The notes beneath the pieces were generated by a model, which saw nothing but the letters and a program-made list of their open reading frames with translations, was not told where the DNA came from and searched no databases. From contig CACCPE010000002.1 of assembly GCA_902547825.1 (NCBI GenBank), positions 1 to 64,000 of the forward strand: 64,000 nt of DNA, given 5' to 3'. Source of the stretch: an uncultured Pelagibacteraceae bacterium. Its GTDB lineage: Bacteria > Pseudomonadota > Alphaproteobacteria > Pelagibacterales > Pelagibacteraceae. A program made the position numbers and the translations under genes. Positions 1-64,000 of this stretch are shown piece by piece; the first letter of the stretch is position 1; every line of letters starts with the position of its first letter.

Positions 1-83
1 GAAAGGAAAAACCTGTTAATCCAAAATCATCACCTTTAGCATGGTCTCAGAATAGAAGATCAGTTACTGTAAAAGTAAATTAA
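1..83 (+). CDS. pal: Peptidoglycan-associated lipoprotein Pal, C-terminal end (partial)
   Basis: Only the last 26 codons are in the window, read in the frame that ends with TAA at 81-83. The tail contains AWSQNRRSVTVKV, which resembles the end of OmpA-like Pal proteins (xWAQNRRAxxV). Pal anchors the outer membrane to peptidoglycan through its OmpA-like domain and works with the Tol proteins. The next gene is cpoB, the usual downstream partner of pal, which supports the call. The start lies left of the window. Confidence 0.8.
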   Translation, partial: KEKPVNPKSSPLAWSQNRRSVTVKVN

Positions 84-102
84 TAAAGTTCAAATATACT
101 AT

Positions 103-139
103 AAGACCCTTAAAATCAAATTTTAAGGGTCTTTTTTTT
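103..139 (+). terminator. Rho-independent terminator after pal
   Basis: A perfect 13-bp stem (AAGACCCTTAAAA at 103-115 paired with 121-133) closes a 5-nt loop. A run of eight T, counting the last two stem bases, follows to 139. It lies between pal and cpoB, so part of the pal transcript probably ends here. This is one of only three clear intrinsic terminators in the window. Confidence 0.88.
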
Positions 140-165
140 GCCATTTTATCTAAATAGAAATAGTT

Positions 166-1119
166 ATGTTTCCACATTTTAAATTTTTAACAATCAGTTT
201 TTCATTTTTATTATTACCTTTTTTTGGATCAATAAATGCTGAGGAGGAGGAAATATATTTAAAATCTATTTCTGATCAAATTCAGGTAATTACAAAAGAT
301 TTAAAAACACTTGAAAAGGCAGTTTATCAAAAATCAGATATTGCTAATACTACATCAATTAAGTCTGATGGACTTAACGAAGATATTTTAACAAAACATC
401 TTCTAAAATTAAATGAAATTGAAAATCAATTCAGAGAATTGACAAATAAATTTGAGGAAGTAAATTTTAAATTAGATAAATTATCAACTCGTGTAACAAA
501 AATTCAATCAGATACACAACTAAGATTTTCCGATCTTGAAAGTGGGTCGATCATAAAATCAGAGAAATTACAATCAAACTTACCTGGCACTAGTAAACCG
601 CAAGATTTCGGTGCCACTCCAGGTTATCAAATGTCAAACTTACCTCAACAACAGACAATTAAATCTGTAGAAAGTGCACAAACTGTAATAACAGAAGAAC
701 CAGAGAAAAAAGACTCTCTCCTTCCTGATAAACCATCAGAAGAACAATATGAGTTTGCGGTAAGCTTTATGAAAATTGGAGATTATGAAACGGCGGAGTT
801 TGCGTTGAAAGAATTTATCGAAAAAAATAAAGACCATGATTTAGCAGGAAGCGCTCAATATTGGTATGGAGAAACTTTTAGGATAAGACAATTATATTCT
901 GATGCCGCCTCAGCTTATTTAGATGGCTATCAAAATTATCCCAAAAGTAAAAAAGCTCCCGATAATCTTTTGAAACTGGGTATTACTATGGTTCAACTTG
1001 GGGAGAAAGAGCAAGGTTGTAAAATGATTTTAGGCCTTAAAAAAGAATACCCAAAAGCAAGCAAGTCTGTGTTACAAAAAGCTCAATATGAGCAAAAAAA
1101 ATTCAAATGTAAATCTTAA
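166..1119 (+). CDS. cpoB: Tol-Pal system protein CpoB/YbgF
   Basis: Periplasmic protein that links peptidoglycan synthesis to Tol-Pal-driven outer membrane constriction. The 317-aa product begins with a hydrophobic signal peptide that probably ends at SINA (residues 22-25). A heptad-rich stretch at about 30-125 looks like the CpoB trimerising coiled coil. A low-complexity linker follows, then a TPR-type C-terminal domain from about residue 195 (EQYEFAVSFMKIGDYETAE, YWYGETFRIRQLYSDAA, PDNLLKLGITMVQLGE). This order of domains and the position after pal are typical. Its last 32 bp overlap the assigned start of tilS. Confidence 0.9.
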   Translation: MFPHFKFLTISFSFLLLPFFGSINAEEEEIYLKSISDQIQVITKDLKTLEKAVYQKSDIANTTSIKSDGLNEDILTKHLLKLNEIENQFRELTNKFEEVNFKLDKLSTRVTKIQSDTQLRFSDLESGSIIKSEKLQSNLPGTSKPQDFGATPGYQMSNLPQQQTIKSVESAQTVITEEPEKKDSLLPDKPSEEQYEFAVSFMKIGDYETAEFALKEFIEKNKDHDLAGSAQYWYGETFRIRQLYSDAASAYLDGYQNYPKSKKAPDNLLKLGITMVQLGEKEQGCKMILGLKKEYPKASKSVLQKAQYEQKKFKCKS

Positions 1120-2116
1120 AAATGGTTTTAAGGATTTTGATGATTTATCAGAAATATATTTTAACTTTAAAAAAAAACTAAATAAATTTAAACCGAGACC
1201 ATTTGTAGTTGCTGTCTCAGGTGGGTCCGACAGCCTAGCTTTATCTGCGCTTACAAAAGCTTATTCTTTCGAAAAAAAAATTAAATTTTATTACGTATTA
1301 ATCGATCACAACATTAGAAAAAATTCTTCAAAAGAGGCAGAAAAGGTAAAATCTTTACTTAAAAGAAAAAATATAAAATTAAAAATCATATTTAATAAAT
1401 ATAAAATAAAAAATAATATCCAAGGGGAGGCAAGAAATATTAGATATACACTTCTATCTGATTTCTGTTTTAAAAAAAACATTAAAACTATACTCACTGC
1501 TCATAATTTAGAAGATCAAGTAGAAACTTTTTTTATTAGATTATCAAGGGGTAGCGGCTTAACAGGTCTATCTGCGATGAAATCAATAAGTAAATTGAAT
1601 AATAAAATTCAAATATACAGACCGCTTCTTGAAATAAAAAAAAAATATTTGAAAAAAATTTCGACAATGATTTTTGGAAAATATTTGAAAGATCCATCCA
1701 ATAATAACAGAAGATATTTGAGGACCAAAATTAGAAATTTAAAAAAACCTTTAAATCAGAGTGGAATTAATTATGATCAAATTATTAAATCAATTAATAA
1801 TTTAGCTTTAAGTAGAGATACATTAAATTATTATTTTTCTAAAGTTTTTAAAGAGTCAATTAAAAAATATAAAAATAACGTAAAGATAGATTTAAAAAAA
1901 TTTGAAAAATTAAGCAATGAATTTAAAATGAGAATAATAAATGCCTCGATTAAATATCTTAAAAAAAATTATTATGATCCAAGATCTAAAAAAGTAATTA
2001 ATCTCATAACAAATTTAGAGAAAAAAAACTTTTCCAGAGCAACCTTAGGCGGATGTATTTTTACTAAAAAAAATGGACATTTATGTCTCACTAAAGAAAA
2101 AACAAGAGTTTTTTGA
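1088..2116 (+). CDS. tilS: tRNA(Ile)-lysidine synthase TilS
   Basis: Ligates lysine to C34 of the CAU-anticodon tRNA-Ile so that it reads AUA codons. The 342-aa protein carries the PP-loop ATPase motif SGGSDS at residues 44-49, followed by DHNIR and a HNLEDQVETFFIRLSRGSG segment typical of TilS. The C-terminal half is short and very Lys/Asn-rich, as in other reduced TilS proteins. The ATG at 1088 overlaps cpoB by 32 bp in another frame. A later start is possible, but the family core begins near residue 38, so the call does not depend on it. Confidence 0.92.
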   Translation: MSKKNSNVNLKNGFKDFDDLSEIYFNFKKKLNKFKPRPFVVAVSGGSDSLALSALTKAYSFEKKIKFYYVLIDHNIRKNSSKEAEKVKSLLKRKNIKLKIIFNKYKIKNNIQGEARNIRYTLLSDFCFKKNIKTILTAHNLEDQVETFFIRLSRGSGLTGLSAMKSISKLNNKIQIYRPLLEIKKKYLKKISTMIFGKYLKDPSNNNRRYLRTKIRNLKKPLNQSGINYDQIIKSINNLALSRDTLNYYFSKVFKESIKKYKNNVKIDLKKFEKLSNEFKMRIINASIKYLKKNYYDPRSKKVINLITNLEKKNFSRATLGGCIFTKKNGHLCLTKEKTRVF

Positions 2117-2140
2117 TATTATTTCGCTATATTTGTCTTA

Positions 2141-2193
2141 TTTACAACTTAATTAGCTTTAAAATATACTTGTTTAATCATTATTAATGATTA
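2141..2193 (+). promoter_or_regulatory. Candidate ftsH promoter with an operator-like palindrome
   Basis: In the 88-bp gap before ftsH there is a -35-like TTTACA (2141-2146), an 18-bp spacer and a -10-like TATACT (2165-2170). Immediately downstream, where transcription would begin, lies a perfect 9+1+9 palindrome (TAATCATTA, T, TAATGATTA) at 2175-2193. ftsH starts at 2205. The symmetry is directly visible. A role as a repressor site or 5'-end hairpin is inference, and the A+T-rich background raises the chance of coincidence. Confidence 0.45.
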
Positions 2194-2204
2194 CTTAGAT
2201 AATT

Positions 2205-4100
2205 ATGAATGTTAAAAATTTAATTATGTGGGCTATTATAATCCTATTATCTGTAGGGTTATTCAACATGTTTCAAGATCCAAATAAGATCAGTTCTGAT
2301 AGAAATTCTCTACCTTTTTCAAATTTTTTAAATGAGGTTGAATCTGGAAGAGTAGTTGAGGTCACAATTCAAGGAAATAATATTTCTGGAATTTTAGCTG
2401 ACGGTAAAACTTTCAAAACATATTCTCCGAACTATCCAGACTTAGTAGATAAACTTTCAGAAAACAAAGTAAGTATATTAGCTACACCTAAAGAGGAAAA
2501 AATGCCTTCACTTCTAGGCATATTACTCTCTTGGTTTCCAATGCTTTTGTTAATAGGTGTTTGGATATTTTTTATGCGTCAGATGCAAGGTGGTAAAGGT
2601 GGAGCAATGGGGTTTGGAAGATCTAAAGCGAAATTACTTAATGAAGCTCAAGGAAAAGTAACTTTTAATGATGTTGCAGGTGTAGAAGAAGCAAAAGAGG
2701 AAGTCGAGGAAATTGTAGAATTTTTAAAAGATCCGAAAAAGTTTAGTAGATTAGGTGGTAAAATACCTAAAGGTGCTCTTTTAATCGGCCCCCCGGGCAC
2801 TGGTAAAACTTTACTTGCAAAAGCAATTGCAGGTGAGGCAAACGTTCCATTCTTTTCTATCTCAGGGTCAGACTTTGTAGAAATGTTTGTTGGTGTTGGA
2901 GCTTCTAGGGTTAGGGATATGTTTGAACAAGGGAAAAAACATTCACCATGTATTATATTTATAGATGAGATTGATGCAGTTGGCAGAAGCAGAGGTGCAG
3001 GTCTTGGCGGTGGCAACGATGAAAGAGAACAAACTTTAAATCAGTTATTAGTTGAAATGGACGGATTCGACACTAACGAAGGAATAATTTTAATTGCAGC
3101 TACTAACAGACCAGATGTCTTGGATCCAGCTTTATTGAGACCTGGCAGATTTGATAGACAAGTTGTAGTAGGAAATCCAGATATTATTGGAAGAGAGGCA
3201 ATATTAAAAGTTCATGTGAAAAAAGTTAATACAGGTCCAGATGTAAAACTTAGGACTATTGCAAGAGGCACACCGGGATTTTCAGGTGCAGATTTAGCTA
3301 ACTTAATTAACGAGTCTGCTTTACTTGCTGCAAGAAAAAATAAAAGAGTTGTAACAATGTCTGATATCGAAGAGGCTAAAGATAAAGTTATGATGGGTGC
3401 TGAGAGAAGATCAATGGTGATGTCAGAGGATGAAAAAAAACTGACTGCTTATCATGAAGGAGGTCATGCAATTGTTGCATTGAATGAGAAGGCATCTGAT
3501 CCGATACATAAAGCAACAATAATTCCGAGAGGCAGAGCGCTTGGAATGGTTATGAGATTGCCAGAGAGAGATCAATTGTCAGTTACAAGAGAAAAAATGC
3601 ACGCTGATATAGCAGTAGCCATGGGCGGAAGAATTGCTGAAGAAATTATATTTGGACACGACAAAGTCACTTCTGGAGCATCTTCAGATATTGATATGGT
3701 GACTAAAATGGCAAAAAATATGGTTACGAAGTACGGAATGAGTACTGAGTTAGGAACTATTGCTTACGGAGAAAATGAGGAAGAAGTCTTTTTAGGAAGG
3801 TCAGTGACAAAACAACAAAATATGTCCGAAGATACAGCAAAGAAAATCGATGCAGAAGTTAAAAAAATAGTAGACAAAGGTTACGAAAGAGCAAAAAAAA
3901 TTCTCTCTGAAAAAATTGATGATCTTCATAAAATTGCTAAAGCATTGCTTATTTATGAGACTTTATCTGGTGATGAAATTAGAGACCTAATTTTAAAGGA
4001 TATTAAACCAACTAGGTCTTTTAAAGAGGAGGACAGTATCGAAGGTAAATCTTCATCTGCTTTGGGATCATTGGGCTTAAAACCAAAACCTGCAGTCTAA
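2205..4100 (+). CDS. ftsH: ATP-dependent zinc metalloprotease FtsH
   Basis: Inner-membrane AAA+ protease that degrades misfolded membrane proteins and regulators such as RpoH, which is also encoded in this window. The 631-aa protein has two N-terminal membrane segments (about 4-22 and 103-124) around a periplasmic domain. It then shows Walker A GPPGTGKT (195-202), Walker B IIFIDE (250-255), the second region of homology [19 protein letters not shown] (299-317) and the zinc site HEGGH (417-421, usually HEAGH). Length and domain order are normal. A palindrome precedes the gene and may regulate it. Confidence 0.98.
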
Positions 4101-4105
4101 AATTC

Positions 4106-4267
4106 ATGATTAAATATTACACAAGAGCGTGTAATTTTTATTATGGCAAATACTCAGAAAAACTATTAAATCTTAAAAAAACGTTACCATTAAACGGCAA
4201 TAAAAATATTTCATTTGATAAAATCGAAGTTTTTTCTAGGCATAATAAAAAATTAAATCTAAAATAA
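4106..4267 (+). pseudogene. folP: N-terminal segment of folP, out of frame with the folP core
   Basis: ATG at 4106 opens a 53-codon frame (MIKYYTRACNFYYGKYS..., LPLNGNKNISFDKIEVFSR) that stops at 4265-4267. It resembles the N-terminal extension that precedes the catalytic barrel in alphaproteobacterial dihydropteroate synthases, which has a short LPL/LAGG segment and an F-x-x-x-E-hydrophobic-hydrophobic-x-R segment. The folP core continues in another frame that is open from 4249. One missing base between 4249 and 4267, where A-runs lie at 4247-4252 and 4261-4264, would join the two. It may be a real frameshift, a sequencing indel, or ribosomal slippage on the A tract. Confidence 0.65.
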
Positions 4268-4380
4268 TTGATATCAAAGATATAAAATTTCTTAAAAAAA
4301 AATTAAAAAAAAAAATTAAACTAGACTTAAAAAAAATAACCTCAAAAAAAAATTTTTTATCTTCGAAATCACATGTAATA

Positions 4381-5163
4381 ATGGGTATTCTAAATCTTAC
4401 ACCTGATAGTTTTTCTGATGGAGGGCAATTTAATACAAATAAAAAAGCAAAAAAAAGAATAATTGAAATGATTGAGTCTGGAGCCGAAATAATAGATGTA
4501 GGCGGAGAGTCTACTAGACCTAACTCAAAAATCATACCTGTCAATATAGAATTGGCAAGAGTTAAAAAAGTAATTCAAGAATTTAAAAAAAAATTTCCTA
4601 AAACTTTATTATCTATTGATACAAGAAAATCTGAAATTATGAGAGAGTCTATTAACTATGGCACAGATATAATAAACGATGTATCTTGTTTTAAGTTTGA
4701 TAAAAATTCTTTTAAAACTGTTAAAAATGAAAATATTTGGAAAATTATTCACCACATGCAGGGAACACCTCAAACAATGCAAAAAAAACCTAGTTATAAA
4801 AATGTTTTATTAGATATTTATGATTTTTTTGAAAGAGAAATTTCAAATTTTCAAAACTATAAGTATAAAAATAAAATAATTTTAGACCCAGGAATAGGAT
4901 TTGGAAAAAATTTGAAACATAATTTGATGCTTTTAAATAAAATTTCTATATTTCATTCATTGGGATTTCCTATATTAATTGGAGTATCGAGAAAAAGATT
5001 TATAAATTACATAGCGAAAAATTTTGATACATTTGAGAGAATTGGAGGCACATTATCGTCAGTTTTATTTCTTTTTTTACAAGGAATTAAATTTTTCCGG
5101 GTTCATAATGTAAAAGAGGTGAAACAAGGTTTGTTAGTATTCGAAACATTACTTAAACAATGA
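4381..5163 (+). CDS. folP: Dihydropteroate synthase FolP, catalytic barrel
   Basis: Condenses p-aminobenzoate with hydroxymethyl-dihydropterin diphosphate in folate synthesis. Recognised by LNLTPDSFSDGG, VGGESTRP, SIDTRKSE, INDVS, HHMQGTPQTM, LDPGIGFGK, GVSRKRFI and the terminal RVHNVKE. ATG 4381 lies inside the first beta strand: the preceding in-frame codons (HVI) belong to the fold, and the frame is open upstream to 4249. The natural start is therefore probably 4106, with a one-base frameshift in between. It overlaps glmM by 4 bp (ATGA), as expected in the conserved ftsH-folP-glmM order. Confidence 0.93.
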   Translation: MGILNLTPDSFSDGGQFNTNKKAKKRIIEMIESGAEIIDVGGESTRPNSKIIPVNIELARVKKVIQEFKKKFPKTLLSIDTRKSEIMRESINYGTDIINDVSCFKFDKNSFKTVKNENIWKIIHHMQGTPQTMQKKPSYKNVLLDIYDFFEREISNFQNYKYKNKIILDPGIGFGKNLKHNLMLLNKISIFHSLGFPILIGVSRKRFINYIAKNFDTFERIGGTLSSVLFLFLQGIKFFRVHNVKEVKQGLLVFETLLKQ

Positions 5164-6491
5164 AAAAAAAATATTTTGGAACAGACGGGATAAGAGGAAC
5201 TGTTAATTTTGGAAACATAAATGGTGAAAAATTTTTTAAATTTGGTCTTTCTGCTGGCACTTACTTTAAAAACCAAAAAAAGAGAAAACAAATTGCTATA
5301 ATTGCAAAAGATACTAGGTTATCTGGTTATACACTTGAACCAGCTTTAGTTTCTGGTCTTACATCTGCTGGAATGTATGTTTTTACTCTTGGGCCCTTGC
5401 CTACTAATGGTTTAGCTATGTTGACGAAAAAAATGAGAGCAAATTTAGGTATTATGATAACTGCTTCACATAACCCTTTTTATGATAATGGTTTAAAATT
5501 GTTTGGTCCAGATGGTCTGAAGCTATCTGATAAAATTGAGAAAAAAATTGAAAATTTAATTGACTCTAAAACTTTTAAACATCTTTCATCTCCGAAGCAA
5601 CTAGGAAGAGTTAAAAGATTAGAAGATGGGAACGAAAGGTATCTAAAGATTATTAAAAAAAATTTTCCGAAAGATTTTAACCTTAGAGGTATGAAAATCG
5701 TTATTGATTGTGCTAATGGCGCTGGTTATAAATCTGCACCAAAAATTTTAAAGGATTTAGGCGCAAAAGTATTTCCATTTGGGATAAAACCCAATGGATT
5801 GAATATTAATTATAAATGCGGTTCTACTCATCCAGAAGTCATAAAGAAGTTTGTTAAAAAATATAAAGCTAATATTGGCATTGCTCTTGATGGTGATGCC
5901 GACAGGGTTATTATGTGTGATGAGCATTCTCAAATTATAGATGGTGATCAAATTATAGCTATGATAGCGAAAAGATGGAAGAAGAAAAAAATTTTAATTG
6001 GCGGTGTTGTAGGCACCTTAATGTCTAACTACGGACTTGAAAAATTTTTTGGTAATGAAAAAATTAAATTTTTTAGATCAAAAGTGGGAGACAGATATGT
6101 AAAACAAAAAATGAAACAAAAGAATTTCAATTTAGGTGGTGAACAGTCTGGTCATATTATATTAGGAAAATTCGCCACTACTGGGGACGGTTTGATGGTT
6201 GCTTTAGAATGTCTATTTTCTTTAAGAAAGGGATTTAAAGCTAGTTCAATTTTTAACGTTTATAAATCAGTTCCTCAAAAACTAATTAATATTAAAGTAA
6301 AAAATAAAAAAATTATTAATTCACTTAAATGCAAAAAAGCAATTAAAAAAGCAGCTGGTTTAATTAAAGGCAAAGGCAGACTTCTAGTTAGAGCTTCAGG
6401 CACAGAGCCGAAAATAAGAATTATGTGTGAGTCTTTTAATTCTACTTTAATAGATAAATGTTTAAATATTGTAGAGAAATCAATACACTAA
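5160..6491 (+). CDS. glmM: Phosphoglucosamine mutase GlmM
   Basis: Converts glucosamine-6-phosphate to glucosamine-1-phosphate, feeding UDP-GlcNAc for peptidoglycan and lipid A. The 443-aa protein shows the phosphoserine loop TASHNP (Ser103), the metal loop DGDADR (244-249), the sugar-binding GGEQSGH and the phosphate-binding RASGTEPKIRIMCE near the C-terminus. All four active-site loops of the alpha-D-phosphohexomutase family are intact and the length is typical. It is coupled to folP through an ATGA overlap. Confidence 0.97.
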   Translation: MKKKYFGTDGIRGTVNFGNINGEKFFKFGLSAGTYFKNQKKRKQIAIIAKDTRLSGYTLEPALVSGLTSAGMYVFTLGPLPTNGLAMLTKKMRANLGIMITASHNPFYDNGLKLFGPDGLKLSDKIEKKIENLIDSKTFKHLSSPKQLGRVKRLEDGNERYLKIIKKNFPKDFNLRGMKIVIDCANGAGYKSAPKILKDLGAKVFPFGIKPNGLNINYKCGSTHPEVIKKFVKKYKANIGIALDGDADRVIMCDEHSQIIDGDQIIAMIAKRWKKKKILIGGVVGTLMSNYGLEKFFGNEKIKFFRSKVGDRYVKQKMKQKNFNLGGEQSGHIILGKFATTGDGLMVALECLFSLRKGFKASSIFNVYKSVPQKLINIKVKNKKIINSLKCKKAIKKAAGLIKGKGRLLVRASGTEPKIRIMCESFNSTLIDKCLNIVEKSIH

Positions 6492-6494
6492 ATT

Positions 6495-7307
6495 ATGTTA
6501 CCTAAATCTAAGGTTTTAATCATTGCTGGATCAGACTCTTCTGGCGGAGCAGGTATTCAAGCTGATATAAAAACTGTTACATCTCTCGGTTCTTATGCCA
6601 TGAGCGCTATAACTGCAGTAACATCACAAAATACTTTAGGCGTAAAATCGATAGTTCCAATAAGTCCTATAGAGGTATATAATCAAATTTATTTTACATC
6701 TGAAGACATTAAACCGGATGCAATAAAAATTGGAATGCTCCACTCCCAAAAAGTTATTGATGCAGTTTTCAAAGGAATAAAGAAAATTAAAACAAAAAAA
6801 ATAGTTTTAGATCCGGTTATGGTTGCAAAAGGCGGTGCAAAGTTGATCAATAATTCAGCGATTATGGACATAAAAAATAAACTTTTAAATAAAGTTTTTT
6901 TGCTTACTCCTAACATTCCAGAGGCAGAATTATTAACTAATTCAAAGATAAATACGATTAAAGATATGATTAAAGCTGGTAAAGATCTAGTAAATTTTGG
7001 AGCAAAAAATATTTTGATCAAAGGTGGTCATTTAAAGTCTAAAAATTTGTTTGATATATTGATAAATAAAAGTCAAATTAGAATATTTAAAAATAGAAAA
7101 TACAATACAAAAAACACTCATGGTACTGGATGCACTCTATCTTCAGCAATTGCAACCAATCTTTCATGTGGAAAAAATCTTATTAATTCCTGTGAGCTGG
7201 GAATTAAATATGTTAATGAAGCCATAAAGTCTAATTTAAATTATGGAAAAGGTAGAGGTCCTATAAATCATTTAAATTCGATTATATTAGAAAAGAAATT
7301 TAAATAA
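6495..7307 (+). CDS. thiD: Hydroxymethylpyrimidine/phosphomethylpyrimidine kinase ThiD
   Basis: Phosphorylates HMP and HMP-phosphate to the pyrimidine diphosphate used in thiamine synthesis. The ribokinase-fold protein (270 aa) starts with [18 protein letters not shown] and carries [23 protein letters not shown] and the anion-hole motif [13 protein letters not shown]. Cultured SAR11 strains are known to need exogenous HMP because thiC is missing. ThiD fits HMP salvage, though thiC presence or absence cannot be judged from this window. It starts 3 bp after glmM and its last base overlaps purA. Confidence 0.96.
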
Positions 7308-8599
7308 TGAGAAATGTTGTTGTAGTTGGTTCTCAATGGGGGGACGAGGGAAAAGGAAAAATCGTTGATTGGCTGTCCAGTTTGGCTGATGTTGTAGTAA
7401 GGTTTCAAGGAGGACATAATGCTGGACACACATTAGTTATAGATAAAAAAGTTTTCAAACTGCGACTGCTACCATCAGGAATTGTAAGAGATGGAAAAAT
7501 TTCTATTTTAGGCAATGGAGTTGTAATTGATCCATGGGCTCTTTTAAGTGAGATTGAAGAAATAAGAAAAAAAGGGATAATTGTTTCTCCTGATAATTTT
7601 ATGATTTCAGAATCTGCTTCTCTAATCCTTCCGTATCATAAAGAGATGGACGAGATTAGAGAAGATGCAGCTGGTAAAAAAAAAATTGGAACTACTAGAA
7701 GAGGTATTGGCCCATGTTATGAGGATAAAGTTGGAAGAAGATCAATAAGAGTAATGGATTTGAGGTCGGAAAGTAATCTTGATAGTAGATTAGAAAATGT
7801 TCTTTTACATCACAATGCCTTAAGAAAAGGACTTAAAAAAAAAATTTATAAAAAATCAGATCTTAAAAAAAGATTATTAAAGATTGCACCAAATATTTTA
7901 AAATTTGCTCAACCAGTTTGGTTAAAATTAGATGAGTTTAAGAAAGACAGAAAAAAAATTTTGTTTGAAGGAGCGCAGGGAATACTTTTAGATGTCGATC
8001 ATGGAACTTATCCATATGTAACGTCTTCAAACACTGTTCCCTCAAATGCATCCACAGGCTCAGGCACAGGGCCGAATGAAATAGGATATATTTTAGGAAT
8101 TACAAAGGCATATACGACAAGAGTAGGAAGTGGACCTTTTCCAACAGAATTAAAAAATAAAGTTGGTGAAAGTTTAGGTAAAAGAGGAAAAGAGTTTGGC
8201 ACAGTCACAGCTAGAAAAAGAAGGTGTGGTTGGTTTGATGGTGTTTTAGTTAGGCAAACTATAAAAATTTCTGGAATTAACGGGATAGCGCTTACAAAAC
8301 TTGATGTGCTTGATGAGTTGGAAGAAATTAAAATGTGTATAAAATATGAATTAAATGGAAAAAAAATAGATTATCTACCAGCAACTTCAGAAGACCAATA
8401 TAAGATAAAACCAATTTATAAAACATTTCCAGGATGGAAAACTAAAACAGAAGGTATAAGAAATATCAAAGACCTACCTGAAAACGCAAAAAAATATATT
8501 TATGCATTAGAAGATTTTATAGGTGCAAAAATTTCGAGTATATCTACTAGTCCGGAGAGAGACGACACAATATTAATTGAGGATCCTTTTAAAATTTAA
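7307..8599 (+). CDS. purA: Adenylosuccinate synthetase PurA
   Basis: Joins IMP and aspartate with GTP in the first step from IMP to AMP. The 430-aa sequence begins with [16 protein letters not shown], the GTP/IMP loop holding the catalytic Asp. It continues with [19 protein letters not shown], the FEGAQG motif, [11 protein letters not shown] and TKLDVLD, all characteristic of PurA. The length is normal. The start shares one base with the thiD stop. The stop overlaps the rpoH stop by 4 bp on the opposite strand. Confidence 0.98.
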
Positions 8600-9492
8600 T
8601 TTGCTGAAAGCAAATTTTTCGATTTACTAGCATTAATCATAGATTTTTGTAATTTTTCGAAAGCTTTAGTTTCAATCTGTCTAATTCTTTCTCTGCTAAT
8701 TTTATATTTTTTACTTAAGTCCTCCAAGGTAGTAGGATTTTCTGATAACCTTCTTGCGACTATTATTTCTTTTTCTCTGTCATTTAATATTTTCAAAGCA
8801 CTATTAAGCAAATTTTTTTTATCATTATACTCTTGTTGTTGAGAGACAACTAACTCTTGATCAAGACTTTCGTCTACTAGCCAATCTTGCCATTCATCTG
8901 TATCTCCAGCTTTGATAGGATCATTTAATGATTTTTCTTGGCCCATCATTCTTCTATTCATATTTACTACTTCTTTTGAGTCAACATCTAATCTTTTTGA
9001 AATTTCAGTGACTTGATCATCTCTTAAATCACCATCTTGACCAGGAGCAATCTGACTCTTAAGTTTTTTCAAATTAAAAAAAAGTTTTTTTTGTGCGGTT
9101 GTTGTTCCAATTTTAACTAAACTCCACGATCTTAAAACATACTCCTGTATAGCCGCTTTAATCCACCACATAGCATAAGTTGCTAATCTAAAACCTTTGT
9201 CTGGATCAAATTTTTTTACGGCTTGCATTAATCCTAAATTACCTTCTGAAATTAATTCATTCACTGGTAAACCATATCCTCTATAACCCATAGCTATTTT
9301 AGCTACTAATCTTAAATGGCTTGTTACTAATTTATGAGCAGATTGGAGATTCCCATTTTCCCTCCAATTTTTCGCAAGCATATATTCTTCCTCTGCATCA
9401 AGCATAGGAAATTTTTTTATTTGAGCTAAATAAATTGAAAGTCCTCCAACTGAGGGAGTAGGTAAATTACTAATTTGTTCGTTTTTGCTCAT
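8596..9492 (-). CDS. rpoH: RNA polymerase sigma-32 factor RpoH
   Basis: Heat-shock sigma factor, 298 aa. Region 2 is visible ([63 protein letters not shown]). It is followed by an RpoH-box segment ([14 protein letters not shown]) that separates sigma-32 from RpoD/RpoS, and by region 4 ([27 protein letters not shown]). RpoH is a classical FtsH substrate and both genes lie in this window. It has no dedicated terminator: it converges on purA with a 4-bp stop overlap. rluD lies 30 bp upstream on the same strand. Confidence 0.96.
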
Positions 9493-9522
9493 ATCTGAAA
9501 TTTATATATAAATTTTCATTTT

Positions 9523-10503
9523 TCAACTGCTTAAATCATTAAGTAAATTTAACAAATTTTTAAAGTCTTTAGGTAAGTCTACCTTAAAGCTTACCCATTT
9601 TTTTTGAGTTGGATGTAAAAACTCTAAAGTTTGAGCATGTAATGCTTGACCATTTAAATTACTTAATTTTTCAAAAAATTTTGTATTAATTTTTTTAAAT
9701 TTTAAATTTTTTTTTCCGTATTTATAATCACCTAATAGCGAAGAACCTTTGTAATTTAAATGCACTCTTATCTGATGCGTTCTTCCAGTTTCCAACTCAC
9801 ATTCCACCAAACTAATTTTTGGAACATCTTTTATATTAAATACCCTTAAAGTATTGTAATTTGTAATAGCTTTTTTACCATTTAACTCACTCACACACAT
9901 TAATTGTCTGTTTTTTTTGTTTCTCGTTATTAATGTTTCTATTCTTCCCTTTAAAGGCCTTACAACCCCCCATATTAAGCATTTATATTTCCTTTTTATA
10001 GTGTGTTCACTGAATTGTTTACTTAGTTTGGAGTGAGAAAAATTATTTTTTGCAACTACTAACAGACCACTTGTTTCTTTATCAATTCTATGAACAATTC
10101 CGGGTCTTAAATTTCCATTTATATTTGATAAATTTTTTTTATATTTATAAATCAAAGCATTAGCTAAAGTATTTTCAAAATTCCCCGCACCCGGATGCAC
10201 CACCATCCCTTTTGGTTTATTTATAACTAAAATATCCTTATCTTCATAAATTATATCTAGAATTGTTTTTTTTGGAATTAAATGATTTTTATTTACTTGA
10301 ATTATATTAACTGAAATTTTGTCGTTTGTTTTGATTTTAGTAGAGGGAGCCAAAATTGAAATTTTATTTATTTTAATCTGTTTTTTTTCAATCAACTTTT
10401 TTATATAAGATCGAGTTAAATCCTTTATTTCTTTAGATAAATAAACATCTAATCTGCATCTATTATTGTTTTTTGTTACTAAGAATTTGATTGTTTTATT
10501 CAT
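9523..10503 (-). CDS. rluD: RluA-family 23S rRNA pseudouridine synthase, probably RluD
   Basis: 326-aa protein with an N-terminal S4 RNA-binding domain (RLDVYLSKEIKDLTRSYIKKLIEKKQIKIN region, about residues 17-48) and an RluA catalytic domain. The signature HRIDKETSGLLVVAK contains the catalytic Asp. DIIYEDKDILVINKPKGMVVHPG and TGRTHQIRVH also fit. The S4-plus-catalytic architecture and the rpoH neighbourhood favour RluD (U1911/1915/1917 in helix 69), but RluC-type specificity cannot be excluded. It is probably cotranscribed with rpoH. Confidence 0.88.
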   Translation of the reverse strand: MNKTIKFLVTKNNNRCRLDVYLSKEIKDLTRSYIKKLIEKKQIKINKISILAPSTKIKTNDKISVNIIQVNKNHLIPKKTILDIIYEDKDILVINKPKGMVVHPGAGNFENTLANALIYKYKKNLSNINGNLRPGIVHRIDKETSGLLVVAKNNFSHSKLSKQFSEHTIKRKYKCLIWGVVRPLKGRIETLITRNKKNRQLMCVSELNGKKAITNYNTLRVFNIKDVPKISLVECELETGRTHQIRVHLNYKGSSLLGDYKYGKKNLKFKKINTKFFEKLSNLNGQALHAQTLEFLHPTQKKWVSFKVDLPKDFKNLLNLLNDLSS

Positions 10504-10528
10504 AAATATATTTTAACTAGTTAATACT

Positions 10529-10606
10529 GCGCCGGTAGCTTCAACTGGATAGAGCGCCGGATTTCGGCTCCGGAGGTTATGGGTTCGACTCCTATCCGGC
10601 GCACCA
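10529..10606 (+). tRNA. tRNA-Arg (anticodon UCG)
   Basis: Cloverleaf folded by hand. The acceptor stem GCGCCGG/CCGGCGC pairs fully. The D stem is GCTT/GAGC, and the anticodon stem CCGGA/TCCGG holds the loop TTTCGGC, giving anticodon TCG. The T arm contains the TTCGACT loop, and an encoded CCA end sits at 10604-10606. The next gene (GT17) converges on it 4 bp later and begins a short block of accessory-looking glycan genes. Confidence 0.95.
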
Positions 10607-10610
10607 ATTA

Positions 10611-11411
10611 TCAAATAATCCACTTTGAAAACTTTTCTTTGTTATTTAAAATAAATTCTGGATATGACTTATCTAATTGAATTTTTTTTAGCTTAAAACC
10701 TCTATTAAAAATATCCTGATTTTTTATAATTTTTTCATGAATCTCATTTTCACTCAATTTTTTGCTGTCAAATTCACCGTGAGAAAATGATTCTATTTTC
10801 TTTATTATCTGTTTTGGTGTGTGAAGAAAAGAGAAATGCCAACCACCTTTAATTATTTGCAGATGTTTTTTATCTATTCTCCAAAAAGGATAATCTTTGA
10901 ATTTTAAATTTCTAAGATCTTGCATTGAAGTTATATTTTTCCTTTTTGAGATTTTAGAACCAATCCAATTACTCTCTGCTAAGTTTTGAAGATTTAATTT
11001 ATACATAAACATTTTCTGCGAAAAAGCTATAAATTTTTTATTGTATTTAATTTCATTTAATTTTTTCAAATCTGGAATTTCATCTGAGTCTGACAATATT
11101 ATCAGATCATCTGGTAGTGCATCTTTAATTCCCTCAAATAAAGCATTCCTTTGATGTTGCTCAATAGGTGATTCACCTCCAGTATGTTTTGTAAAGTTAA
11201 TATCTTCTTTAAAATCTGCGACAATAAATTTAATTTTTTTTTTAAATTTTGGAAAATTATTTATATTAAAATTAATTTTTTTACTTTTTCCTTGATGAGT
11301 TCTTGTAGACTCCGAGACCACAAAATAGTCTACGTAATCATCCAAAATATTTAATCTTAAGTCAACAATATGATCTTCATTAAAATATTGGAAGCAGTCG
11401 TATATAGCCAT
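10611..11411 (-). CDS. Glycosyltransferase family 17 protein
   Basis: 266-aa protein that opens with MAIYDCFQYFNEDHIVDLRL, followed by FVVSESTRTHQG, ERNALF-like QRNALF and DSDEIPD (residues 108-114). These match GT17, the family of eukaryotic bisecting N-acetylglucosaminyltransferases (MGAT3) that also has bacterial members in surface-glycan clusters. The Asp-rich motif probably binds metal and nucleotide sugar. The start shares one base with the stop of the upstream FkbM methyltransferase, so the two are translationally coupled. Donor and acceptor sugars are unknown. A role in cell-surface glycan synthesis is inferred. Confidence 0.8.
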   Translation of the reverse strand: MAIYDCFQYFNEDHIVDLRLNILDDYVDYFVVSESTRTHQGKSKKINFNINNFPKFKKKIKFIVADFKEDINFTKHTGGESPIEQHQRNALFEGIKDALPDDLIILSDSDEIPDLKKLNEIKYNKKFIAFSQKMFMYKLNLQNLAESNWIGSKISKRKNITSMQDLRNLKFKDYPFWRIDKKHLQIIKGGWHFSFLHTPKQIIKKIESFSHGEFDSKKLSENEIHEKIIKNQDIFNRGFKLKKIQLDKSYPEFILNNKEKFSKWII

Positions 11412-12358
11412 TATTTAAAATATAGATCCTGTAATTTATCTATCTCACTATTTGTTATATTTAATTTTTTCATAATATCTTTTAAAATATTTATCTGTCC
11501 AAATATTAGTAGCAAACACATGAATTTTTCTTTATTTTTCAAAATTAAATTGATACCTTCATCGATTTCAAAGTTAGGAATAAATATCATGTCAAGTTCT
11601 GCTGGAATTCTAGTGCTATGACTCCCGATTCCCTTCCAATCTATAGCCACATATTTTAATTCGTACAAATAATTTAATAATTTATGCCAACTTGGCACAT
11701 CATGATACATTGAAAAAACATGCGCTTCTATTCTGATAAATAGAGGGCGAAATTCTCCTAATCCTTTTAAAATTTCATACTCCGCACCTTGAGTGTCTAT
11801 TTTTAAATAATCTAATTCTTTTATATGAATTTTAGTCAAAGAATTATTCAGTGTATCGCAATCTACTTCAATAGTTTTAGTAACATTAAATTTTTCATAA
11901 TCTTTAACTTTTATATTATGTAAATAAAATTTTTTTGTATTTGGTTTAAACATTGAAGAACTTCCGGGTCTATTTCCTAAAAAATATAACTTTTTTTTTT
12001 CTTTGCTGCTCCAAAGTCCCTTTTTAATCAAATTTTTTTTTTGGCTAGCTTGACTCATCCCTGAATTTAAAGGTTCAATCAAAATTTGATCAAAGTAAAT
12101 ATTGTACCGTGAGTGAAAAAATTGATCAGAGTTAAACCCACCTTGGGCACCAACATCTAAAGCAATTAACTTTTTTTTTCCAATTAATTGCTCAATAATT
12201 TTTGAAAAATTTTGAGATTTGTTGCTAAAATAACTTTCATTATCAAGAAAATTTATTACTCTTCTATTAAGATTTAATTTTATAAGAATTTTAAAAATTG
12301 AAGGAAGAATTAATTTCATTAAACTTCTTGATATATTTAATAATCTGTTTTTTAACAT
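11411..12358 (-). CDS. FkbM-family SAM-dependent methyltransferase
   Basis: 315 aa. The SAM-binding motif LIALDVGAQGG (about 64-74) and the FkbM hallmark YLKIDTQGAEYEILKGL (about 184-200) are present, along with an LIEPL acidic loop. FkbM proteins O-methylate sugars, among other substrates, and are frequent in O-antigen and capsule clusters. Here the gene sits between a GT17 glycosyltransferase and a 2OG-oxygenase-like gene, so a glycan substrate is a reasonable inference. An N-terminal extension of about 60 residues contains a hydrophobic patch but no clear signal peptide. Confidence 0.83.
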   Translation of the reverse strand: MLKNRLLNISRSLMKLILPSIFKILIKLNLNRRVINFLDNESYFSNKSQNFSKIIEQLIGKKKLIALDVGAQGGFNSDQFFHSRYNIYFDQILIEPLNSGMSQASQKKNLIKKGLWSSKEKKKLYFLGNRPGSSSMFKPNTKKFYLHNIKVKDYEKFNVTKTIEVDCDTLNNSLTKIHIKELDYLKIDTQGAEYEILKGLGEFRPLFIRIEAHVFSMYHDVPSWHKLLNYLYELKYVAIDWKGIGSHSTRIPAELDMIFIPNFEIDEGINLILKNKEKFMCLLLIFGQINILKDIMKKLNITNSEIDKLQDLYFK

Positions 12359-12368
12359 TTAAAAGAAA

Positions 12369-13076
12369 TTATTTTTTTGTGAAAGTAGTGAGACCTATTT
12401 TTTTTCCATCTATAATACAAGATGAGCAGTGTAGTCTTGTTCGATCAAATATTAACATAGATCCCTCTTCCCATTCATAAACTAAATCTATTTCTAAGCC
12501 AGCAAGGTTATTTATATTTTCATGTTTGAGATATTTTTCATATTGGGACCTATCAAACGGTTTTTTTTCGTACATTTTAAGATGTGCAGATGATCTTAAA
12601 TTTTGGCCATAACCTAGTTTTTTAATTTTTAACTCATTTTCATCTATTGTAAAATTTGTAGAGTTACCATAAAACTTATTTTTAAAAATTACTGTGCTTC
12701 CTTTAGAGGATAATGGAATTAAAGTTTGTTTATAAATAATTTCGTCGCTGTTAAAACCAGCATCAACATGTAAACCTATAGGATTGTAACTTTCTTGGAA
12801 AAGGCCAAGTATATCTTCACCTTTATCGTCCTTAAGGTTATCCATTTTAAAATCACCAATTTCGTTTTTTAATCTTTCGCTAAAAAGATGTTCTAATTCT
12901 TTATTAAAATTCTTAAGCCATCTTTTTTTTACGACGTTTTGCTTTTTATTGTGAACTGTTATTGGCAAATCATTATATAGCTTTAAAAATTTATCTAATT
13001 CATTTCTTTTGTAGAGCCCTTTTAACACTTTTGGCGGACTTTCAAGTCTTTGTATTTGCTCAATTTTTTTATGCAT
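12369..13076 (-). CDS. 2OG/Fe(II) dioxygenase-like protein of the glycan block
   Basis: 235 aa, not assignable to a named enzyme. It shows the pattern of a double-stranded beta-helix Fe(II) oxygenase: GLHVDAG supplies an H-x-D pair (His103, Asp105). A strand-rich section follows (KQTLIPLSSKGSTVIF), then WEEGSMLIFDRTRLHCSS with a distal His216 and a basic residue at 225-226 that could bind the 2-oxoglutarate carboxylate. It is upstream of, and on the same strand as, the FkbM and GT17 genes with a 10-bp gap, so it may hydroxylate a sugar, lipid or precursor. The cofactor is inferred from the residues only. Confidence 0.6.
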   Translation of the reverse strand: MHKKIEQIQRLESPPKVLKGLYKRNELDKFLKLYNDLPITVHNKKQNVVKKRWLKNFNKELEHLFSERLKNEIGDFKMDNLKDDKGEDILGLFQESYNPIGLHVDAGFNSDEIIYKQTLIPLSSKGSTVIFKNKFYGNSTNFTIDENELKIKKLGYGQNLRSSAHLKMYEKKPFDRSQYEKYLKHENINNLAGLEIDLVYEWEEGSMLIFDRTRLHCSSCIIDGKKIGLTTFTKK

Positions 13077-13102
13077 AAATTATTTAAAATATCATTTTAA
13101 AT

Positions 13103-14056
13103 TTACTTTGCAGCCCTTTTTATTCTATCATTGATGGCAATACCTGGACCGTTAAGAGGTATTCTTGCAATTTGAATAGCTCTATAACCTTTTTTTTTAA
13201 TATTTCTTAAAGTTATATACAATTTAGATGCAGCTTCTTTTAAATCATATTTTTCACTCAAACTAAAGAAAGATTTTCTATTTATGTATTTTTTTCCTAT
13301 GTATATAAAAGCACTTTTTTTGTCGTGATATTTTTGATTGAGAAAAACTGGTATACCTGGGGAATAATGTTTTTTTAACATCCCAGGTGATTTTATCTTT
13401 GAGGAAAATTTTTTTCCTTTTAATTTTATTTTTAAAATTTTCTCAATCTTTTTAAAATCAATAATGCCTGGTCTTAAAATTTTTGGTGTATGAGTCAAAT
13501 CTATAACCGTGGACTCAATTCCAATTTTTGAAACTCCTCCATTAATGATTAAAGGAATTTTCTTTTTAAAATCCTCATATACATCTAAAGCTTTAACAGG
13601 ACTTAGTTTAGATGAGAGATTAGCACTAGGCATAGCTAAAGGAAAATTTGTTCTTTTAAGAATATTTCTTACTATCCTGTGTTTAGGAAATCTAATAGCT
13701 ACAGTTTTTAAATTAGCACACGCTATTGAATGAATTTTAGAATTTTTCTTTTTTTTTAAAATAAAAGTTAAAGGACCTGGACAAAATTTTTTATAAAGCT
13801 TACTAAAATTTTTGTTAAAAATTACATCATTTTCAGCCTGGGACTTACTATAATAATGAATTATTAAAGGATTATAATTTGGCCTCTTTTTTAACATGAA
13901 AATTTTTTTAATAGAATTTTTCGAGTAAGCATTTCCTGCTAATCCATACACTGTTTCTGTTGGTAAACTAACAACTCTCTCACTTTTTAAGTATTTAATA
14001 GTTTTGTTAAGAATTTTTCTATTAAAGGAGAATATATTTGAATAGATATTTTTCAT
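13103..14056 (-). CDS. tsaC: L-threonylcarbamoyladenylate synthase TsaC/Sua5
   Basis: Makes threonylcarbamoyl-AMP for the t6A modification at A37 of ANN-decoding tRNAs. The 317-aa protein has a YrdC domain (LPTETVYGLAGNA, KKRPNYNPLIIHY, CPGPLTFIL, AIRFPKH, MPSANLS) and a C-terminal Sua5 domain introduced by SPGMLKKHYSPGIPV. The longer Sua5 architecture is usual in alphaproteobacteria. It is transcribed away from xseB with only an 18-bp gap, so the two promoters must overlap the neighbouring coding regions. Confidence 0.95.
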   Translation of the reverse strand: MKNIYSNIFSFNRKILNKTIKYLKSERVVSLPTETVYGLAGNAYSKNSIKKIFMLKKRPNYNPLIIHYYSKSQAENDVIFNKNFSKLYKKFCPGPLTFILKKKKNSKIHSIACANLKTVAIRFPKHRIVRNILKRTNFPLAMPSANLSSKLSPVKALDVYEDFKKKIPLIINGGVSKIGIESTVIDLTHTPKILRPGIIDFKKIEKILKIKLKGKKFSSKIKSPGMLKKHYSPGIPVFLNQKYHDKKSAFIYIGKKYINRKSFFSLSEKYDLKEAASKLYITLRNIKKKGYRAIQIARIPLNGPGIAINDRIKRAAK

Positions 14057-14074
14057 AATGTAATAATAAATCTA

Positions 14075-14290
14075 ATGAAAACTGAAAATATTCCAACTGA
14101 CATAAAAAGTAAATCTTTAAAAGAGGCTAGGGAAGAAATTAATAAGATTTTGAGTAGACTTGAGGCTCAGCAAATTGATTTTAACACTTCAGTCAAAGAT
14201 TATCAAAGATTAATGCTTTTGAATAGACACGTGGATAGTCTTTTCAAGAAAAAGTTTAAAGAAATTTCTTTAAAAAATTTAAAAAAATAG
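14075..14290 (+). CDS. xseB: Exodeoxyribonuclease VII small subunit XseB
   Basis: 71 aa. The pattern EEINKILSRLEAQQIDFNTSVKDYQRLMLLNRHVDSLFKKKFKEI matches the two-helix XseB fold, in which LExxxxxLxxSvxxYxRgxxL is conserved. It assembles on XseA to degrade single-stranded DNA. Its place directly before ispA and dxs reproduces the widely conserved xseB-ispA-dxs operon, which strengthens the call for such a short protein. xseA is not in the window. Confidence 0.88.
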   Translation: MKTENIPTDIKSKSLKEAREEINKILSRLEAQQIDFNTSVKDYQRLMLLNRHVDSLFKKKFKEISLKNLKK

Positions 14291-15166
14291 ATGGTTAAAG
14301 ATAAATTAAATAGAAATTCAAAAAAAGTGGATAAATTTATTAGCCAGTTTCTAAAAAATCAAAAAAAATCTTTGTTAGTGCCACCAATGAAATATGGTGT
14401 AATATCCGGTGGAAAAAAAATAAGATCATCAATAATTTTTGACACTGGAAAATTATATAAAATTAGAAACATAAAACTCATCAATATTTGTGCTGCTGTT
14501 GAATGCATACATTCTTATTCTTTAATTCACGATGATCTTCCTTGTATGGATGATGATGTCACCAGAAGAGGAAAACCATCAACACATATTAAATTTGGAG
14601 AGGCCACTGCCGTGTTAGCAGGCAACTCATTGTTAACTTTGGCTTTTGAAATAATAGCAGATAAATCCTATACACTTAACTCAAATCAAAAAAATGAGAT
14701 TGTAAAGTTATTGGCCAACTGTTCAGGTCACACTGGAATTGCGGGTGGTCAAGAGCTTGATTTAAAGTATGAAAATAAAAAGAAAAATCTAAGTCAAATA
14801 ATTAATATGCAGAAAAAAAAAACTGGCAAATTATTTGGTTTTTGTCTTCAATCGGTAGGAATAATTGCTAATAAAAACAAAAAAGAAAAATTGTATTTAG
14901 GAAAATTAGGAGAGGAAATAGGTTTATTGTTTCAATTGGCTGATGATTTCTTAGATATAAAAGGATCAAAAAAAAAGGTTGGTAAACCTATAAAAAAAGA
15001 TAAAAAAAAAGGTAAATCCACTTTAATTAACTTACTTGGATATAAAAATGCTTTTATCTATGCCGTTAAATTAAAGAAAAAAATATTGCTAAAATTAAAA
15101 AAACATGGAAAAAATGCTGAAGATTTAGCTAAAACAATTAAATTTATTTTAGAAAGAAACTTTTAA
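14291..15166 (+). CDS. ispA: Farnesyl/geranyl diphosphate synthase IspA
   Basis: Short-chain prenyl transferase that extends DMAPP with IPP to GPP/FPP. The 291-aa all-helical protein has the first Asp-rich motif DDLPCMDDD with the preceding [10 protein letters not shown], the GGQELDL segment, the KTGKLFGF pocket and the second Asp-rich motif [17 protein letters not shown] near residue 38 binds IPP. It begins immediately after xseB, and its last base overlaps dxs. FPP from this enzyme would supply the ispB product encoded nearby. Confidence 0.95.
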
Positions 15167-17085
15167 TGACCAATTTGATAAAACAAATTACTTTTCCGTC
15201 TGATTTAAGAAATTTTAAAAAGGAAAATTTAAAACAAATATCTGACGAATTAAGAGATGAACTAATTGATGTAGTCTCAGAAACTGGCGGCCACCTAGGG
15301 GCAGGTTTGGGAGTCGTAGAATTAACAGTAGCATTACATTACGTTTTTGATACGCCTAAAGATAAATTAGTTTGGGATGTAAGCCACCAATGCTACCCGC
15401 ATAAGATTATTACTGGTAGAAGAGATCGAATTAGAACTTTAAGAAAAGGAGGTGGATTATCTGGATTTACAAAAAGGACTGAAAGTGAATATGATCCATT
15501 TGGTGCTGCTCATAGCTCTACATCAATTTCGTCAACTCTAGGGATGGCAGTAGCAAAAAAATTATCTAACAATAAAAATCATGTTGTAGCTGTTATTGGA
15601 GATGGAGCTATGAGTGCAGGTATGGCTTATGAGGCTATGAATAATGCAGGTGCTCTCAAATCGAATTTAATAGTGATACTTAACGATAATGATATGTCGA
15701 TAGCTAGACCAGTTGGGGCTATGAGTAATTATCTCGCAAAACTTCTCTCTGGGAAGTTATATTTTAGTTTTAGAGAAACAATAAAAATGGTAATATCTGC
15801 ATTTTCTAAAAGATTTTCACAAAAAGCAGGAAAAGCTGAAGATTTATTGAGAAATATAGTAACTGGCGGCACTTTATTTAATGAGCTTGGATTTTACTAT
15901 GTCGGTCCGATTGATGGCCATGATGTTGAAAATTTAGTCGATATTTTTGAAAACGTAAAAAAATCTAATCATAAAGGACCTGTTTTAATACACGTAAGAA
16001 CCCAAAAAGGCAAAGGATATAAACCTGCAGAGAGCTCGGGAGATAAATATCATGGTGTTTCTAAATTTAATATTTCGACTGGTGAACAAACTAAATCAAA
16101 TTCTAATATTCCTTCTTATACAAAAGTTTTTGCAGAAACCTTAATTAAACATGCCGAACAAGATACAAAAATTATCGGTATTACTGGAGCAATGCCTTCA
16201 GGCACAGGTTTAAATATATTTGAAAAAAAATTCCCTGATAGAACTTTTGATGTTGGTATAGCTGAACAACATGCAGTTACATTCGCAGCAGGTTTAGCTA
16301 CAGAGGGTTTTAAACCATACGCAGCAATATATTCAACTTTTTTACAAAGAGCTTATGACCAAGTAGTACATGACGTAGCTTTACAGTCATTACCAGTAAG
16401 ATTCGCCATTGATAGAGCAGGATTAGTTGGTGCTGACGGACCAACCCATGCAGGTTCTTTTGATATTACATATTTATCAACTCTACCAAATTTTGTTGTT
16501 ATGGCAGCTAGTAATGAAGCTGAACTTGTAAAAATGATAAACACCACAGTTGAAATTAACGATCGACCTTCTGCATTTAGATACCCGCGTGGTAACGGGA
16601 CAGGAGCAATATTACCATCAATTAAAGAAGTTTTAGAAATCGGTAAAGCGAGGGTCATTAAAGAGGGAAAAAAAGTTGCTATTTTAAATTTCGGTGCAAG
16701 ACTTGAGGAATGTAAAAAAGCGGGGGCAAAACTTTCTTTAATAGGTATAGAGCCTACTATTGTGGACGCAAGGTTTGCTAAACCTTTAGATGAAAAATTG
16801 ATAATGGAAATAGCTACAAATCATGAGGTATTAATAACTATTGAGGAGGGATCTATAGGAGGATTTGGTTCTCACGTAATGCAATTGTTGTCTGACAGAG
16901 GAGTCTTTGATACTGGTTTAAAGTTTAGATCAATGATACTTCCTGATAGATTTATCGATCAAGATACACCAGAAAAGATGTATGAAATAGCAGGTTTAGA
17001 CAGTATATCTATTATTAATAAAGTAAAAGAAACTTTAAACTCTAATATTATTCTTGCAAAAAATAAAAACAAAATTTCAAACTAA
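15166..17085 (+). CDS. dxs: 1-deoxy-D-xylulose-5-phosphate synthase Dxs
   Basis: TPP-dependent first enzyme of the MEP isoprenoid pathway, joining pyruvate and glyceraldehyde-3-phosphate. The 639-aa protein shows [30 protein letters not shown], the TPP/Mg motif [15 protein letters not shown] with the downstream [20 protein letters not shown], the glutamate-bearing [15 protein letters not shown] and [15 protein letters not shown]. Length and order are normal. It shares a stop-codon overlap of 4 bp with convergent aroC. Confidence 0.98.
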
Positions 17086-18164
17086 TCACACTGAGCTCTA
17101 TGCATCAAGTAATGGTCTAATAATACACAGTTTAACATTGCTTCGCCTATAGGAACGGCTCTAATACCAACACATGGATCATGTCTTCCTCTGACAGAAA
17201 TATTTGTATTCCTCCCCCTTTTGTTTATTGTATTCCTACTTGTTAATATAGATGAAGTAGGTTTAACTGCAAATGAAGCCACAACGTCTTGACCTGAAGA
17301 AATACCGCCTAGAATTCCACCAGCTTGATTTGATTTAAAATTTACTTTTCCTGATCCTTTTCTCATTTCATCTGAGTTTTCTTCTCCACTTAAAAATGCA
17401 GCATTCATACCAGCACCAATATTAACACCTTTGACTGCATTTATGCTCATTAGAGCTGCAGATATATCAGTATCTAACTTTGAATAAATAGGCGCACCTA
17501 AACCAACAGGAATCCCAGTTGCTCTTAATTCAATAATAGCTCCACAAGAAGAACCAGCTTTTCTAACAGCTAACAGATATTTTTCCCAGAGTTTCACAGA
17601 TTTTTTATCTGGACAGAAAAAAGGATTTTTTCTAATTTCTTTGTTATTCCAATTTGACTTATTACAAGACATTAAGCCTAATTGAGTTACTGCTCCTATA
17701 ACGTTAAACCTTGAACCAATTAATTTTTTTAAAACAATTTTAGCAACTGCGCCAGCTGCTACTCTACATGCAGTTTCTCTAGCTGATTGCCTACCTCCTC
17801 CTCTGTAATCTCTGATTCCATATTTTTTAAAATAAGTATAATCCGCATGACCTGGTCTAAATTTATCTTTAATAGTTTCGTAGTCTCTAGATCTTTTATC
17901 TTCATTTTGAATTATTATAGATATCGGCGTCCCAGTTGTCTTTCCCTCGAATACTCCAGATAAAATTGATACTTTATCAGACTCCTTTCTTTGAGTGGTA
18001 AATTTTGACTGTCCTGGCCTCCTTCTATCCATATCTTTTTGAATATCTCTTTCAGAAAGAGGTATATTGGGAGGACAACCATCTATAACACATCCTATTG
18101 CTGGACCGTGAGATTCTCCCCAAGTTGTAAACCTAAATATTTTTCCAAAAGTATTAAAAGACAT
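17082..18164 (-). CDS. aroC: Chorismate synthase AroC
   Basis: Converts EPSP to chorismate using reduced FMN, as the last step of the shikimate pathway. The 360-aa sequence has the signatures [64 protein letters not shown] and the terminal [18 protein letters not shown]. It is transcribed divergently from pdxH with a 34-bp gap and converges on dxs with a 4-bp overlap (CTAA). Confidence 0.98.
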
Positions 18165-18198
18165 AGATAATTAATGTATAAATTATTTTAAAGAAATT

Positions 18199-18831
18199 AT
18201 GAATCAAAAAAATGGCAAAAATTCACTAGGATTAGACATTATCTTTGAAGATTTAGATAATCCTATAGAATTGTTTAAAAAATGGTTTTCAAAAGCTGAG
18301 GAAAGTGAAATTAACGACCCAAACGCTGTTGCTGTTGCGACTTCAAATAAACATAACCAGCCAAATGTCAGGATGGTTCTTTTAAAGGGATTGAGTGATG
18401 CAGGATTTGTTTTTTACACTAATTTTAATAGCAAAAAAGGAAATGAACTTAAAGAGAATCAAAAAGCCTCAATGTGCTTTCACTGGAAAAGTTTAAGACG
18501 TCAGGTAAGAGCTATTGGAAAAGTAGAGGAAGTTTCAGCTAAAGAAGCAGATGATTATTTTAATTCACGACCATACAAAAATAGAATTAGCGCGTGGGCT
18601 TCATCACAATCGTCAATTTTAGATCAAAGAGAAACTTTTATTAATAAAATAAAAGAATTTGAAAAAAAATTTCCTGATCAAAAAAATGTACCAAGACCGC
18701 CACACTGGTCCGGATGGAGATTGCTACCAAATGAAATAGAATTTTGGTTAGACGGCGAAGGTAGAATACATGAGAGATTAAACTATAGAAAAAAAAACGG
18801 AAGTTGGGAAAAAGAGCTTCTTTATCCTTAA
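18199..18831 (+). CDS. pdxH: Pyridoxamine/pyridoxine 5'-phosphate oxidase PdxH
   Basis: FMN enzyme that oxidises PNP/PMP to pyridoxal phosphate. The 210-aa protein contains NAVAVATSNKHNQPNVRMVLLKG, GFVFYTNFNSKKGNEL, CFHWKSLRRQVRAIGKVE, SRPYKNRISAWASSQS, PPHWSGWRLLPNEIEFW and the C-terminal RLNYRK, all canonical. In an organism with reduced vitamin synthesis it probably serves B6 salvage (inference). The stop overlaps convergent ispB by 4 bp (TTAA). Confidence 0.97.
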   Translation: MNQKNGKNSLGLDIIFEDLDNPIELFKKWFSKAEESEINDPNAVAVATSNKHNQPNVRMVLLKGLSDAGFVFYTNFNSKKGNELKENQKASMCFHWKSLRRQVRAIGKVEEVSAKEADDYFNSRPYKNRISAWASSQSSILDQRETFINKIKEFEKKFPDQKNVPRPPHWSGWRLLPNEIEFWLDGEGRIHERLNYRKKNGSWEKELLYP

Positions 18832-19841
18832 AAAGATCTATTGAGACTAAAGCTTGTTAAATTTTGTAAGATTTTTTTATCCTCGTTATCTGGAAAAATC
18901 GCTAATGCGTCGTAAGAAACGTTTACGAAGTATTCAGCTTTTTTAAATGTAGCTTCGAGGGCTTTATATTTATTAATTAAAGATAATGTGTCACTAAAAT
19001 CTTTTTCGGATCTCTTTTCTTTTTTCATTATCACATCAAGAAAATTTTTTTCTTCCTTATTTCCTTTCTGAAAAATAATAATCATTGGAAGTGTGACTTT
19101 TCCTTCAAAAAAATCTTTACCAATTTCTTTTCCAAACAATTTTTCTTTTGCATAAAAGTCGAGAGCGTCATCAGCAATTTGAAATGCCAATCCCAAGTTT
19201 CTTCCGTATGACTCCAAGGCCTTTTTTTCTTTTTCATTACTTCCTGATAAACAAGCCCCTGTTTTAGTTGCTGCAGAAAAAAGTGAGGCTGTTTTAAGGT
19301 TTATTATATCTATGTATGTTTCCTCTAATAGGTCCGCTTCCCCCTTATGTTGAAGTTGTAAAACTTCACCTTGAGCAATTTTTGAGGACGTAGAAGACAA
19401 TAATTTTAAAACTTCTAAATCACCGTCCTCAACCATCATTTCAAAACATCTACTAAGTAAATAATCACCTACCAAAATAGTTGATTGATTTCCCCAGACA
19501 GAATTAGTAGTTTTAACCCCTCTCCTTAATCCACTTTCATCTATTACATCATCATGTAAAAGAGTAGCAGAATGAATTAATTCAACACAAGCAGCTAAAT
19601 TAATATCTCTTTTATCCTCATTATACCCAGTTAGTTTTGCAGATCCTAAAGTCAGGAGTGCTCTTAATCTTTTTCCGCCAGATCTTAAGTGATGATTGCT
19701 CATCTTCTGAATTAGATTTACTTCACTTCTTAACTTTTGCTGGATAAGATCTTCAACTTTTTGGAGTTTATCTCCAAGAAGGTTTTTAAGTTCAAGGTAA
19801 GCAGAATTTGCTGATTTTTTTAAAGGTATTACTGATCCCAT
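18828..19841 (-). CDS. ispB: Polyprenyl (octaprenyl-type) diphosphate synthase IspB
   Basis: Long-chain trans-prenyl transferase for the ubiquinone side chain, 337 aa. It carries HLRSGGKRLRALLTL, the first Asp-rich motif LLHDDVIDESGLRRG, the VWGNQSTILVGDYLLSRCF segment and the second motif FQIADDALDF. These features and the length match the octaprenyl/decaprenyl synthases. Chain length cannot be read with certainty; small residues upstream of the first motif (ELIHSATLLHDD) suggest a long product. It is divergent from the S49 peptidase gene across a 147-bp gap. Confidence 0.93.
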   Translation of the reverse strand: MGSVIPLKKSANSAYLELKNLLGDKLQKVEDLIQQKLRSEVNLIQKMSNHHLRSGGKRLRALLTLGSAKLTGYNEDKRDINLAACVELIHSATLLHDDVIDESGLRRGVKTTNSVWGNQSTILVGDYLLSRCFEMMVEDGDLEVLKLLSSTSSKIAQGEVLQLQHKGEADLLEETYIDIINLKTASLFSAATKTGACLSGSNEKEKKALESYGRNLGLAFQIADDALDFYAKEKLFGKEIGKDFFEGKVTLPMIIIFQKGNKEEKNFLDVIMKKEKRSEKDFSDTLSLINKYKALEATFKKAEYFVNVSYDALAIFPDNEDKKILQNLTSFSLNRSF

Positions 19842-19988
19842 GAATAACGTTTATATTTGTTTTCATCGATAATAAATTTTTTAATGGTTACGTGGTGACG
19901 CACCCACAATTCAACTATAAGTAGCGTAATTATTAATTAAAATTTAATTTTTTACTGTTATAAGAATATAATTAATCATCAAAAAAAT

Positions 19989-20801
19989 ATGTTTTCAATT
20001 TTTAAGAAAAAAAAAGTAGTTCCTCATGTCAGACTTACAGGCATCATAGGTTCAGCGGGGAAGTTTAAACAAGGCATGGAATTAGCCAATCAGAGAGATA
20101 TTTTGAAGAAAGCTTTTGCAGTAAAAAAAATCACTCATGTTGCAATTTCAATTAACTCTCCTGGAGGATCACCAGTTCAGTCACATTTAATATATAGTTA
20201 TATAAGACAGCTGGCTGAAAAACATAAGGTAAAAGTTATTATATTTGCCGAAGACGTTGCAGCATCAGGTGGATATTTTATTGCATGCGCAGGAGATGAA
20301 ATTTATGCAAACTCAAGTTCTATAATTGGATCAATAGGAGTAATTTCTGCATCTTTCGGTTTTAAAGACTTGATTCAAAAGATAGGAGTTGAAAGAAGAG
20401 TTTATACAGCCGGAAAAAATAAAAGCACTTTAGACCCATTTAAAGAGGAAAAAGAGGAAGATATTAAAAGATTAAAAACTATACAACTAGAGTTACATGA
20501 AGATTTTATAAAAGTAGTTCAGAAAAGTAGAGGCTCAAAACTAAAGGATCCTGAAAAAAATAATATTTTCACCGGAGAATTTTGGACTGGCAAAACATCA
20601 TTAAAGCTTGGGCTAGTTGACGGTATTGGTAACGCAGATCAAGTATTAAAAGAAAAATTTGGGGAAAAAGTTATCATCAAAACATTTGAAAAACCTAAAG
20701 GTTTTATTGCGAGAAAACTTTCTTCATCTATCCAAGATCCAATTGAAAAACTTGTAAATTTAATAGAAGAAAAATCGATGTGGCAAAAATTCGGTTTATA
20801 A
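19989..20801 (+). CDS. S49-family signal peptide peptidase (SppA/SohB-like)
   Basis: 270 aa. The S49 core is present: INSPGGSPVQSHLIYSYIR, the nucleophile motif EDVAASGGYFIACAGDEIYA (Ser93) and SIIGSIGVIS. A downstream Lys near 143-145 (TAGKNKSTLDPF) is in the position of the general base. Family members digest signal peptides or regulate membrane proteins. This is a short single-domain form with no obvious N-terminal membrane anchor, so localisation is uncertain. It starts just upstream of glyQ with no gap, so it probably heads a glyQ-glyS-ppdK transcript. Confidence 0.88.
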   Translation: MFSIFKKKKVVPHVRLTGIIGSAGKFKQGMELANQRDILKKAFAVKKITHVAISINSPGGSPVQSHLIYSYIRQLAEKHKVKVIIFAEDVAASGGYFIACAGDEIYANSSSIIGSIGVISASFGFKDLIQKIGVERRVYTAGKNKSTLDPFKEEKEEDIKRLKTIQLELHEDFIKVVQKSRGSKLKDPEKNNIFTGEFWTGKTSLKLGLVDGIGNADQVLKEKFGEKVIIKTFEKPKGFIARKLSSSIQDPIEKLVNLIEEKSMWQKFGL

Positions 20802-21686
20802 ATGCCAGCTAAAAAAAAAGTTAAAAAAAAAAATAACTCTCTTTCTTTTCAAGATATAATAATGAGTCTTCAAAAATTTTGGGGAAGAAATGGCTGTGTA
20901 ATTTTACAACCGTATGATTTAGAAGTTGGAGCTGGGACTTTTCATCCCGCAACTACGTTAAGATCTCTAGGTCCTAAACCATGGAAAGCTGCTTATGTTC
21001 AACCTTCAAGACGACCAACGGACGGTAGATATGGTGAAAACCCAAATCGTTTACAACACTATTATCAATATCAAGTAATTATAAAACCATCCCCGAGCAA
21101 CATAAAACAAACATATTTAAAAAGCTTAGCGGCTATTGGTATTGATGTAAAAAATCATGACATCCGTTTTGTTGAAGATGATTGGGAAAGTCCAACCTTA
21201 GGAGCAGCAGGATTAGGATGGGAAGTCTGGTGTGATGGAATGGAAATTACCCAATTTACTTATTTTCAACAAATGACAGGTATAGAATGTAAACCTGTAC
21301 CAGTTGAAATTACTTATGGTCTTGAGAGGCTTTGTATGTTTGTTCAAGAAAAAAATAATGTTTTTGATCTAGATTGGAATAATAATGGTGTGAAATATAA
21401 AGAAGTTTTCTTTCAAGCCGAAAAAGAATTTTCTGCTTACAACTTTGAGTTTGCAAATACTGATGCTTTACTTAAAAGTTTTGAAAATACTGAAAATGAA
21501 TGTAAATCTTTACTTCAAAAAAATCTTTCATTACCAGCTTATGATCAGTGTTTAAAAGCTAGTCATATATTTAACTTATTAGATGCCAGAGGTGTTATAG
21601 GTGTAGCAGAAAGAACTGGTTATATCACAAGGATAAGAGAGCTCGCAAAAGGATGCGGTGCACTATGGTTAAGCTCTCAAAGTTAA
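20802..21686 (+). CDS. glyQ: Glycyl-tRNA synthetase alpha subunit GlyQ
   Basis: Catalytic class II subunit of the bacterial alpha2beta2 GlyRS. The 294-aa protein shows [95 protein letters not shown] and the YGLERL motif, nearly invariant in the family. The first 10 or so residues are Lys-rich. It is directly followed by glyS (3-bp gap). Confidence 0.98.
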
Positions 21687-21689
21687 TTT

Positions 21690-23744
21690 ATGGCAGAACT
21701 TTTATTGGAACTTTATAGTGAAGAAATTCCACCACAGCTTCAAATAGGAGCAAGAACACAACTAAAAGAATTTATTGAGAGTTCATTTAAAGATAATGAA
21801 ATTAAATATAAAGAGCTAATAGTATACTCTTCACCAACAAGACTGGTCCTTTTAGCTAATGATATAGCTGAAAATTTAAAAGTAGCAGCTAAAGAAATTA
21901 AAGGACCCAAAATAGGATCTCCTGATCAAGTTATACAAGGTTTTGTGAAAGCAAAAAAAGTATCAAAACAAGATTTAATTGAAAAAGATACTGATAAAGG
22001 AAAATTTTACTTTATTAAAACTCAACCTAAGTCAATTTTAGTTGAAGAATTATTGAGCAAAATTATCCCTAAAGCTATCAGTTCAATTAGCTGGAAAAAG
22101 TCAATGAAATGGTCTGATCACAATTTAATGTGGGGAAGACCTCTTCAGTCAATATTTGCAAGATTTAATAATAAAAAACTCTCTTTCAATTTTGATCATC
22201 TAGAGACAACAGATAAAATAATTGTCGAGCAAGATCTGATAATAAAATCCAGAAAAATTAACAATTTTAAAGAGTACTTAAGTTTTCTTAAAACTTTTAA
22301 TATTATTGTTGATCATCAAGTTAGAGAACAAATTATTCTCAAAAAGATTCGTTCTGTTTCAAATTTTAAACAGTACAAAGAGAGAATTAACAAAAACTTA
22401 TTAGAGGAAGTTGTAAATATTGTTGAAGATCCTAATTTATTACATATAAGTTTTAACAAGAATTATCTAAAAATACCTCAAGAAATTATTATCTCTACTT
22501 TGGAGAAACACCAAAGATATTTTCCAATTTTTGACAGTAGAGAAAGATTAACAAATAATTTTTTTGTTGTAGCAAATAAAAAGGATGAAAAAAAATTTAT
22601 TACAGAGGGAAATAGGAGAGTCATTGAGGCGAGATTAGCTGATGCCAAATTTTTCTGGGATAAAGATCGATCTAAAAATTTGATTAAACAAATAGCAAAT
22701 TTAAAATCAATTATGTTTTATGAAAAACTTGGAACTGTTTATGACAAAACTCAAAGACTGAGAAAACTAGCAGGTTTTCTGTCTGATGAATTGAATATAA
22801 GTAAAGAAAAAGTACAAGTAGCGGCTTCAATTTCAAAATCTGACTTATGTTCAGATTTAGTAGGAGAATATCCTGAACTTCAGGGAGTTATGGGAAAATA
22901 TTTTGCTTTAGCACAAGGATTTGAAGAGGATATCGCTAACTCAATTAGTGATCACTATTTACCTATTGGTTTAACATCTGCGTTACCTAAAAAACCGTTT
23001 AGCTATTCAATTTCAATTGTAGACAAGATTGACACTTTAGTTGGCTTTTTTGTTATTAATGAAAAACCTACAAGCTCAAAAGATCCTTTTGCTTTAAGAC
23101 GAGCAGCAATAGGTTTATTAAGAATAATTATTGAAAATAAATTATCATTTAAATTAAGAGATCTAATTAGTTACGGAATAAGACTTTATCAGGAACAAGG
23201 TATTCAGATAAAAAATGAGAAAACTGAACAAGAGGTTTTATATTTTATTAAAGAAAGAATGAGAAACGTTTTAAAGTTAAAAAATATTAAACCTGATATT
23301 ATAGAAGCCTCAGTAAGTTCACATGCTGGAGATAATTTTTTAGATCTTTATGCAAAAACTATTTTAATTAATAAATATAAAAATAAAGGAATTGGTCTTA
23401 ATGTAATTAGCTCATATAAACGAGCATCAAACATTTTGGATAAAGCTGGAAAAAGAATCACAGGAAGACCAGATGCCGTTTTATTTAGAAAGGAAGAAGA
23501 AAAAGTTCTTCATGAAAAAATTAATGAAATTAGAAAAGCTTTTACTGTTAAAGATGAAAATAAAGACTACGAAAGTTTGTTAATAAAGTTATCTGACACC
23601 AAAGAATCTACAGATAATTTTTTTGACAATGTGGTAGTAAATGATGAAAATCATGATATTAAAAATAATCGATTAGAGCTATTAAAAATGTTTTGTAACA
23701 CTTTTGATAATTTTATCGATTTTTCAAAATTAGAGGGTTTGTAA
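21690..23744 (+). CDS. glyS: Glycyl-tRNA synthetase beta subunit GlyS
   Basis: tRNA-binding partner of GlyQ, 684 aa. It starts with AELLLELYSEEIPP, typical of GlyS. It contains the KSMKWSDHNLMWGRPLQSIFA segment, PQEIIISTLEKHQRYFP, VIEARLADAKFFWDKD, the HD-like portion with KSDLCSDLVGEYPELQGVMGKYFA, and KPTSSKDPFALRRAAIGLLRI. The C-terminal anticodon-binding DALR-like region is present. The last base overlaps the ppdK start. Confidence 0.97.
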   Translation: MAELLLELYSEEIPPQLQIGARTQLKEFIESSFKDNEIKYKELIVYSSPTRLVLLANDIAENLKVAAKEIKGPKIGSPDQVIQGFVKAKKVSKQDLIEKDTDKGKFYFIKTQPKSILVEELLSKIIPKAISSISWKKSMKWSDHNLMWGRPLQSIFARFNNKKLSFNFDHLETTDKIIVEQDLIIKSRKINNFKEYLSFLKTFNIIVDHQVREQIILKKIRSVSNFKQYKERINKNLLEEVVNIVEDPNLLHISFNKNYLKIPQEIIISTLEKHQRYFPIFDSRERLTNNFFVVANKKDEKKFITEGNRRVIEARLADAKFFWDKDRSKNLIKQIANLKSIMFYEKLGTVYDKTQRLRKLAGFLSDELNISKEKVQVAASISKSDLCSDLVGEYPELQGVMGKYFALAQGFEEDIANSISDHYLPIGLTSALPKKPFSYSISIVDKIDTLVGFFVINEKPTSSKDPFALRRAAIGLLRIIIENKLSFKLRDLISYGIRLYQEQGIQIKNEKTEQEVLYFIKERMRNVLKLKNIKPDIIEASVSSHAGDNFLDLYAKTILINKYKNKGIGLNVISSYKRASNILDKAGKRITGRPDAVLFRKEEEKVLHEKINEIRKAFTVKDENKDYESLLIKLSDTKESTDNFFDNVVVNDENHDIKNNRLELLKMFCNTFDNFIDFSKLEGL

Positions 23745-26404
23745 TGGCAAAAGTTGTATTTAGTTTTGATGATAAATCTGCAAAAAGATTAAAGAATAAA
23801 AAAAATATTTTAGGTGGTAAAGGCTTCAACCTTGGAGAGATGGGAAGATTAGGTTTACCCGTTCCTCCTGGATTTACTATTACAACAGATGTTTGTGATC
23901 TTTTTTATAAAAACAAAAAAAAACTTCCTAAAAGTGTTATTAAAAATATCGAAGCAGAGCTTAAAAATATTGAAAAGAAAACTAAAAAGAAGTTTGGTGA
24001 TCTTAAAAATCCGTTGTTAGTTTCAGTTAGATCAGGTGCTAGAATTTCTATGCCTGGTATGATGGATACGATTTTAAATCTTGGTCTTAATGATAAAACA
24101 GTAGAGTCATTAAAAAAAAAAACTTCAAACGGTAGATTTGCCAAAGATAGCTATAGAAGATTTATACAGATGTATAGCAATGTTGTTCTTGGTGTTGAAG
24201 GACACTTGTTTGAAGAGCTAATTGATAATTACAAATTAACAAAAGGTGTATTATTAGATACAGATTTAGATGAAAGTGATTGGGATGGGTTGATAACAAA
24301 TTTTAAAGATCTAGTAAAAAAAGAAAAAAAAATTAATTTTCCACAAAATGTAAGAGAACAATTACTAGGAGCAGTAAATGCAGTATTTTTATCTTGGGAT
24401 AGTCAAAGAGCAAAAACATATAGAAAATTAAATCAAATTCCTAAACATTGGGGAACTGCAGTAAACGTTCAAGCAATGGTTTTCGGTAACATGGGTAACA
24501 ATTGTTCAACAGGTGTTGCTTTTACTAGAAATCCATCAACTGGTGATAATTCTTTTTTTGGTGAGTTTTTAATTAATGCCCAAGGTGAAGATGTTGTAGC
24601 AGGAACGCGAACGCCTCAACATATAACAAAGAAAGCTAAACAAGTTTCAGGTTCAAAAGATCCATCAATGGAAGAGGCAATGCCTAAAGTTTATAAAGAG
24701 CTAGCAAAAGTATTCCTAAAATTAGAAAAACATTACAAAGATATGCAGGATATCGAGTTTACAGTTGAAAATAATAAGCTTTGGATGTTGCAAACTAGAT
24801 CAGGAAAAAGAACAGCTAAAGCCGCAATTAAAATTGCAGTAGATATGGTTAAAGAAAAGTTAATATCTAAAAAAGAAGCAATTAAAAGAATTGATCCAAA
24901 AACTTTAGACACTCTATTACACCCAACTCTAGACGATAAAGTCAAAAAAGAAATTATTGCATCTGGTTTACCTGCATCTCCAGGTGCAGCAAGTGGAAAA
25001 GTTGTTTTCACTGCAGATGAAGCAGAAAAATTAAATGGGATGAAGCAAAATACAATATTAGTGAGGTTAGAAACTTCACCAGAAGATATACATGGAATGC
25101 ATGCAGCTAAAGGAATTCTTACGGCTAGAGGAGGTATGACAAGTCATGCTGCAGTAGTAGCAAGAGGAATGGGGAGACCATGTGTTTCAGGTTCGAGCGA
25201 AATAACAATCGATTATGAATTAAAACAATTCAAAGCTGGAGACATAATTATTAAAGAAGGAGACATAATTACTATAGACGGTGGAAGCGGAAAAGTAATG
25301 AAAGGCTTAGTGCCTACTGTTCAACCTGAAATATCTGGATACTTCTCCACAATAATGAAATGGGCTGATGAATTTAGGAAATTAAAAGTAAGAACAAACG
25401 CTGAAACCGAAGCAGATAGCAAAACAGCTAGAGAATTTGGCGCTGAAGGAATTGGCTTATGTAGAACTGAACATATGTTTTTTGACGAAGAGAGAATTCT
25501 ATCTGTAAGACAAATGATTTTGTCAAGATCAAAAGATGACAGAAATAGTGCTTTAGATAAACTTCTACCTCACCAAAAAGAAGACTTTAAAAAAATATTT
25601 AAAGTAATGTCAGGCTTACCTGTTACAGTAAGATTATTAGACCCACCACTTCATGAGTTTTTACCTAAAGCTGACAAAGACATAGAGGAAGTCGCAAGAT
25701 CCTTAAATTTGTCAGCGAAAGAGGTTAAAGATAGAATAGCAGAACTTCATGAAGAAAATCCTATGCTTGGACATAGAGGATGTAGGCTTGGTATTTCTTT
25801 CCCAGAGATTTATGAGATGCAATGTAGGGCGATTTTTGAAGCTATAATTGAATTAAAAAAACAAAAAGTAAAAGCAGCTTTTGTAGAAATAATGATACCA
25901 TTGGTTTCAACTGAGTCTGAATTAAAAATTTTAAGAGCTTTAGTTAATAAAATTGCAAAAGAAAAAGAAAATGAAAATAAATTAAAACTTGAATATATGG
26001 TTGGTACCATGATTGAATTGCCGCGTGCTGCTTTACAAGCGAAGTCTATTTCAAAACATGCTGATTTTTTTAGTTTTGGAACTAATGATTTAACTCAAAC
26101 TACTTATGGAATAAGCAGAGATGACTCGGGAAAATTTTTAAACGATTATATTGATAATAAAATTTTTGATGTAGATCCGTTTGTCAGTATTGATCAAAAT
26201 GGAGTAGGAGAGCTTGTAGAAATAGCATCTTCAAGAGGAAGAAAGACAAATAAAAATATTAAATTAGGTATTTGCGGTGAACATGGGGGCGATCCTAAGA
26301 GTATTGAATTTTGTTCAAGAACAGGTCTTAACTATGTTTCCTGCTCTCCATTCCGAGTTCCAGTGGCAAGATTAGCTGCTGCTCAAGCAGAATTATCTAA
26401 ATAA
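23744..26404 (+). CDS. ppdK: Pyruvate, phosphate dikinase PpdK
   Basis: Interconverts pyruvate plus ATP plus Pi with PEP plus AMP plus PPi, giving reversible, PPi-linked control of lower glycolysis and gluconeogenesis. The 886-aa protein has the N-terminal ATP-grasp domain (GGKGFNLGEMGRLGLPVPPGFTI, VSVRSGARISMPGMMDTILNLG), the phosphohistidine domain (TARGGMTSHAAVVARGMGRPCVSG) and the C-terminal PEP barrel (LLDPPLHEFLP, FSFGTNDLTQTTYG, GICGEHGGDPKS with the catalytic Cys). All domains are complete. The stop overlaps convergent nadC by 12 bp. Confidence 0.98.
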   Translation: MAKVVFSFDDKSAKRLKNKKNILGGKGFNLGEMGRLGLPVPPGFTITTDVCDLFYKNKKKLPKSVIKNIEAELKNIEKKTKKKFGDLKNPLLVSVRSGARISMPGMMDTILNLGLNDKTVESLKKKTSNGRFAKDSYRRFIQMYSNVVLGVEGHLFEELIDNYKLTKGVLLDTDLDESDWDGLITNFKDLVKKEKKINFPQNVREQLLGAVNAVFLSWDSQRAKTYRKLNQIPKHWGTAVNVQAMVFGNMGNNCSTGVAFTRNPSTGDNSFFGEFLINAQGEDVVAGTRTPQHITKKAKQVSGSKDPSMEEAMPKVYKELAKVFLKLEKHYKDMQDIEFTVENNKLWMLQTRSGKRTAKAAIKIAVDMVKEKLISKKEAIKRIDPKTLDTLLHPTLDDKVKKEIIASGLPASPGAASGKVVFTADEAEKLNGMKQNTILVRLETSPEDIHGMHAAKGILTARGGMTSHAAVVARGMGRPCVSGSSEITIDYELKQFKAGDIIIKEGDIITIDGGSGKVMKGLVPTVQPEISGYFSTIMKWADEFRKLKVRTNAETEADSKTAREFGAEGIGLCRTEHMFFDEERILSVRQMILSRSKDDRNSALDKLLPHQKEDFKKIFKVMSGLPVTVRLLDPPLHEFLPKADKDIEEVARSLNLSAKEVKDRIAELHEENPMLGHRGCRLGISFPEIYEMQCRAIFEAIIELKKQKVKAAFVEIMIPLVSTESELKILRALVNKIAKEKENENKLKLEYMVGTMIELPRAALQAKSISKHADFFSFGTNDLTQTTYGISRDDSGKFLNDYIDNKIFDVDPFVSIDQNGVGELVEIASSRGRKTNKNIKLGICGEHGGDPKSIEFCSRTGLNYVSCSPFRVPVARLAAAQAELSK

Positions 26405-27238
26405 TAAAGTCGTATCAAATGATTTGGCGCTATGAGTAATCGCACCAACTGAAATTCTATTTACACCTGTTTTTGATATTTGTTTAATATTTTTTAAAGT
26501 AGCATTTCCAGAGTACTCTGTTTCATATTTATTTTTGCAAAGTTTTAAGCAATTTTTTAATTGTGAGTAGTTCATATTATCAAAAAGGATTCTTTTAAAT
26601 TTTAATCCTAAAATTTGTTTAAGCTGATTTATATTTTCAACTTCAACTGTAACAATTTTTTTTGTTTTTATAGCTTTTTTAACTAATTCTCTAAGGTTAT
26701 AAGATGTACTAATGTGATTATCTTTAATAAGAATTTCATCGCTTAAATTATATCTGTGATTATGACCACCACCTTTTTTGACAGCATATTTTTCTAATGT
26801 TCTTAAATTAGGTGTAGTTTTTCTTGTACAACAGATCTTAGATCTTTTACCAATTTTTTTTACGAATTGATTTGTAATTGTTGCGACTCCTGAGGCATGA
26901 TTTAGAAAATTTAAAGCAGTTCTTTCAGCTGTTAAGATTGTTTTTGTTTTAGCCTTTATATTAGCGATTATCTTATTTTTTCTTATTTTTTTCCCGTCAG
27001 AGACTTTCTTTGTAAAAACGCTTTCTCTTCCAATTAACTTAAAAGCTGTTTTACAAAATTCTAAACCAGCTATTACTCCATCTTGTTTAGCTATTATCCT
27101 AGCTTTAATAATTTTATTTTTTGCACTAACGATGTTTGTAGTGATATCACCCCTAGGCCTGAGGTCTTCTTCTAGAGCTTTTCTTACAACTGATTTAATG
27201 TAAAATTGATTTAATACTTGCACTGATCTAACGACCAA
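26393..27238 (-). CDS. nadC: Nicotinate-nucleotide pyrophosphorylase NadC
   Basis: Quinolinate phosphoribosyltransferase, 281 aa. Characteristic features are ALEEDLRPRGDITTN, the EDGxxxxG-type start of the barrel, RTALNFLNHASGVAT, CTRKTTPNLRTLEKYAVKKGGGHNHRYNLSDEILIKDNH and EVENINQL, with a closing GVNRISVGAITHS strand. It lies downstream of nadA and overlaps it by 11 bp, forming an NAD-synthesis operon. The aspartate-oxidising partner (nadB or an aspartate dehydrogenase) is not in this window. Confidence 0.96.
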   Translation of the reverse strand: MVVRSVQVLNQFYIKSVVRKALEEDLRPRGDITTNIVSAKNKIIKARIIAKQDGVIAGLEFCKTAFKLIGRESVFTKKVSDGKKIRKNKIIANIKAKTKTILTAERTALNFLNHASGVATITNQFVKKIGKRSKICCTRKTTPNLRTLEKYAVKKGGGHNHRYNLSDEILIKDNHISTSYNLRELVKKAIKTKKIVTVEVENINQLKQILGLKFKRILFDNMNYSQLKNCLKLCKNKYETEYSGNATLKNIKQISKTGVNRISVGAITHSAKSFDTTLLFR

Positions 27239-28217
27239 TCTCGGTCATTCTAATTACAGACTTTCTAGCAGCCTCTATAGTTTTACTATCTAAAATAATT
27301 TCGTTAGTTTCATTTTCTAAACAATCTAATATTTTTTTTAAATTAATTTTTTTCATATAAGGACATAAATTACATGGCTTTATAAAAGATACTTTAGGAT
27401 TATCAGCTTCTACGTTGTCACTCATTGAACATTCTGTAACTAACATAACTTTTTTAGGTTGTTTATTTTTTACAAAATCAATCATTCCAGACGTTGATCC
27501 TGCAAAATCAGAAGCTGCAATAACGTCAGGTGGACACTCAGGATGAGCAATAATTTTAATTCCGGGATTTTCTGCTTTAATTTCTTCAATTTCTTTTCCT
27601 GTAAACTGTTCATGCACTATACAAGTTCCTTTCCAAGAAATTATCTTTACATTAGTATTTTTTGCCACATAGTCTGCTAAATATTGGTCAGGAAGAAAAA
27701 TTACTTTATCTACATTTAAAGATTCAACTACTTTTACTGCGTTAGCTGATGTACAACAAACATCAGTTTCTGCTTTTACGTCTGCAGAAGTATTTACATA
27801 AGATACAACAGGAACGCCCGGAAACTTTTGCTTAAGTAATTTGACATCTTCACCTGTAATAGAATTAGATAATGAGCAACCGGCCTGCATGTCAGGAAGA
27901 AATACTTTTTTTTCTGGACACATTAATTTTGCTGTTTCTGCCATAAAGTGTACCCCACACATAATAATTTTATCAGCTTTTGTTTTTGACGCCTCTACTG
28001 CTAAAGCTAATGAGTCGGCAGATATATCTGCTACACCGTGGTAAATTTCCGGAGTTTGATAATTATGGGCAAGTATAATTGCATTTTTCTCTTTTTTAAT
28101 TTTGTTAATTTTCTCTATCAATGGAGCATGAATTTTCCATTCAGCTTCAGGAACGAATTTTGAGATTTTCTTATAAATCTCTTGAGTAGAGCTCAAATTT
28201 TGTTGTTGCACAGACAT
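27228..28217 (-). CDS. nadA: Quinolinate synthase NadA
   Basis: 4Fe-4S enzyme that condenses iminoaspartate with DHAP to quinolinate. The 329-aa protein shows AIILAHNYQTPEIYHGVADISADSLALA, FLPDMQAGCSLSNSI, SYVNTSADVKAETDVCCTSANAV, IFLPDQYLADYVA, AHPECPPDV and CNLCPYMKKINL, which include the cluster cysteines. An unusually clean Shine-Dalgarno sequence is not seen. The promoter probably lies in the 61-bp gap before tRNA-Leu. Confidence 0.97.
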   Translation of the reverse strand: MSVQQQNLSSTQEIYKKISKFVPEAEWKIHAPLIEKINKIKKEKNAIILAHNYQTPEIYHGVADISADSLALAVEASKTKADKIIMCGVHFMAETAKLMCPEKKVFLPDMQAGCSLSNSITGEDVKLLKQKFPGVPVVSYVNTSADVKAETDVCCTSANAVKVVESLNVDKVIFLPDQYLADYVAKNTNVKIISWKGTCIVHEQFTGKEIEEIKAENPGIKIIAHPECPPDVIAASDFAGSTSGMIDFVKNKQPKKVMLVTECSMSDNVEADNPKVSFIKPCNLCPYMKKINLKKILDCLENETNEIILDSKTIEAARKSVIRMTEIGR

Positions 28218-28278
28218 ACTAATTCCAATTTACCAACTTGAGATTAAATTGTCATTCATTTATTGTCGCATTATTATT

Positions 28279-28362
28279 GCGGTCGTGCTGAAATTGGTAG
28301 ACAGGCACGCTTGAGGGGCGTGTGGGTTTCCCGTGAGAGTTCGAGTCTCTCCGACCGCACCA
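28279..28362 (+). tRNA. tRNA-Leu (anticodon GAG)
   Basis: The acceptor stem GCGGTCG/CGACCGC pairs fully. The anticodon stem CACGC/GCGTG holds the loop TTGAGGG, giving anticodon GAG. A long class II variable arm (around TGGGTTTCCCGT), the T stem GAGAG/CTCTC and an encoded CCA at 28360-28362 are visible. It marks the left border of the accessory glycan-type region at 28.4-35.0 kb. Confidence 0.95.
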
Positions 28363-28378
28363 AAATGATAGTATATAC

Positions 28379-28498
28379 ATGATAGAATATTTTAAAAAAA
28401 ATAAAAGAATTGTCCTTATAGTCTTAATTATTGCATTTATTGAATTGAGCGGATATGGAATTTTAGCATCACTTTCTAGACTTTTGAGTGTTTTTTAA
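28379..28498 (+). CDS. Small single-pass membrane peptide (39 aa), unknown function
   Basis: ATG 28379 opens 39 codons: MIEYFKKNKR, then a hydrophobic segment (IVLIVLIIAFIELSGYGILA) and a short tail SLSRLLSVF. A positively charged start followed by one membrane helix suggests a cytoplasm-in topology. It lies 17 bp after tRNA-Leu and stops 3 bp before the end of the convergent kinase gene, so it fills the gap exactly, which favours a real gene in this compact genome. No function can be assigned. It could also be a chance frame. Confidence 0.5.
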   Translation: MIEYFKKNKRIVLIVLIIAFIELSGYGILASLSRLLSVF

Positions 28499-28501
28499 TT
28501 T

Positions 28502-29200
28502 TTAATACATATGTTTTTTTAAAAATGATATGATTTCTTTAAGTTGTTTGTTTCTACCATCTTTTATTTTTTGAAATTTTCTATTTTGATCAATAAAAGA
28601 AATATCGAAATTGTTGTTCAATAAATATTTTTTAAAACTTTGTAAATGTATTTTTACGAATTCAGTAACAACTGATTGTATTGAAATTTGCCTATCTCTG
28701 ATTCTTTGAATTTTTCTAGACAAAGAGTTGTATACCTTTTCAATTAAAAGAACTCTAAGAATTGGTTTTTTTATTAATTTTATATCTTGATTAACATAAA
28801 TTCCCTCAAATATTATTAATCTATTTCTGATATAATTGATTTTAAGTTTTAAATTATTTTTACCAGATTTTCTATCATATAAGTTTTTAAGAATTAAAGT
28901 TTTGCTTTTTGATTTACCTGCTAAAAAATTTAATAATATTTTAAGTTTTTTCAAATCGTAGTGTAAATTATTTTGATTGAATTTAGAGTTTTTGATTTTT
29001 TTTGTTATTTTGATTCTTTTTGATCTAGGAAAAAGAAATAAGTCTTTACTTAAAATTGATACATATTTAAATTTTTTTTTTAGATTATCTTTTAGTAAAT
29101 TTGCAAATAAACTTTTTCCAGAGCATGTTATTCCATCAATTGTTATAAAATTTATATTTTTTTTTTTTAAGTTTTCAAAAATTTTTTTACTTAATTTCAT
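28502..29200 (-). CDS. P-loop kinase of uridine kinase/phosphoribulokinase type, substrate unknown
   Basis: 232 aa with an early Walker A motif DGITCSGKS (22-30) placed as in uridine kinases. A DLFLFPRS segment lies at the position of the DxFY substrate loop, a LIIFEGIYV strand corresponds to the FEG motif, and RKIQRIRDRQ resembles the R-x-x-R-D-x-x-x-R lid. The family phosphorylates nucleosides, glycerate, pantothenate and sugars, so the substrate is open. It is the last gene of a four-gene minus-strand operon with 14-bp overlap, next to GDPD, FkbM and GT2 genes. A sugar or polyol substrate is inferred from that context. Confidence 0.68.
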   Translation of the reverse strand: MKLSKKIFENLKKKNINFITIDGITCSGKSLFANLLKDNLKKKFKYVSILSKDLFLFPRSKRIKITKKIKNSKFNQNNLHYDLKKLKILLNFLAGKSKSKTLILKNLYDRKSGKNNLKLKINYIRNRLIIFEGIYVNQDIKLIKKPILRVLLIEKVYNSLSRKIQRIRDRQISIQSVVTEFVKIHLQSFKKYLLNNNFDISFIDQNRKFQKIKDGRNKQLKEIISFLKKHMY

Positions 29201-29789
29201 TTAAATATTTTTTCCAGATGTTAGGTCTTTTTGTACAAACCGCATCAAATTTTATATTATTTTTCTTTGAAAAAGTCGTAATTTTTTTTATCTCACTTAA
29301 TCTTTTTTTGTTTACCAACTCTGGGGAAACAATACAAATTTTTACATTCATATTTTTCAAAAAATTATAAAAAGATTTATCTAATTTTATTTCATTAAAG
29401 TTGTCTAACCATAGCCATTTAATCTTTTTAAATAATTCTTTTATTTTTTTCAAACCCTCATATTCTGAAAATCGCACTGATACTTTTGTTTTTTTCATAT
29501 TTTTTAACATAGTTGAAAACGTCTGATCATGAAAAAAAAAGTTTCTTATATTGTTCTTTCTCAGTATCTTTAAGATTTTATCCTCTAAACCCTCTTCTTT
29601 GACATTGAGCACAATAAGTTTGTGATTAAATTTTTTAATCCAATTTTCAAATCTTTCTCCCTTTTTAAAAGGATCATGATGAAGATAAATACCTTTGCTG
29701 TTTGATCTAAGGTCAATTTCGACACCAAAATCCTGGCTCACTCTATCTAATTCTTTAGAATTGTTCACCCTATGCTTAATAATTATCAT
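29187..29789 (-). CDS. Glycerophosphodiester phosphodiesterase-like protein
   Basis: 200 aa. The beginning matches the GDPD active site: KHR (His6-Arg7), VEIDLR (Glu24, Asp26) and HHDPF (His38, Asp39), the canonical metal and acid-base residues. The rest is shorter than the usual 240-350 aa but keeps alternating beta strands and helices of a TIM-like barrel. The family cleaves glycerophosphodiesters. Inside this cluster it might trim or transfer a phosphodiester-linked group on a glycan (inference). It overlaps both neighbours (14 bp and 4 bp). Confidence 0.7.
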   Translation of the reverse strand: MIIIKHRVNNSKELDRVSQDFGVEIDLRSNSKGIYLHHDPFKKGERFENWIKKFNHKLIVLNVKEEGLEDKILKILRKNNIRNFFFHDQTFSTMLKNMKKTKVSVRFSEYEGLKKIKELFKKIKWLWLDNFNEIKLDKSFYNFLKNMNVKICIVSPELVNKKRLSEIKKITTFSKKNNIKFDAVCTKRPNIWKKYLNEIK

Positions 29790-30580
29790 TTTGTAAAAAT
29801 TAAATTTTTTTTGTTGATAAAAAAGATATTAAATATTTTTTGTCCATTATATTTTTCAATTTCCCCTTTTAATTTGTTGTATATATATTTTTGGTAATTT
29901 AATTTTTTAAGCAATATGTAAATCTTATCACAAACAATCTTATCATACTCAACCATAATTATTGGGTTATATTTTTTTATTGTTTTTAAAGAACCCAAAA
30001 CACATTCATATTCGTGTCCCTCTATATCAATTTTTATAAAACTAGGCTTAAATTTATAATCATCAAGTTTTTTTGTATAAAATATCTCTTTTTTTATAAC
30101 AATTTTTTTAAGAAGATCTTTTACATGTAAAGAAGCTTGAAGTCTTTTTTTTACTCCACTTTTACTTAAACCTGCAATTTGTGAAATAATATGCTTTTTA
30201 AAATATGGAGTAAAAAATGATTGTTTTTTTTTTGAGTTGCTCAAAGCTACTTTCTTACAAGTAAAAAATTTGTCTTTAAACTCTATTTTTTTAAGGGTCT
30301 TAAAATTGAATTCATTAGGTTCAAAAGAAACAATTTTGGTCTTTCTTGTAAATTTTCGAATAATTTTATAACTCATACCGTCATTGGCACCTATATCTAT
30401 TATGAGTTTTTTTCCTTTGAAGAACCTATTGTTCTCCAATATCTTTATAAATTTAAAGTCGTTATCATATATTATTTTAGATAAATATTTTCCAATAAGG
30501 TATCTAGATATTAAAAAAAGATAAATATTAGAGCGACAAACTTTTTCAAAAAAATTAAGTATTAAACTGCCTTGTGTCAT
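29786..30580 (-). CDS. FkbM-family SAM-dependent methyltransferase
   Basis: 264 aa. The SAM motif KKLIIDIGANDGMS (about 57-70), the acidic loop IVSFEPNEFNF and the FkbM hallmark SFIKIDIEGHEYECVLGSL are present. It probably O-methylates a sugar or related cluster product. Unlike the FkbM at 11.4 kb it has EGHE rather than QGAE in the hallmark, so the two are separate lineages rather than a recent duplicate. It is coupled by 4-bp overlaps with GT2 upstream and GDPD downstream. Confidence 0.82.
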   Translation of the reverse strand: MTQGSLILNFFEKVCRSNIYLFLISRYLIGKYLSKIIYDNDFKFIKILENNRFFKGKKLIIDIGANDGMSYKIIRKFTRKTKIVSFEPNEFNFKTLKKIEFKDKFFTCKKVALSNSKKKQSFFTPYFKKHIISQIAGLSKSGVKKRLQASLHVKDLLKKIVIKKEIFYTKKLDDYKFKPSFIKIDIEGHEYECVLGSLKTIKKYNPIIMVEYDKIVCDKIYILLKKLNYQKYIYNKLKGEIEKYNGQKIFNIFFINKKNLIFTK

Positions 30581-31296
30581 TTTTTTTTGAAAATTCTCAA
30601 CTTAAACAAGTAAATAATGTTAAAAAAAATATGACTTATAAAATTTATAAAATTATTTTTCCATTTTGACTGGCCATATTTTCGAAGGTTGAAAACAACA
30701 TCGATAGTTTCAATCTGAATATTATTTTTTAAACATATATAAAATACATAAGTGTCTAGAGTAGTCCATTTATGCGGCATGTTAGGAAAATATTTCAAGA
30801 GATCTCTATCAAAAATTTTTGGTTGAGCATTTATTTCTCTCATTTTTTTTCCCAAAATTAATGAGGCTAAACTTTCATGAAACCTACTTACAATTCCATC
30901 AAAACCCCTATTATTAATTCTTACACCTTTACCAAATATCTTTTTCTTATCTTTTATTATTAAAAACAATTTAAAAAAATCAATTAATGGAGTTTGCAAA
31001 TCTGCGTGTGCCCACCCGATATAATCACCAGTGGCTTTTTTTAATCCTTCAAAGATTCCTCCTCCGTAACCTTTATTTAAATTTAAATCAACTAATTTAA
31101 TTACTACATTTGAAGATTTATTGTTTTTAATTTCTTGTTCAATGCGATTTTTTGTATTATCAGTTGATCCATTATTTACTAAAATTAACTCAGCTCGATA
31201 ATTTTGAATTGGCAAATCTAAAAATTCCTTACATAGAAATGGAATGTTTTTTTCTTCATTATAACATGGTAAGACTAAACTAATATTAAAAGACAT
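30577..31296 (-). CDS. Family 2 glycosyltransferase
   Basis: 239 aa, GT-A fold. It begins with ISLVLPCYNEEKNIPFLCKEF, then LILVNNGSTDNTKN, LNKGYGGGIFEGLKKATGDYIGWAHADLQTP and a closing LRKYGQSKWK. The pattern is closest to polyprenyl-phosphate sugar transferases of the DPM1/GtrB type, although the usual DxD reads HADLQ. No C-terminal membrane helices are obvious beyond a hydrophobic tail (about 215-235). It is the first gene of the minus-strand operon, divergent from the nucleotidyltransferase gene with a 47-bp shared upstream gap. Confidence 0.85.
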   Translation of the reverse strand: MSFNISLVLPCYNEEKNIPFLCKEFLDLPIQNYRAELILVNNGSTDNTKNRIEQEIKNNKSSNVVIKLVDLNLNKGYGGGIFEGLKKATGDYIGWAHADLQTPLIDFFKLFLIIKDKKKIFGKGVRINNRGFDGIVSRFHESLASLILGKKMREINAQPKIFDRDLLKYFPNMPHKWTTLDTYVFYICLKNNIQIETIDVVFNLRKYGQSKWKNNFINFISHIFFNIIYLFKLRIFKKK

Positions 31297-31343
31297 GTTT
31301 TATATTAAACCTAAATGTTACTTATACAAAACTTAATTATTAA

Positions 31344-32846
31344 ATGAAGCAATTTTTGATTATTCCTTTAGGCGGGTTAGGAACAAGATTTACCAGTGCT
31401 GGCTATAATACTTACAAACCTTTTCTGAAAACTTCTAAAAAAACTAGAATAATCGATAATATAGTATCAAATTTTCCATTAAAGCAGACAAAAATTATTA
31501 TTATTTGCAATGAAAAAAAGTATGATTATGTAAGAAAAAATTTTAAAAGAAAAAACACAATTTTTATAAAGATAAGAAATCATAAACTGGGACCGGTTCA
31601 ATCTATTTACTTAGCAAGAAAAGAATTAAAAAAAATAATTAAAAACAATAAAGTTTTTATCTCTTACTCAGATATTAATTGGAAATGGAATTATAATTCT
31701 ATAAAAAAAAACTTAAATAATAAAAAGATTGTAATATTTAGTCATTTTGGATTTCATCCTCATCTTGAAATTGACTCAGCATCAGACTTCTTTTTATGCA
31801 ACAAAAAAAACGAAGTCATAAAAGTTTCTCAAAAAAAAACTATTACAGACAACTATCAGAAAAATTATTTAGCAATTGGATGTTATTACTTTAAAAATTT
31901 TAAATATTTTGAGAATTTTTTTAATATTAAAAATTTTAATAAAATTAATAAAAAAAAAGAAATTTATTTAATTGATTTCTTAGAATTTTGTTTAAAAAGA
32001 AAAATTATAATCAATCATTTTAATGTAGATAAATTTGCACATCTTGGCGATCCTTATCAATATGAAAATTTTTATCAATGGAAAAATATACTCGATCATA
32101 ACTTTTCAAAAAGTATGAAATTTAAAAAATACGATAGTGTTATGCTTATGGCTGGAAAAGGTAAAAGAGTTAAAAATTTAAAAGAGAAAAAACCTTTTTT
32201 AAAGATAAAGAAATTTAAGGCTTTTGAATATATTTTTAATAAATTTGGTTCAAATAAAAAATTTATAATTACCAATGAAAAGTTGCATAATCTAAACCAA
32301 AATAAATATTTTAAATTTAAAATTAAAAGCACTAAATCGATGCTTCAAACAGTTGAAAAGTCTTTAAATATTATTCAGAATTTGAAAAAATTCTTTATTT
32401 TATCTTGTGATTGCTTTGGATTATTTGAGAAAAAAAAGTTTGATAGTTTTTTAAAATTAAATAATCCCGATATTGTTCTTTTTGCTTTCGATATTTCTAA
32501 AATACAAAAAAAATTGCAAAATGCACACACCACAATAGATTTAAAAAAAAACTCATTAATTAATTCAATTCAAGTGAAGAAATATTCAAATAAAAAACAA
32601 GTATTAGGTCACGCAGGCTTTTTTTGGGTTAAAAATTCAAATATTTTTAAAGATTTAAAAAAATTTAGATCCTCAAAAAAATTCAATAGAGAAATACTTT
32701 TAGATGACTATTTTAAATTTTTATTTGATAAAAAATTATGTAAAGTAAGATGTTATAAACTAAAAGAATATATTCATTTTGGCTCGGTAACAGAATATCT
32801 AGAATTAAGATATTGGAGTAAATATTTTGAAAATGAAAATAGATAA
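31344..32846 (+). CDS. Bifunctional protein with two tandem sugar nucleotidyltransferase domains
   Basis: 500 aa with an internal duplication. Domain 1 has the nucleotide loop PLGGLGTRF (8-16), KPF (25-27), an SYSD metal site (107-110) and a closing HLGDPYQYENFYQW (233-246). Domain 2 has MAGKGKR (269-275), KPF (283-285), SCDCFG (354-359), GHAGFFW (422-428) and a closing HFGSVTEYLELRYW (478-491). Both resemble NTP_transferase domains that make nucleotide-activated sugars from sugar phosphates. The GxGxR and lysine motifs survive in both, so both may be active. It overlaps the GatZ-like gene by 20 bp. Substrate and nucleotide are unknown. Confidence 0.78.
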   Translation: MKQFLIIPLGGLGTRFTSAGYNTYKPFLKTSKKTRIIDNIVSNFPLKQTKIIIICNEKKYDYVRKNFKRKNTIFIKIRNHKLGPVQSIYLARKELKKIIKNNKVFISYSDINWKWNYNSIKKNLNNKKIVIFSHFGFHPHLEIDSASDFFLCNKKNEVIKVSQKKTITDNYQKNYLAIGCYYFKNFKYFENFFNIKNFNKINKKKEIYLIDFLEFCLKRKIIINHFNVDKFAHLGDPYQYENFYQWKNILDHNFSKSMKFKKYDSVMLMAGKGKRVKNLKEKKPFLKIKKFKAFEYIFNKFGSNKKFIITNEKLHNLNQNKYFKFKIKSTKSMLQTVEKSLNIIQNLKKFFILSCDCFGLFEKKKFDSFLKLNNPDIVLFAFDISKIQKKLQNAHTTIDLKKNSLINSIQVKKYSNKKQVLGHAGFFWVKNSNIFKDLKKFRSSKKFNREILLDDYFKFLFDKKLCKVRCYKLKEYIHFGSVTEYLELRYWSKYFENENR

Positions 32847-34050
32847 ACTTATTAAAAGAAAAGCTCTCCCATCATTTTGTACTTCAAATTTTGATGTTTT
32901 GAAAACTATTATATTTTTTTGCAAAATTAATAGACTTCCTTGTTTAGTTGAGTGTACCTCCAATCAAGTAAATCAAAACGGTGGATATACTAAAAATACA
33001 CCTAAATCATTTATGAATAAAATAATTAAAATAAGTAAAAATTTAAAATTTAAAAATTTATTTTTAGGAGGAGATCATCTTGGACCTCTTCCTTGGAAAA
33101 ACACCTCAAAAAAAATTGCTCTAAAAAATTCAATTAAATTAATAAGAGATTTTTTAAAACAAAAGTATTGTAAGATTCACATTGATACTTCTATTAAATG
33201 TAAAGATGATAAAGCAATAAATAATAAAATAATTTTTGAGAGAACTAAAGAGATATTAGAAACTCCTTCTATTAAAAAAAAACTTAAAGGCAAATTTTTA
33301 ATTATTGGTACAGAGGTACCATTATCAGGAAGTGGTGATGAAAAAAAAATGACAATTACAAGCGAAAGGCAAATTAAAGATGAGTGTGATCAATTTAAGG
33401 ACGTTCTTAAAGAATTAAAACTGAAAAATAAAAAATTTGGATTAGTAATTGAGCCAGGTATGAAATATATGCATTCAACAGTAGTTGTACCTAAATTTAA
33501 AAAATTTTATATAAAAAAGAAAATTAGCAAAGAAGAAAATTTTGTTTTTGAAGCCCATTCTACTGACTTTCAATCTCAGCAAATTTTATCAAAACTTGTT
33601 CATAATAATTTTAAGTTTTTAAAGGTAGGGCCTGAATTAACTTTAAATTACTCTAAGGCAATATTTTTTATGCATCAAATAGAAAAAAAATTATTTAAGA
33701 CAAATCATTCAAATATTAAAAAAGTTATTTTGAACTCAATGCTTAATAATCCTAAATATTGGAAAGACTACTACAATAGAAAGAATAAAAATCTTTATTT
33801 AACAAGTAAATTAGATAGGATGAGGTATTATTTACACACTAATTCAGTTAATAAATCAATCAATTTACTAAAAAAAAATATTAATAAAATTACTTTAGAA
33901 AAAAATTTTTCTTTATTTAATCAAATTAACAAAAAAGAAATTTTTAGATATCGCAAAAATAAACTTTCAAATTTTGAAATGATTAAACTTATTTTTATTA
34001 CAAAGGTATTAAAAAAATATTTTACTGCATGTGGTTTTACAATCAATTAG
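32827..34050 (+). CDS. GatZ/KbaZ-like D-tagatose-1,6-bisphosphate aldolase subunit
   Basis: 407 aa. Diagnostic motifs are LVECTSNQVNQNGGYTKNTP (40-59), LFLGGDHLGPLPW (78-90), KIHIDTSIKCKDD, IIGTEVPLSGSGDE, GLVIEPGMKY, FEAHSTDFQSQQIL and FLKVGPELTL. In enterobacteria GatZ and KbaZ stabilise the class II aldolases GatY/KbaY in galactitol or N-acetylgalactosamine catabolism. No gatY, PTS or dehydrogenase gene is nearby here. It pairs instead with a nucleotidyltransferase protein, so it may have been recruited for biosynthesis of a ketose-derived sugar (inference). ATG 32833 is an alternative start. Confidence 0.82.
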   Translation: MKMKIDKLIKRKALPSFCTSNFDVLKTIIFFCKINRLPCLVECTSNQVNQNGGYTKNTPKSFMNKIIKISKNLKFKNLFLGGDHLGPLPWKNTSKKIALKNSIKLIRDFLKQKYCKIHIDTSIKCKDDKAINNKIIFERTKEILETPSIKKKLKGKFLIIGTEVPLSGSGDEKKMTITSERQIKDECDQFKDVLKELKLKNKKFGLVIEPGMKYMHSTVVVPKFKKFYIKKKISKEENFVFEAHSTDFQSQQILSKLVHNNFKFLKVGPELTLNYSKAIFFMHQIEKKLFKTNHSNIKKVILNSMLNNPKYWKDYYNRKNKNLYLTSKLDRMRYYLHTNSVNKSINLLKKNINKITLEKNFSLFNQINKKEIFRYRKNKLSNFEMIKLIFITKVLKKYFTACGFTIN

Positions 34051-35044
34051 CTTGTTCCTTAGGAGGAAAAAAAGATAAAAATATTAGGGGTAACAAAATT
34101 AATCTAACAGCCACATGATGCAGAGGAGTTGCAATAATAAAAGTTGCCAGATAAATAAGAACAATTAATCCAAAATAAGTATTCTTAATTTTAAATTTAT
34201 AAAAATTGTAAGCAACTAACCCAAAGGGAATCAAAAAATTAATTAATAATAATTTTAAAAAAGAAAAACCTCCAATTGATGATATATCAGTCAAATTTAC
34301 TTGACCATCTTGATGCTCAAAAGGAATAAAAAATTTAGGATTAATCATACAATTAATTGTTTTAAAATTTAAAAATATAAAGATTAAAAATACAATTATA
34401 AAAATTAAAAAAAATTGTTTAAAATTTTTATTAAATATTAACCATGTTAATAGAATTATAAAACCACTTTCTCTGTTAAGCACAGCAAGAGATGTTGTGA
34501 CTACAAATAAAATTATGTTTTTTTTCTTACTAGCTAAAAGTGAAATCGTTAAAAAAAACATTTCAAATATAGAGTATGAGTATTCCCCAAGAGAATGCTG
34601 GAAAACAAAAGCAATATAAAATAGAAATAAAAAAATATGAGCAACATTCAAATTAAAAGTTTTATTTAGAAATATAAGTGTAATAAAAATTATAAATGAA
34701 TGAATTAAGATATTTACATAGTAGGGTGAATTTGAATTAAGCCTATCGAAAAATTGAAAAATATTTTTTAGAAAATAAGATTTTACCCATCTGACCTTAT
34801 GTCTGTCGTGCATATTGCCAGTAACTTGACAATCCTTATTTAAAATATACTCATAACTTTCTTCATTAAGCAGTTTTTTATTAATATTATCTTTAAATTC
34901 AAGATTACTAAATAATTTAAAATTACCCTCATTCGTAACATTAAATTTTTCACTGCTATTGTGGATATAGTTAATAAAAATAAAAATTATTAAAAAAAAT
35001 GATATTAAAAATATAAAATTTTTTTCATTAAAGTATTTAAACAT
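34043..35044 (-). CDS. Polytopic membrane protein, possible GT-C-type transferase, unknown
   Basis: 333 aa with an N-terminal hydrophobic segment (about 10-27), a loop of about 80 polar residues carrying HDRHKVRW, and then seven or eight hydrophobic segments (for example around 110-125, 130-150, 155-170, 210-225, 265-280 and 290-325). The loop-then-helices arrangement recalls GT-C glycosyltransferases or polysaccharide polymerases, but no family motif is certain. The stop overlaps the convergent GatZ-like gene by 8 bp. The start overlaps ygfZ by 8 bp on the same strand, so it is probably transcribed with ygfZ. Confidence 0.6.
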   Translation of the reverse strand: MFKYFNEKNFIFLISFFLIIFIFINYIHNSSEKFNVTNEGNFKLFSNLEFKDNINKKLLNEESYEYILNKDCQVTGNMHDRHKVRWVKSYFLKNIFQFFDRLNSNSPYYVNILIHSFIIFITLIFLNKTFNLNVAHIFLFLFYIAFVFQHSLGEYSYSIFEMFFLTISLLASKKKNIILFVVTTSLAVLNRESGFIILLTWLIFNKNFKQFFLIFIIVFLIFIFLNFKTINCMINPKFFIPFEHQDGQVNLTDISSIGGFSFLKLLLINFLIPFGLVAYNFYKFKIKNTYFGLIVLIYLATFIIATPLHHVAVRLILLPLIFLSFFPPKEQAN

Positions 35045-35915
35045 TTAATAATTCAACCTTTTTCGAGTTATTTAGTCTAATATTATTTTTAAATTGTGAA
35101 ATATCGGGATCATAAAGCTTTATCAATGCAAACGCATAGGGCGAACCTATTAATACTTTTCCAATTTTAATTTCATTAAACAATAAATCATCACCAAATT
35201 TTAGTTTCTCCTCAGATTTTATAGAAAACAATTTACGTCTTAATTTATTTTTTAATCTCATTCGAGCAGTATTTTCCTGACCAACAAAACACCCTTTCTT
35301 AAAATCTATAGCTTTATGTTTTTCAAAGTTAGCTTCTAAACCAAATAATTGATGTTTCAAATTTTCTAGACCTTTTTCAGGAACTCCGTGATTAAAAGCA
35401 TTTATGTAGTAATTTGAACTATCAATTATTTGTAAATTTAGCTTTTTAATAGTCAAATATAGCTTCTCTAAGTTCGATAATATTCTAGCACCGAGTTTCT
35501 CACCCCTTGGATCAGAAAAAATAGGTGTATCTCTATAAGTAATAGTATTTTCATTTTGTTCTAATTCTTTTTGCAATTCTTTAAATTTTAAATAATTTAA
35601 TATTCCAATAACATATTCAGAGGAAAGATCTTTAATTTCAACTTTTGATCTTAACTTGTATTTTGATAAATCTTTTATTAAATCTTCAGTTGAGTTTTCG
35701 CTACAGTCTAGAAGATATCCACTATCTTTTTTTATAATAAAAAATTCATTTAAATATTTACCCTGAGGAGTAAGCAAGGCTGCAAATATAGAGTTTTTTA
35801 AAGAAACTTTATTAATATCATTCGTAATTATATTTTGAAGAAAGTCTTTAGTATCTTCTCCACTTATTAAGATTACCCCTCTTTTTTCTAAAATTACGAC
35901 TTGATCTTTTTTCAT
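35037..35915 (-). CDS. ygfZ: Folate-binding Fe-S cluster assembly factor YgfZ (GcvT-like)
   Basis: 292 aa. The signature KGCFVGQENTARMRLKNKLRRKLF contains the KGCxxGQE motif with the redox-active Cys that defines YgfZ/IBA57. The start VVILEKRGVILISGEDTKDFLQNIITND matches the GcvT-like N-terminal domain. The family supports repair or assembly of certain Fe-S enzymes, for example MiaB-type radical SAM proteins, using tetrahydrofolate. It is divergent from the dihydroorotase gene with a 34-bp gap. Confidence 0.92.
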   Translation of the reverse strand: MKKDQVVILEKRGVILISGEDTKDFLQNIITNDINKVSLKNSIFAALLTPQGKYLNEFFIIKKDSGYLLDCSENSTEDLIKDLSKYKLRSKVEIKDLSSEYVIGILNYLKFKELQKELEQNENTITYRDTPIFSDPRGEKLGARILSNLEKLYLTIKKLNLQIIDSSNYYINAFNHGVPEKGLENLKHQLFGLEANFEKHKAIDFKKGCFVGQENTARMRLKNKLRRKLFSIKSEEKLKFGDDLLFNEIKIGKVLIGSPYAFALIKLYDPDISQFKNNIRLNNSKKVELLNV

Positions 35916-35949
35916 AATTGTTACTTATACATTATATTATATAAAATAT

Positions 35950-37263
35950 ATGTCTGAAAATTATAATCTTATTATTAAAAATGGTTCCTGTTATATCAAT
36001 GGTAAATTAACTAAAGCCGATATTGGATTATCTAAGGGTAAAATTAATACAATTGGTAATATAGAACCAAAAAATTCTAAAGTTTACGATGCAACTGGGA
36101 AAATAGTTTTGCCAGGTATTATAGATACTCAAGTACATTTTAGAGAACCCGGTTCAACTGATGCTGAAGATTTAGAAAGCGGAAGTAGAGCAGCAGTACT
36201 CGGGGGAGTAACTTCTTTATTTGAGATGCCCAACACTAACCCTCCAACTTCAAATTTAGTAGAGTTTGAAAAAAAACTACAAGCTGCAAAAAATAGAATG
36301 CATAGTAATTATGCATTTTATTTTGGCGCAACACCTCAGAACACTGATCAACTAGCTAAGTTAAAAAATGTTGAAGGCTGTTGTGGAGTAAAACTTTTTG
36401 CAGGCTCTTCAACTGGTAATTTATTGGTTGATAAGGAGGCTGATATTGAAAAAGTAATTTCAAGTAGTGATAGGATAGTATCAATTCACTCAGAAGACGA
36501 AGATATTATAAAACTAAGAAAAAAATTTATTAAAAAGGGAAATGTTCATTCCCACCCAGAGTGGAGAAACGTTGAATGCGCAATGTCTTCAACCCGAAGA
36601 GTTGTTAAAATTGCTGAGAGATACAATAAAAAAATTCATGTATTACACGTCACTACAAAAGAAGAGGTAGATTTTTTAGCTATGCATAAAAAAAATGTTA
36701 CATTTGAAACTACTCCTCAGCATCTTACCTTATATGCACCAGATTGTTACGATAAATTAGGTACTTACGCTCAAATGAATCCTCCACTAAGATCAAAAGA
36801 TCATCATGACCGTTTGTGGGTCGCTATAAAAAACGACATTGTTGATGTGCTTGGATCGGACCACGCTCCACATTTAAAAATAAATAAAGATAAAGAATAC
36901 CCAAATACCCCCTCAGGAATGCCAGGTGTTCAAACAATTTTTCCAGTTATGATTAATCATGTAAACAATGGAAAACTCACATTAAATCAACTCATAAATT
37001 TGATGTGTGAAAATCCATGTAAAATTTTTGGAATTAAAAATAAGGGTTTTATAAAAGAGGGTTTTGATGCTGATTTAACGATTGTTGATATGGATAAACA
37101 AGTAACTATTAAGAATGAAATGATCGCTAGTAAATGTGGATGGACGCCCTTTCACAATTACAAAGTAAAGGGTTTTCCTGTAGGAACAATTGTTAACGGT
37201 ATTTTAGTAATGTCTGAGGGAAAAGTATTAGTTGAGTCTAAAGGGCAACCCTTAGAGTTTTAG
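35950..37263 (+). CDS. pyrC: Dihydroorotase (amidohydrolase superfamily)
   Basis: 437 aa, class I dihydroorotase/allantoinase-like enzyme of pyrimidine synthesis. Visible motifs are VLPGIIDTQVHFREPGSTDAEDLESGSRAAVLGGVTSLFEMPNTNP, the metal-bridging Lys in GVKLFAG, SIHSED, LHVTTKEE and GSDHAPH. The first metal loop reads D-T-Q-V-H, so the first His of the usual HxH is Gln61. This may be a subfamily trait rather than inactivation, because all other ligands are kept. The stop overlaps convergent prpE by 12 bp. Confidence 0.87.
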   Translation: MSENYNLIIKNGSCYINGKLTKADIGLSKGKINTIGNIEPKNSKVYDATGKIVLPGIIDTQVHFREPGSTDAEDLESGSRAAVLGGVTSLFEMPNTNPPTSNLVEFEKKLQAAKNRMHSNYAFYFGATPQNTDQLAKLKNVEGCCGVKLFAGSSTGNLLVDKEADIEKVISSSDRIVSIHSEDEDIIKLRKKFIKKGNVHSHPEWRNVECAMSSTRRVVKIAERYNKKIHVLHVTTKEEVDFLAMHKKNVTFETTPQHLTLYAPDCYDKLGTYAQMNPPLRSKDHHDRLWVAIKNDIVDVLGSDHAPHLKINKDKEYPNTPSGMPGVQTIFPVMINHVNNGKLTLNQLINLMCENPCKIFGIKNKGFIKEGFDADLTIVDMDKQVTIKNEMIASKCGWTPFHNYKVKGFPVGTIVNGILVMSEGKVLVESKGQPLEF

Positions 37264-39150
37264 AATATTATTATCTTTCAAGTCTTGTTTAATTTCGTCT
37301 AAAATAGCGGGGTCATCAATAGTTGCTGGCATTTTATAGGGCTCATTATCCGCAATTTTTCTAACTGTTCCTCTAAGCACTTTTCCTGATCTAGTTTTAG
37401 GTAATCTCTTGACTACAATTGCTATTTTGAATGCCGCAACTGGACCGACTTTTTCTCTTACCATTTTTACACATTCACTAATTATCTCTTTTTTATCTTT
37501 AGTTACACCTGCTTTAAGAGCAAGCAAACCAATAGGAATTTGACCTTTAAGTTTATCAGCTATTCCTATTACTGCACATTCTGCAACATTTGTATGTTCT
37601 GCTAAAACTTCTTCAATAGCTCCAGTTGATAATCTATGACCTGCTACATTAATAATGTCGTCTGTTCTAGACATGATCCAAACATAACCATCTTCATCAA
37701 TATGTCCGGCATCATAAGTTTGATAATATCCTGGGTAAGTTGACATATAATTTTCTTTATATCTTTTATCCGCTCCCCACAATGTTGGAAAAGTTCCTGG
37801 TGGAAGAGGGAGTTTCACAACAATATCTCCCATTTTACCCGGGCCTACTTCTTTACCTTCAGAATTTAAAACTTTAAGATCATAACCGGGAACTGGTTTA
37901 AAAGCTGATCCGTATTTTACAGGAAAATTTTCTATGCCTGTACAACTGGATGTTATTGCCCAACTTGTTTCGGTTTGCCACCAATGATCGATTACAGGTG
38001 AGTTAGATAATTTTTCAAACCATTTTATTGTGTCAGGGTCTGCTCTCTCACCTGCAAGAAATAGTTTATCAAACTTACTTAAATCATACTTTTTAAAAAA
38101 TTCTCCGTTAGGATCCTCTTTTTTTATAGCTCTTATCGCTGTTGGTGCTGTAAAAAGAGATTTTACTTTATGCTCTGAAATTACTCTCCAAAAAACTCCT
38201 GCATCAGGAGTCCCTACTGGTTTTCCCTCAAACAAAACTGTCGTACAACCGTAAAATAATGGACCGTATACTATATAAGAGTGACCAACTATCCAGCCAA
38301 TATCACTAGCAGACCACCACACGTCCTCAGGGTTGATATTATAAATGTTTTTCATAGTCCACTTTAATGCAACTATATGTCCACCTATATCACGAACTAT
38401 TCCTTTTGGAAGACCTGTAGTTCCTGATGTATAAAGAATATAGGCATAATCATTTGCATTCATTTTTTCACACTCCGCAGGTTTTGCATCTTTGTGAGCA
38501 TCGTCCCAGGTAATATCAATCGCAGGATTTAATTCTGCTTTATCCTTTTCTCTTTGAAAAATTACACATTTTTTAATTTTATGATTTGCTAATTCCAATG
38601 CTTTATTAACTAAAGGTTTGTAATGAACAGTTCGTCCAGGTTCATAGCCGCAAGAGGCGGTAACAAGTATTTTAGCTTTAGAATCATCAATTCTGCTTGC
38701 TAATTCGTTTGCAGCAAAGCCCCCAAATACAACTGAGTGGACCGCACCAATTCTCCCACATGCAAGCATAGCTACTACGGCCTCTGGTATCATAGGCATG
38801 TAGATTATAACTCTGTCTCCTTTGCTTACGCCTTGTTTTTTTAAAGCTCCAGCAAATAAAGAAACTTTTTCTTTTAGCTTATCATAAGTTATCTTTTCTT
38901 TTGAACCAGTAATGGGACTATCATAAATAATTGCAAGCTTTTCACCTCTACCTTGATCAATATGAACATCTAAAGCGTTGTAGCAGGTATTTGTTACCCC
39001 ATCTTCAAACCATTTATAAAAGGGAGGGTTATCAGAATTTAAAATCTTTGTTGGTTTTTGATACCAAAATATATCATTTGAAATTTCTTTCCAAAAATCC
39101 TCTCTATTTTTTATAGATTTTTGATAAATCTCGTTATATTTTTGTGTCAA
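37252..39150 (-). CDS. prpE: Propionyl-CoA (acyl-CoA) synthetase PrpE
   Basis: AMP-forming ligase that activates propionate or acetate. Core motifs are YTSGTTGLPKGIVRD, WWQTETSWAI, YYQTYDAGHIDEDGYVWIMSRTDDIINVAGHRLS and the C-terminal PKTRSGKVLRGTVRKIA with the acetylatable Lys. The RDIGGHIVAL segment after the P-loop resembles PrpE/ACSS3 rather than Acs. The frame is open to an ATG at 39222, but those 24 residues look unlike the family. A TTG at 39150 lies 7 bp after a GGGGG Shine-Dalgarno run and gives 632 aa, close to the 628 aa of E. coli PrpE, so it is preferred. Confidence 0.88.
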   Translation of the reverse strand: MTQKYNEIYQKSIKNREDFWKEISNDIFWYQKPTKILNSDNPPFYKWFEDGVTNTCYNALDVHIDQGRGEKLAIIYDSPITGSKEKITYDKLKEKVSLFAGALKKQGVSKGDRVIIYMPMIPEAVVAMLACGRIGAVHSVVFGGFAANELASRIDDSKAKILVTASCGYEPGRTVHYKPLVNKALELANHKIKKCVIFQREKDKAELNPAIDITWDDAHKDAKPAECEKMNANDYAYILYTSGTTGLPKGIVRDIGGHIVALKWTMKNIYNINPEDVWWSASDIGWIVGHSYIVYGPLFYGCTTVLFEGKPVGTPDAGVFWRVISEHKVKSLFTAPTAIRAIKKEDPNGEFFKKYDLSKFDKLFLAGERADPDTIKWFEKLSNSPVIDHWWQTETSWAITSSCTGIENFPVKYGSAFKPVPGYDLKVLNSEGKEVGPGKMGDIVVKLPLPPGTFPTLWGADKRYKENYMSTYPGYYQTYDAGHIDEDGYVWIMSRTDDIINVAGHRLSTGAIEEVLAEHTNVAECAVIGIADKLKGQIPIGLLALKAGVTKDKKEIISECVKMVREKVGPVAAFKIAIVVKRLPKTRSGKVLRGTVRKIADNEPYKMPATIDDPAILDEIKQDLKDNNILKL

Positions 39151-39222
39151 TTTAAACCCCCAGGATTCTTTAGTTTTAACGATTATTTCATAAATATCCC
39201 CAAAAAAAAATAAAAAAACCAA

Positions 39223-39377
39223 TAAATATGCGGTTTTTTAATGAAAAAAACACTTCACTGTAACTTTTTTTTTTACTATGGTTCCGAGCATATTATTCGG
39301 TGGTGAGCTTTTTTATCACTCGTCCGAGTAGTTTATATATAAACTAAACGAAAACTAAACAAACGAGGGAGGTTTTC
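39223..39377 (+). promoter_or_regulatory. Proteorhodopsin upstream region with hairpins, palindrome and strong RBS
   Basis: The gap contains CCGAG (39284-39288) that can pair with TTCGG (39296-39300). GGTGA (39302-39306) can pair with TCACT (39316-39320). TCGG (39297-39300) could pair instead with CCGA (39324-39327), so the structures are partly exclusive. A perfect 14-bp palindrome GTTTATATATAAAC lies at 39331-39344 and includes -10-like TATATA. The RBS GAGGGAGG (39365-39372) sits 5 bp before ATG and is unusually strong for this window. Whether the hairpins act as RNA or as DNA sites depends on the transcription start, which is not known. Confidence 0.45.
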
Positions 39378-40148
39378 ATGAGAAAATTAGGTCTTCTTGC
39401 TTTAGCAGCTATTGCCTTTTTAGGTATAACTAGCTCGGCTAACGCAGCGACTGCCATGCTACAAACAAATGATTTCGTAGGAATATCATTTTGGCTTGTA
39501 TCAATGGGAATGATAGCGACAACTGTATTTTTCTTTGCAGAAAGAGGAACTGTTGCAGCATCATGGAGAACATCTTTAACTGTAGCTGGACTTGTAACAG
39601 GTGTTGCATTTCTTCACTACATATATATGAGAGAAGTTTGGGTGAGTACAGGTGACTCTCCAACGGTATATAGATATATCGATTGGTTAATCACAGTGCC
39701 ACTTCAAATGATCGAATTCTATCTAATCTTGGCAGCTGTAAGGAAGGTGCCAACTTCTATATTCTGGAAGCTATTAATTGGTTCATTAGTAATGTTAATC
39801 GGTGGATACTTAGGTGAAGCTGGTTATATTCAACCATTTGTAGGTTTCGTGATTGGAATGGCTGGATGGATTTACATCTTGTTTGAAATATTCTCAGGTG
39901 AGGCTGGAACAATGGCAGCTAAAGCTGGTAACAAGGCTATGGCGACTGCTTTCAGCGCTATGAGAATAATTGTAACTATTGGTTGGGCGATTTATCCTTT
40001 AGGATATATTTTCGGTTACCTAACTGGTGGTGTTGATGCAAATGCTTTAAACGTTATTTATAACTTAGCTGACTTTGTTAACAAGATCGCTTTTGGTCTA
40101 GTTATCTGGGCAGCAGCAATGCAAAACACAAGATTATCATCTAGATAA
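39378..40148 (+). CDS. Proteorhodopsin, blue-absorbing light-driven proton pump
   Basis: 256 aa with a signal peptide (residues 1-23, ending SANA) and seven helices. RYIDWLITVPLQMIEFYLIL carries Asp102 (proton acceptor), Glu113 (proton donor) and Gln110, equivalent to GPR Asp97, Glu108 and position 105. Gln at the tuning site marks the blue-absorbing type of open-ocean bacteria. Lys236 (DFVNKIAFG) is the retinal Schiff base, and His80 matches the GPR His75 that partners the acceptor. The pump exports protons in light. No carotenoid or retinal gene is adjacent. A strong RBS precedes it and a terminator follows, so it is probably a monocistronic, highly expressed gene. Confidence 0.98.
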   Translation: MRKLGLLALAAIAFLGITSSANAATAMLQTNDFVGISFWLVSMGMIATTVFFFAERGTVAASWRTSLTVAGLVTGVAFLHYIYMREVWVSTGDSPTVYRYIDWLITVPLQMIEFYLILAAVRKVPTSIFWKLLIGSLVMLIGGYLGEAGYIQPFVGFVIGMAGWIYILFEIFSGEAGTMAAKAGNKAMATAFSAMRIIVTIGWAIYPLGYIFGYLTGGVDANALNVIYNLADFVNKIAFGLVIWAAAMQNTRLSSR

Positions 40149-40165
40149 TAGGTAAAACTTAATTA

Positions 40166-40204
40166 AAAAAAGGGCGAGTACATTATGTGTACTTGCCCTT
40201 TTTT
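40166..40204 (+). terminator. Rho-independent terminator after proteorhodopsin
   Basis: GGGCGAGTAC (40172-40181) pairs with GTACTTGCCC (40189-40198) with one G-U pair and a 7-nt loop. A-rich sequence precedes the stem and T6 follows it. The A/T flanks extend the stem. It isolates proteorhodopsin from the ferredoxin operon. Confidence 0.9.
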
Positions 40205-40227
40205 ATTAGATCCTTATATTAATATCT

Positions 40228-40362
40228 ATGGAACTTTCAAAGCCGTATAAAGGTAAAGGAAAGCGTAAACTAAAAAAACTGCCTTTCACAGTTAAAGGTT
40301 ATATTTTATATTATGCTTTTTTCTGGGTAGTAATTATTTCGATCTATTTTGCTTACTACTAA
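40228..40362 (+). CDS. 44-aa basic single-pass membrane protein, unknown function
   Basis: ATG 40228 opens 44 codons. The first half is highly basic (KPYKGKGKRKLKKLPF) and the second half is one aromatic-rich membrane helix (GYILYYAFFWVVIISIYFAYY). The charge distribution predicts a cytoplasmic N-terminus. It fits exactly between the proteorhodopsin terminator and the ferredoxin start (3-bp gap), so it is probably the first gene of the ferredoxin operon. No family is recognised. An assembly or membrane-tethering role for the ferredoxin system is only a guess. Confidence 0.68.
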   Translation: MELSKPYKGKGKRKLKKLPFTVKGYILYYAFFWVVIISIYFAYY

Positions 40363-40365
40363 TTT

Positions 40366-40686
40366 ATGCCAAAAATTACTTACAAAGACTCCAGCGGAGG
40401 ATCAAAAACTATTGACGTAGAAAATGGTTTAACAGTAATGGAGGGAGCTATACAAAACGAAATACCAGGTATAGATGCTGACTGCGGTGGTTCCATGGCT
40501 TGTGCAACTTGCCATGTTTATGTCGAAGAAGAATGGTTTAATAAATTACCGAAGGCAGAGGATGCAGAAGTCGATATGATAGATATGGCTTTTGAACCAA
40601 AAAAAAATAGTAGATTAAGCTGTCAAATCATAGTTGGCGACGAGTTGGAAGGTTTAGTAGTAACAACGCCAGAAAAACAAACTTGA
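40366..40686 (+). CDS. 2Fe-2S ferredoxin (adrenodoxin/ISC type)
   Basis: 106 aa. Cluster-binding pattern ADCGGSMACATCHVYV, with C-x5-C-x2-C, and a distal Cys in RLSCQI. This resembles vertebrate-type adrenodoxin-like ferredoxins used with P450s or in Fe-S assembly. It overlaps the reductase gene by 4 bp (ATGA), indicating that the two products are made together as an electron-transfer pair. Confidence 0.94.
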   Translation: MPKITYKDSSGGSKTIDVENGLTVMEGAIQNEIPGIDADCGGSMACATCHVYVEEEWFNKLPKAEDAEVDMIDMAFEPKKNSRLSCQIIVGDELEGLVVTTPEKQT

Positions 40687-41699
40687 TGAAAAAAACTGAC
40701 GTTATAATTATCGGAGCTGGGCCAGTAGGTCTTTTTGCAATTCATCAATTAGGCATTAAAGGTCTGGATGCAATAGTAATTGATAATCTCGATAAAGTTG
40801 GAGGTCAATGTATAGAGTTATATCCAGATAAACCTATATATGACATTCCAGCTGTACCAGAATGTACAGGTGAAGAATTAACTAAAAAATTGTTAGAGCA
40901 AATTAAACCTTTTAAAACAAAATTTTTTTTAAATGAGAGAGTTGACGAGGTAAAAAAGGATAATGAAAACTGGATAGTAAATACGAATAACAATAATCAA
41001 TTTTCAGCTCCAAATATTATTATAGCTGGAGGAGTAGGATCTTTTGAGCCAAGAAAGCTATCTTTAAAAGACGCAGAGAAATTTGAGGAGACATCATTGT
41101 TCTATGCAGTGAGGAATAAAGAAAAATTTAAAAATAAGAACATATCAATATTTGGAGGTGGAGACTCAGCTTTGGATTGGGCTTTAGAATTATCAAAATT
41201 TTCAAAAATAAATTTAATTCATAGAAGAGAAGAATTTAGAGGCGCACCTCACACTTTATCAGAAATAAAAAAGTTAGAAAAAGAGGGTAAAATTTCTATT
41301 AAAACACCCTGCCAGCTAAGCTCGATTGAAGGAGATAAAAATATAACCTCAATTACAATTAAGTTTGATAACGGTAAAACAGAAAAGATTGAAACAGATT
41401 ATATACTTAGTTTCTTTGGCCTTATAATGAAGCTTGGACCGATAGCTGAATGGGGTTTAAATATGAGCAAAAAAACTATCGATGTGAATCCAGAAAATTT
41501 TGAAACAAATAAAAAAGGTATTTTCGCTGCTGGAGATATATGTACTTACCCAGGAAAATTGAAATTAATTCTGTCTGGTTTTCATGAGGTTGCTCTTGCT
41601 TCAGTTGAATGTTTTAAGCGGGCAAGACCTAATGAAAAATACAGGTTTGAATTCACAACTTCTTCAAAAACCATACAAGGAAGATTAGGAAAAAAGTGA
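40683..41699 (+). CDS. Ferredoxin/flavodoxin-NADP+ reductase, TrxB-like type
   Basis: 338 aa with two dinucleotide folds: FAD motif VIIIGAGPVGLFAIHQLG near the N-terminus, with GGQCIELYPDKPIYDIPAVP, and NADPH motif ISIFGGGDSALDWALEL. FAAGDICTYPGKLKLILSGFHEVALA closes the FAD site. The redox CxxC of thioredoxin reductase is absent, which identifies the TrxR-like ferredoxin-NADP reductases (YumC type). The partner is the ferredoxin encoded just upstream. The start overlaps ferredoxin by 4 bp and the stop overlaps the GST by 4 bp. Confidence 0.93.
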   Translation: MMKKTDVIIIGAGPVGLFAIHQLGIKGLDAIVIDNLDKVGGQCIELYPDKPIYDIPAVPECTGEELTKKLLEQIKPFKTKFFLNERVDEVKKDNENWIVNTNNNNQFSAPNIIIAGGVGSFEPRKLSLKDAEKFEETSLFYAVRNKEKFKNKNISIFGGGDSALDWALELSKFSKINLIHRREEFRGAPHTLSEIKKLEKEGKISIKTPCQLSSIEGDKNITSITIKFDNGKTEKIETDYILSFFGLIMKLGPIAEWGLNMSKKTIDVNPENFETNKKGIFAAGDICTYPGKLKLILSGFHEVALASVECFKRARPNEKYRFEFTTSSKTIQGRLGKK

Positions 41700-42322
41700 T
41701 AGAATTACTTACCGCAAATACACCTAATGGTAAGAAAATATCTATTATGCTTGAAGAAATAAATTACGATTATAAAGTTACAAAAATCAACATCAATAAA
41801 GATGAGCAATTTAAACCAGAATTTATTAAATTAAGTCCTTTCAGAAAAATTCCCGTCATCATTGACTACGATAATAAACAAAGCCTTTTTGAGTCTGGAG
41901 CTATATTAATTTATTTAGGAGAAAAAAGTGGAAAATTTTATGATAAAGATAACAGAACTATAATAAATCAATGGTTAATGGGTCAAATGGCCTATGTAGG
42001 CCCAATGCTTGGACAACATCATCAATTTCATCATTACAATCCTGGTAAAAGTAAATTTGGTGAGGAAAGGTATTTTAAAATTTCAGAAAAAATTTACAAA
42101 GAATTAGATGAAAGATTAAGTTCTTTTCCATATCTAGCTGGAAATGATTATACAATTGCAGATATAGCTACTTTTCCATGGATAGCTAGACACGAATGGC
42201 ATGACATTGGTCTTAAGAGATTTATAAATTTATCTAGATGGTATAACCAAATTTCCTTAAGACCAGCAGTGAAAAGAGGCTATGATTTATTAAAAAAAGG
42301 TGAGTCGATACCAAATATTTAG
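41696..42322 (+). CDS. Glutathione S-transferase family protein
   Basis: 208 aa. The thioredoxin-like N-terminal domain (IELLTANTPNGKKISIMLEE, SPFRKIPVIID, LFESGAILIYLGEKSGKF) and the helical C-terminal domain with AGNDYTIADIATFPWIARHEW are clear. The Asn-rich early segment and length resemble bacterial GstB/YfcG-like proteins with disulfide reductase or conjugation activity. The start is GTG at 41696, overlapping the reductase stop. The stop overlaps convergent dksA by 4 bp. The substrate is unknown. Confidence 0.9.
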   Translation: MIELLTANTPNGKKISIMLEEINYDYKVTKININKDEQFKPEFIKLSPFRKIPVIIDYDNKQSLFESGAILIYLGEKSGKFYDKDNRTIINQWLMGQMAYVGPMLGQHHQFHHYNPGKSKFGEERYFKISEKIYKELDERLSSFPYLAGNDYTIADIATFPWIARHEWHDIGLKRFINLSRWYNQISLRPAVKRGYDLLKKGESIPNI

Positions 42323-42744
42323 TCATCAATAAATATTTTTTCGTCTCTTTCGTGTCTCTCTTGCGCTTCTATTGATAGTGTTGCAACTGGTCTAGCCATT
42401 AATCTTTTAAGTCCTATTGGCTCTCCAGTTTCTTCACAATAGCCATAAGTTCCATCTTTTATTCTCTGTAATGCAGAATTAATTTTAGAAATTAACTTTC
42501 TACTTCTATTAAGCGACTTCATTTCAACAGATTTATCAGTATAAGATGATGCTTGATCAACCATATCTGCTGAGGAGACATTGTCATCTGATGAATTCAA
42601 AATATTCCCTAAATTATTAACCTTAATAATTTCTTTTTTCCAATTTAAAAGTTCTTCAGTAAAAAATTTTTTGTGTTTTGCACACATATATTTTTCTTTT
42701 GAGTTTGGTGTGTATTTTTTTTTAACGGTCGTTTTTTTTGGCAT
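42319..42744 (-). CDS. dksA: RNA polymerase-binding transcription factor DksA
   Basis: 141 aa. A coiled-coil core ends in the acidic tip DMVDQAS, followed by the zinc-finger-like region GTYGYCEETGEPIGLKRLMARPVATLSIEAQERHE. Only one of the four canonical zinc cysteines remains, as is common in alphaproteobacterial DksA. The protein works with ppGpp on RNA polymerase through the secondary channel. The N-terminal 20 residues are Lys/Thr-rich. It is convergent with the GST gene. Confidence 0.93.
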   Translation of the reverse strand: MPKKTTVKKKYTPNSKEKYMCAKHKKFFTEELLNWKKEIIKVNNLGNILNSSDDNVSSADMVDQASSYTDKSVEMKSLNRSRKLISKINSALQRIKDGTYGYCEETGEPIGLKRLMARPVATLSIEAQERHERDEKIFIDD

Positions 42745-42817
42745 TTTTTTAAGTTTGTGGAGTATATGATTGATTTTAGTTGTGTCAATAGCTTATAATT
42801 TAGAATATTTTCATAAT

Positions 42818-44191
42818 ATGATTAATAACAAAAATATATCAAAATTTTTTTTTCTATTTCTTTTTTCACATTTAGTGTTGTGGACATTAATTCCATTTTT
42901 ATCAAACGTAAATCTTCCATTAGATACAATCGAGGCACTAGCGTGGGGGAGTAAATTGGATTGGGGTTTTCAAAAACACCCTCCTTTAAGTGCTGTTGCA
43001 GCGCAATTTTTTTATTTAATTTTTGGGTCAAATGATTTTGCTTATTATTTTTTAAGTCAACTTTTTGTAATTATTTCATTTATATTTGTTTTTAAATTTT
43101 CGCTTGAGATATTAAAAGATAAAACTCTTGCATTTCTATCACTGCTAGTTCTTGAGAGTATTTATTTTTATAATTTTACGTCTCCAGAATTTAACGTAAA
43201 TGTTAGTCAACTTCCGTTTTGGGCTCTTACTGTTTTCTATTTTTGGAAAAGCGTAAAAGAAAATAAACTAATTAACTGGGTATTATTTGGAATTGTTTCT
43301 GCTCTTGGTTTTTTATCAAAATATTTGTTTATTTATATTTTATTTGCATTGTTTTTATTTATTATTATTGATTTTAAAACAAACAAAAAATTTGTTATAA
43401 ATTATTTTTTATCAATTGTTGTTTCATTGACAATCTTGGCTCCCCATTTTATTTGGTTGTATCAAAATGAATTTGTTACTATTCTTTATGCATTAGAAAG
43501 ATCAAGCTTAATTGAAGTTGGATTTTTTAATCACTTAATAAATCCAGTAAAATTTTTGATTAAACAATTTTTTATTCTCATTCCATTTTTTTTAATGTTT
43601 GTCTTAATATTGAAAAAATATCAATTCAAAATAAAGCTAAATAATGAAAATACTTTATTTTTATTATCTATTTCTGTAGTTCCATTCGTACTAATGTTAC
43701 TTACATCAATTATTACTGGAGCAAATATACGAACAATGTGGATGACGCCTTTTTATTTATTTTTAGGGACTCTATTTTTTCATATCCTGAGAAAAAATAT
43801 TGATTTAAAAAGAATAAAAAAATTTTATATTTTATTTTTCTTCTTTTTTTTTATATCACCCTCTTTATATCTAGCAGTTTCAGTCCTTGATAAAACAAAA
43901 AGAACTGATTATCCAGGAAAAGAAATTTCTAGATTAGTACAAAATAAGTGGGATGATAATTTTACAAATGATATTAAAATCGTTATTGGCGATGAGTGGT
44001 TTGCAGGAAATCTTTCCTATCACTTGAGTTCTAGACCTATATGGATGAGTGAGTTCAAAGATAAAAACATAAAGATTAAAGACGATCAAGGTGTAATTTA
44101 TACTGGGAATCCCAAAATTTTAAAAAGAGTTTGCCCAGGTGTTTTCGGTACTATTAAACCTGTAGGATACTGTATGATTGGCAGAAGATGA
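42818..44191 (+). CDS. Polytopic GT-C glycosyltransferase (ArnT/PMT, family 39/83-like)
   Basis: Multi-spanning membrane protein with the first-loop acidic motif PLDTIEALAWG and the downstream GFQKHPPL. These match lipid-linked-sugar transferases of the ArnT/PMT superfamily. About 10 hydrophobic helices and a soluble C-terminal segment follow. The frame stays open upstream to a TTG at 42770, but ATG 42818 gives a normal start just before the first helix and is preferred (457 aa). It overlaps the next GT2 gene by 4 bp. The pair probably transfers a polyprenyl-phosphate sugar to a periplasmic acceptor (inference). Confidence 0.82.
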   Translation: MINNKNISKFFFLFLFSHLVLWTLIPFLSNVNLPLDTIEALAWGSKLDWGFQKHPPLSAVAAQFFYLIFGSNDFAYYFLSQLFVIISFIFVFKFSLEILKDKTLAFLSLLVLESIYFYNFTSPEFNVNVSQLPFWALTVFYFWKSVKENKLINWVLFGIVSALGFLSKYLFIYILFALFLFIIIDFKTNKKFVINYFLSIVVSLTILAPHFIWLYQNEFVTILYALERSSLIEVGFFNHLINPVKFLIKQFFILIPFFLMFVLILKKYQFKIKLNNENTLFLLSISVVPFVLMLLTSIITGANIRTMWMTPFYLFLGTLFFHILRKNIDLKRIKKFYILFFFFFFISPSLYLAVSVLDKTKRTDYPGKEISRLVQNKWDDNFTNDIKIVIGDEWFAGNLSYHLSSRPIWMSEFKDKNIKIKDDQGVIYTGNPKILKRVCPGVFGTIKPVGYCMIGRR

Positions 44192-45060
44192 AAAAAATTA
44201 TAATTTTAATACCAGTATTTAATGATTGGAAGTCTCTAAAAAAACTTTTAGTTGAAATTGATAATAGTTTACAAAATATAAAAGATTTTTCATTTGATTG
44301 TCTAGTCATAAATGATGCCTCAAGTATCTCTCAACCAAATATAATAAAACCTAGTAATTTTGACACGATTAAGATAGCAAATATGAAAGAAAATAAAGGT
44401 CACGCAAGATGTATTGCATTTGGTCTAAGGTATATTTGTAAAAATGAAAATTTTGACTATGTAATCCTAATGGATGGAGATGGAGAAGATCGCCCGATCG
44501 AAATAAAAAGTTTAGTCGACAAAATAAAAAAATTTCCTAAAAATTCCGTGGTGGCAAAAAGAGTGAAAAGATCAGAAGGAATTTTTTTTCAATCTCTTTA
44601 TCAAATTCACAAAATTTTAACTCTAATCTTTACAGGAGAAAATGTAAATTTTGGAAACTATAGTTGCATAATCAAAAAAGAGGCTGCAATACTTTCTAAC
44701 AAGGCAAGTTTATGGAGTAGTTACTCTGGAACAGTAAAAAAATATCTTAAAAGTCTTTACGAAATTGACTCTATAAGAGGGGAGCGTTATTTTGGTCCAT
44801 CCAAAATGTCTCTTTTTAATTTGATAATTCACTCTTTTTCAATAATCGCTGTTTTTAAAAAACAAGTTTTTATTAGGTCTGTAATTTTTATAATAATTTT
44901 GTCTTTCCTTAACACTCATGCTGATATACCTTTATTAATTTTTACGATATTTATTACATCATTTAATATAATAATCTTTCTAATTTCCTTAAGGGAAAAA
45001 GAAAATGAATTAAGAGATAGCCAAAATAACTTGAGCGAAATAGTAGAAATAGCTCGTTAA
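44188..45060 (+). CDS. GT2 polyprenyl-phosphate glycosyltransferase
   Basis: 290 aa. GT-A motifs are ILIPVFNDWKSLKKLL, CLVINDAS, KGHARCIAFGLRYI and YVILMDGDGEDRP with the DxD-like site. Two C-terminal hydrophobic segments follow (about 225-245 and 250-270). This is the architecture of undecaprenyl-phosphate sugar synthases (GtrB/ArnC/DPM1-like). Coupled translation with the GT-C gene supports a donor synthase plus transferase pair. The sugar identity is unknown. Confidence 0.86.
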   Translation: MKKIIILIPVFNDWKSLKKLLVEIDNSLQNIKDFSFDCLVINDASSISQPNIIKPSNFDTIKIANMKENKGHARCIAFGLRYICKNENFDYVILMDGDGEDRPIEIKSLVDKIKKFPKNSVVAKRVKRSEGIFFQSLYQIHKILTLIFTGENVNFGNYSCIIKKEAAILSNKASLWSSYSGTVKKYLKSLYEIDSIRGERYFGPSKMSLFNLIIHSFSIIAVFKKQVFIRSVIFIIILSFLNTHADIPLLIFTIFITSFNIIIFLISLREKENELRDSQNNLSEIVEIAR

Positions 45061-45187
45061 AAAGTTGTAATTTGAGTCTGTAATAGAATCAAAAAAGAAT
45101 CAAAAGGTGAACATTACTAAGTCTTTTTTTGACTATTGTGGATATTTTAAATCGCAGGTAGTCTCTAGGTATATTAAAGGTTGAATT

Positions 45188-45547
45188 ATGAAAAAACTGT
45201 TATGTCATTGTAAGTCAATAGAGGCCGAAATTTATATAGATCAATTAGACAAAATATTGCGGTGCAACTGTTCAATATGCAAAAGAAAAGGATTTATAAT
45301 GGCAATGGTTAAAAATGAAGATTTTAAAATAGTTAGAGGCAGAGACAAGTTAAAGCTTTATCAATTTCACTCCAAAATTGCTAAACATTTTTTTTGTGCA
45401 ATTTGCGGTATTTATACTCATCATAATCCTAGATCAAATCCACTAATGACTGGTTTTAATGTGGGTTGCGTTGATGAAATAGACTCATTTAAATTTGATG
45501 ACGTTCCAGTTAATGATGGAAATAATCATCCATTAGACAAAAAGTAA
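45188..45547 (+). CDS. GFA/CENP-V family zinc protein
   Basis: 119 aa. The zinc-binding Cys pattern of the Gfa fold is visible: CHC at 6-8, CNCSIC at 26-31 and FFCAICGIYTHHNP near 75. This matches the glutathione-dependent formaldehyde-activating/CENP-V domain. Named members have a disputed role in formaldehyde-glutathione conjugation, so the substrate is left open. The GST at 41.7 kb and aldehyde dehydrogenase at 49 kb are only loosely nearby. Two copies of AGAATCAAAA spaced 11 bp apart lie upstream at 45085-45105. Confidence 0.85.
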   Translation: MKKLLCHCKSIEAEIYIDQLDKILRCNCSICKRKGFIMAMVKNEDFKIVRGRDKLKLYQFHSKIAKHFFCAICGIYTHHNPRSNPLMTGFNVGCVDEIDSFKFDDVPVNDGNNHPLDKK

Positions 45548-45548
45548 A

Positions 45549-46466
45549 ATGCACTTTTCTAAGCAGAACTTTAATAAAATTAAAAAAAAATATTTTAAAT
45601 TTCTAAAGTCGCAGGAAGTTTTATCTGAGCCATTTAGAGATAAAATTGGTCAATTAAAAAATTTTTATCTACCAATAAGTAATGAGATAAAATCAAAGTA
45701 TTTTATAAATCAAAAAACACAAATTATCGGTTTGACTGGAGGTCAAGGAACCGGAAAATCAACTATATCAAATATAATAAAGATAATCCTTAAGGAGGGT
45801 TTTAACTTATCGACTGTAATATTTTCAATTGATGACTTCTACAAAACTTTTAAAGAAAGAGAAAAAATGGCAAAAAAAATCCACCCCCTTTTCTTAACTA
45901 GGGGTGTACCCGGAACTCATGATGACAAGCTATTATTTAATTGTCTTAAAAATTTGAAAAGCCAAAATTTTAAAAAATTCTCAATTCCTGTATTTGATAA
46001 ATCTATTGATGATAGACTTCCTAAAAATAAGTGGCAAAAAGTTACAAAAAAACCTGAAATAGTAATATTTGAAGGATGGTGTGTAGGTGCTACATCTCAA
46101 AAAAAAAAAGATTTATTACTACCAATTAATGCATTAGAAAAAGAAAAAGATAAAAAAGGAAGATGGAGAAAATTCGTAAACAAAAAATTAAAAACAAAAT
46201 ATAAAAAAATTTTTGGACAAATAGATACAACTATTTTTTTGAAAGTTCCAAGTTTCAAACATGTATATAATTGGAGGCTATTGCAAGAAAAAAAACTAAG
46301 AATGAAATCAAAAGGAAAAAAAATAATGAATGATAGTCAAATTAAAAATTTTATTATGTTTTATGAAAGAATAACAAAAAATATGATAAAAGTTTTAAAC
46401 AATAAAGCAGAATTTGTTATAAAGATCGATAGTAAACATAAATTAAAATCGATTCACAAAAATTAA
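45549..46466 (+). CDS. D-glycerate 3-kinase-like P-loop kinase
   Basis: 305 aa. The Walker A motif GLTGGQGTGKST is placed after an N-terminal helical stretch, followed by FSIDDFYKTFKER, HPLFLTRGVPGTHD, FDKSIDDRLP and VIFEGWCVGA. These are hallmarks of the plant-type GLYK/YggC-related kinases that phosphorylate glycerate. RWRKFVNKKL and YNWRLLQEKKLR in the C-terminal half also fit. It would pass glyoxylate- or serine-derived carbon into 3-phosphoglycerate. It begins 1 bp after the GFA gene and is probably cotranscribed. Confidence 0.83.
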   Translation: MHFSKQNFNKIKKKYFKFLKSQEVLSEPFRDKIGQLKNFYLPISNEIKSKYFINQKTQIIGLTGGQGTGKSTISNIIKIILKEGFNLSTVIFSIDDFYKTFKEREKMAKKIHPLFLTRGVPGTHDDKLLFNCLKNLKSQNFKKFSIPVFDKSIDDRLPKNKWQKVTKKPEIVIFEGWCVGATSQKKKDLLLPINALEKEKDKKGRWRKFVNKKLKTKYKKIFGQIDTTIFLKVPSFKHVYNWRLLQEKKLRMKSKGKKIMNDSQIKNFIMFYERITKNMIKVLNNKAEFVIKIDSKHKLKSIHKN

Positions 46467-47756
46467 ATGAAAAAACAAATTTTTATTTTTGTAAGCTTTC
46501 TTCTCTTTTTTGAGGTCAATGCTGATGAAAATCTTACTTTTTTTATAAATAAAGCTTTAGAGAATAATATTTTATTGAACGCGGAAAGAAAAAGTCTTGA
46601 GTCTTCAAAGCAAACTAAAAATATTTCTAGGAGTGAATTTTACCCGAGCATAACAATTACTGGCGATCAAACTAGCACTACCTCAACCAATCGAACTAGC
46701 CAAAGCGGAACAAGTTTATCGGATACTAATTTAGATTCTGAAAGTAAAACTATTTCATTAGAGCAAGTTATATTTTCAGGATTTAAAGGTATCAATACTT
46801 TTGAAAAATCTGAACTAGAGACACAAAAAGCAATTTTGGAGTTTAAAAAAGCTGAGCAACAAACAATTTTAGATACTGCTTTAGTTTATTACGATTATAT
46901 TTATAAATTTAATAACGAAAAATTTAATTTTTCAAATGTAAATTTATTTGAGAGACAAGTAGAGTCAGATAGCGCAAGATTGCAAAAAGGCGAAATTACT
47001 TTAACTGATCTAGCACAGTCAGAGTCCTCTTTAGCAGGGGCAAAAGCTAATTTAATAAAAGCAAAAACAGAATTACTCTCATCTAAAACAAATTTTGAGA
47101 GAATTACAGGTGAAAAAATATTAAATTTAGAAGAATCTAGCAAAAAAATTTCTTTAAATTTACCTAAAACATTAAATTCGTCTATTGAGCTATCAAAATT
47201 AAATAATTTAAACCTTTTATTATCAAAGTTAGATTATGAAATTTCGGTAAAAGAACTTAATATAGAAAGGGCAAGACTATCTCCTTCAGCCTCAATTAAG
47301 GTATCAAAATCAGAAAACAAAGAATTTAGTACGACGATCGATGAAAAAGATGATGAAACTGTAAAAGCTACAATAACTTGGCCTATTATTAAGGGAGGTG
47401 AAAATATTTCGTCAATTAAAAAATCATCTTTTGATAAGGAGCGCGCTAAGTTAATTCTTCAAGACACCAAAAATAAAATAATTACTGAAACAACTAATTC
47501 TTGGTCTAATTTTCAATCTTATAAAAGCGTATTAGAGGCCACAAAAGCTCAATTGAAGGCCGCGGAAATAGCTAATGAAGGCATAACATTAGAATATGAC
47601 TCTGGTAATACTAGAACAACATTAGAAGTTATCCAATCAAGAAGTCTTTTATTAGATGCTAGAATTTCTTTTGCAAGAGCCGAAAGAGACTTTATGGTTT
47701 CACAATTTGAGCTAGCACAGCAAATTGGCACTCTTTCTCTTAAATTAATCAAATAA
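46467..47756 (+). CDS. tolC: TolC-family outer membrane efflux/secretion protein
   Basis: 429 aa with a signal peptide ending near ENAD-type FEVNADE (about residue 20). Two repeated long helical halves are typical of TolC: ALVYYDYIYKFNNEKFNFSNVNLFERQVESD and the matching later YDSGNTRTTLEVIQSRSLLLDARISFARAERDFMVSQFELAQQIGTL. It forms the outer membrane channel of type I secretion or RND pumps. No inner-membrane partner is adjacent, so the substrate is unknown. It begins immediately after the kinase stop. Confidence 0.88.
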   Translation: MKKQIFIFVSFLLFFEVNADENLTFFINKALENNILLNAERKSLESSKQTKNISRSEFYPSITITGDQTSTTSTNRTSQSGTSLSDTNLDSESKTISLEQVIFSGFKGINTFEKSELETQKAILEFKKAEQQTILDTALVYYDYIYKFNNEKFNFSNVNLFERQVESDSARLQKGEITLTDLAQSESSLAGAKANLIKAKTELLSSKTNFERITGEKILNLEESSKKISLNLPKTLNSSIELSKLNNLNLLLSKLDYEISVKELNIERARLSPSASIKVSKSENKEFSTTIDEKDDETVKATITWPIIKGGENISSIKKSSFDKERAKLILQDTKNKIITETTNSWSNFQSYKSVLEATKAQLKAAEIANEGITLEYDSGNTRTTLEVIQSRSLLLDARISFARAERDFMVSQFELAQQIGTLSLKLIK

Positions 47757-47793
47757 GGCTTTTTGGCTATTTTTTTTAATTTCTTGATTAAAA

Positions 47794-47820
47794 GAACAAA
47801 ATGTGTACATTTATTATAAT
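47794..47820 (+). promoter_or_regulatory. Candidate recA promoter with SOS-box-like element
   Basis: GAAC-N7-GTAC (47794-47808) resembles alphaproteobacterial LexA sites of the GAAC/GTTC-N7-GTTC type with one mismatch. A consensus -10 TATAAT lies at 47815-47820, and recA starts at 47847. The overlap of the candidate operator with the -35 to -10 spacer would suit repression. A good -35 hexamer is not obvious. The match is short and needs a genome-wide comparison. Confidence 0.4.
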
Positions 47821-47846
47821 GATTCGAACAATAAAAAAGGAAAAAT

Positions 47847-48950
47847 ATGACAAAAAATAATTTAAAAGTAGTTAAAACTGATAATAAAAAACAACAAGAA
47901 TTAAAAGAAAAAAACAAGTCTTTAGAAGCCGCAATTAGCCAAATTGATCAAAATTTTGGAAAAGGCTCAGTAATGAGACTAGGTCAACAACAGGCTTTAG
48001 ACGTAGAGGCTATATCTACTGGCTCATTAAGTTTGGATTTAGCTCTAGGAATTGGGGGCTTGCCAAAGGGAAGAATTATCGAAATTTATGGTCCAGAGTC
48101 TTCAGGTAAAACAACTTTAGCGCTTCAAGTGGTTGCTGAAGCTCAAAAAGCTGGTGGAATTTGCGCTTTTGTTGACGCAGAACATGCAATGGATCCAGTT
48201 TACGCTAAAAAATTAGGCGTAAAAACCGAGGAATTATTGATTTCTCAACCAGATACAGGAGAACAAGCCTTGGAAATTACGGACACATTAATAAAATCAG
48301 GTTCAGTTTCTGTTTTAGTTGTAGACTCAGTTGCAGCATTAACACCAAAAGCAGAGTTAGAAGGTGAGATGGGAGACCATCATGTTGGTTTACAATCAAG
48401 GCTGATGAGTCAGGCTTTAAGAAAAATTACTGGTTCAGTTTCAAAGTCAAATACAATGGTGATTTTTATAAACCAAATCCGAATGAAGATCGGAGTAATG
48501 TTTGGAAATCCAGAAACGACATCTGGAGGAAATGCTCTCAAATTTTATTCATCAGTAAGAATGGATATAAGAAGAATAGGAGCAATTAAAGAAAAAGATC
48601 AAATTATCGGAAACTCAACAAGGGTAAAAGTAATTAAAAATAAAGTTGCTCCTCCGTTCAAAGTAGTTGAATTTGACTTAATGTATGGGAAAGGAATAAG
48701 TAAACTAGGCGAACTTATTGATCTAGGTACCAAAGCAGGCGTAGTAGAGAAATCAGGCGCTTGGTATGCATATAAAGGTGAAAAAATAGGTCAAGGTAGA
48801 GAAAATGCTAAGGTTTTTTTACAAAAAAACCCAAACGTTGCTGCAGAAATAGAAAAGATAATTAGAGACGAAGCCTTAACGATAAGCAAAGAATTAGAAG
48901 GAAATCCCTCTGCAAATCAAAAAATTAGCGAAAAAAAAGAAGAGGAATAA
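47847..48950 (+). CDS. recA: Recombinase RecA
   Basis: DNA strand-exchange ATPase and SOS coprotease, 367 aa. Walker A GPESSGKT (82-89), [63 protein letters not shown] and [30 protein letters not shown] are essentially invariant RecA motifs. The N-terminal 20 residues are Lys-rich and the tail is acidic, as usual. A good RBS (AAGGA) precedes the ATG and a terminator follows. Confidence 0.99.
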
Positions 48951-48968
48951 TTCCTCGGCCATCAATTC

Positions 48969-49000
48969 AACGGGAAGTTTAATAAAACTTCCCGTTTCTC
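48969..49000 (+). terminator. Rho-independent terminator after recA
   Basis: AACGGGAAGTTT (48969-48980) pairs perfectly with AAACTTCCCGTT (48985-48996) around the loop AATA, followed by TTCTC. The stem is strong and the T-tract is short. The remaining sequence up to 49122 is the upstream region of the aldehyde dehydrogenase gene, with a -10-like TATACT at 49040-49045. Confidence 0.85.
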
Positions 49001-49122
49001 ATGAAACCTCAACTAAAAATTGATTAATTCTACATTTAGTATACTGAAAAAAAGTGTCAAAAATACCTGTGTACAATCTAGTTCAAATTGGTTTTAATAA
49101 TACATAAAACAAAAGGGGGAAA

Positions 49123-50676
49123 ATGAGTACACAACAAGCATCAAGCTCGAAAGTGTCTTCATCTTTAGATACCTCTCATTTGAAGGTTAAATTTCCATTT
49201 AAAGCTAAATATGGAAACTACATCAACGGTAAATTTGTAGAACCTAAATCTGGAAAGTATTTTGATAATACTACTCCTATCACTAATGAAGTTATCTGTA
49301 AGGTACCACGATCGAACGAGAAAGACGTTGACTTCGCTCTAGACGCAGCTCACGCAGCATTTCCTGCTTGGGGTAAAACATCAATCACAGAGAGATCAAA
49401 TATTCTCTTAAAAATTGCTGATGTTATAGAGAAGAATCTAAACGTACTAGCCACAGCAGAATGTTTAGACAATGGTAAGCCAATAAGAGAATGTATGGCT
49501 GCAGATTTACCTTTGGTAATAGACCATTGGAGATATTTTGCAGGGGTAATAAGAGCAGAAGAAGGTTCAGTTGCTGAAATTAGCAACAGTGAATATTCAT
49601 ACCACATACCTGAACCATTAGGTGTAGTTGGGCAGATTATTCCTTGGAACTTCCCATTATTAATGGCTACATGGAAACTTGCTCCAGCATTGGCAGCAGG
49701 AAATTGTGTAGTTCTTAAACCAGCTGAACAAACACCAGCATCAATCATGCTTTTAATGGAACTTATTGGAGAACTATTACCAGCAGGTGTGGTTAATGTT
49801 GTAAGTGGTTATGGTCTTGAAGCAGGTAAACCATTAGCTTCTTCTAAAAGAATTAAGAAGATTGCTTTTACAGGTGAAACTACTACTGGACGTTTGATTA
49901 TGCAGTATGCATCACAAAACTTAATACCGATCACTCTGGAATTAGGTGGTAAATCGCCAAATATCTTCTTTGAAGATGTAATGGCTAAGGATGACGACTT
50001 CTTTGACAAATGTTTAGAAGGTTTTGCTATGTTTACGCTTAACCAAGGAGAAGTTTGTACTTGTCCAAGTAGAGCTTTAATTCAAAAATCTATCTATGAT
50101 AAATTCATGGAAAAAGCGATTGCAAGAACTAAAGCCGTAAAACAAGATAATCCTTTAAAAATGGAAACTATGATCGGAGCCCAGGCCTCATTAGAGCAAA
50201 TGGAAAAAATCAAGTCTTACTTAGACTTGGGTAAAAAAGAAGGTGCCAAAGTTCTATGTGGCGGAAGTGAAGCTAAGATCAATAGCGGTTTAGAAAAAGG
50301 AAACTATATCCAACCAACAATATTCGAAGGTAAAAACAATATGCGAATATTCCAAGAGGAGATCTTTGGGCCAGTTGTATCAGTTACAACTTTCAAAGAT
50401 GAGAAAGAGGCATTAGAAATAGCTAATGATACCCTTTACGGATTAGGAGCAGGTGTTTGGACTAGAGACGGAAATATTGCATATAGAATGGGTAGAGGCA
50501 TTGAGGCAGGTAGAGTTTGGACTAACTGTTACCACGCATATCCAGCCCACGCAGCATTTGGTGGATACAAACAATCTGGTATTGGAAGAGAAACTCACAA
50601 AATGATGTTAAATCATTATAGACAAGTGAAAAACTTACACGTGTCTTACAGTGAGAAAAAATTAGGCTTCTTTTAG
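49123..50676 (+). CDS. NAD(P)-dependent aldehyde dehydrogenase
   Basis: 517 aa. Canonical ALDH motifs: [58 protein letters not shown] with the catalytic Glu, [14 protein letters not shown] with the catalytic Cys, [10 protein letters not shown] and [23 protein letters not shown]. The best overall resemblance is to AldB/acetaldehyde dehydrogenase (ExaC-like). This agrees with the DUF779 gene that follows, a usual companion of that subgroup. The RBS AAAGGGGG is very strong, suggesting high expression. Confidence 0.94.
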
Positions 50677-50691
50677 CCAATAATATATAAT

Positions 50692-50716
50692 GGCCCATGA
50701 TTCTTAATCATGGGCC
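50692..50716 (+). other. Strong intercistronic hairpin between ALDH and DUF779
   Basis: GGCCCATGATT (50692-50702) pairs perfectly with AATCATGGGCC (50706-50716) around a CTT loop, a very stable stem. No T-tract follows (sequence continues GAAATATACAAATG), so it is not a standard terminator. It ends 11 bp before the preferred DUF779 ATG at 50728. It could stabilise the upstream mRNA, attenuate the downstream gene, or be part of a bidirectional protein site. Confidence 0.7.
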
Positions 50717-50727
50717 GAAATATACAA

Positions 50728-51084
50728 ATGAAAGTATCATTTACACTATCAGCAAAAAAACTACTAAATGAAATCAAAGAAGTTCACGGTGATGATCTTT
50801 TATTTCACCAATCAGGCGGATGTTGCGATGGAAGTGCACCCATGTGTTTCCCAGCAAAAGAGTATCAAGTAGGAAATAGCGATGTAAAGCTGGGAGAAGT
50901 AGATGGAACTCCTTTTTATATGAATGAGGATCAATACGAAAAATGGAAACATACAGATCTGACAATTGATGCAGTTAAAGGAATTGGAGGGATGTTTTCA
51001 TTAGATAATGGCACGGGACAAAGATTTCTTACAAAATCTGAAATATGCGTTGTTGTAGATAACGATAAAAAGCAGACTAATTAA
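50728..51084 (+). CDS. DUF779 family protein
   Basis: 118 aa from ATG 50728; an in-frame ATG at 50710 lies inside the hairpin stem and is less likely. The DUF779 core shows DDLLFHQSGGCCDGSAPMCFPAKEY, KLGEVDGTPFYMNEDQYEKWKHTDLTIDAVKGIGGMFSLDNGTGQRFLTKSE. DUF779 genes usually neighbour aldehyde dehydrogenases of the AldB type, as here. The biochemical role is unknown. Cys residues in GGCCDGS and the Gly-rich C-terminal loop suggest metal or cofactor handling (inference). Confidence 0.9.
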   Translation: MKVSFTLSAKKLLNEIKEVHGDDLLFHQSGGCCDGSAPMCFPAKEYQVGNSDVKLGEVDGTPFYMNEDQYEKWKHTDLTIDAVKGIGGMFSLDNGTGQRFLTKSEICVVVDNDKKQTN

Positions 51085-51127
51085 TCTCTTTATAGACAAG
51101 TTCTAAAATATCTGTATTTAATTAAAT

Positions 51128-53803
51128 ATGGGCCAAATTTTACTTACCGATGTCAGGAAAAAATTCTTGGATTATTTTAAAAAAAACAATCATAAGATCG
51201 TAGACTCTAGCAACTTAGTTCCAAACAATGATCCTACCTTGATGTTTACAAACTCAGGTATGGTTCAATTTAAAAATGTTTTCACAGGATTAGAAAAAAG
51301 AGATTATAAAACAGCTACAACATCCCAAAAATGTGTGAGGGCAGGAGGAAAACATAATGATTTAGAAAATGTTGGTTACACTCCTAGACATCATACTTTT
51401 TTCGAAATGTTGGGAAATTTCTCCTTCGGAGATTACTTTAAAGAACAAGCTATTCATCATGCTTGGAATCTTTTAACTAAAGACTTTAGTTTATCTAAAG
51501 AAAAATTACTAGTTACTGTTTTTCATGAAGATAATGATGCATTTAATCTTTGGAAAAAAATTTCTGGATTAAATGAAAGCAAAATAATAAAAATTTCGAC
51601 GTCTGATAATTTTTGGTCAATGGGAGACACAGGACCCTGTGGTCCATGCTCTGAAATTTTTTATGATCATGGTGACAAGTTAAAAGGCGGTCCACCTGGA
51701 AGTCCTGATGAAGACGGTGATAGATTTATAGAAATTTGGAACCTTGTATTTATGCAGTACGAACAAATATCAAAAGAAAAAAGAATTGAACTGCCAAAAC
51801 CCTCAGTGGATACAGGTATGGGACTTGAAAGGATGACAGCAGTTTTACAAGGTACTTATGATAACTATAAAATTGATCACTTTCAAAAAATAATGGCTGC
51901 TTCATCTGATTTAACAAAGACTTCAATCGACAGCAAAACAATAGCAAGCCACAGAGTTATCGCTGATCACTTGAGAGCAAGTAGTTTTTTAATTGCTGAA
52001 GGAATATTACCTTCTAATGAAGGTCGAGGATATGTTTTAAGAAGAATTATGAGAAGAGGGATGAGACACGCTCATTCTTTAGGTAGCAAAAATCCTATTT
52101 TTTATAAACTTTTTGAAGTTTTACTTAACGAGATGCAGAACAGTTATCCAGAATTAATAAATGGCAGAGAACTGATAGTTGAAACTCTTAAAAACGAGGA
52201 AGAGAAATTTGCTTCTCTTTTAGTGCGCGGCATGAAAATACTTGATGAAAATTTAGATAAAGTCCAAAATAAAACATTTCCTGGCTTAGAAGCCTTTAAA
52301 TTATACGATACCTATGGTTTCCCTTTAGATCTTACCGCTGACATCTTAAGAAGTAAAAATATCAAAGTAGATAGTGACGGATTTGAGAGAGAGATGGAAA
52401 AAAGTAAAAATTTAGCTAGAGCGAATTGGAAAGGATCTGGAGATAAGTCTGTTGATGAAAGGTGGTTTAAAGTTAGAGAGGAACTTAGCCCTACTGAATT
52501 TTTAGGTTATGAATTTGATAAAGCTGAAGGAGTAATAGTAAAAATTTCAAAAAAAGGAAAATTCGTTGACTCTGCTAATACTGGAGATGAAATAGAGGTC
52601 ATAACTAATCAAACTCCATTTTACGGAGAGTCTGGTGGCCAAGTAGGCGATCAGGGTTATATTTTTAACTCAAATTGTAAAATTAAAATTAATAATACAC
52701 AAAAAAAAATGGGAGATTTATTTGTTCATTATGGAAAAGTTGAAAAGGGTTCAATTTCTATTGGTCAAAGCGTTAATTTAGAAATTGATGTTTTAAAAAG
52801 AAATAATTCAAAAGCTTATCATTCAGCAACTCATTTATTGCATGAGTCATTAAGAAGAACCTTAGGAAAGCATGTGACACAAAAAGGATCATTAGTCTCT
52901 CCTGAAAGGTTAAGATTTGATTTTAGTCATACTAAACCTATTGAAAAAGAGGAAATGACTAAAATAAATAATATAGTTAATAAAATAGTAGAGGGTTCTT
53001 CTGATGTACAAACAAGAATAATGACCCCAAAGGAGGCAGTTGGCATGGGTGCTCTTGCATTATTTGGTGAAAAGTATGGAGAGGAAGTAAGAGTGGTGTT
53101 TATGGGAAAAGAAAATAATGGTTTCTTCTCAACAGAATTATGTGGGGGAACTCATGTTAAAAACACAAGAGAAGTTGGTAAGTTTAAAGTAATAAGTCAA
53201 TCATCTATTGCATCAGGAGTTAGAAGGGTTGAGGCATTAAGGGACAAGCAATTAGAAGAGTACGAAAAAACACAAAAAGAAGATAAATTCATGAAAGAAT
53301 CTAATCTAAAAAAAGATATAAAATTAATTGAAAATGAGCTGCAAAAATTGAAAATTGAACCTGATTTTAATGAAGATTTAGATTTGTTTGAAAATTTAAA
53401 AAATTTAAATAAACAGCTTAATAAAGTAAAAATTGAAAGCATCAAGAAAGATAAAAGTAAAAATATTATTAAGGATAAAAAAATTGGGAATATATTAATT
53501 CGAGAACAAATTTTAAAAGATTTTCCTCCAAAAGAACTAAGAAGTATAGTTGACCAAGGAAAAAAAGATATTAAATCTGGAATAATAATTAGTATTTCGA
53601 CGTTTGAAGATAAGGTCGGTTTAGCTGTAGGAATTTCTCAAGACTTAATATCAAAATATGATGCTGTCGATTTAGTAAAAGCTGCATCTACTATTTTAGG
53701 TGGCAAAGGCGGTGGTGGTAGAAAAGATTTTGCTCAAGCCGGTGGTGTATATCAAAACAACATTGAGGAAGCTTTTAAAGAAATATCTAAAAAAATTAGT
53801 TAA
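51128..53803 (+). CDS. alaS: Alanyl-tRNA synthetase AlaS
   Basis: 891 aa, class II synthetase with an editing domain. Catalytic motifs are [77 protein letters not shown] and [12 protein letters not shown]. The editing site shows [12 protein letters not shown] and [13 protein letters not shown] with zinc ligands. The C-terminal oligomerisation domain [16 protein letters not shown] is complete. The stop overlaps convergent icd by 8 bp. Confidence 0.99.
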
Positions 53804-55010
53804 GTTTCTTTTTTAAATTTCCATCAATAGCTTCCAAGAATTGACTCGTAGTTAGATATTTATTTGATTTATCTATTAAAATTGCCAAATCTTTTGTCAT
53901 TGAACCGCCTTCAACTGTTTTAACACATACTTCTTCAACACTATTAGAAAATTTAATTAATTCCTCGTTCTCATCAAGTTTTCCTCTGTGAGCTAAACCC
54001 CTAGTCCACGCAAATATAGATGCTATTGGGTTTGTAGAAGTTTCTTCACCTTGTTGGTGCATTCTATAATGTCTAGTAACAGTTCCATGAGCAGCTTCAG
54101 ACTCAACTGTTTTACCGTCTGGCGTCATCAAAACACTGGTCATGAGACCTAAAGAACCAAATCCCTGAGCAACAGTGTCTGATTGCACGTCGCCATCGTA
54201 ATTCTTACACGCCCAAACATATCCGCCATTCCATTTCATAGCACATGCAACCATGTCATCAATTAATCTATGTTCATAGGTAATATTTGCTTTTTTAAAC
54301 TTATCAAAAAATTCTTTTTCAAAAACTTCTTGGAAAAGATCTTTGAATCTACCATCGTAAGCTTTAAGGATTGTATTTTTTGTTGATAAATAAACTGGCC
54401 ATTTTCTTCCAAGACCGTAGTTCATACATGCTCTTGCAAAATTTTTAATAGAATCATCCAAATTATACATAGTAAGAGCAGTACCAGATCCGGGAAAATC
54501 AAAAACTTTAAACTCTTTCTTATGTTTTCCATCTTTTGAAGTCCATTTAACCTCCAAATTTCCTTCACCTGGTATTAGAAAATCAGTGGCTCGGTACTGA
54601 TCTCCGAAAGCGTGTCTTCCTATCACTATTGGTTTCGTCCAACCGGGAACTAGTTTTGGAACATTTTTACAAATAATTGGCTCTCTAAAAACTGTACCAC
54701 CTAAGATATTTCTAATAGTACCATTCGGCGATCTCCACATTTTTTTTAATTTAAACTCTTCTACTCGAGCTTCGTCGGGTGTTATGGTAGCGCATTTCAC
54801 ACCCACTCCGTGTTGTTTGATTGCATTTGCCGCATCTACTGTGATTTGGTCATCAGTTTTATCTCGACTTTCCATACCAAGGTCATAGTATTTAAGATCT
54901 ATCTCAAGATATGGCTTAATAAGCTTATCTTTTATAAATGACCATATAATTCTAGTCATTTCGTCACCATCTAACTCAACTACTGGATTTTTAACTTTTA
55001 TTTTTGCCAT
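53796..55010 (-). CDS. icd: NADP-dependent isocitrate dehydrogenase Icd (eukaryote-like type)
   Basis: 404 aa. The type II (mitochondrial-like) IDH features are [109 protein letters not shown] and [12 protein letters not shown]. It produces 2-oxoglutarate and NADPH. This eukaryote-like form is usual in alphaproteobacteria. It is divergent from psd across 64 bp. Confidence 0.97.
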
Positions 55011-55074
55011 AAAATATTGATTGATAAACTCTGATTTTTATACATATTAGAAAAAATTTAGCAAACTTAAAATT

Positions 55075-55725
55075 ATGTTTAATACAATTTTTCCAAAGAT
55101 ACATAAAGAAGGCTACAAATTTTTAGCTATTTCTATTATTGTTACATTTGTTGTATTGTTTTTTTCAAAATTGATAGGTTTTATTTTAATAATTGTAACA
55201 GTTTGGGTATATTACTTTTTTCGTGATCCTGAGCGTTACTCAATTAACGACGAGTCTTATTTAGTAAGTCCAGCTGATGGATTAATTACCGATGTATCTG
55301 AGAGGTCCGGGCCAGAGGAACTAAGATTGGAAAACACCACTTATACAAGAGTAAGTATATTTATGAATGTTTTTAATTGCCATGTAAATAGAATACCCAC
55401 TAATGGAAAAATTGAAGAAATTTATTACAAACCTGGAAAGTTTTTAAATGCCTCTTTAGATAAAGCTAGTGAGGAAAATGAGAGAAATTTTTATAAACTA
55501 AAAGCAAACAAAAATAATGAGGAAATAATTATTGTGCAAATAGCAGGATTAATTGCAAGAAGAATTGTTTGTGAGACTGAACAAGGACAAGAATTAAAAC
55601 AAGGCGATAGGATTGGAATGATAAGATTTGGTAGTAGAGTTGATTTATATTTCAAAAATAAAAAAGTTTTAGTAAAGTTAGGACAAAACGTGGTAGCCGG
55701 TGAAAGCCTAATCGCATCAGAATAA
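55075..55725 (+). CDS. psd: Phosphatidylserine decarboxylase proenzyme Psd (short type)
   Basis: 216 aa. It has an N-terminal membrane anchor (about 17-47) and the motifs YYFFRDPERY, LVSPADGLITDV, RVSIFMNVFNCHVNR and MIRFGSRVDLYF. The FGS sequence holds the self-cleavage site where Ser187 becomes the pyruvoyl group. This is the short type common in alphaproteobacteria. It converts phosphatidylserine to phosphatidylethanolamine at the inner membrane. The last base overlaps pssA, the preceding pathway step. Confidence 0.95.
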   Translation: MFNTIFPKIHKEGYKFLAISIIVTFVVLFFSKLIGFILIIVTVWVYYFFRDPERYSINDESYLVSPADGLITDVSERSGPEELRLENTTYTRVSIFMNVFNCHVNRIPTNGKIEEIYYKPGKFLNASLDKASEENERNFYKLKANKNNEEIIIVQIAGLIARRIVCETEQGQELKQGDRIGMIRFGSRVDLYFKNKKVLVKLGQNVVAGESLIASE

Positions 55726-56516
55726 TGGAACAAAATAAAAAATTTAAATTAGTAACTTCAAAAAAAACAAGATATCTTCTTCCAAATATTCTTACTTTAG
55801 GTGGAGTTTGTCTTGGAATCAGCTCTATTAAATTTTCAATTGATGGCAATTTTAATCTCGCAGTAATACTAATTTTACTTGCAGCTATTTTAGATGCTCT
55901 TGATGGCAGAGTAGCCAGATTGATAAAAGGAACTTCAGAATTTGGTAAAGAATTAGACTCTTTAACCGATTTTGTAAGTTTCGGAATTGCCCCAGTCTTA
56001 ATTTTATATTTTTGGGAACTTAATAATTATGGAAAATTGGGTTGGGCTATTGCATTGATTTACTCTGTTTGTTGTGTTCTAAGGTTAGCTAGATTTAATT
56101 TAACTAAAAACGAAAATGATCATGAATGGAAAAACAATTTTTTTGAAGGTGTCCCTTCTCCTGCAGGAGGACTTTTAATATTGACTCCACTAATTTATGA
56201 GTTAACTGAATTAAATTTTAACTTAAATATAAAAAGCTTAACGCCTTTCTTAACTGTTTTAATCGCTTTATTATTAGTAAGCAAAATACCAACACCCTCA
56301 TTAAAAAAAATTTCTATATCATCTAAAACGACAGTTTTTTTATTACTTTCTGCTGGGATAATTTTTATCGCTCTTTTATTCTATACTTTTGAAACCCTTT
56401 TAGTATTTAGCTTTATTTATTTAATTTCAGTTCCATTAAGTATGCTTATATATAAAAAACAACAAAAAAAATATACATCAAAAATATCTGAAGAAGATCA
56501 TGAAGATATTTTATAA
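55725..56516 (+). CDS. pssA: CDP-diacylglycerol-serine O-phosphatidyltransferase PssA
   Basis: 263 aa with about eight hydrophobic helices. The CDP-alcohol phosphotransferase signature is present as DALDGRVARLIKGTSEFGKELDSLTDFVSFGIAP (D-G-x2-A-R-x8-G-x3-D-x3-D). YLLPNILTLGGVCLGI begins the first helix, typical of PssA. The product phosphatidylserine is the substrate of the Psd encoded just upstream. The stop overlaps rlmE by one base. Confidence 0.95.
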   Translation: MEQNKKFKLVTSKKTRYLLPNILTLGGVCLGISSIKFSIDGNFNLAVILILLAAILDALDGRVARLIKGTSEFGKELDSLTDFVSFGIAPVLILYFWELNNYGKLGWAIALIYSVCCVLRLARFNLTKNENDHEWKNNFFEGVPSPAGGLLILTPLIYELTELNFNLNIKSLTPFLTVLIALLLVSKIPTPSLKKISISSKTTVFLLLSAGIIFIALLFYTFETLLVFSFIYLISVPLSMLIYKKQQKKYTSKISEEDHEDIL

Positions 56517-57142
56517 TGAAAAAATCAAAAAGGGTAAAAAAAAGCAATACTTGGAAAATAAAACAGCATAGAGATCAATTTTTTAAAAAATCAAAAACTC
56601 TTGGTTATAGATCTAGGGCAGCCTTCAAGCTAATAGAGCTAAATAATAAATTCAAATTTATAAAAAAAAATACTAATTTATTGGATTTAGGTTCATCCCC
56701 TGGAGGATGGTCTCAAGTGGCAAGTAAACTAATAACCAAAGGAAAAGTTTTATCTATTGACATAAAACAAATGAAGCCAATTTATAACGTCAAGTTTTTA
56801 CACTGTAATTTTTTCGAATCAAGCACAAAAGATAAAATAAAAAATTATATTAAAGGAAAATTGGATGTGGTCGTTTCAGATATGGCTGCAGACACTACAG
56901 GAAATAAGTCATTGGACTCAATTAGGACAAATCAACTTTGTGCTGAAGCTATTAATTTTTCTTCAAAAATACTTAAAAAAGATGGAATATTTATATCAAA
57001 GTTGTTTATGGGTGAGGATTTTATTGAGGTCAAAAATTTAGCTAAATCTATATTTAAAAATGTTAATTTTTTTAAACCAGAGTCTAGCAGAAAAGAGTCA
57101 AAAGAAACTTATTTACATTGTGAATTTTTAAAGACTTTATAA
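56516..57142 (+). CDS. rlmE: 23S rRNA 2'-O-methyltransferase RlmE (FtsJ/RrmJ)
   Basis: 208 aa. It methylates U2552 in the A-loop of 23S rRNA. The sequence has YRSRAAFKLIELNNKFKFI with the catalytic Lys, LLDLGSSPGGWSQVA (SAM motif), DVVVSDMAADTTGNKSLD with the catalytic Asp, ISKLFMGEDF and a terminal KESKETYLHCEFLK, all family hallmarks. The basic N-terminal 25 residues fit rRNA binding. Confidence 0.96.
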   Translation: MKKSKRVKKSNTWKIKQHRDQFFKKSKTLGYRSRAAFKLIELNNKFKFIKKNTNLLDLGSSPGGWSQVASKLITKGKVLSIDIKQMKPIYNVKFLHCNFFESSTKDKIKNYIKGKLDVVVSDMAADTTGNKSLDSIRTNQLCAEAINFSSKILKKDGIFISKLFMGEDFIEVKNLAKSIFKNVNFFKPESSRKESKETYLHCEFLKTL

Positions 57143-57168
57143 ATTTTAAAAATTGTATATAAGTTTAT

Positions 57169-58248
57169 ATGGTAACAATTAAAGAATCTTTAACATTTGA
57201 TGACGTATTATTGCTTCCGCAGTACTCAGATGTTTTACCTTCTGAAACAGATGTTTCCTTAAAATTAACGACCAAAATTAACTTGGGAGTACCGTTTTTG
57301 TCTTCAGCAATGGATACGGTGACCGAGTCTACAATGGCTATTGCTATAGCTAAAGCCGGGGGTATTGGAATAATTCATCGAAACCTCAATATTAAAGAAC
57401 AAACAAAAGAAGTAATCAAAGTTAAGAAAAAAAAATTGTTTGTTGGAGCTGCAGTCGGCACAAACAAAGAGGACGTTGATAGAACTAAATCTTTAATAGC
57501 TAATGGATGTGATTTAATTGTGATCGACACAGCACATGGTCATAGCAAAAAAGTATTAAGGATATTATCAAAGTTAAAAAAAATTGACAATTCAATACCG
57601 TTTTGTGTGGGAAATATTGCTACAGGAGAGGCCGCTAAAAAATTATATAATTCGGGAGCAGATATTATAAAGATTGGAATTGGACCAGGTTCAATATGTA
57701 CAACAAGAATGGTTGCTGGTATTGGTGTACCACAAATATCCGCAATTTTAGAGGTTAAGAAAGCGCTGAAAAACAAAAAGATTAAAATTATTTCTGATGG
57801 GGGAATAAAATTTTCTGGCGACATTGTAAAAGCATTAGCAGCAGGTGCAGATGCAATTATGATGGGCTCAATTTTTGCTGGAACCGATGAGAGTCCAGGA
57901 AAAAAATTTAGATTTAAAGGTAAATTTTACAAACAATACAGAGGCATGGGTTCAGTTGGAGCAATGTCCTCTGGATCAGCAAACAGATATTTTCAAAAAA
58001 ATTTCAAGGACAAATCAAAATTTGTTCCTGAGGGTGTCGAGGGTAGGGTAGAATACAAAGGGAGTGTATCAAAAATTATTTATCAACTTAAAGGAGGTTT
58101 ACGTTCATCTATGGGATATTTAGGCGCTCAAAATTTAGGTCAAATAACTAAAAATGCGAAGTTTATTAAAATTACTAAGGCTGGATTCTATGAGAGTATG
58201 GTGCATAGTGTTGAAATGACACAAAAAACGATCAATTACAAATTATGA
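57169..58248 (+). CDS. guaB: IMP dehydrogenase GuaB lacking the CBS (Bateman) domain
   Basis: 359 aa, well below the usual 485-500. LTFDDVLLLPQYSDVLPSE, PFLSSAMDTVTESTMAIAIA, GGIGIIHRNL, DTAHGHS, GIGPGSICTTR (catalytic Cys177), ISDGGIKFSGDIVKALAAGADAIMMGSIFAG and YRGMGSVGAM are all intact. After RNLNIKEQTKEVIKVK the sequence goes directly to LFVGAAVG (residue about 90), where about 120-130 residues of paired CBS domains normally lie. The catalytic barrel is complete, so activity is expected, but adenine/guanine nucleotide control through the Bateman module would be absent. The last 4 bp overlap the next gene. Confidence 0.96.
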   Translation: MVTIKESLTFDDVLLLPQYSDVLPSETDVSLKLTTKINLGVPFLSSAMDTVTESTMAIAIAKAGGIGIIHRNLNIKEQTKEVIKVKKKKLFVGAAVGTNKEDVDRTKSLIANGCDLIVIDTAHGHSKKVLRILSKLKKIDNSIPFCVGNIATGEAAKKLYNSGADIIKIGIGPGSICTTRMVAGIGVPQISAILEVKKALKNKKIKIISDGGIKFSGDIVKALAAGADAIMMGSIFAGTDESPGKKFRFKGKFYKQYRGMGSVGAMSSGSANRYFQKNFKDKSKFVPEGVEGRVEYKGSVSKIIYQLKGGLRSSMGYLGAQNLGQITKNAKFIKITKAGFYESMVHSVEMTQKTINYKL

Positions 58249-58667
58249 GATTATATATATTTAAAACTTTTGTTTTTATTCTTTTACTCTCTGGAAAACT
58301 TTTCGCAAACACTCAATTATTTAATGAGGGAGTAAATCTTTTTAAAATTAAAAAATTTAATCAAGCTAAAATAAAATTTGAACAAGATATCGTAATGAAT
58401 CCAAAAAGTGAGATGTCATATTTATATCTTTCGAAAATATTTAACAAGCTTGATAATAAAAACCTAGAAGAACAAAACTTAAATACTGTTATTTTATTAA
58501 ATCCCTCAAATGAAGAGGCTATTTACAATTTAGCTAAATTAAAACTAAACGTCTCAGATTTTAAAAAAAGCAGAGAATTGAACGATAAATTAAAAAGGTT
58601 ATGTAATCAATTTTGCGATAAAAGCAATAGACTTAATATTGAAATTGAAAATTTATCTAAAAAATAA
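58245..58667 (+). CDS. Exported small TPR protein
   Basis: 140 aa with a signal peptide (MRLYIFKTFVFILLLSGKLFA). About three TPR-like helical pairs follow (NEGVNLFKIKKFNQAKIKFEQDIVMNP, YLYLSKIFNKLDNKNLEEQNLNTVILLNP, AIYNLAKLKLNVSDFKKSRELNDKL). It sits between guaB and guaA with ATGA coupling and immediate abutment. It has no evident link to purine synthesis and may simply be carried in the operon. The function is unknown; a periplasmic scaffold is likely. Confidence 0.75.
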   Translation: MRLYIFKTFVFILLLSGKLFANTQLFNEGVNLFKIKKFNQAKIKFEQDIVMNPKSEMSYLYLSKIFNKLDNKNLEEQNLNTVILLNPSNEEAIYNLAKLKLNVSDFKKSRELNDKLKRLCNQFCDKSNRLNIEIENLSKK

Positions 58668-60227
58668 ATGCAATTTCATTTTAACAGAGAAAAAATTTTA
58701 ATTATAGATTTCGGTTCTCAAGTGACAAAGTTGATAGCCAGAAGAATAAGAGAATTTGGAGTTTACTCTGAGATTATAACTCCAGAAAAATTACAAAATT
58801 TAAAAGATTTTAACAAAATAAAAGGCATTATTTTGTCCGGCGGTCCCTCAACTGTTACAAAATATAAATTCCAAACTGTGCCAAAGAAATTATTTTCAAA
58901 AAAAATACCAATTCTTGGAATTTGTTATGGTTTTCAATTAATTGCTAAACTGCATGGAGGAAAAATTAAAGCCACAAAAAAAAGAAGAGAATTCGGTAGA
59001 GCGGCTATAAGTGAAAAGAGAAAATCACCACTTACAAAAAATTTTTTTCAATCAAAGAAAAATGTTTGGATGAGTCATGAGGATGCAGTTATCAAATTAC
59101 CAAAAAATTTTAAAATTGTTGCGTCTACAAAAGACTCTAGATTAACTATAATAGAAAATAGAAAAAAAAATATTTACGGGGTACAATTTCATCCAGAAGT
59201 AACACATACGGATAATGGAAACCAAATTTTTAAAAATTTTATTTTTTCAATTTGTAAAATTAAAAAAAATTGGAACGTTTCATCTCAAAAAAATAAAATT
59301 ATTCAAGACATTAAAAATATAGTAAAAAAAGAGAGAGTAATTTGTGCTTTATCTGGTGGTGTTGATAGTAGTGTTGTAGCACTTTTGATAAATAAAGCTA
59401 TTAAAAAAAAACTAATTTGTATTATGGTAGATACAGGCTTAATGAGAAAAAATGAATTTAAGCATACATTTAAGATTTTTAAAAATAAATACAAACTAAA
59501 TGTAAGATTAATAAATGCCTCAAAATTTTTTTTAAAAAAACTTAAAAATATTGAGAATCCTGAAAAAAAAAGAAAAATAATCGGAGGTCTATTTGTAAAT
59601 ATTTTTGAGAAAGAGTCAAAAAAGATAAAAAATGTCAAATTTCTTGCGCAAGGAACTTTATATCCTGATATAATTGAAAGCAGATCATCTACAGGGAGCA
59701 AAACGTCAAAAATAAAATCACATCATAATGTAGGAGGTTTGCCTAAAAAAATGAATTTAAAATTGTTAGAACCATTGAAGGAATTTTTTAAAGATGAAGT
59801 TAGGGTTCTAGGAAAGTCTTTGGGTCTTACAAAAAAAATTCTTAACAGACATCCTTTTCCAGGACCTGGACTAGGTATTAGAATTATTGGGAATATTGAA
59901 AAAGAAAAAATTAAAATTCTTCAAGAAGTTGACCACATATATATAAATGAATTAATTAAGTTTAATTTGTATGGCAAAATTTGGCAAGCTTATGCAGCGT
60001 TACTACCAATTAAAACTGTAGGTGTGATGGGTGACTCTCGAACTTATGAGTACACATGTTTATTAAGAGCAGTAACCTCAGAAGATGGCATGACAGCAGA
60101 TTACTTTTCTTTCCCCAAAGATTTTCTAGACAAAATTTCAAATAAAATTGTAAATAATGTAAAAGGAGTTAATAGAGTAGTATATGATATCACATCAAAA
60201 CCACCAAGCACTATAGAATTAGAATAA
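58668..60227 (+). CDS. guaA: GMP synthase (glutamine-hydrolysing) GuaA
   Basis: 519 aa. The class I amidotransferase domain shows [19 protein letters not shown] (nucleophile Cys86) and [11 protein letters not shown]. The PP-loop synthetase domain has [16 protein letters not shown], then [30 protein letters not shown] and [14 protein letters not shown]. The C-terminal dimerisation region ends [10 protein letters not shown], nearly the consensus terminus. With guaB upstream it forms the IMP-to-GMP branch. Confidence 0.98.
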
Positions 60228-60233
60228 TTAAAA

Positions 60234-61025
60234 ATGAGTCAAAAAATTAAAAAAATCATTAATAAAAAAAATGTTTCTAAGATTGTTAGCCTTACAGCTT
60301 ATTCTAAAAATATTGCAAAAATTTTAGATAAATATTGCGATATAATTTTAGTTGGTGACTCAATGGCTAACGTTTTATATGGCCAAGAGAATACCCATAA
60401 GATTTCACTTACAACAATTATTAATCATACAATTAGTGTGAAAAAAGGAATTAAAAAATCATTACTAGTAGTAGACATGCCTAAGGGTACATACTCTAGT
60501 AAAAATAAGGCAAGAAAAAATGCAAGACTGGTTATGCGTTTAACTAAATGTGATGCAATCAAAATAGAAAGTAATAAAAAAAATTATAAGATTATTAAAG
60601 ATTTGACTAAAAATAAGATTCCAGTAATGGGACATATTGGTTACACTCCTCAATTTAATAAAAAATTTAGTGTGCAAGGCGATACAGAAAAAAAATCAAA
60701 AAAACTTTTGGAGGAAGCTTTATCAATAGAAAAAGCAGGAGCTTTTTCTATTGTGTTAGAATGTTTAACCGCAAATACTTCAAAATTAATTACAAGCAAT
60801 CTTAAAATTCCAACTATTGGAATAGGATCTTCCTCAAATTGCGACGGTCAAATTCTTGTGACGGACGACATGTTAGGTTTAAGCGGATTTTATCCAAAGT
60901 TTGTTAAAAAATATACTTTCTTGAATAGAATAATTGAAAAAGCTGTCAAAAAATATACTAAAGAAGTAAAAAAAATGAGTTTTCCCTCTAAAAAAAATTT
61001 CTTAAATGGAACAAGAGCAAAATAA
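60234..61025 (+). CDS. panB: 3-methyl-2-oxobutanoate hydroxymethyltransferase PanB
   Basis: 263 aa. It adds a hydroxymethyl group from methylene-THF to ketoisovalerate, the first step of pantothenate synthesis. Motifs are VSLTAYSKNIAKILD, ILVGDSMANVLYG, ISLTTIINHT, VVDMPKGTY, IKIES, VMGHIGYTPQ, VQGDTEKKSKKLLEEALSIEKAGAFSIVLECLT and IPTIGIGSSSNCDGQILVTDDMLGL. The usual MPF reads MPK, but the metal and substrate Asp and Glu residues are kept. panC is not in the window. The end overlaps the following YfgM-like gene by 20 bp. Confidence 0.93.
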   Translation: MSQKIKKIINKKNVSKIVSLTAYSKNIAKILDKYCDIILVGDSMANVLYGQENTHKISLTTIINHTISVKKGIKKSLLVVDMPKGTYSSKNKARKNARLVMRLTKCDAIKIESNKKNYKIIKDLTKNKIPVMGHIGYTPQFNKKFSVQGDTEKKSKKLLEEALSIEKAGAFSIVLECLTANTSKLITSNLKIPTIGIGSSSNCDGQILVTDDMLGLSGFYPKFVKKYTFLNRIIEKAVKKYTKEVKKMSFPSKKNFLNGTRAK

Positions 61026-61518
61026 TAATCAAAACGAATTTAAAGACAGAATTCTTTTTTGGATTAAAGAAAATAAATTGAAAATTATATTTTCATTCAT
61101 ATTTCTACTAACCATTTTAATAATTTTAATAGCAAAAAATATTCATGAGAAAAAACAAAATAATTTGATATCAGAAAAATATATTCAGGCAGGATTACTT
61201 TTATCAAAAGGCGAAAAAGAGAAATCCTTGAAAGTTTTTGAAGAAATCATAAAAAGTAAAAATAAATTTTATTCGGTTCTTGCTTTAAATTCCATTTTAG
61301 AAAAAAAATTAACAGAAGATAAAGAAAAGATATTAAATTTTTTTGAAAAAATTGAAGATCTAAATATTGAAAAAAATCAAAAAGACTTAGTTATGTTTAA
61401 AAAAGCATTATATTTAATTAAAAACTCTAATTCTAATGCGGGCAACGCACTTTTAGAATATTTAATTAAGTCAGACTCAGAGTTGAAATTTCAAGCTGAG
61501 GAGATATTAGATAAATAA
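61006..61518 (+). CDS. YfgM-like membrane-anchored TPR protein
   Basis: 170 aa. A cytoplasmic N-terminus of about 25 polar residues is followed by one hydrophobic helix (IIFSFIFLLTILIILIA), then helical repeats (YIQAGLLLSKGEKEKSLKVFEEIIKS, FYSVLALNSILEKKL). This layout and the position before a BamB-like gene match YfgM, the SecYEG/PpiD-associated chaperone-like protein of the yfgM-bamB operon. Sequence conservation is weak, so the call rests on topology and synteny. Confidence 0.7.
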   Translation: MEQEQNNNQNEFKDRILFWIKENKLKIIFSFIFLLTILIILIAKNIHEKKQNNLISEKYIQAGLLLSKGEKEKSLKVFEEIIKSKNKFYSVLALNSILEKKLTEDKEKILNFFEKIEDLNIEKNQKDLVMFKKALYLIKNSNSNAGNALLEYLIKSDSELKFQAEEILDK

Positions 61519-61521
61519 AAG

Positions 61522-62841
61522 ATGAAAATATTTCTGATTATATTTTTGTTTATAACTTCCTCTTGCTCTTTTGATGATAAATCAGGAATTTGGACCTCTG
61601 ATAAAGAAATTGTTAAAAAAGATAATCAATTTCAAGATTTTGAAACATTGTACTCATCAAAAGAAGGATTTAAGGAAATTATAAAGATAAATAAAAATTT
61701 TAAATTTAATATTTCCCCACCAGTTAACAACTTAGTTTGGAATGATATCTTTTATAATGAAACAAATAATTTTGATAATTTTGAATATAAAAATAAAAAT
61801 AAAATTTTACTAAAATCAAAAAAACTTTCAAATAAAATAACTAATGAATATATTTTACAACAAGAAGATAAGATTATCTTATCAGATGAAAAAGGCGATA
61901 TAATAATATTTTCTTTAAATGAAAAGAAAGTTATTTCAAAGTTTAACTTTTATAAAAAAAAAATTAAAAATGTTAAAAAAAACTTAAATATCATTATAGA
62001 GAAAAATATAATTTTTGTTTCTGATAATATCGGGTACCTTTATGCTTATGACTTTAAGAATAAAAAAATCTTATGGGCAAAAAATTTAAAAGTACCCTTT
62101 AGATCAAATCTTAAGATATATAATAATATTTTGATAGCAGCTCATCAAAATAATGATTTGCACTTTTTTAACAAAACAAATGGAGAAATTATTAAATTAA
62201 TTCCTACTGAGGAGAACATTGTAAAAAATGAGTTTATAAATAATTTAGCTATAAGTGAAAATAATTTATTTTATTTGAACACATATGGGTCTTTATATTC
62301 AATAAACATGAATAATTTGAATATTGAATGGTTTTTAAATTTAAATGAGTCTTTGGACCTTAATTCAAGTAATTTGTTCTATGGTTCTGAAATTGTAATA
62401 AAAAATAATAAACTTCTGGTATCCTCTAATCAATTTTTTTATATTCTAGATTTATTAAGTGGATCAATAATTAAAAAAAAAAATTTTACTTCGCTAATAA
62501 AACCACAGATTTTAAATGATTATGCTTTTTTAATAACAAAAAATAAATTGCTTATTTGTATTGATTTAAAAAGTGCTAATATGATTTATTCTTATGATAT
62601 TAATAAAAAAATTTTAGAATTTTTAGATGTAAAAAAAAAGAAAATAAATTTTAAATATTTGTTTATCATAAATAATGAAATATTCTTAATTTTAGACAAT
62701 TCTTTCATTGTAAAGTTAAATTTATCTGGATCAATAAGAGAAATAACTAAATTACCATCTAAAGCTGCTTCAAGCCTAATATTTACAAATAAATCCCTTA
62801 AATTCCTTACCAGATCTAATAGATTAATCGTATTAAATTAA
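61522..62841 (+). CDS. bamB: BamB-like outer membrane assembly lipoprotein
   Basis: 439 aa. The lipoprotein signal peptide ends at the lipobox TSSC (Cys15). Repeated beta-propeller blades of the PQQ type are visible, such as YLYAYDFKNKKILWAKNLKVPFRSNLKIYNN, HFFNKTNGEI and LYSINMNNLNIEWFLNL. BamB is the beta-propeller subunit of the BAM complex that inserts outer membrane proteins. The order YfgM-like then BamB agrees with other proteobacteria, but der does not follow here. The protein is highly diverged (Asn/Lys/Ile-rich). The stop overlaps convergent purF by 4 bp. Confidence 0.8.
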   Translation: MKIFLIIFLFITSSCSFDDKSGIWTSDKEIVKKDNQFQDFETLYSSKEGFKEIIKINKNFKFNISPPVNNLVWNDIFYNETNNFDNFEYKNKNKILLKSKKLSNKITNEYILQQEDKIILSDEKGDIIIFSLNEKKVISKFNFYKKKIKNVKKNLNIIIEKNIIFVSDNIGYLYAYDFKNKKILWAKNLKVPFRSNLKIYNNILIAAHQNNDLHFFNKTNGEIIKLIPTEENIVKNEFINNLAISENNLFYLNTYGSLYSINMNNLNIEWFLNLNESLDLNSSNLFYGSEIVIKNNKLLVSSNQFFYILDLLSGSIIKKKNFTSLIKPQILNDYAFLITKNKLLICIDLKSANMIYSYDINKKILEFLDVKKKKINFKYLFIINNEIFLILDNSFIVKLNLSGSIREITKLPSKAASSLIFTNKSLKFLTRSNRLIVLN

Positions 62842-64000
62842 TTATTTGATTTACCACTTAGCAAAGAAAGTTGCTTAATCTTTAGTCCTTTTAAATTATC
62901 TAATGGTTCGATTGGATATTCACCAGTAAAATAGTGATCACTAAATTGTGGGTAAGTAGAATTTCTTACTGAGCCTGATAAAGCTGTATATAAACCATTT
63001 AAACTTAAAAACTTTAAACTACTTGCATTAATGTAATTGCACATTTCATTTAAATTTTTTTTATGTGCTAATAATTCCTCTTTTGTAGGCATATCAACTC
63101 CATAATAATCTGGAAATTTTATCTCTGGGCAAGCAATTCTTACATGCACTTCTTTTGCCCCACCTTCATAAAGCATTTTTACAATCTTAAGACAAGTAGT
63201 GCCTCTTACTAATGAGTCATCTATAAGTATAATTGATTTATTTTTTACAATACTTTTTGTTGAGCTAAGTTTTAATTTGACACCTAAACTTCTTATACTT
63301 TGTGTTGGTTCAATAAAAGTTCTTCCTACATAATGGTTGCGTATGAGACCAAGTTCAAATTTTTTTCCAGATTGATTTGCATAACCTAGAGCTGCCGGAA
63401 CGCCAGAGTCAGGCACCGGGACTACCAGATCTGCTTCTAAATCAGTCTCCTTAGCCAGCTCGGAACCTAATTTTTTTCTGTATTCATACGCACATCTCCC
63501 ATTAATTATACTATCGGGTCGAGCAAAATATATATATTCAAATACGCATGGTCTTGATTTTTGATCAGGAAATGGTTTAAAACTTGATAAAGTATTGTTT
63601 TCCACAATTACTATTTCTCCATTTTCAACCTCTCTGATAAAATTAGCTCCTACAATATCTAGCGCACAAGTTTCAGATGCAAATATGTATGAATTGTTCA
63701 ATTTACCAATCACCAAAGGCCTTATTCCAAATGGATCTCTTACACCAACGAGCTTTTTATTTGTCATTAATACAAGTGAATATCCGCCTTTAATTTGAAA
63801 TAGAGCTTCTATGAGCTTATCTTTAAATTTCTCTCTCTTAGATTTTGCAATCAGTTGTACAATAGTTTCTGTATCGCTAGTTGTTCTAAAAATAGCACCA
63901 TCTTTTACTAAAGCTTCTCTCAATAATAATGCATTTGTAAGATTTCCATTATGCGCAACACTTAAACCGCCAATATGCAAGTCAGCAAAAAAAGGCTGAA
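62838..64000 (-). CDS. purF: Amidophosphoribosyltransferase PurF (partial, 5' end outside the window)
   Basis: First committed enzyme of purine synthesis, transferring glutamine ammonia to PRPP. The visible part runs from within the glutaminase domain (QPFFADLHIGGLSVAHNGNLTNA, SDTETIVQLIA) through the phosphoribosyltransferase domain (VVPVPDSGVPAALGYA, LIRNHYVGRTFIEPTQSIR, ILIDDSLVRGTTCLKIV with the PRPP loop). The N-terminal Cys and about 85 residues are missing because the frame continues past 64000. The TTG at 63980 is an internal Leu codon, not a start. Confidence 0.97.
   Translation of the reverse strand, partial: QPFFADLHIGGLSVAHNGNLTNALLLREALVKDGAIFRTTSDTETIVQLIAKSKREKFKDKLIEALFQIKGGYSLVLMTNKKLVGVRDPFGIRPLVIGKLNNSYIFASETCALDIVGANFIREVENGEIVIVENNTLSSFKPFPDQKSRPCVFEYIYFARPDSIINGRCAYEYRKKLGSELAKETDLEADLVVPVPDSGVPAALGYANQSGKKFELGLIRNHYVGRTFIEPTQSIRSLGVKLKLSSTKSIVKNKSIILIDDSLVRGTTCLKIVKMLYEGGAKEVHVRIACPEIKFPDYYGVDMPTKEELLAHKKNLNEMCNYINASSLKFLSLNGLYTALSGSVRNSTYPQFSDHYFTGEYPIEPLDNLKGLKIKQLSLLSGKSNN

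Follow-up and report, generated by a model that had tools for sequence, protein, structure and literature searches.

A horizontally exchanged SAR11 gene cassette predicted to make, activate and transfer a rare ketose-derived sugar

The window, that is, the whole stretch of 64,000 nucleotides analyzed here, comes from an uncultured Pelagibacteraceae bacterium and carries a gene cassette extending from about position 28499 to 35036 between two core flanks. The left flank is tRNA-Leu(GAG) (28279..28362, plus strand), which was located by ARAGORN and is seen at both empty and occupied sites in relatives; the right flank is ygfZ (35037..35915, minus strand). A preliminary description had placed the start of the cluster at 28379. 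This position begins a separate 39-codon ORF (MIEYFKKNKRIVLIVLIIAFIELSGYGILASLSRLLSVF, 28379..28498, plus strand), which also occurs at empty sites, as seen in the DNA of six of them, and belongs to the core and not to the cassette. The seven genes announced between tRNA-Leu(GAG) and ygfZ were all recovered. The block is AT-rich (GC 0.218 versus 0.300 in the rest of the window) and forms the lowest-GC 6.5-kb stretch within the window.

Four of the genes form a minus-strand group. It comprises a P-loop kinase related to phosphoribulokinase (PRK) and uridine kinase (KIN, 28502..29200), a GDPD-like protein with a TIM-barrel fold, whose family is uncatalogued (29187..29789), an FkbM-family methyltransferase (29786..30580; PF05050, E 6e-14; TIGR01444, E 1.2e-15) and a GT2 glycosyltransferase (30577..31296; PF00535, E 8e-19). 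The nearest solved relatives of the latter are polyprenyl-phosphate glycosyltransferases (ArnC, DPMS, GtrB): 9hwj (E 2.7e-10), 5mlz (3.3e-9) and 5ekp (1.9e-7). When C-terminal membrane helices of the ArnC/GtrB type were sought in the GT2, no hydrophobic segment exceeded the threshold; such helices are missing from some DPMS. On the plus strand, a tandem sugar nucleotidyltransferase with two domains (NT-NT, 31344..32846; NTP_transferase, E 1.5e-7) displays the GxGxR...K loop in both halves and has 4evw, GlmU and RmlA as structural relatives. It is followed by a GatZ/KbaZ-like protein, a predicted ketose-phosphate C4-epimerase (32833..34050). Finally, a polytopic membrane protein (MEMB, 34043..35044, minus strand), weakly EpsG-like with a Pfam/NCBIfam match below the cut-off, shares 8 bp with the end of ygfZ. 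Among the gene types first proposed, FkbM, GT2, NTP_transferase and GatZ/KbaZ are supported by profiles; the kinase is borderline (PRK-like, PF00485, E 1e-4; udk, E 1.5e-8) and gave no match when compared with the PDB.

The overlaps described within the minus-strand group were found as announced (KIN/GDPD-like 14 bp, GDPD-like/FkbM 4 bp, FkbM/GT2 4 bp), as was the 47-bp gap separating the divergent GT2 and NT-NT genes. In contrast, the 20-bp overlap of NT-NT with the GatZ-like gene is obtained only with a TTG start at 32827; it shrinks to 14 bp if translation begins at the ATG at 32833, the start used by homologues.

The six-gene block KIN-GDPD-FkbM-GT2 / NT-NT-GatZ recurs with its order kept in five further SAR11 genomes, three of which (G015, G319 and G525) carry it at the same site and two (G270 and G328) elsewhere. 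The NT-NT and GatZ-like genes are linked in the window and in five more genomes. This conservation excludes a chance arrangement and bears out the earlier proposal that the genes form one functional unit rather than a scattered set. In G525, the GDPD-like ORF is broken into two, from either a sequencing error or decay. For the host genes nadA and ppdK, identity to those of the window is 75% in G270, versus 88-90% in G015. Nevertheless, each of the six core cassette proteins is more similar to its counterpart in the window in G270 (63-73% identity) than in G015 (53-71%), which argues for transfer as a unit. No integrase gene was detected among the seven proteins of the cassette with Pfam/NCBIfam profiles.

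Of 34 loci with a GDPD-like gene, 32 had both NT and GT2 genes no more than 10 kb away, versus none of 37 control loci of the same genus. NT and GDPD-like genes are linked in all cassette types (A to D), and the GatZ part is swapped for other sugar-phosphate enzymes around this constant core. The supply set consists of GatZ in type A, the type of the window, in all loci of which KIN is conserved; of AraD-like, GtrA-RPE and 2H phosphoesterase-like proteins with a phosphatase fusion in type B; of a split transketolase, an FGGY kinase and HAD in type C; and of a xylose-isomerase-like protein, RPE and two dehydrogenases in type D, whose genes were assigned partly by sequence inspection. Sister loci also contain GtrA-like proteins and GT-C-like membrane proteins. 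Weak PF08013 matches in G134 and G161 were set aside, their neighborhoods being devoid of the core.

The nadA-ygfZ site beside tRNA-Leu is an island with exchangeable cargo. In a survey that included genomes picked for carrying the membrane protein, 21 of the 37 sites with both flanks present were empty, with 259-306 bp between the flanks. An empty gap of about 260 bp from nadA to ygfZ is common among close relatives, and others hold different cargo: the close relative G029 (nadA 97%) holds type D genes at the site occupied in the window. At this site, MEMB is found beside type A, type B and type D cassettes. The cassette is conserved as a unit, has been transferred horizontally and is exchanged at one site; its mobility is well supported.

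The GatZ-like protein matched PF08013 over its full length (287.9 bits against a cut-off of 26.7; profile positions 12-419 of 420; E 1.4e-85) and PDB entry 2fiq with an E of 7e-48. E. coli GatZ is a fructose-6-phosphate C4-epimerase whose catalytic residues have been defined (PMC11907403). Its catalytic or proposed zinc residues (Cys20, Glu44, Asp87, His88, Glu171, His257 and Lys279) are all kept in the window protein, and the seven are identical in five cassette proteins; for this comparison the E. coli row was taken from the 2fiq alignment, its first 15 and last two residues being added separately. Since the identity to E. coli GatZ is only 29%, the substrate may differ. A GatY-type aldolase (PF01116) was found in none of the six type A genomes, which are incomplete (three are at least 90% complete), the controls being positive in 11 of 14. 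The preliminary description had taken the protein for an aldolase subunit; a C4-epimerase is the better reading (PMC11907403).

The predicted model of the GDPD-like protein (pLDDT 91.6) confirmed a TIM-barrel GDPD fold. GDPD structures filled the top rows of the matches, with Z scores up to 17.5, reached in the VIA alignment to 1o1z (rmsd 2.4, 179 residues). Pfam gave no match for the protein, and none of the 29 family members matched PF03009; hhalign against SAR11 GDPDs was not significant, though the E-x-D and H-D motifs line up. The protein is a member of an uncatalogued family with a GDPD fold; phrog_35688, of unknown function, matches 28 of the 29 members. Residues H6, E24, H38 and K64 are invariant and D26 nearly so. 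The active-site residues, previously described as intact, are kept as regards the histidine and the E-x-D and H-D motifs. However, where an acidic residue of the E-x-K motif usually serves as third metal ligand, nearly all members have Asn62 and two archaeal ones have Glu, this position being set by motif and not by superposition.

Members of the core were also present on putative viral contigs, where GDPD-like and NT genes occur with thymidylate-synthase-like and/or TAGT (DNA-glycosyltransferase) genes, together with PRK kinase, HAD and aldolase-II genes. The cassette GT2 was not detected there by BLAST, and a tandem NT alignment found no relatives on viral contigs. Three GDPD-like queries gave no tblastn match in sequenced phages, so the viral members are those of uncultured contigs. 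Viruses appear to use core genes for DNA decoration. Phage RB69 was rejected as a direct homologue, as it gave no BLAST or HMM match to the core; cyanophages S-SM2 and Bellamy were also set aside, for they contain a tandem NT and a class II aldolase but, by HMM, no GDPD-like member. The preliminary description had made the GDPD-like protein an editor, and a lipid- or polymer-bound diester was at first considered as its target. This role was downgraded, because the family also accompanies NT-NT on putative viral contigs in which BLAST did not detect the cassette GT2; the protein probably works in the activation route instead.

Taken together, these data make it probable that the cassette produces a rare ketose-derived sugar, activates it and transfers it, with the cell surface as the most likely destination. 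Its biosynthetic role, as outlined in the preliminary description (GatZ supplying a sugar phosphate, the NTs activating it, GT2 and MEMB attaching it), is well supported; the product is a prediction from sequence. We infer the exact sugar and the chemical step of the GDPD-like protein as part of the following scheme. First, as family activity and the intact active site suggest, the GatZ-like protein would epimerize fructose-6-phosphate at C4 to tagatose-6-phosphate, or would form a related ketose phosphate. The PRK-like kinase may then add a phosphate, by analogy with its family, in which PRK acts on C1 of ribulose-5-phosphate. Given their near-constant association, NT-NT and the GDPD-like protein would together convert the sugar phosphate, in the cytosol, into a transferable nucleotide sugar via a phosphodiester intermediate. 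The structural relatives of GT2 and the GtrA/GT-C genes of sister loci suggest that GT2 moves the sugar, probably onto polyprenyl phosphate, and that MEMB completes the transfer outside the membrane. FkbM would O-methylate the product. Against this scheme, the cassette lacks a reductase, phosphatase or isomerase to take tagatose-6-phosphate to an anomeric phosphate. A search of the literature on named ketofuranoses in bacterial glycans returned nothing useful.

It is conceivable, with a lower probability, that the cassette does activate a sugar but that an unusual ketose-phosphate start leads to an ordinary aldose, such as a galactose or arabinose derivative. In RB69, an uncharacterized set with an isomerase and an NTP-transferase is presumed to supply arabinose in activated form (PMC6024577, PMC13390438), and host isomerases could convert ketose to aldose phosphates; however, type A lacks an aldose-ketose isomerase, and RB69 genes have no BLAST match to the core. 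A teichoic-acid-like polyol-phosphate route seems rather unlikely. There, the NT product would be a CDP-polyol or CDP-ketose carrying its nucleotide on the terminal phosphate; what is transferred would be the sugar phosphate itself, and the GDPD-like protein would trim the phosphodiester so formed. The CDP-6-fructose/CDP-glucitol precedent (PMC10918830), the two alcohol dehydrogenases of type D sets and the classical cleavage of glycerophosphodiesters by GDPD-fold enzymes are in its favor, but type A has no reductase, GT2 resembles polyprenyl-phosphate sugar transferases and not CDP-polyol phosphotransferases, and the viral GDPD-like/NT genes adjoin TAGT, a glycosyltransferase family. A catabolic route of the tagatose/galactitol type, in which GatZ would feed glycolysis as an aldolase subunit or an epimerase, is very improbable: PF08013 includes E. 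coli GatZ and KbaZ, which work in such routes (PMC11907403), but the six incomplete type A genomes yielded no GatY-type aldolase, synteny with NT, GT2 and FkbM is kept in six genomes, and type A has no transporter or sugar dehydrogenase. Equally implausible are two unrelated short operons at one hot spot, for glycan decoration (KIN-GDPD-FkbM-GT2) and for a sugar nucleotide (NT-NT-GatZ), since the halves, although divergent and situated where relatives carry varied cargo, remain paired at more than one genomic position and move jointly, and the NT/GDPD-like linkage persists in all cassette types.

Returning to the activation of a rare ketose-derived sugar, a more speculative and doubtful extension is that NT-NT and the GDPD-like protein form a new general device for sugars that begin as ketose phosphates. 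One NT half would activate the terminal phosphate and the other would make the final nucleotide sugar; between these steps, the GDPD-like protein would convert the nucleotide diester to a phosphate that is cyclic or anomeric. Cells would use the product for surface glycans and viruses for DNA. The analysis yields a specific predicted pathway and ties an uncatalogued GDPD-like family to sugar nucleotidyltransferases in bacteria, archaea and viral contigs. The core genes on viral contigs are candidates for the uncharacterized route to the activated sugar of arabinose-modified phage DNA (PMC6024577, PMC13390438). Furthermore, close relatives exchange whole sugar modules at one site, which could alter phage recognition.

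Several known systems resemble parts of the cassette. With E. coli GatZ/KbaZ (fructose-6-phosphate/tagatose-6-phosphate C4-epimerase), the GatZ-like protein shares family, full length and the seven catalytic residues; unlike them, it has no detected GatY partner and lies among glycan genes, not genes of galactitol/GalNAc catabolism. In the Campylobacter HS:5 CDP-6-D-fructose/CDP-6-D-glucitol pathway, a nucleotidyltransferase likewise takes a ketose phosphate as substrate in the making of a surface polysaccharide, fructose-6-phosphate and CTP giving CDP-6-fructose in capsule synthesis through the IspD-type cytidylyltransferase HS5.18; there, a single nucleotidyltransferase is used with an SDR reductase, and a GDPD-like protein, a PRK-like kinase and GatZ are undescribed for the step (PMC10918830). 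As regards Gtr glucosylation (GtrA/GtrB/GtrC) and ArnC, the cassette GT2 is nearest to GtrB/ArnC/DPMS and sister loci hold GtrA-like and GT-C-like proteins, but the cassette brings its own sugar-activation genes, its GT2 lacks membrane helices, and the version in the window contains no GtrA. Phage base-glycosylation sets such as that for RB69 arabinosylation also combine sugar-phosphate enzymes and an NTP-transferase near thymidylate-synthase-like and glycosyltransferase genes; unlike the present core, with its members on uncultured viral contigs, RB69 has, by BLAST and HMM, no GDPD-like or NT family member. Finally, the GDPD-like family is similar to the glycerophosphodiester phosphodiesterases of PF03009 in fold and in the catalytic H, E-x-D and H-D motifs. 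In contrast to these enzymes, it shows no detectable sequence match, is about 200 residues long, has Asn as third metal ligand and nearly always occurs in a sugar-nucleotidyltransferase context.

The seven ORFs, strands and overlaps claimed in the preliminary description all matched the ORF calls in the window. The start proposed there for the cluster (28379) belongs instead to a separate 39-codon ORF (28379-28498, plus strand, predicted hydrophobic), which follows tRNA-Leu(GAG) (28279-28362) and recurred at each of the six empty sites used for comparison; it possibly encodes a conserved SAR11 small membrane protein. Because this ORF also occurs at empty sites, the cassette was bounded at about 28499-35036. 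Its GC content was 0.218, versus 0.300 in the remaining window. Judging from the start of its homologues, the GatZ-like gene probably begins at the ATG at 32833 and not at the TTG at 32827.

Using Pfam and NCBIfam, the FkbM, GT2, NTP_transferase and GatZ/KbaZ assignments were firm, and that of the PRK/uridine-kinase-like kinase (KIN) was weak. FkbM proteins are O-methyltransferases, and PRK adds phosphate to a ketose phosphate at C1. The nearest solved relatives of the GT2 were ArnC, dolichol-phosphate mannose synthase and GtrB; GtrB-like GT2, GtrA flippase and GT-C proteins are parts of Gtr systems. Each half of the tandem nucleotidyltransferase (NT-NT) was modeled as a sugar nucleotidyltransferase (predicted structure, pLDDT 87.4).

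The gene order KIN-GDPD-FkbM-GT2 / NT-NT-GatZ was kept in five relatives. In G015, G319 and G525 the cassette occupies the nadA-ygfZ site, as it does in the window; in G270 and G328 it lies away from that site. In G319, an extra DUF6044 gene (588 aa, L042 10552-12318) lies between KIN and the GDPD-like gene. By its host genes, G270 was more distant from the window than G015 (nadA 75% versus 88% identity; ppdK 75% versus 90%), yet its six core cassette proteins were all closer to those of the window than the G015 ones were. This disagreement between sequence identities indicates that the cassette was transferred as a whole unit.

When the GDPD-like alignment was scanned against 84,980 species, 34 loci were obtained, from SAR11, SAR86, Prochlorococcus, Bacteroidota, Neomarinimicrobiota, Micrarchaeota and Aenigmatarchaeota. 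NT and GT2 genes lay within 10 kb of the GDPD-like gene in 32 of them, and none of the three was found at 37 control loci. By the supply enzymes beside this core, we labeled five loci type A (GatZ), ten B, four C, five D and one mixed C/D, with nine lacking an assigned set. Type B comprises an AraD-like aldolase, a GtrA-RPE fusion (its GtrA portion recognized by inspecting the sequence), a 2H-phosphoesterase-like protein (weak match) and a polymerase-beta-like/His-phosphatase fusion; type C, a split transketolase, an FGGY kinase and a HAD phosphatase; and type D, by sequence and BLAST rather than Pfam, an RPE, a xylose-isomerase-like protein and two MDR dehydrogenases. The single-cell genome AG-909-N22 holds type A and type B cassettes at separate loci (L041, L055); therefore, the sets can coexist. 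Adjoining GDPD-like genes, a GT87/ALG3-like membrane domain is fused to a PRK-like kinase domain (L045 10576-12609; L165 8579-10657), which links the kinase with a membrane transferase.

At the insertion site, nadA, tRNA-Leu and ygfZ lay within 259-306 bp in 21 of the 37 surveyed relatives having both flanks, a proportion that is no population estimate, the sample being partly picked for the membrane protein. The remaining relatives held varied cargo. This site and the membrane protein were common to cassettes of type A (window, G015, G319, G525), B (G511) and D (G029, spread over two contigs); by nadA, G029 (97%) was the nearest to the window among these carriers. Different cargo occupied the site in L118, L124, L125, L129-L131, L139, L140, L143 and L145-L150, with recurring sets such as 399+561+235 aa and 448+142+147 aa.

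No convincing Pfam match was obtained for any of 29 members of the GDPD-like family, and PF03009 was never matched. The AlphaFold model (pLDDT 91.6) resembled GDPD structures (1o1z: Z 17.5, rmsd 2.4, 179 residues). His6, Glu24, His38 and Lys64 were invariant and Asp26 nearly so. Whereas canonical SAR11 GDPDs carry an E/D-x-K motif, this family has Asn62 two residues before the Lys, with Glu there in two Aenigmatarchaeota members. In G525 (L044/L132), whose type A cassette is otherwise intact, sequencing error or decay has broken the ORF into two parts of 145 and 60 aa. A 148-aa protein of Synechococcus phage S-SM2 (SSM2_208, L174 11614-12060), annotated hypothetical, bears the GDPD-like HRG, E-x-D and H-D motifs; its gene lies two genes downstream of a class II aldolase, near a tandem NT.

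The GDPD-like protein was also encoded on ten IMG/VR contigs, all ten with NT domains. L164 and L165 included GT2 and resembled cell-type loci. On L166-L173, no BLAST match to the cassette-type GT2 was found, which suggests that the GDPD-like protein helps to activate the sugar rather than acting on a product attached to polyprenyl. The near-identical L167 and L168 carry a complete type D set and a gene of the TAGT DNA-glycosyltransferase family; TAGT is also on L166, a thymidylate-synthase-like gene on L173, and L170 has a thymidylate-synthase-like gene, a TAGT match below the cut-off and a HAD-PRK fusion. We infer that the sugar-activation genes of L166-L173, beside such neighbors, form DNA-glycosylation sets; these uncultured viral contigs suggest unrecorded DNA base glycosylations.

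GatZ and KbaZ of E. coli, long named aldolase chaperones, convert fructose-6-phosphate to tagatose-6-phosphate (PMC11907403), and the seven residues named in that work were identical in all five cassette GatZ-like proteins examined. The aldolase-subunit role first proposed is unlikely, because no GatY-type aldolase was found in the six cassette-bearing genomes searched.

The data support conservation of the cassette as a unit, its mobility, the core, the swapping of supply enzymes and the GatZ active site. In general terms, an unusual sugar route has good support. Tagatose would be the sugar of the cassette; the order of the pathway steps and the place of the GDPD-like protein among them are put forward as proposals. 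No description of the cassette was found in a search confined to open-licence PMC papers. An NT step on a ketose phosphate has a class precedent, since CTP activates a ketose phosphate in the CDP-6-fructose capsule route (PMC10918830). We place it among the mobile surface-glycan cassettes, as a variation on them with an uncatalogued core enzyme.
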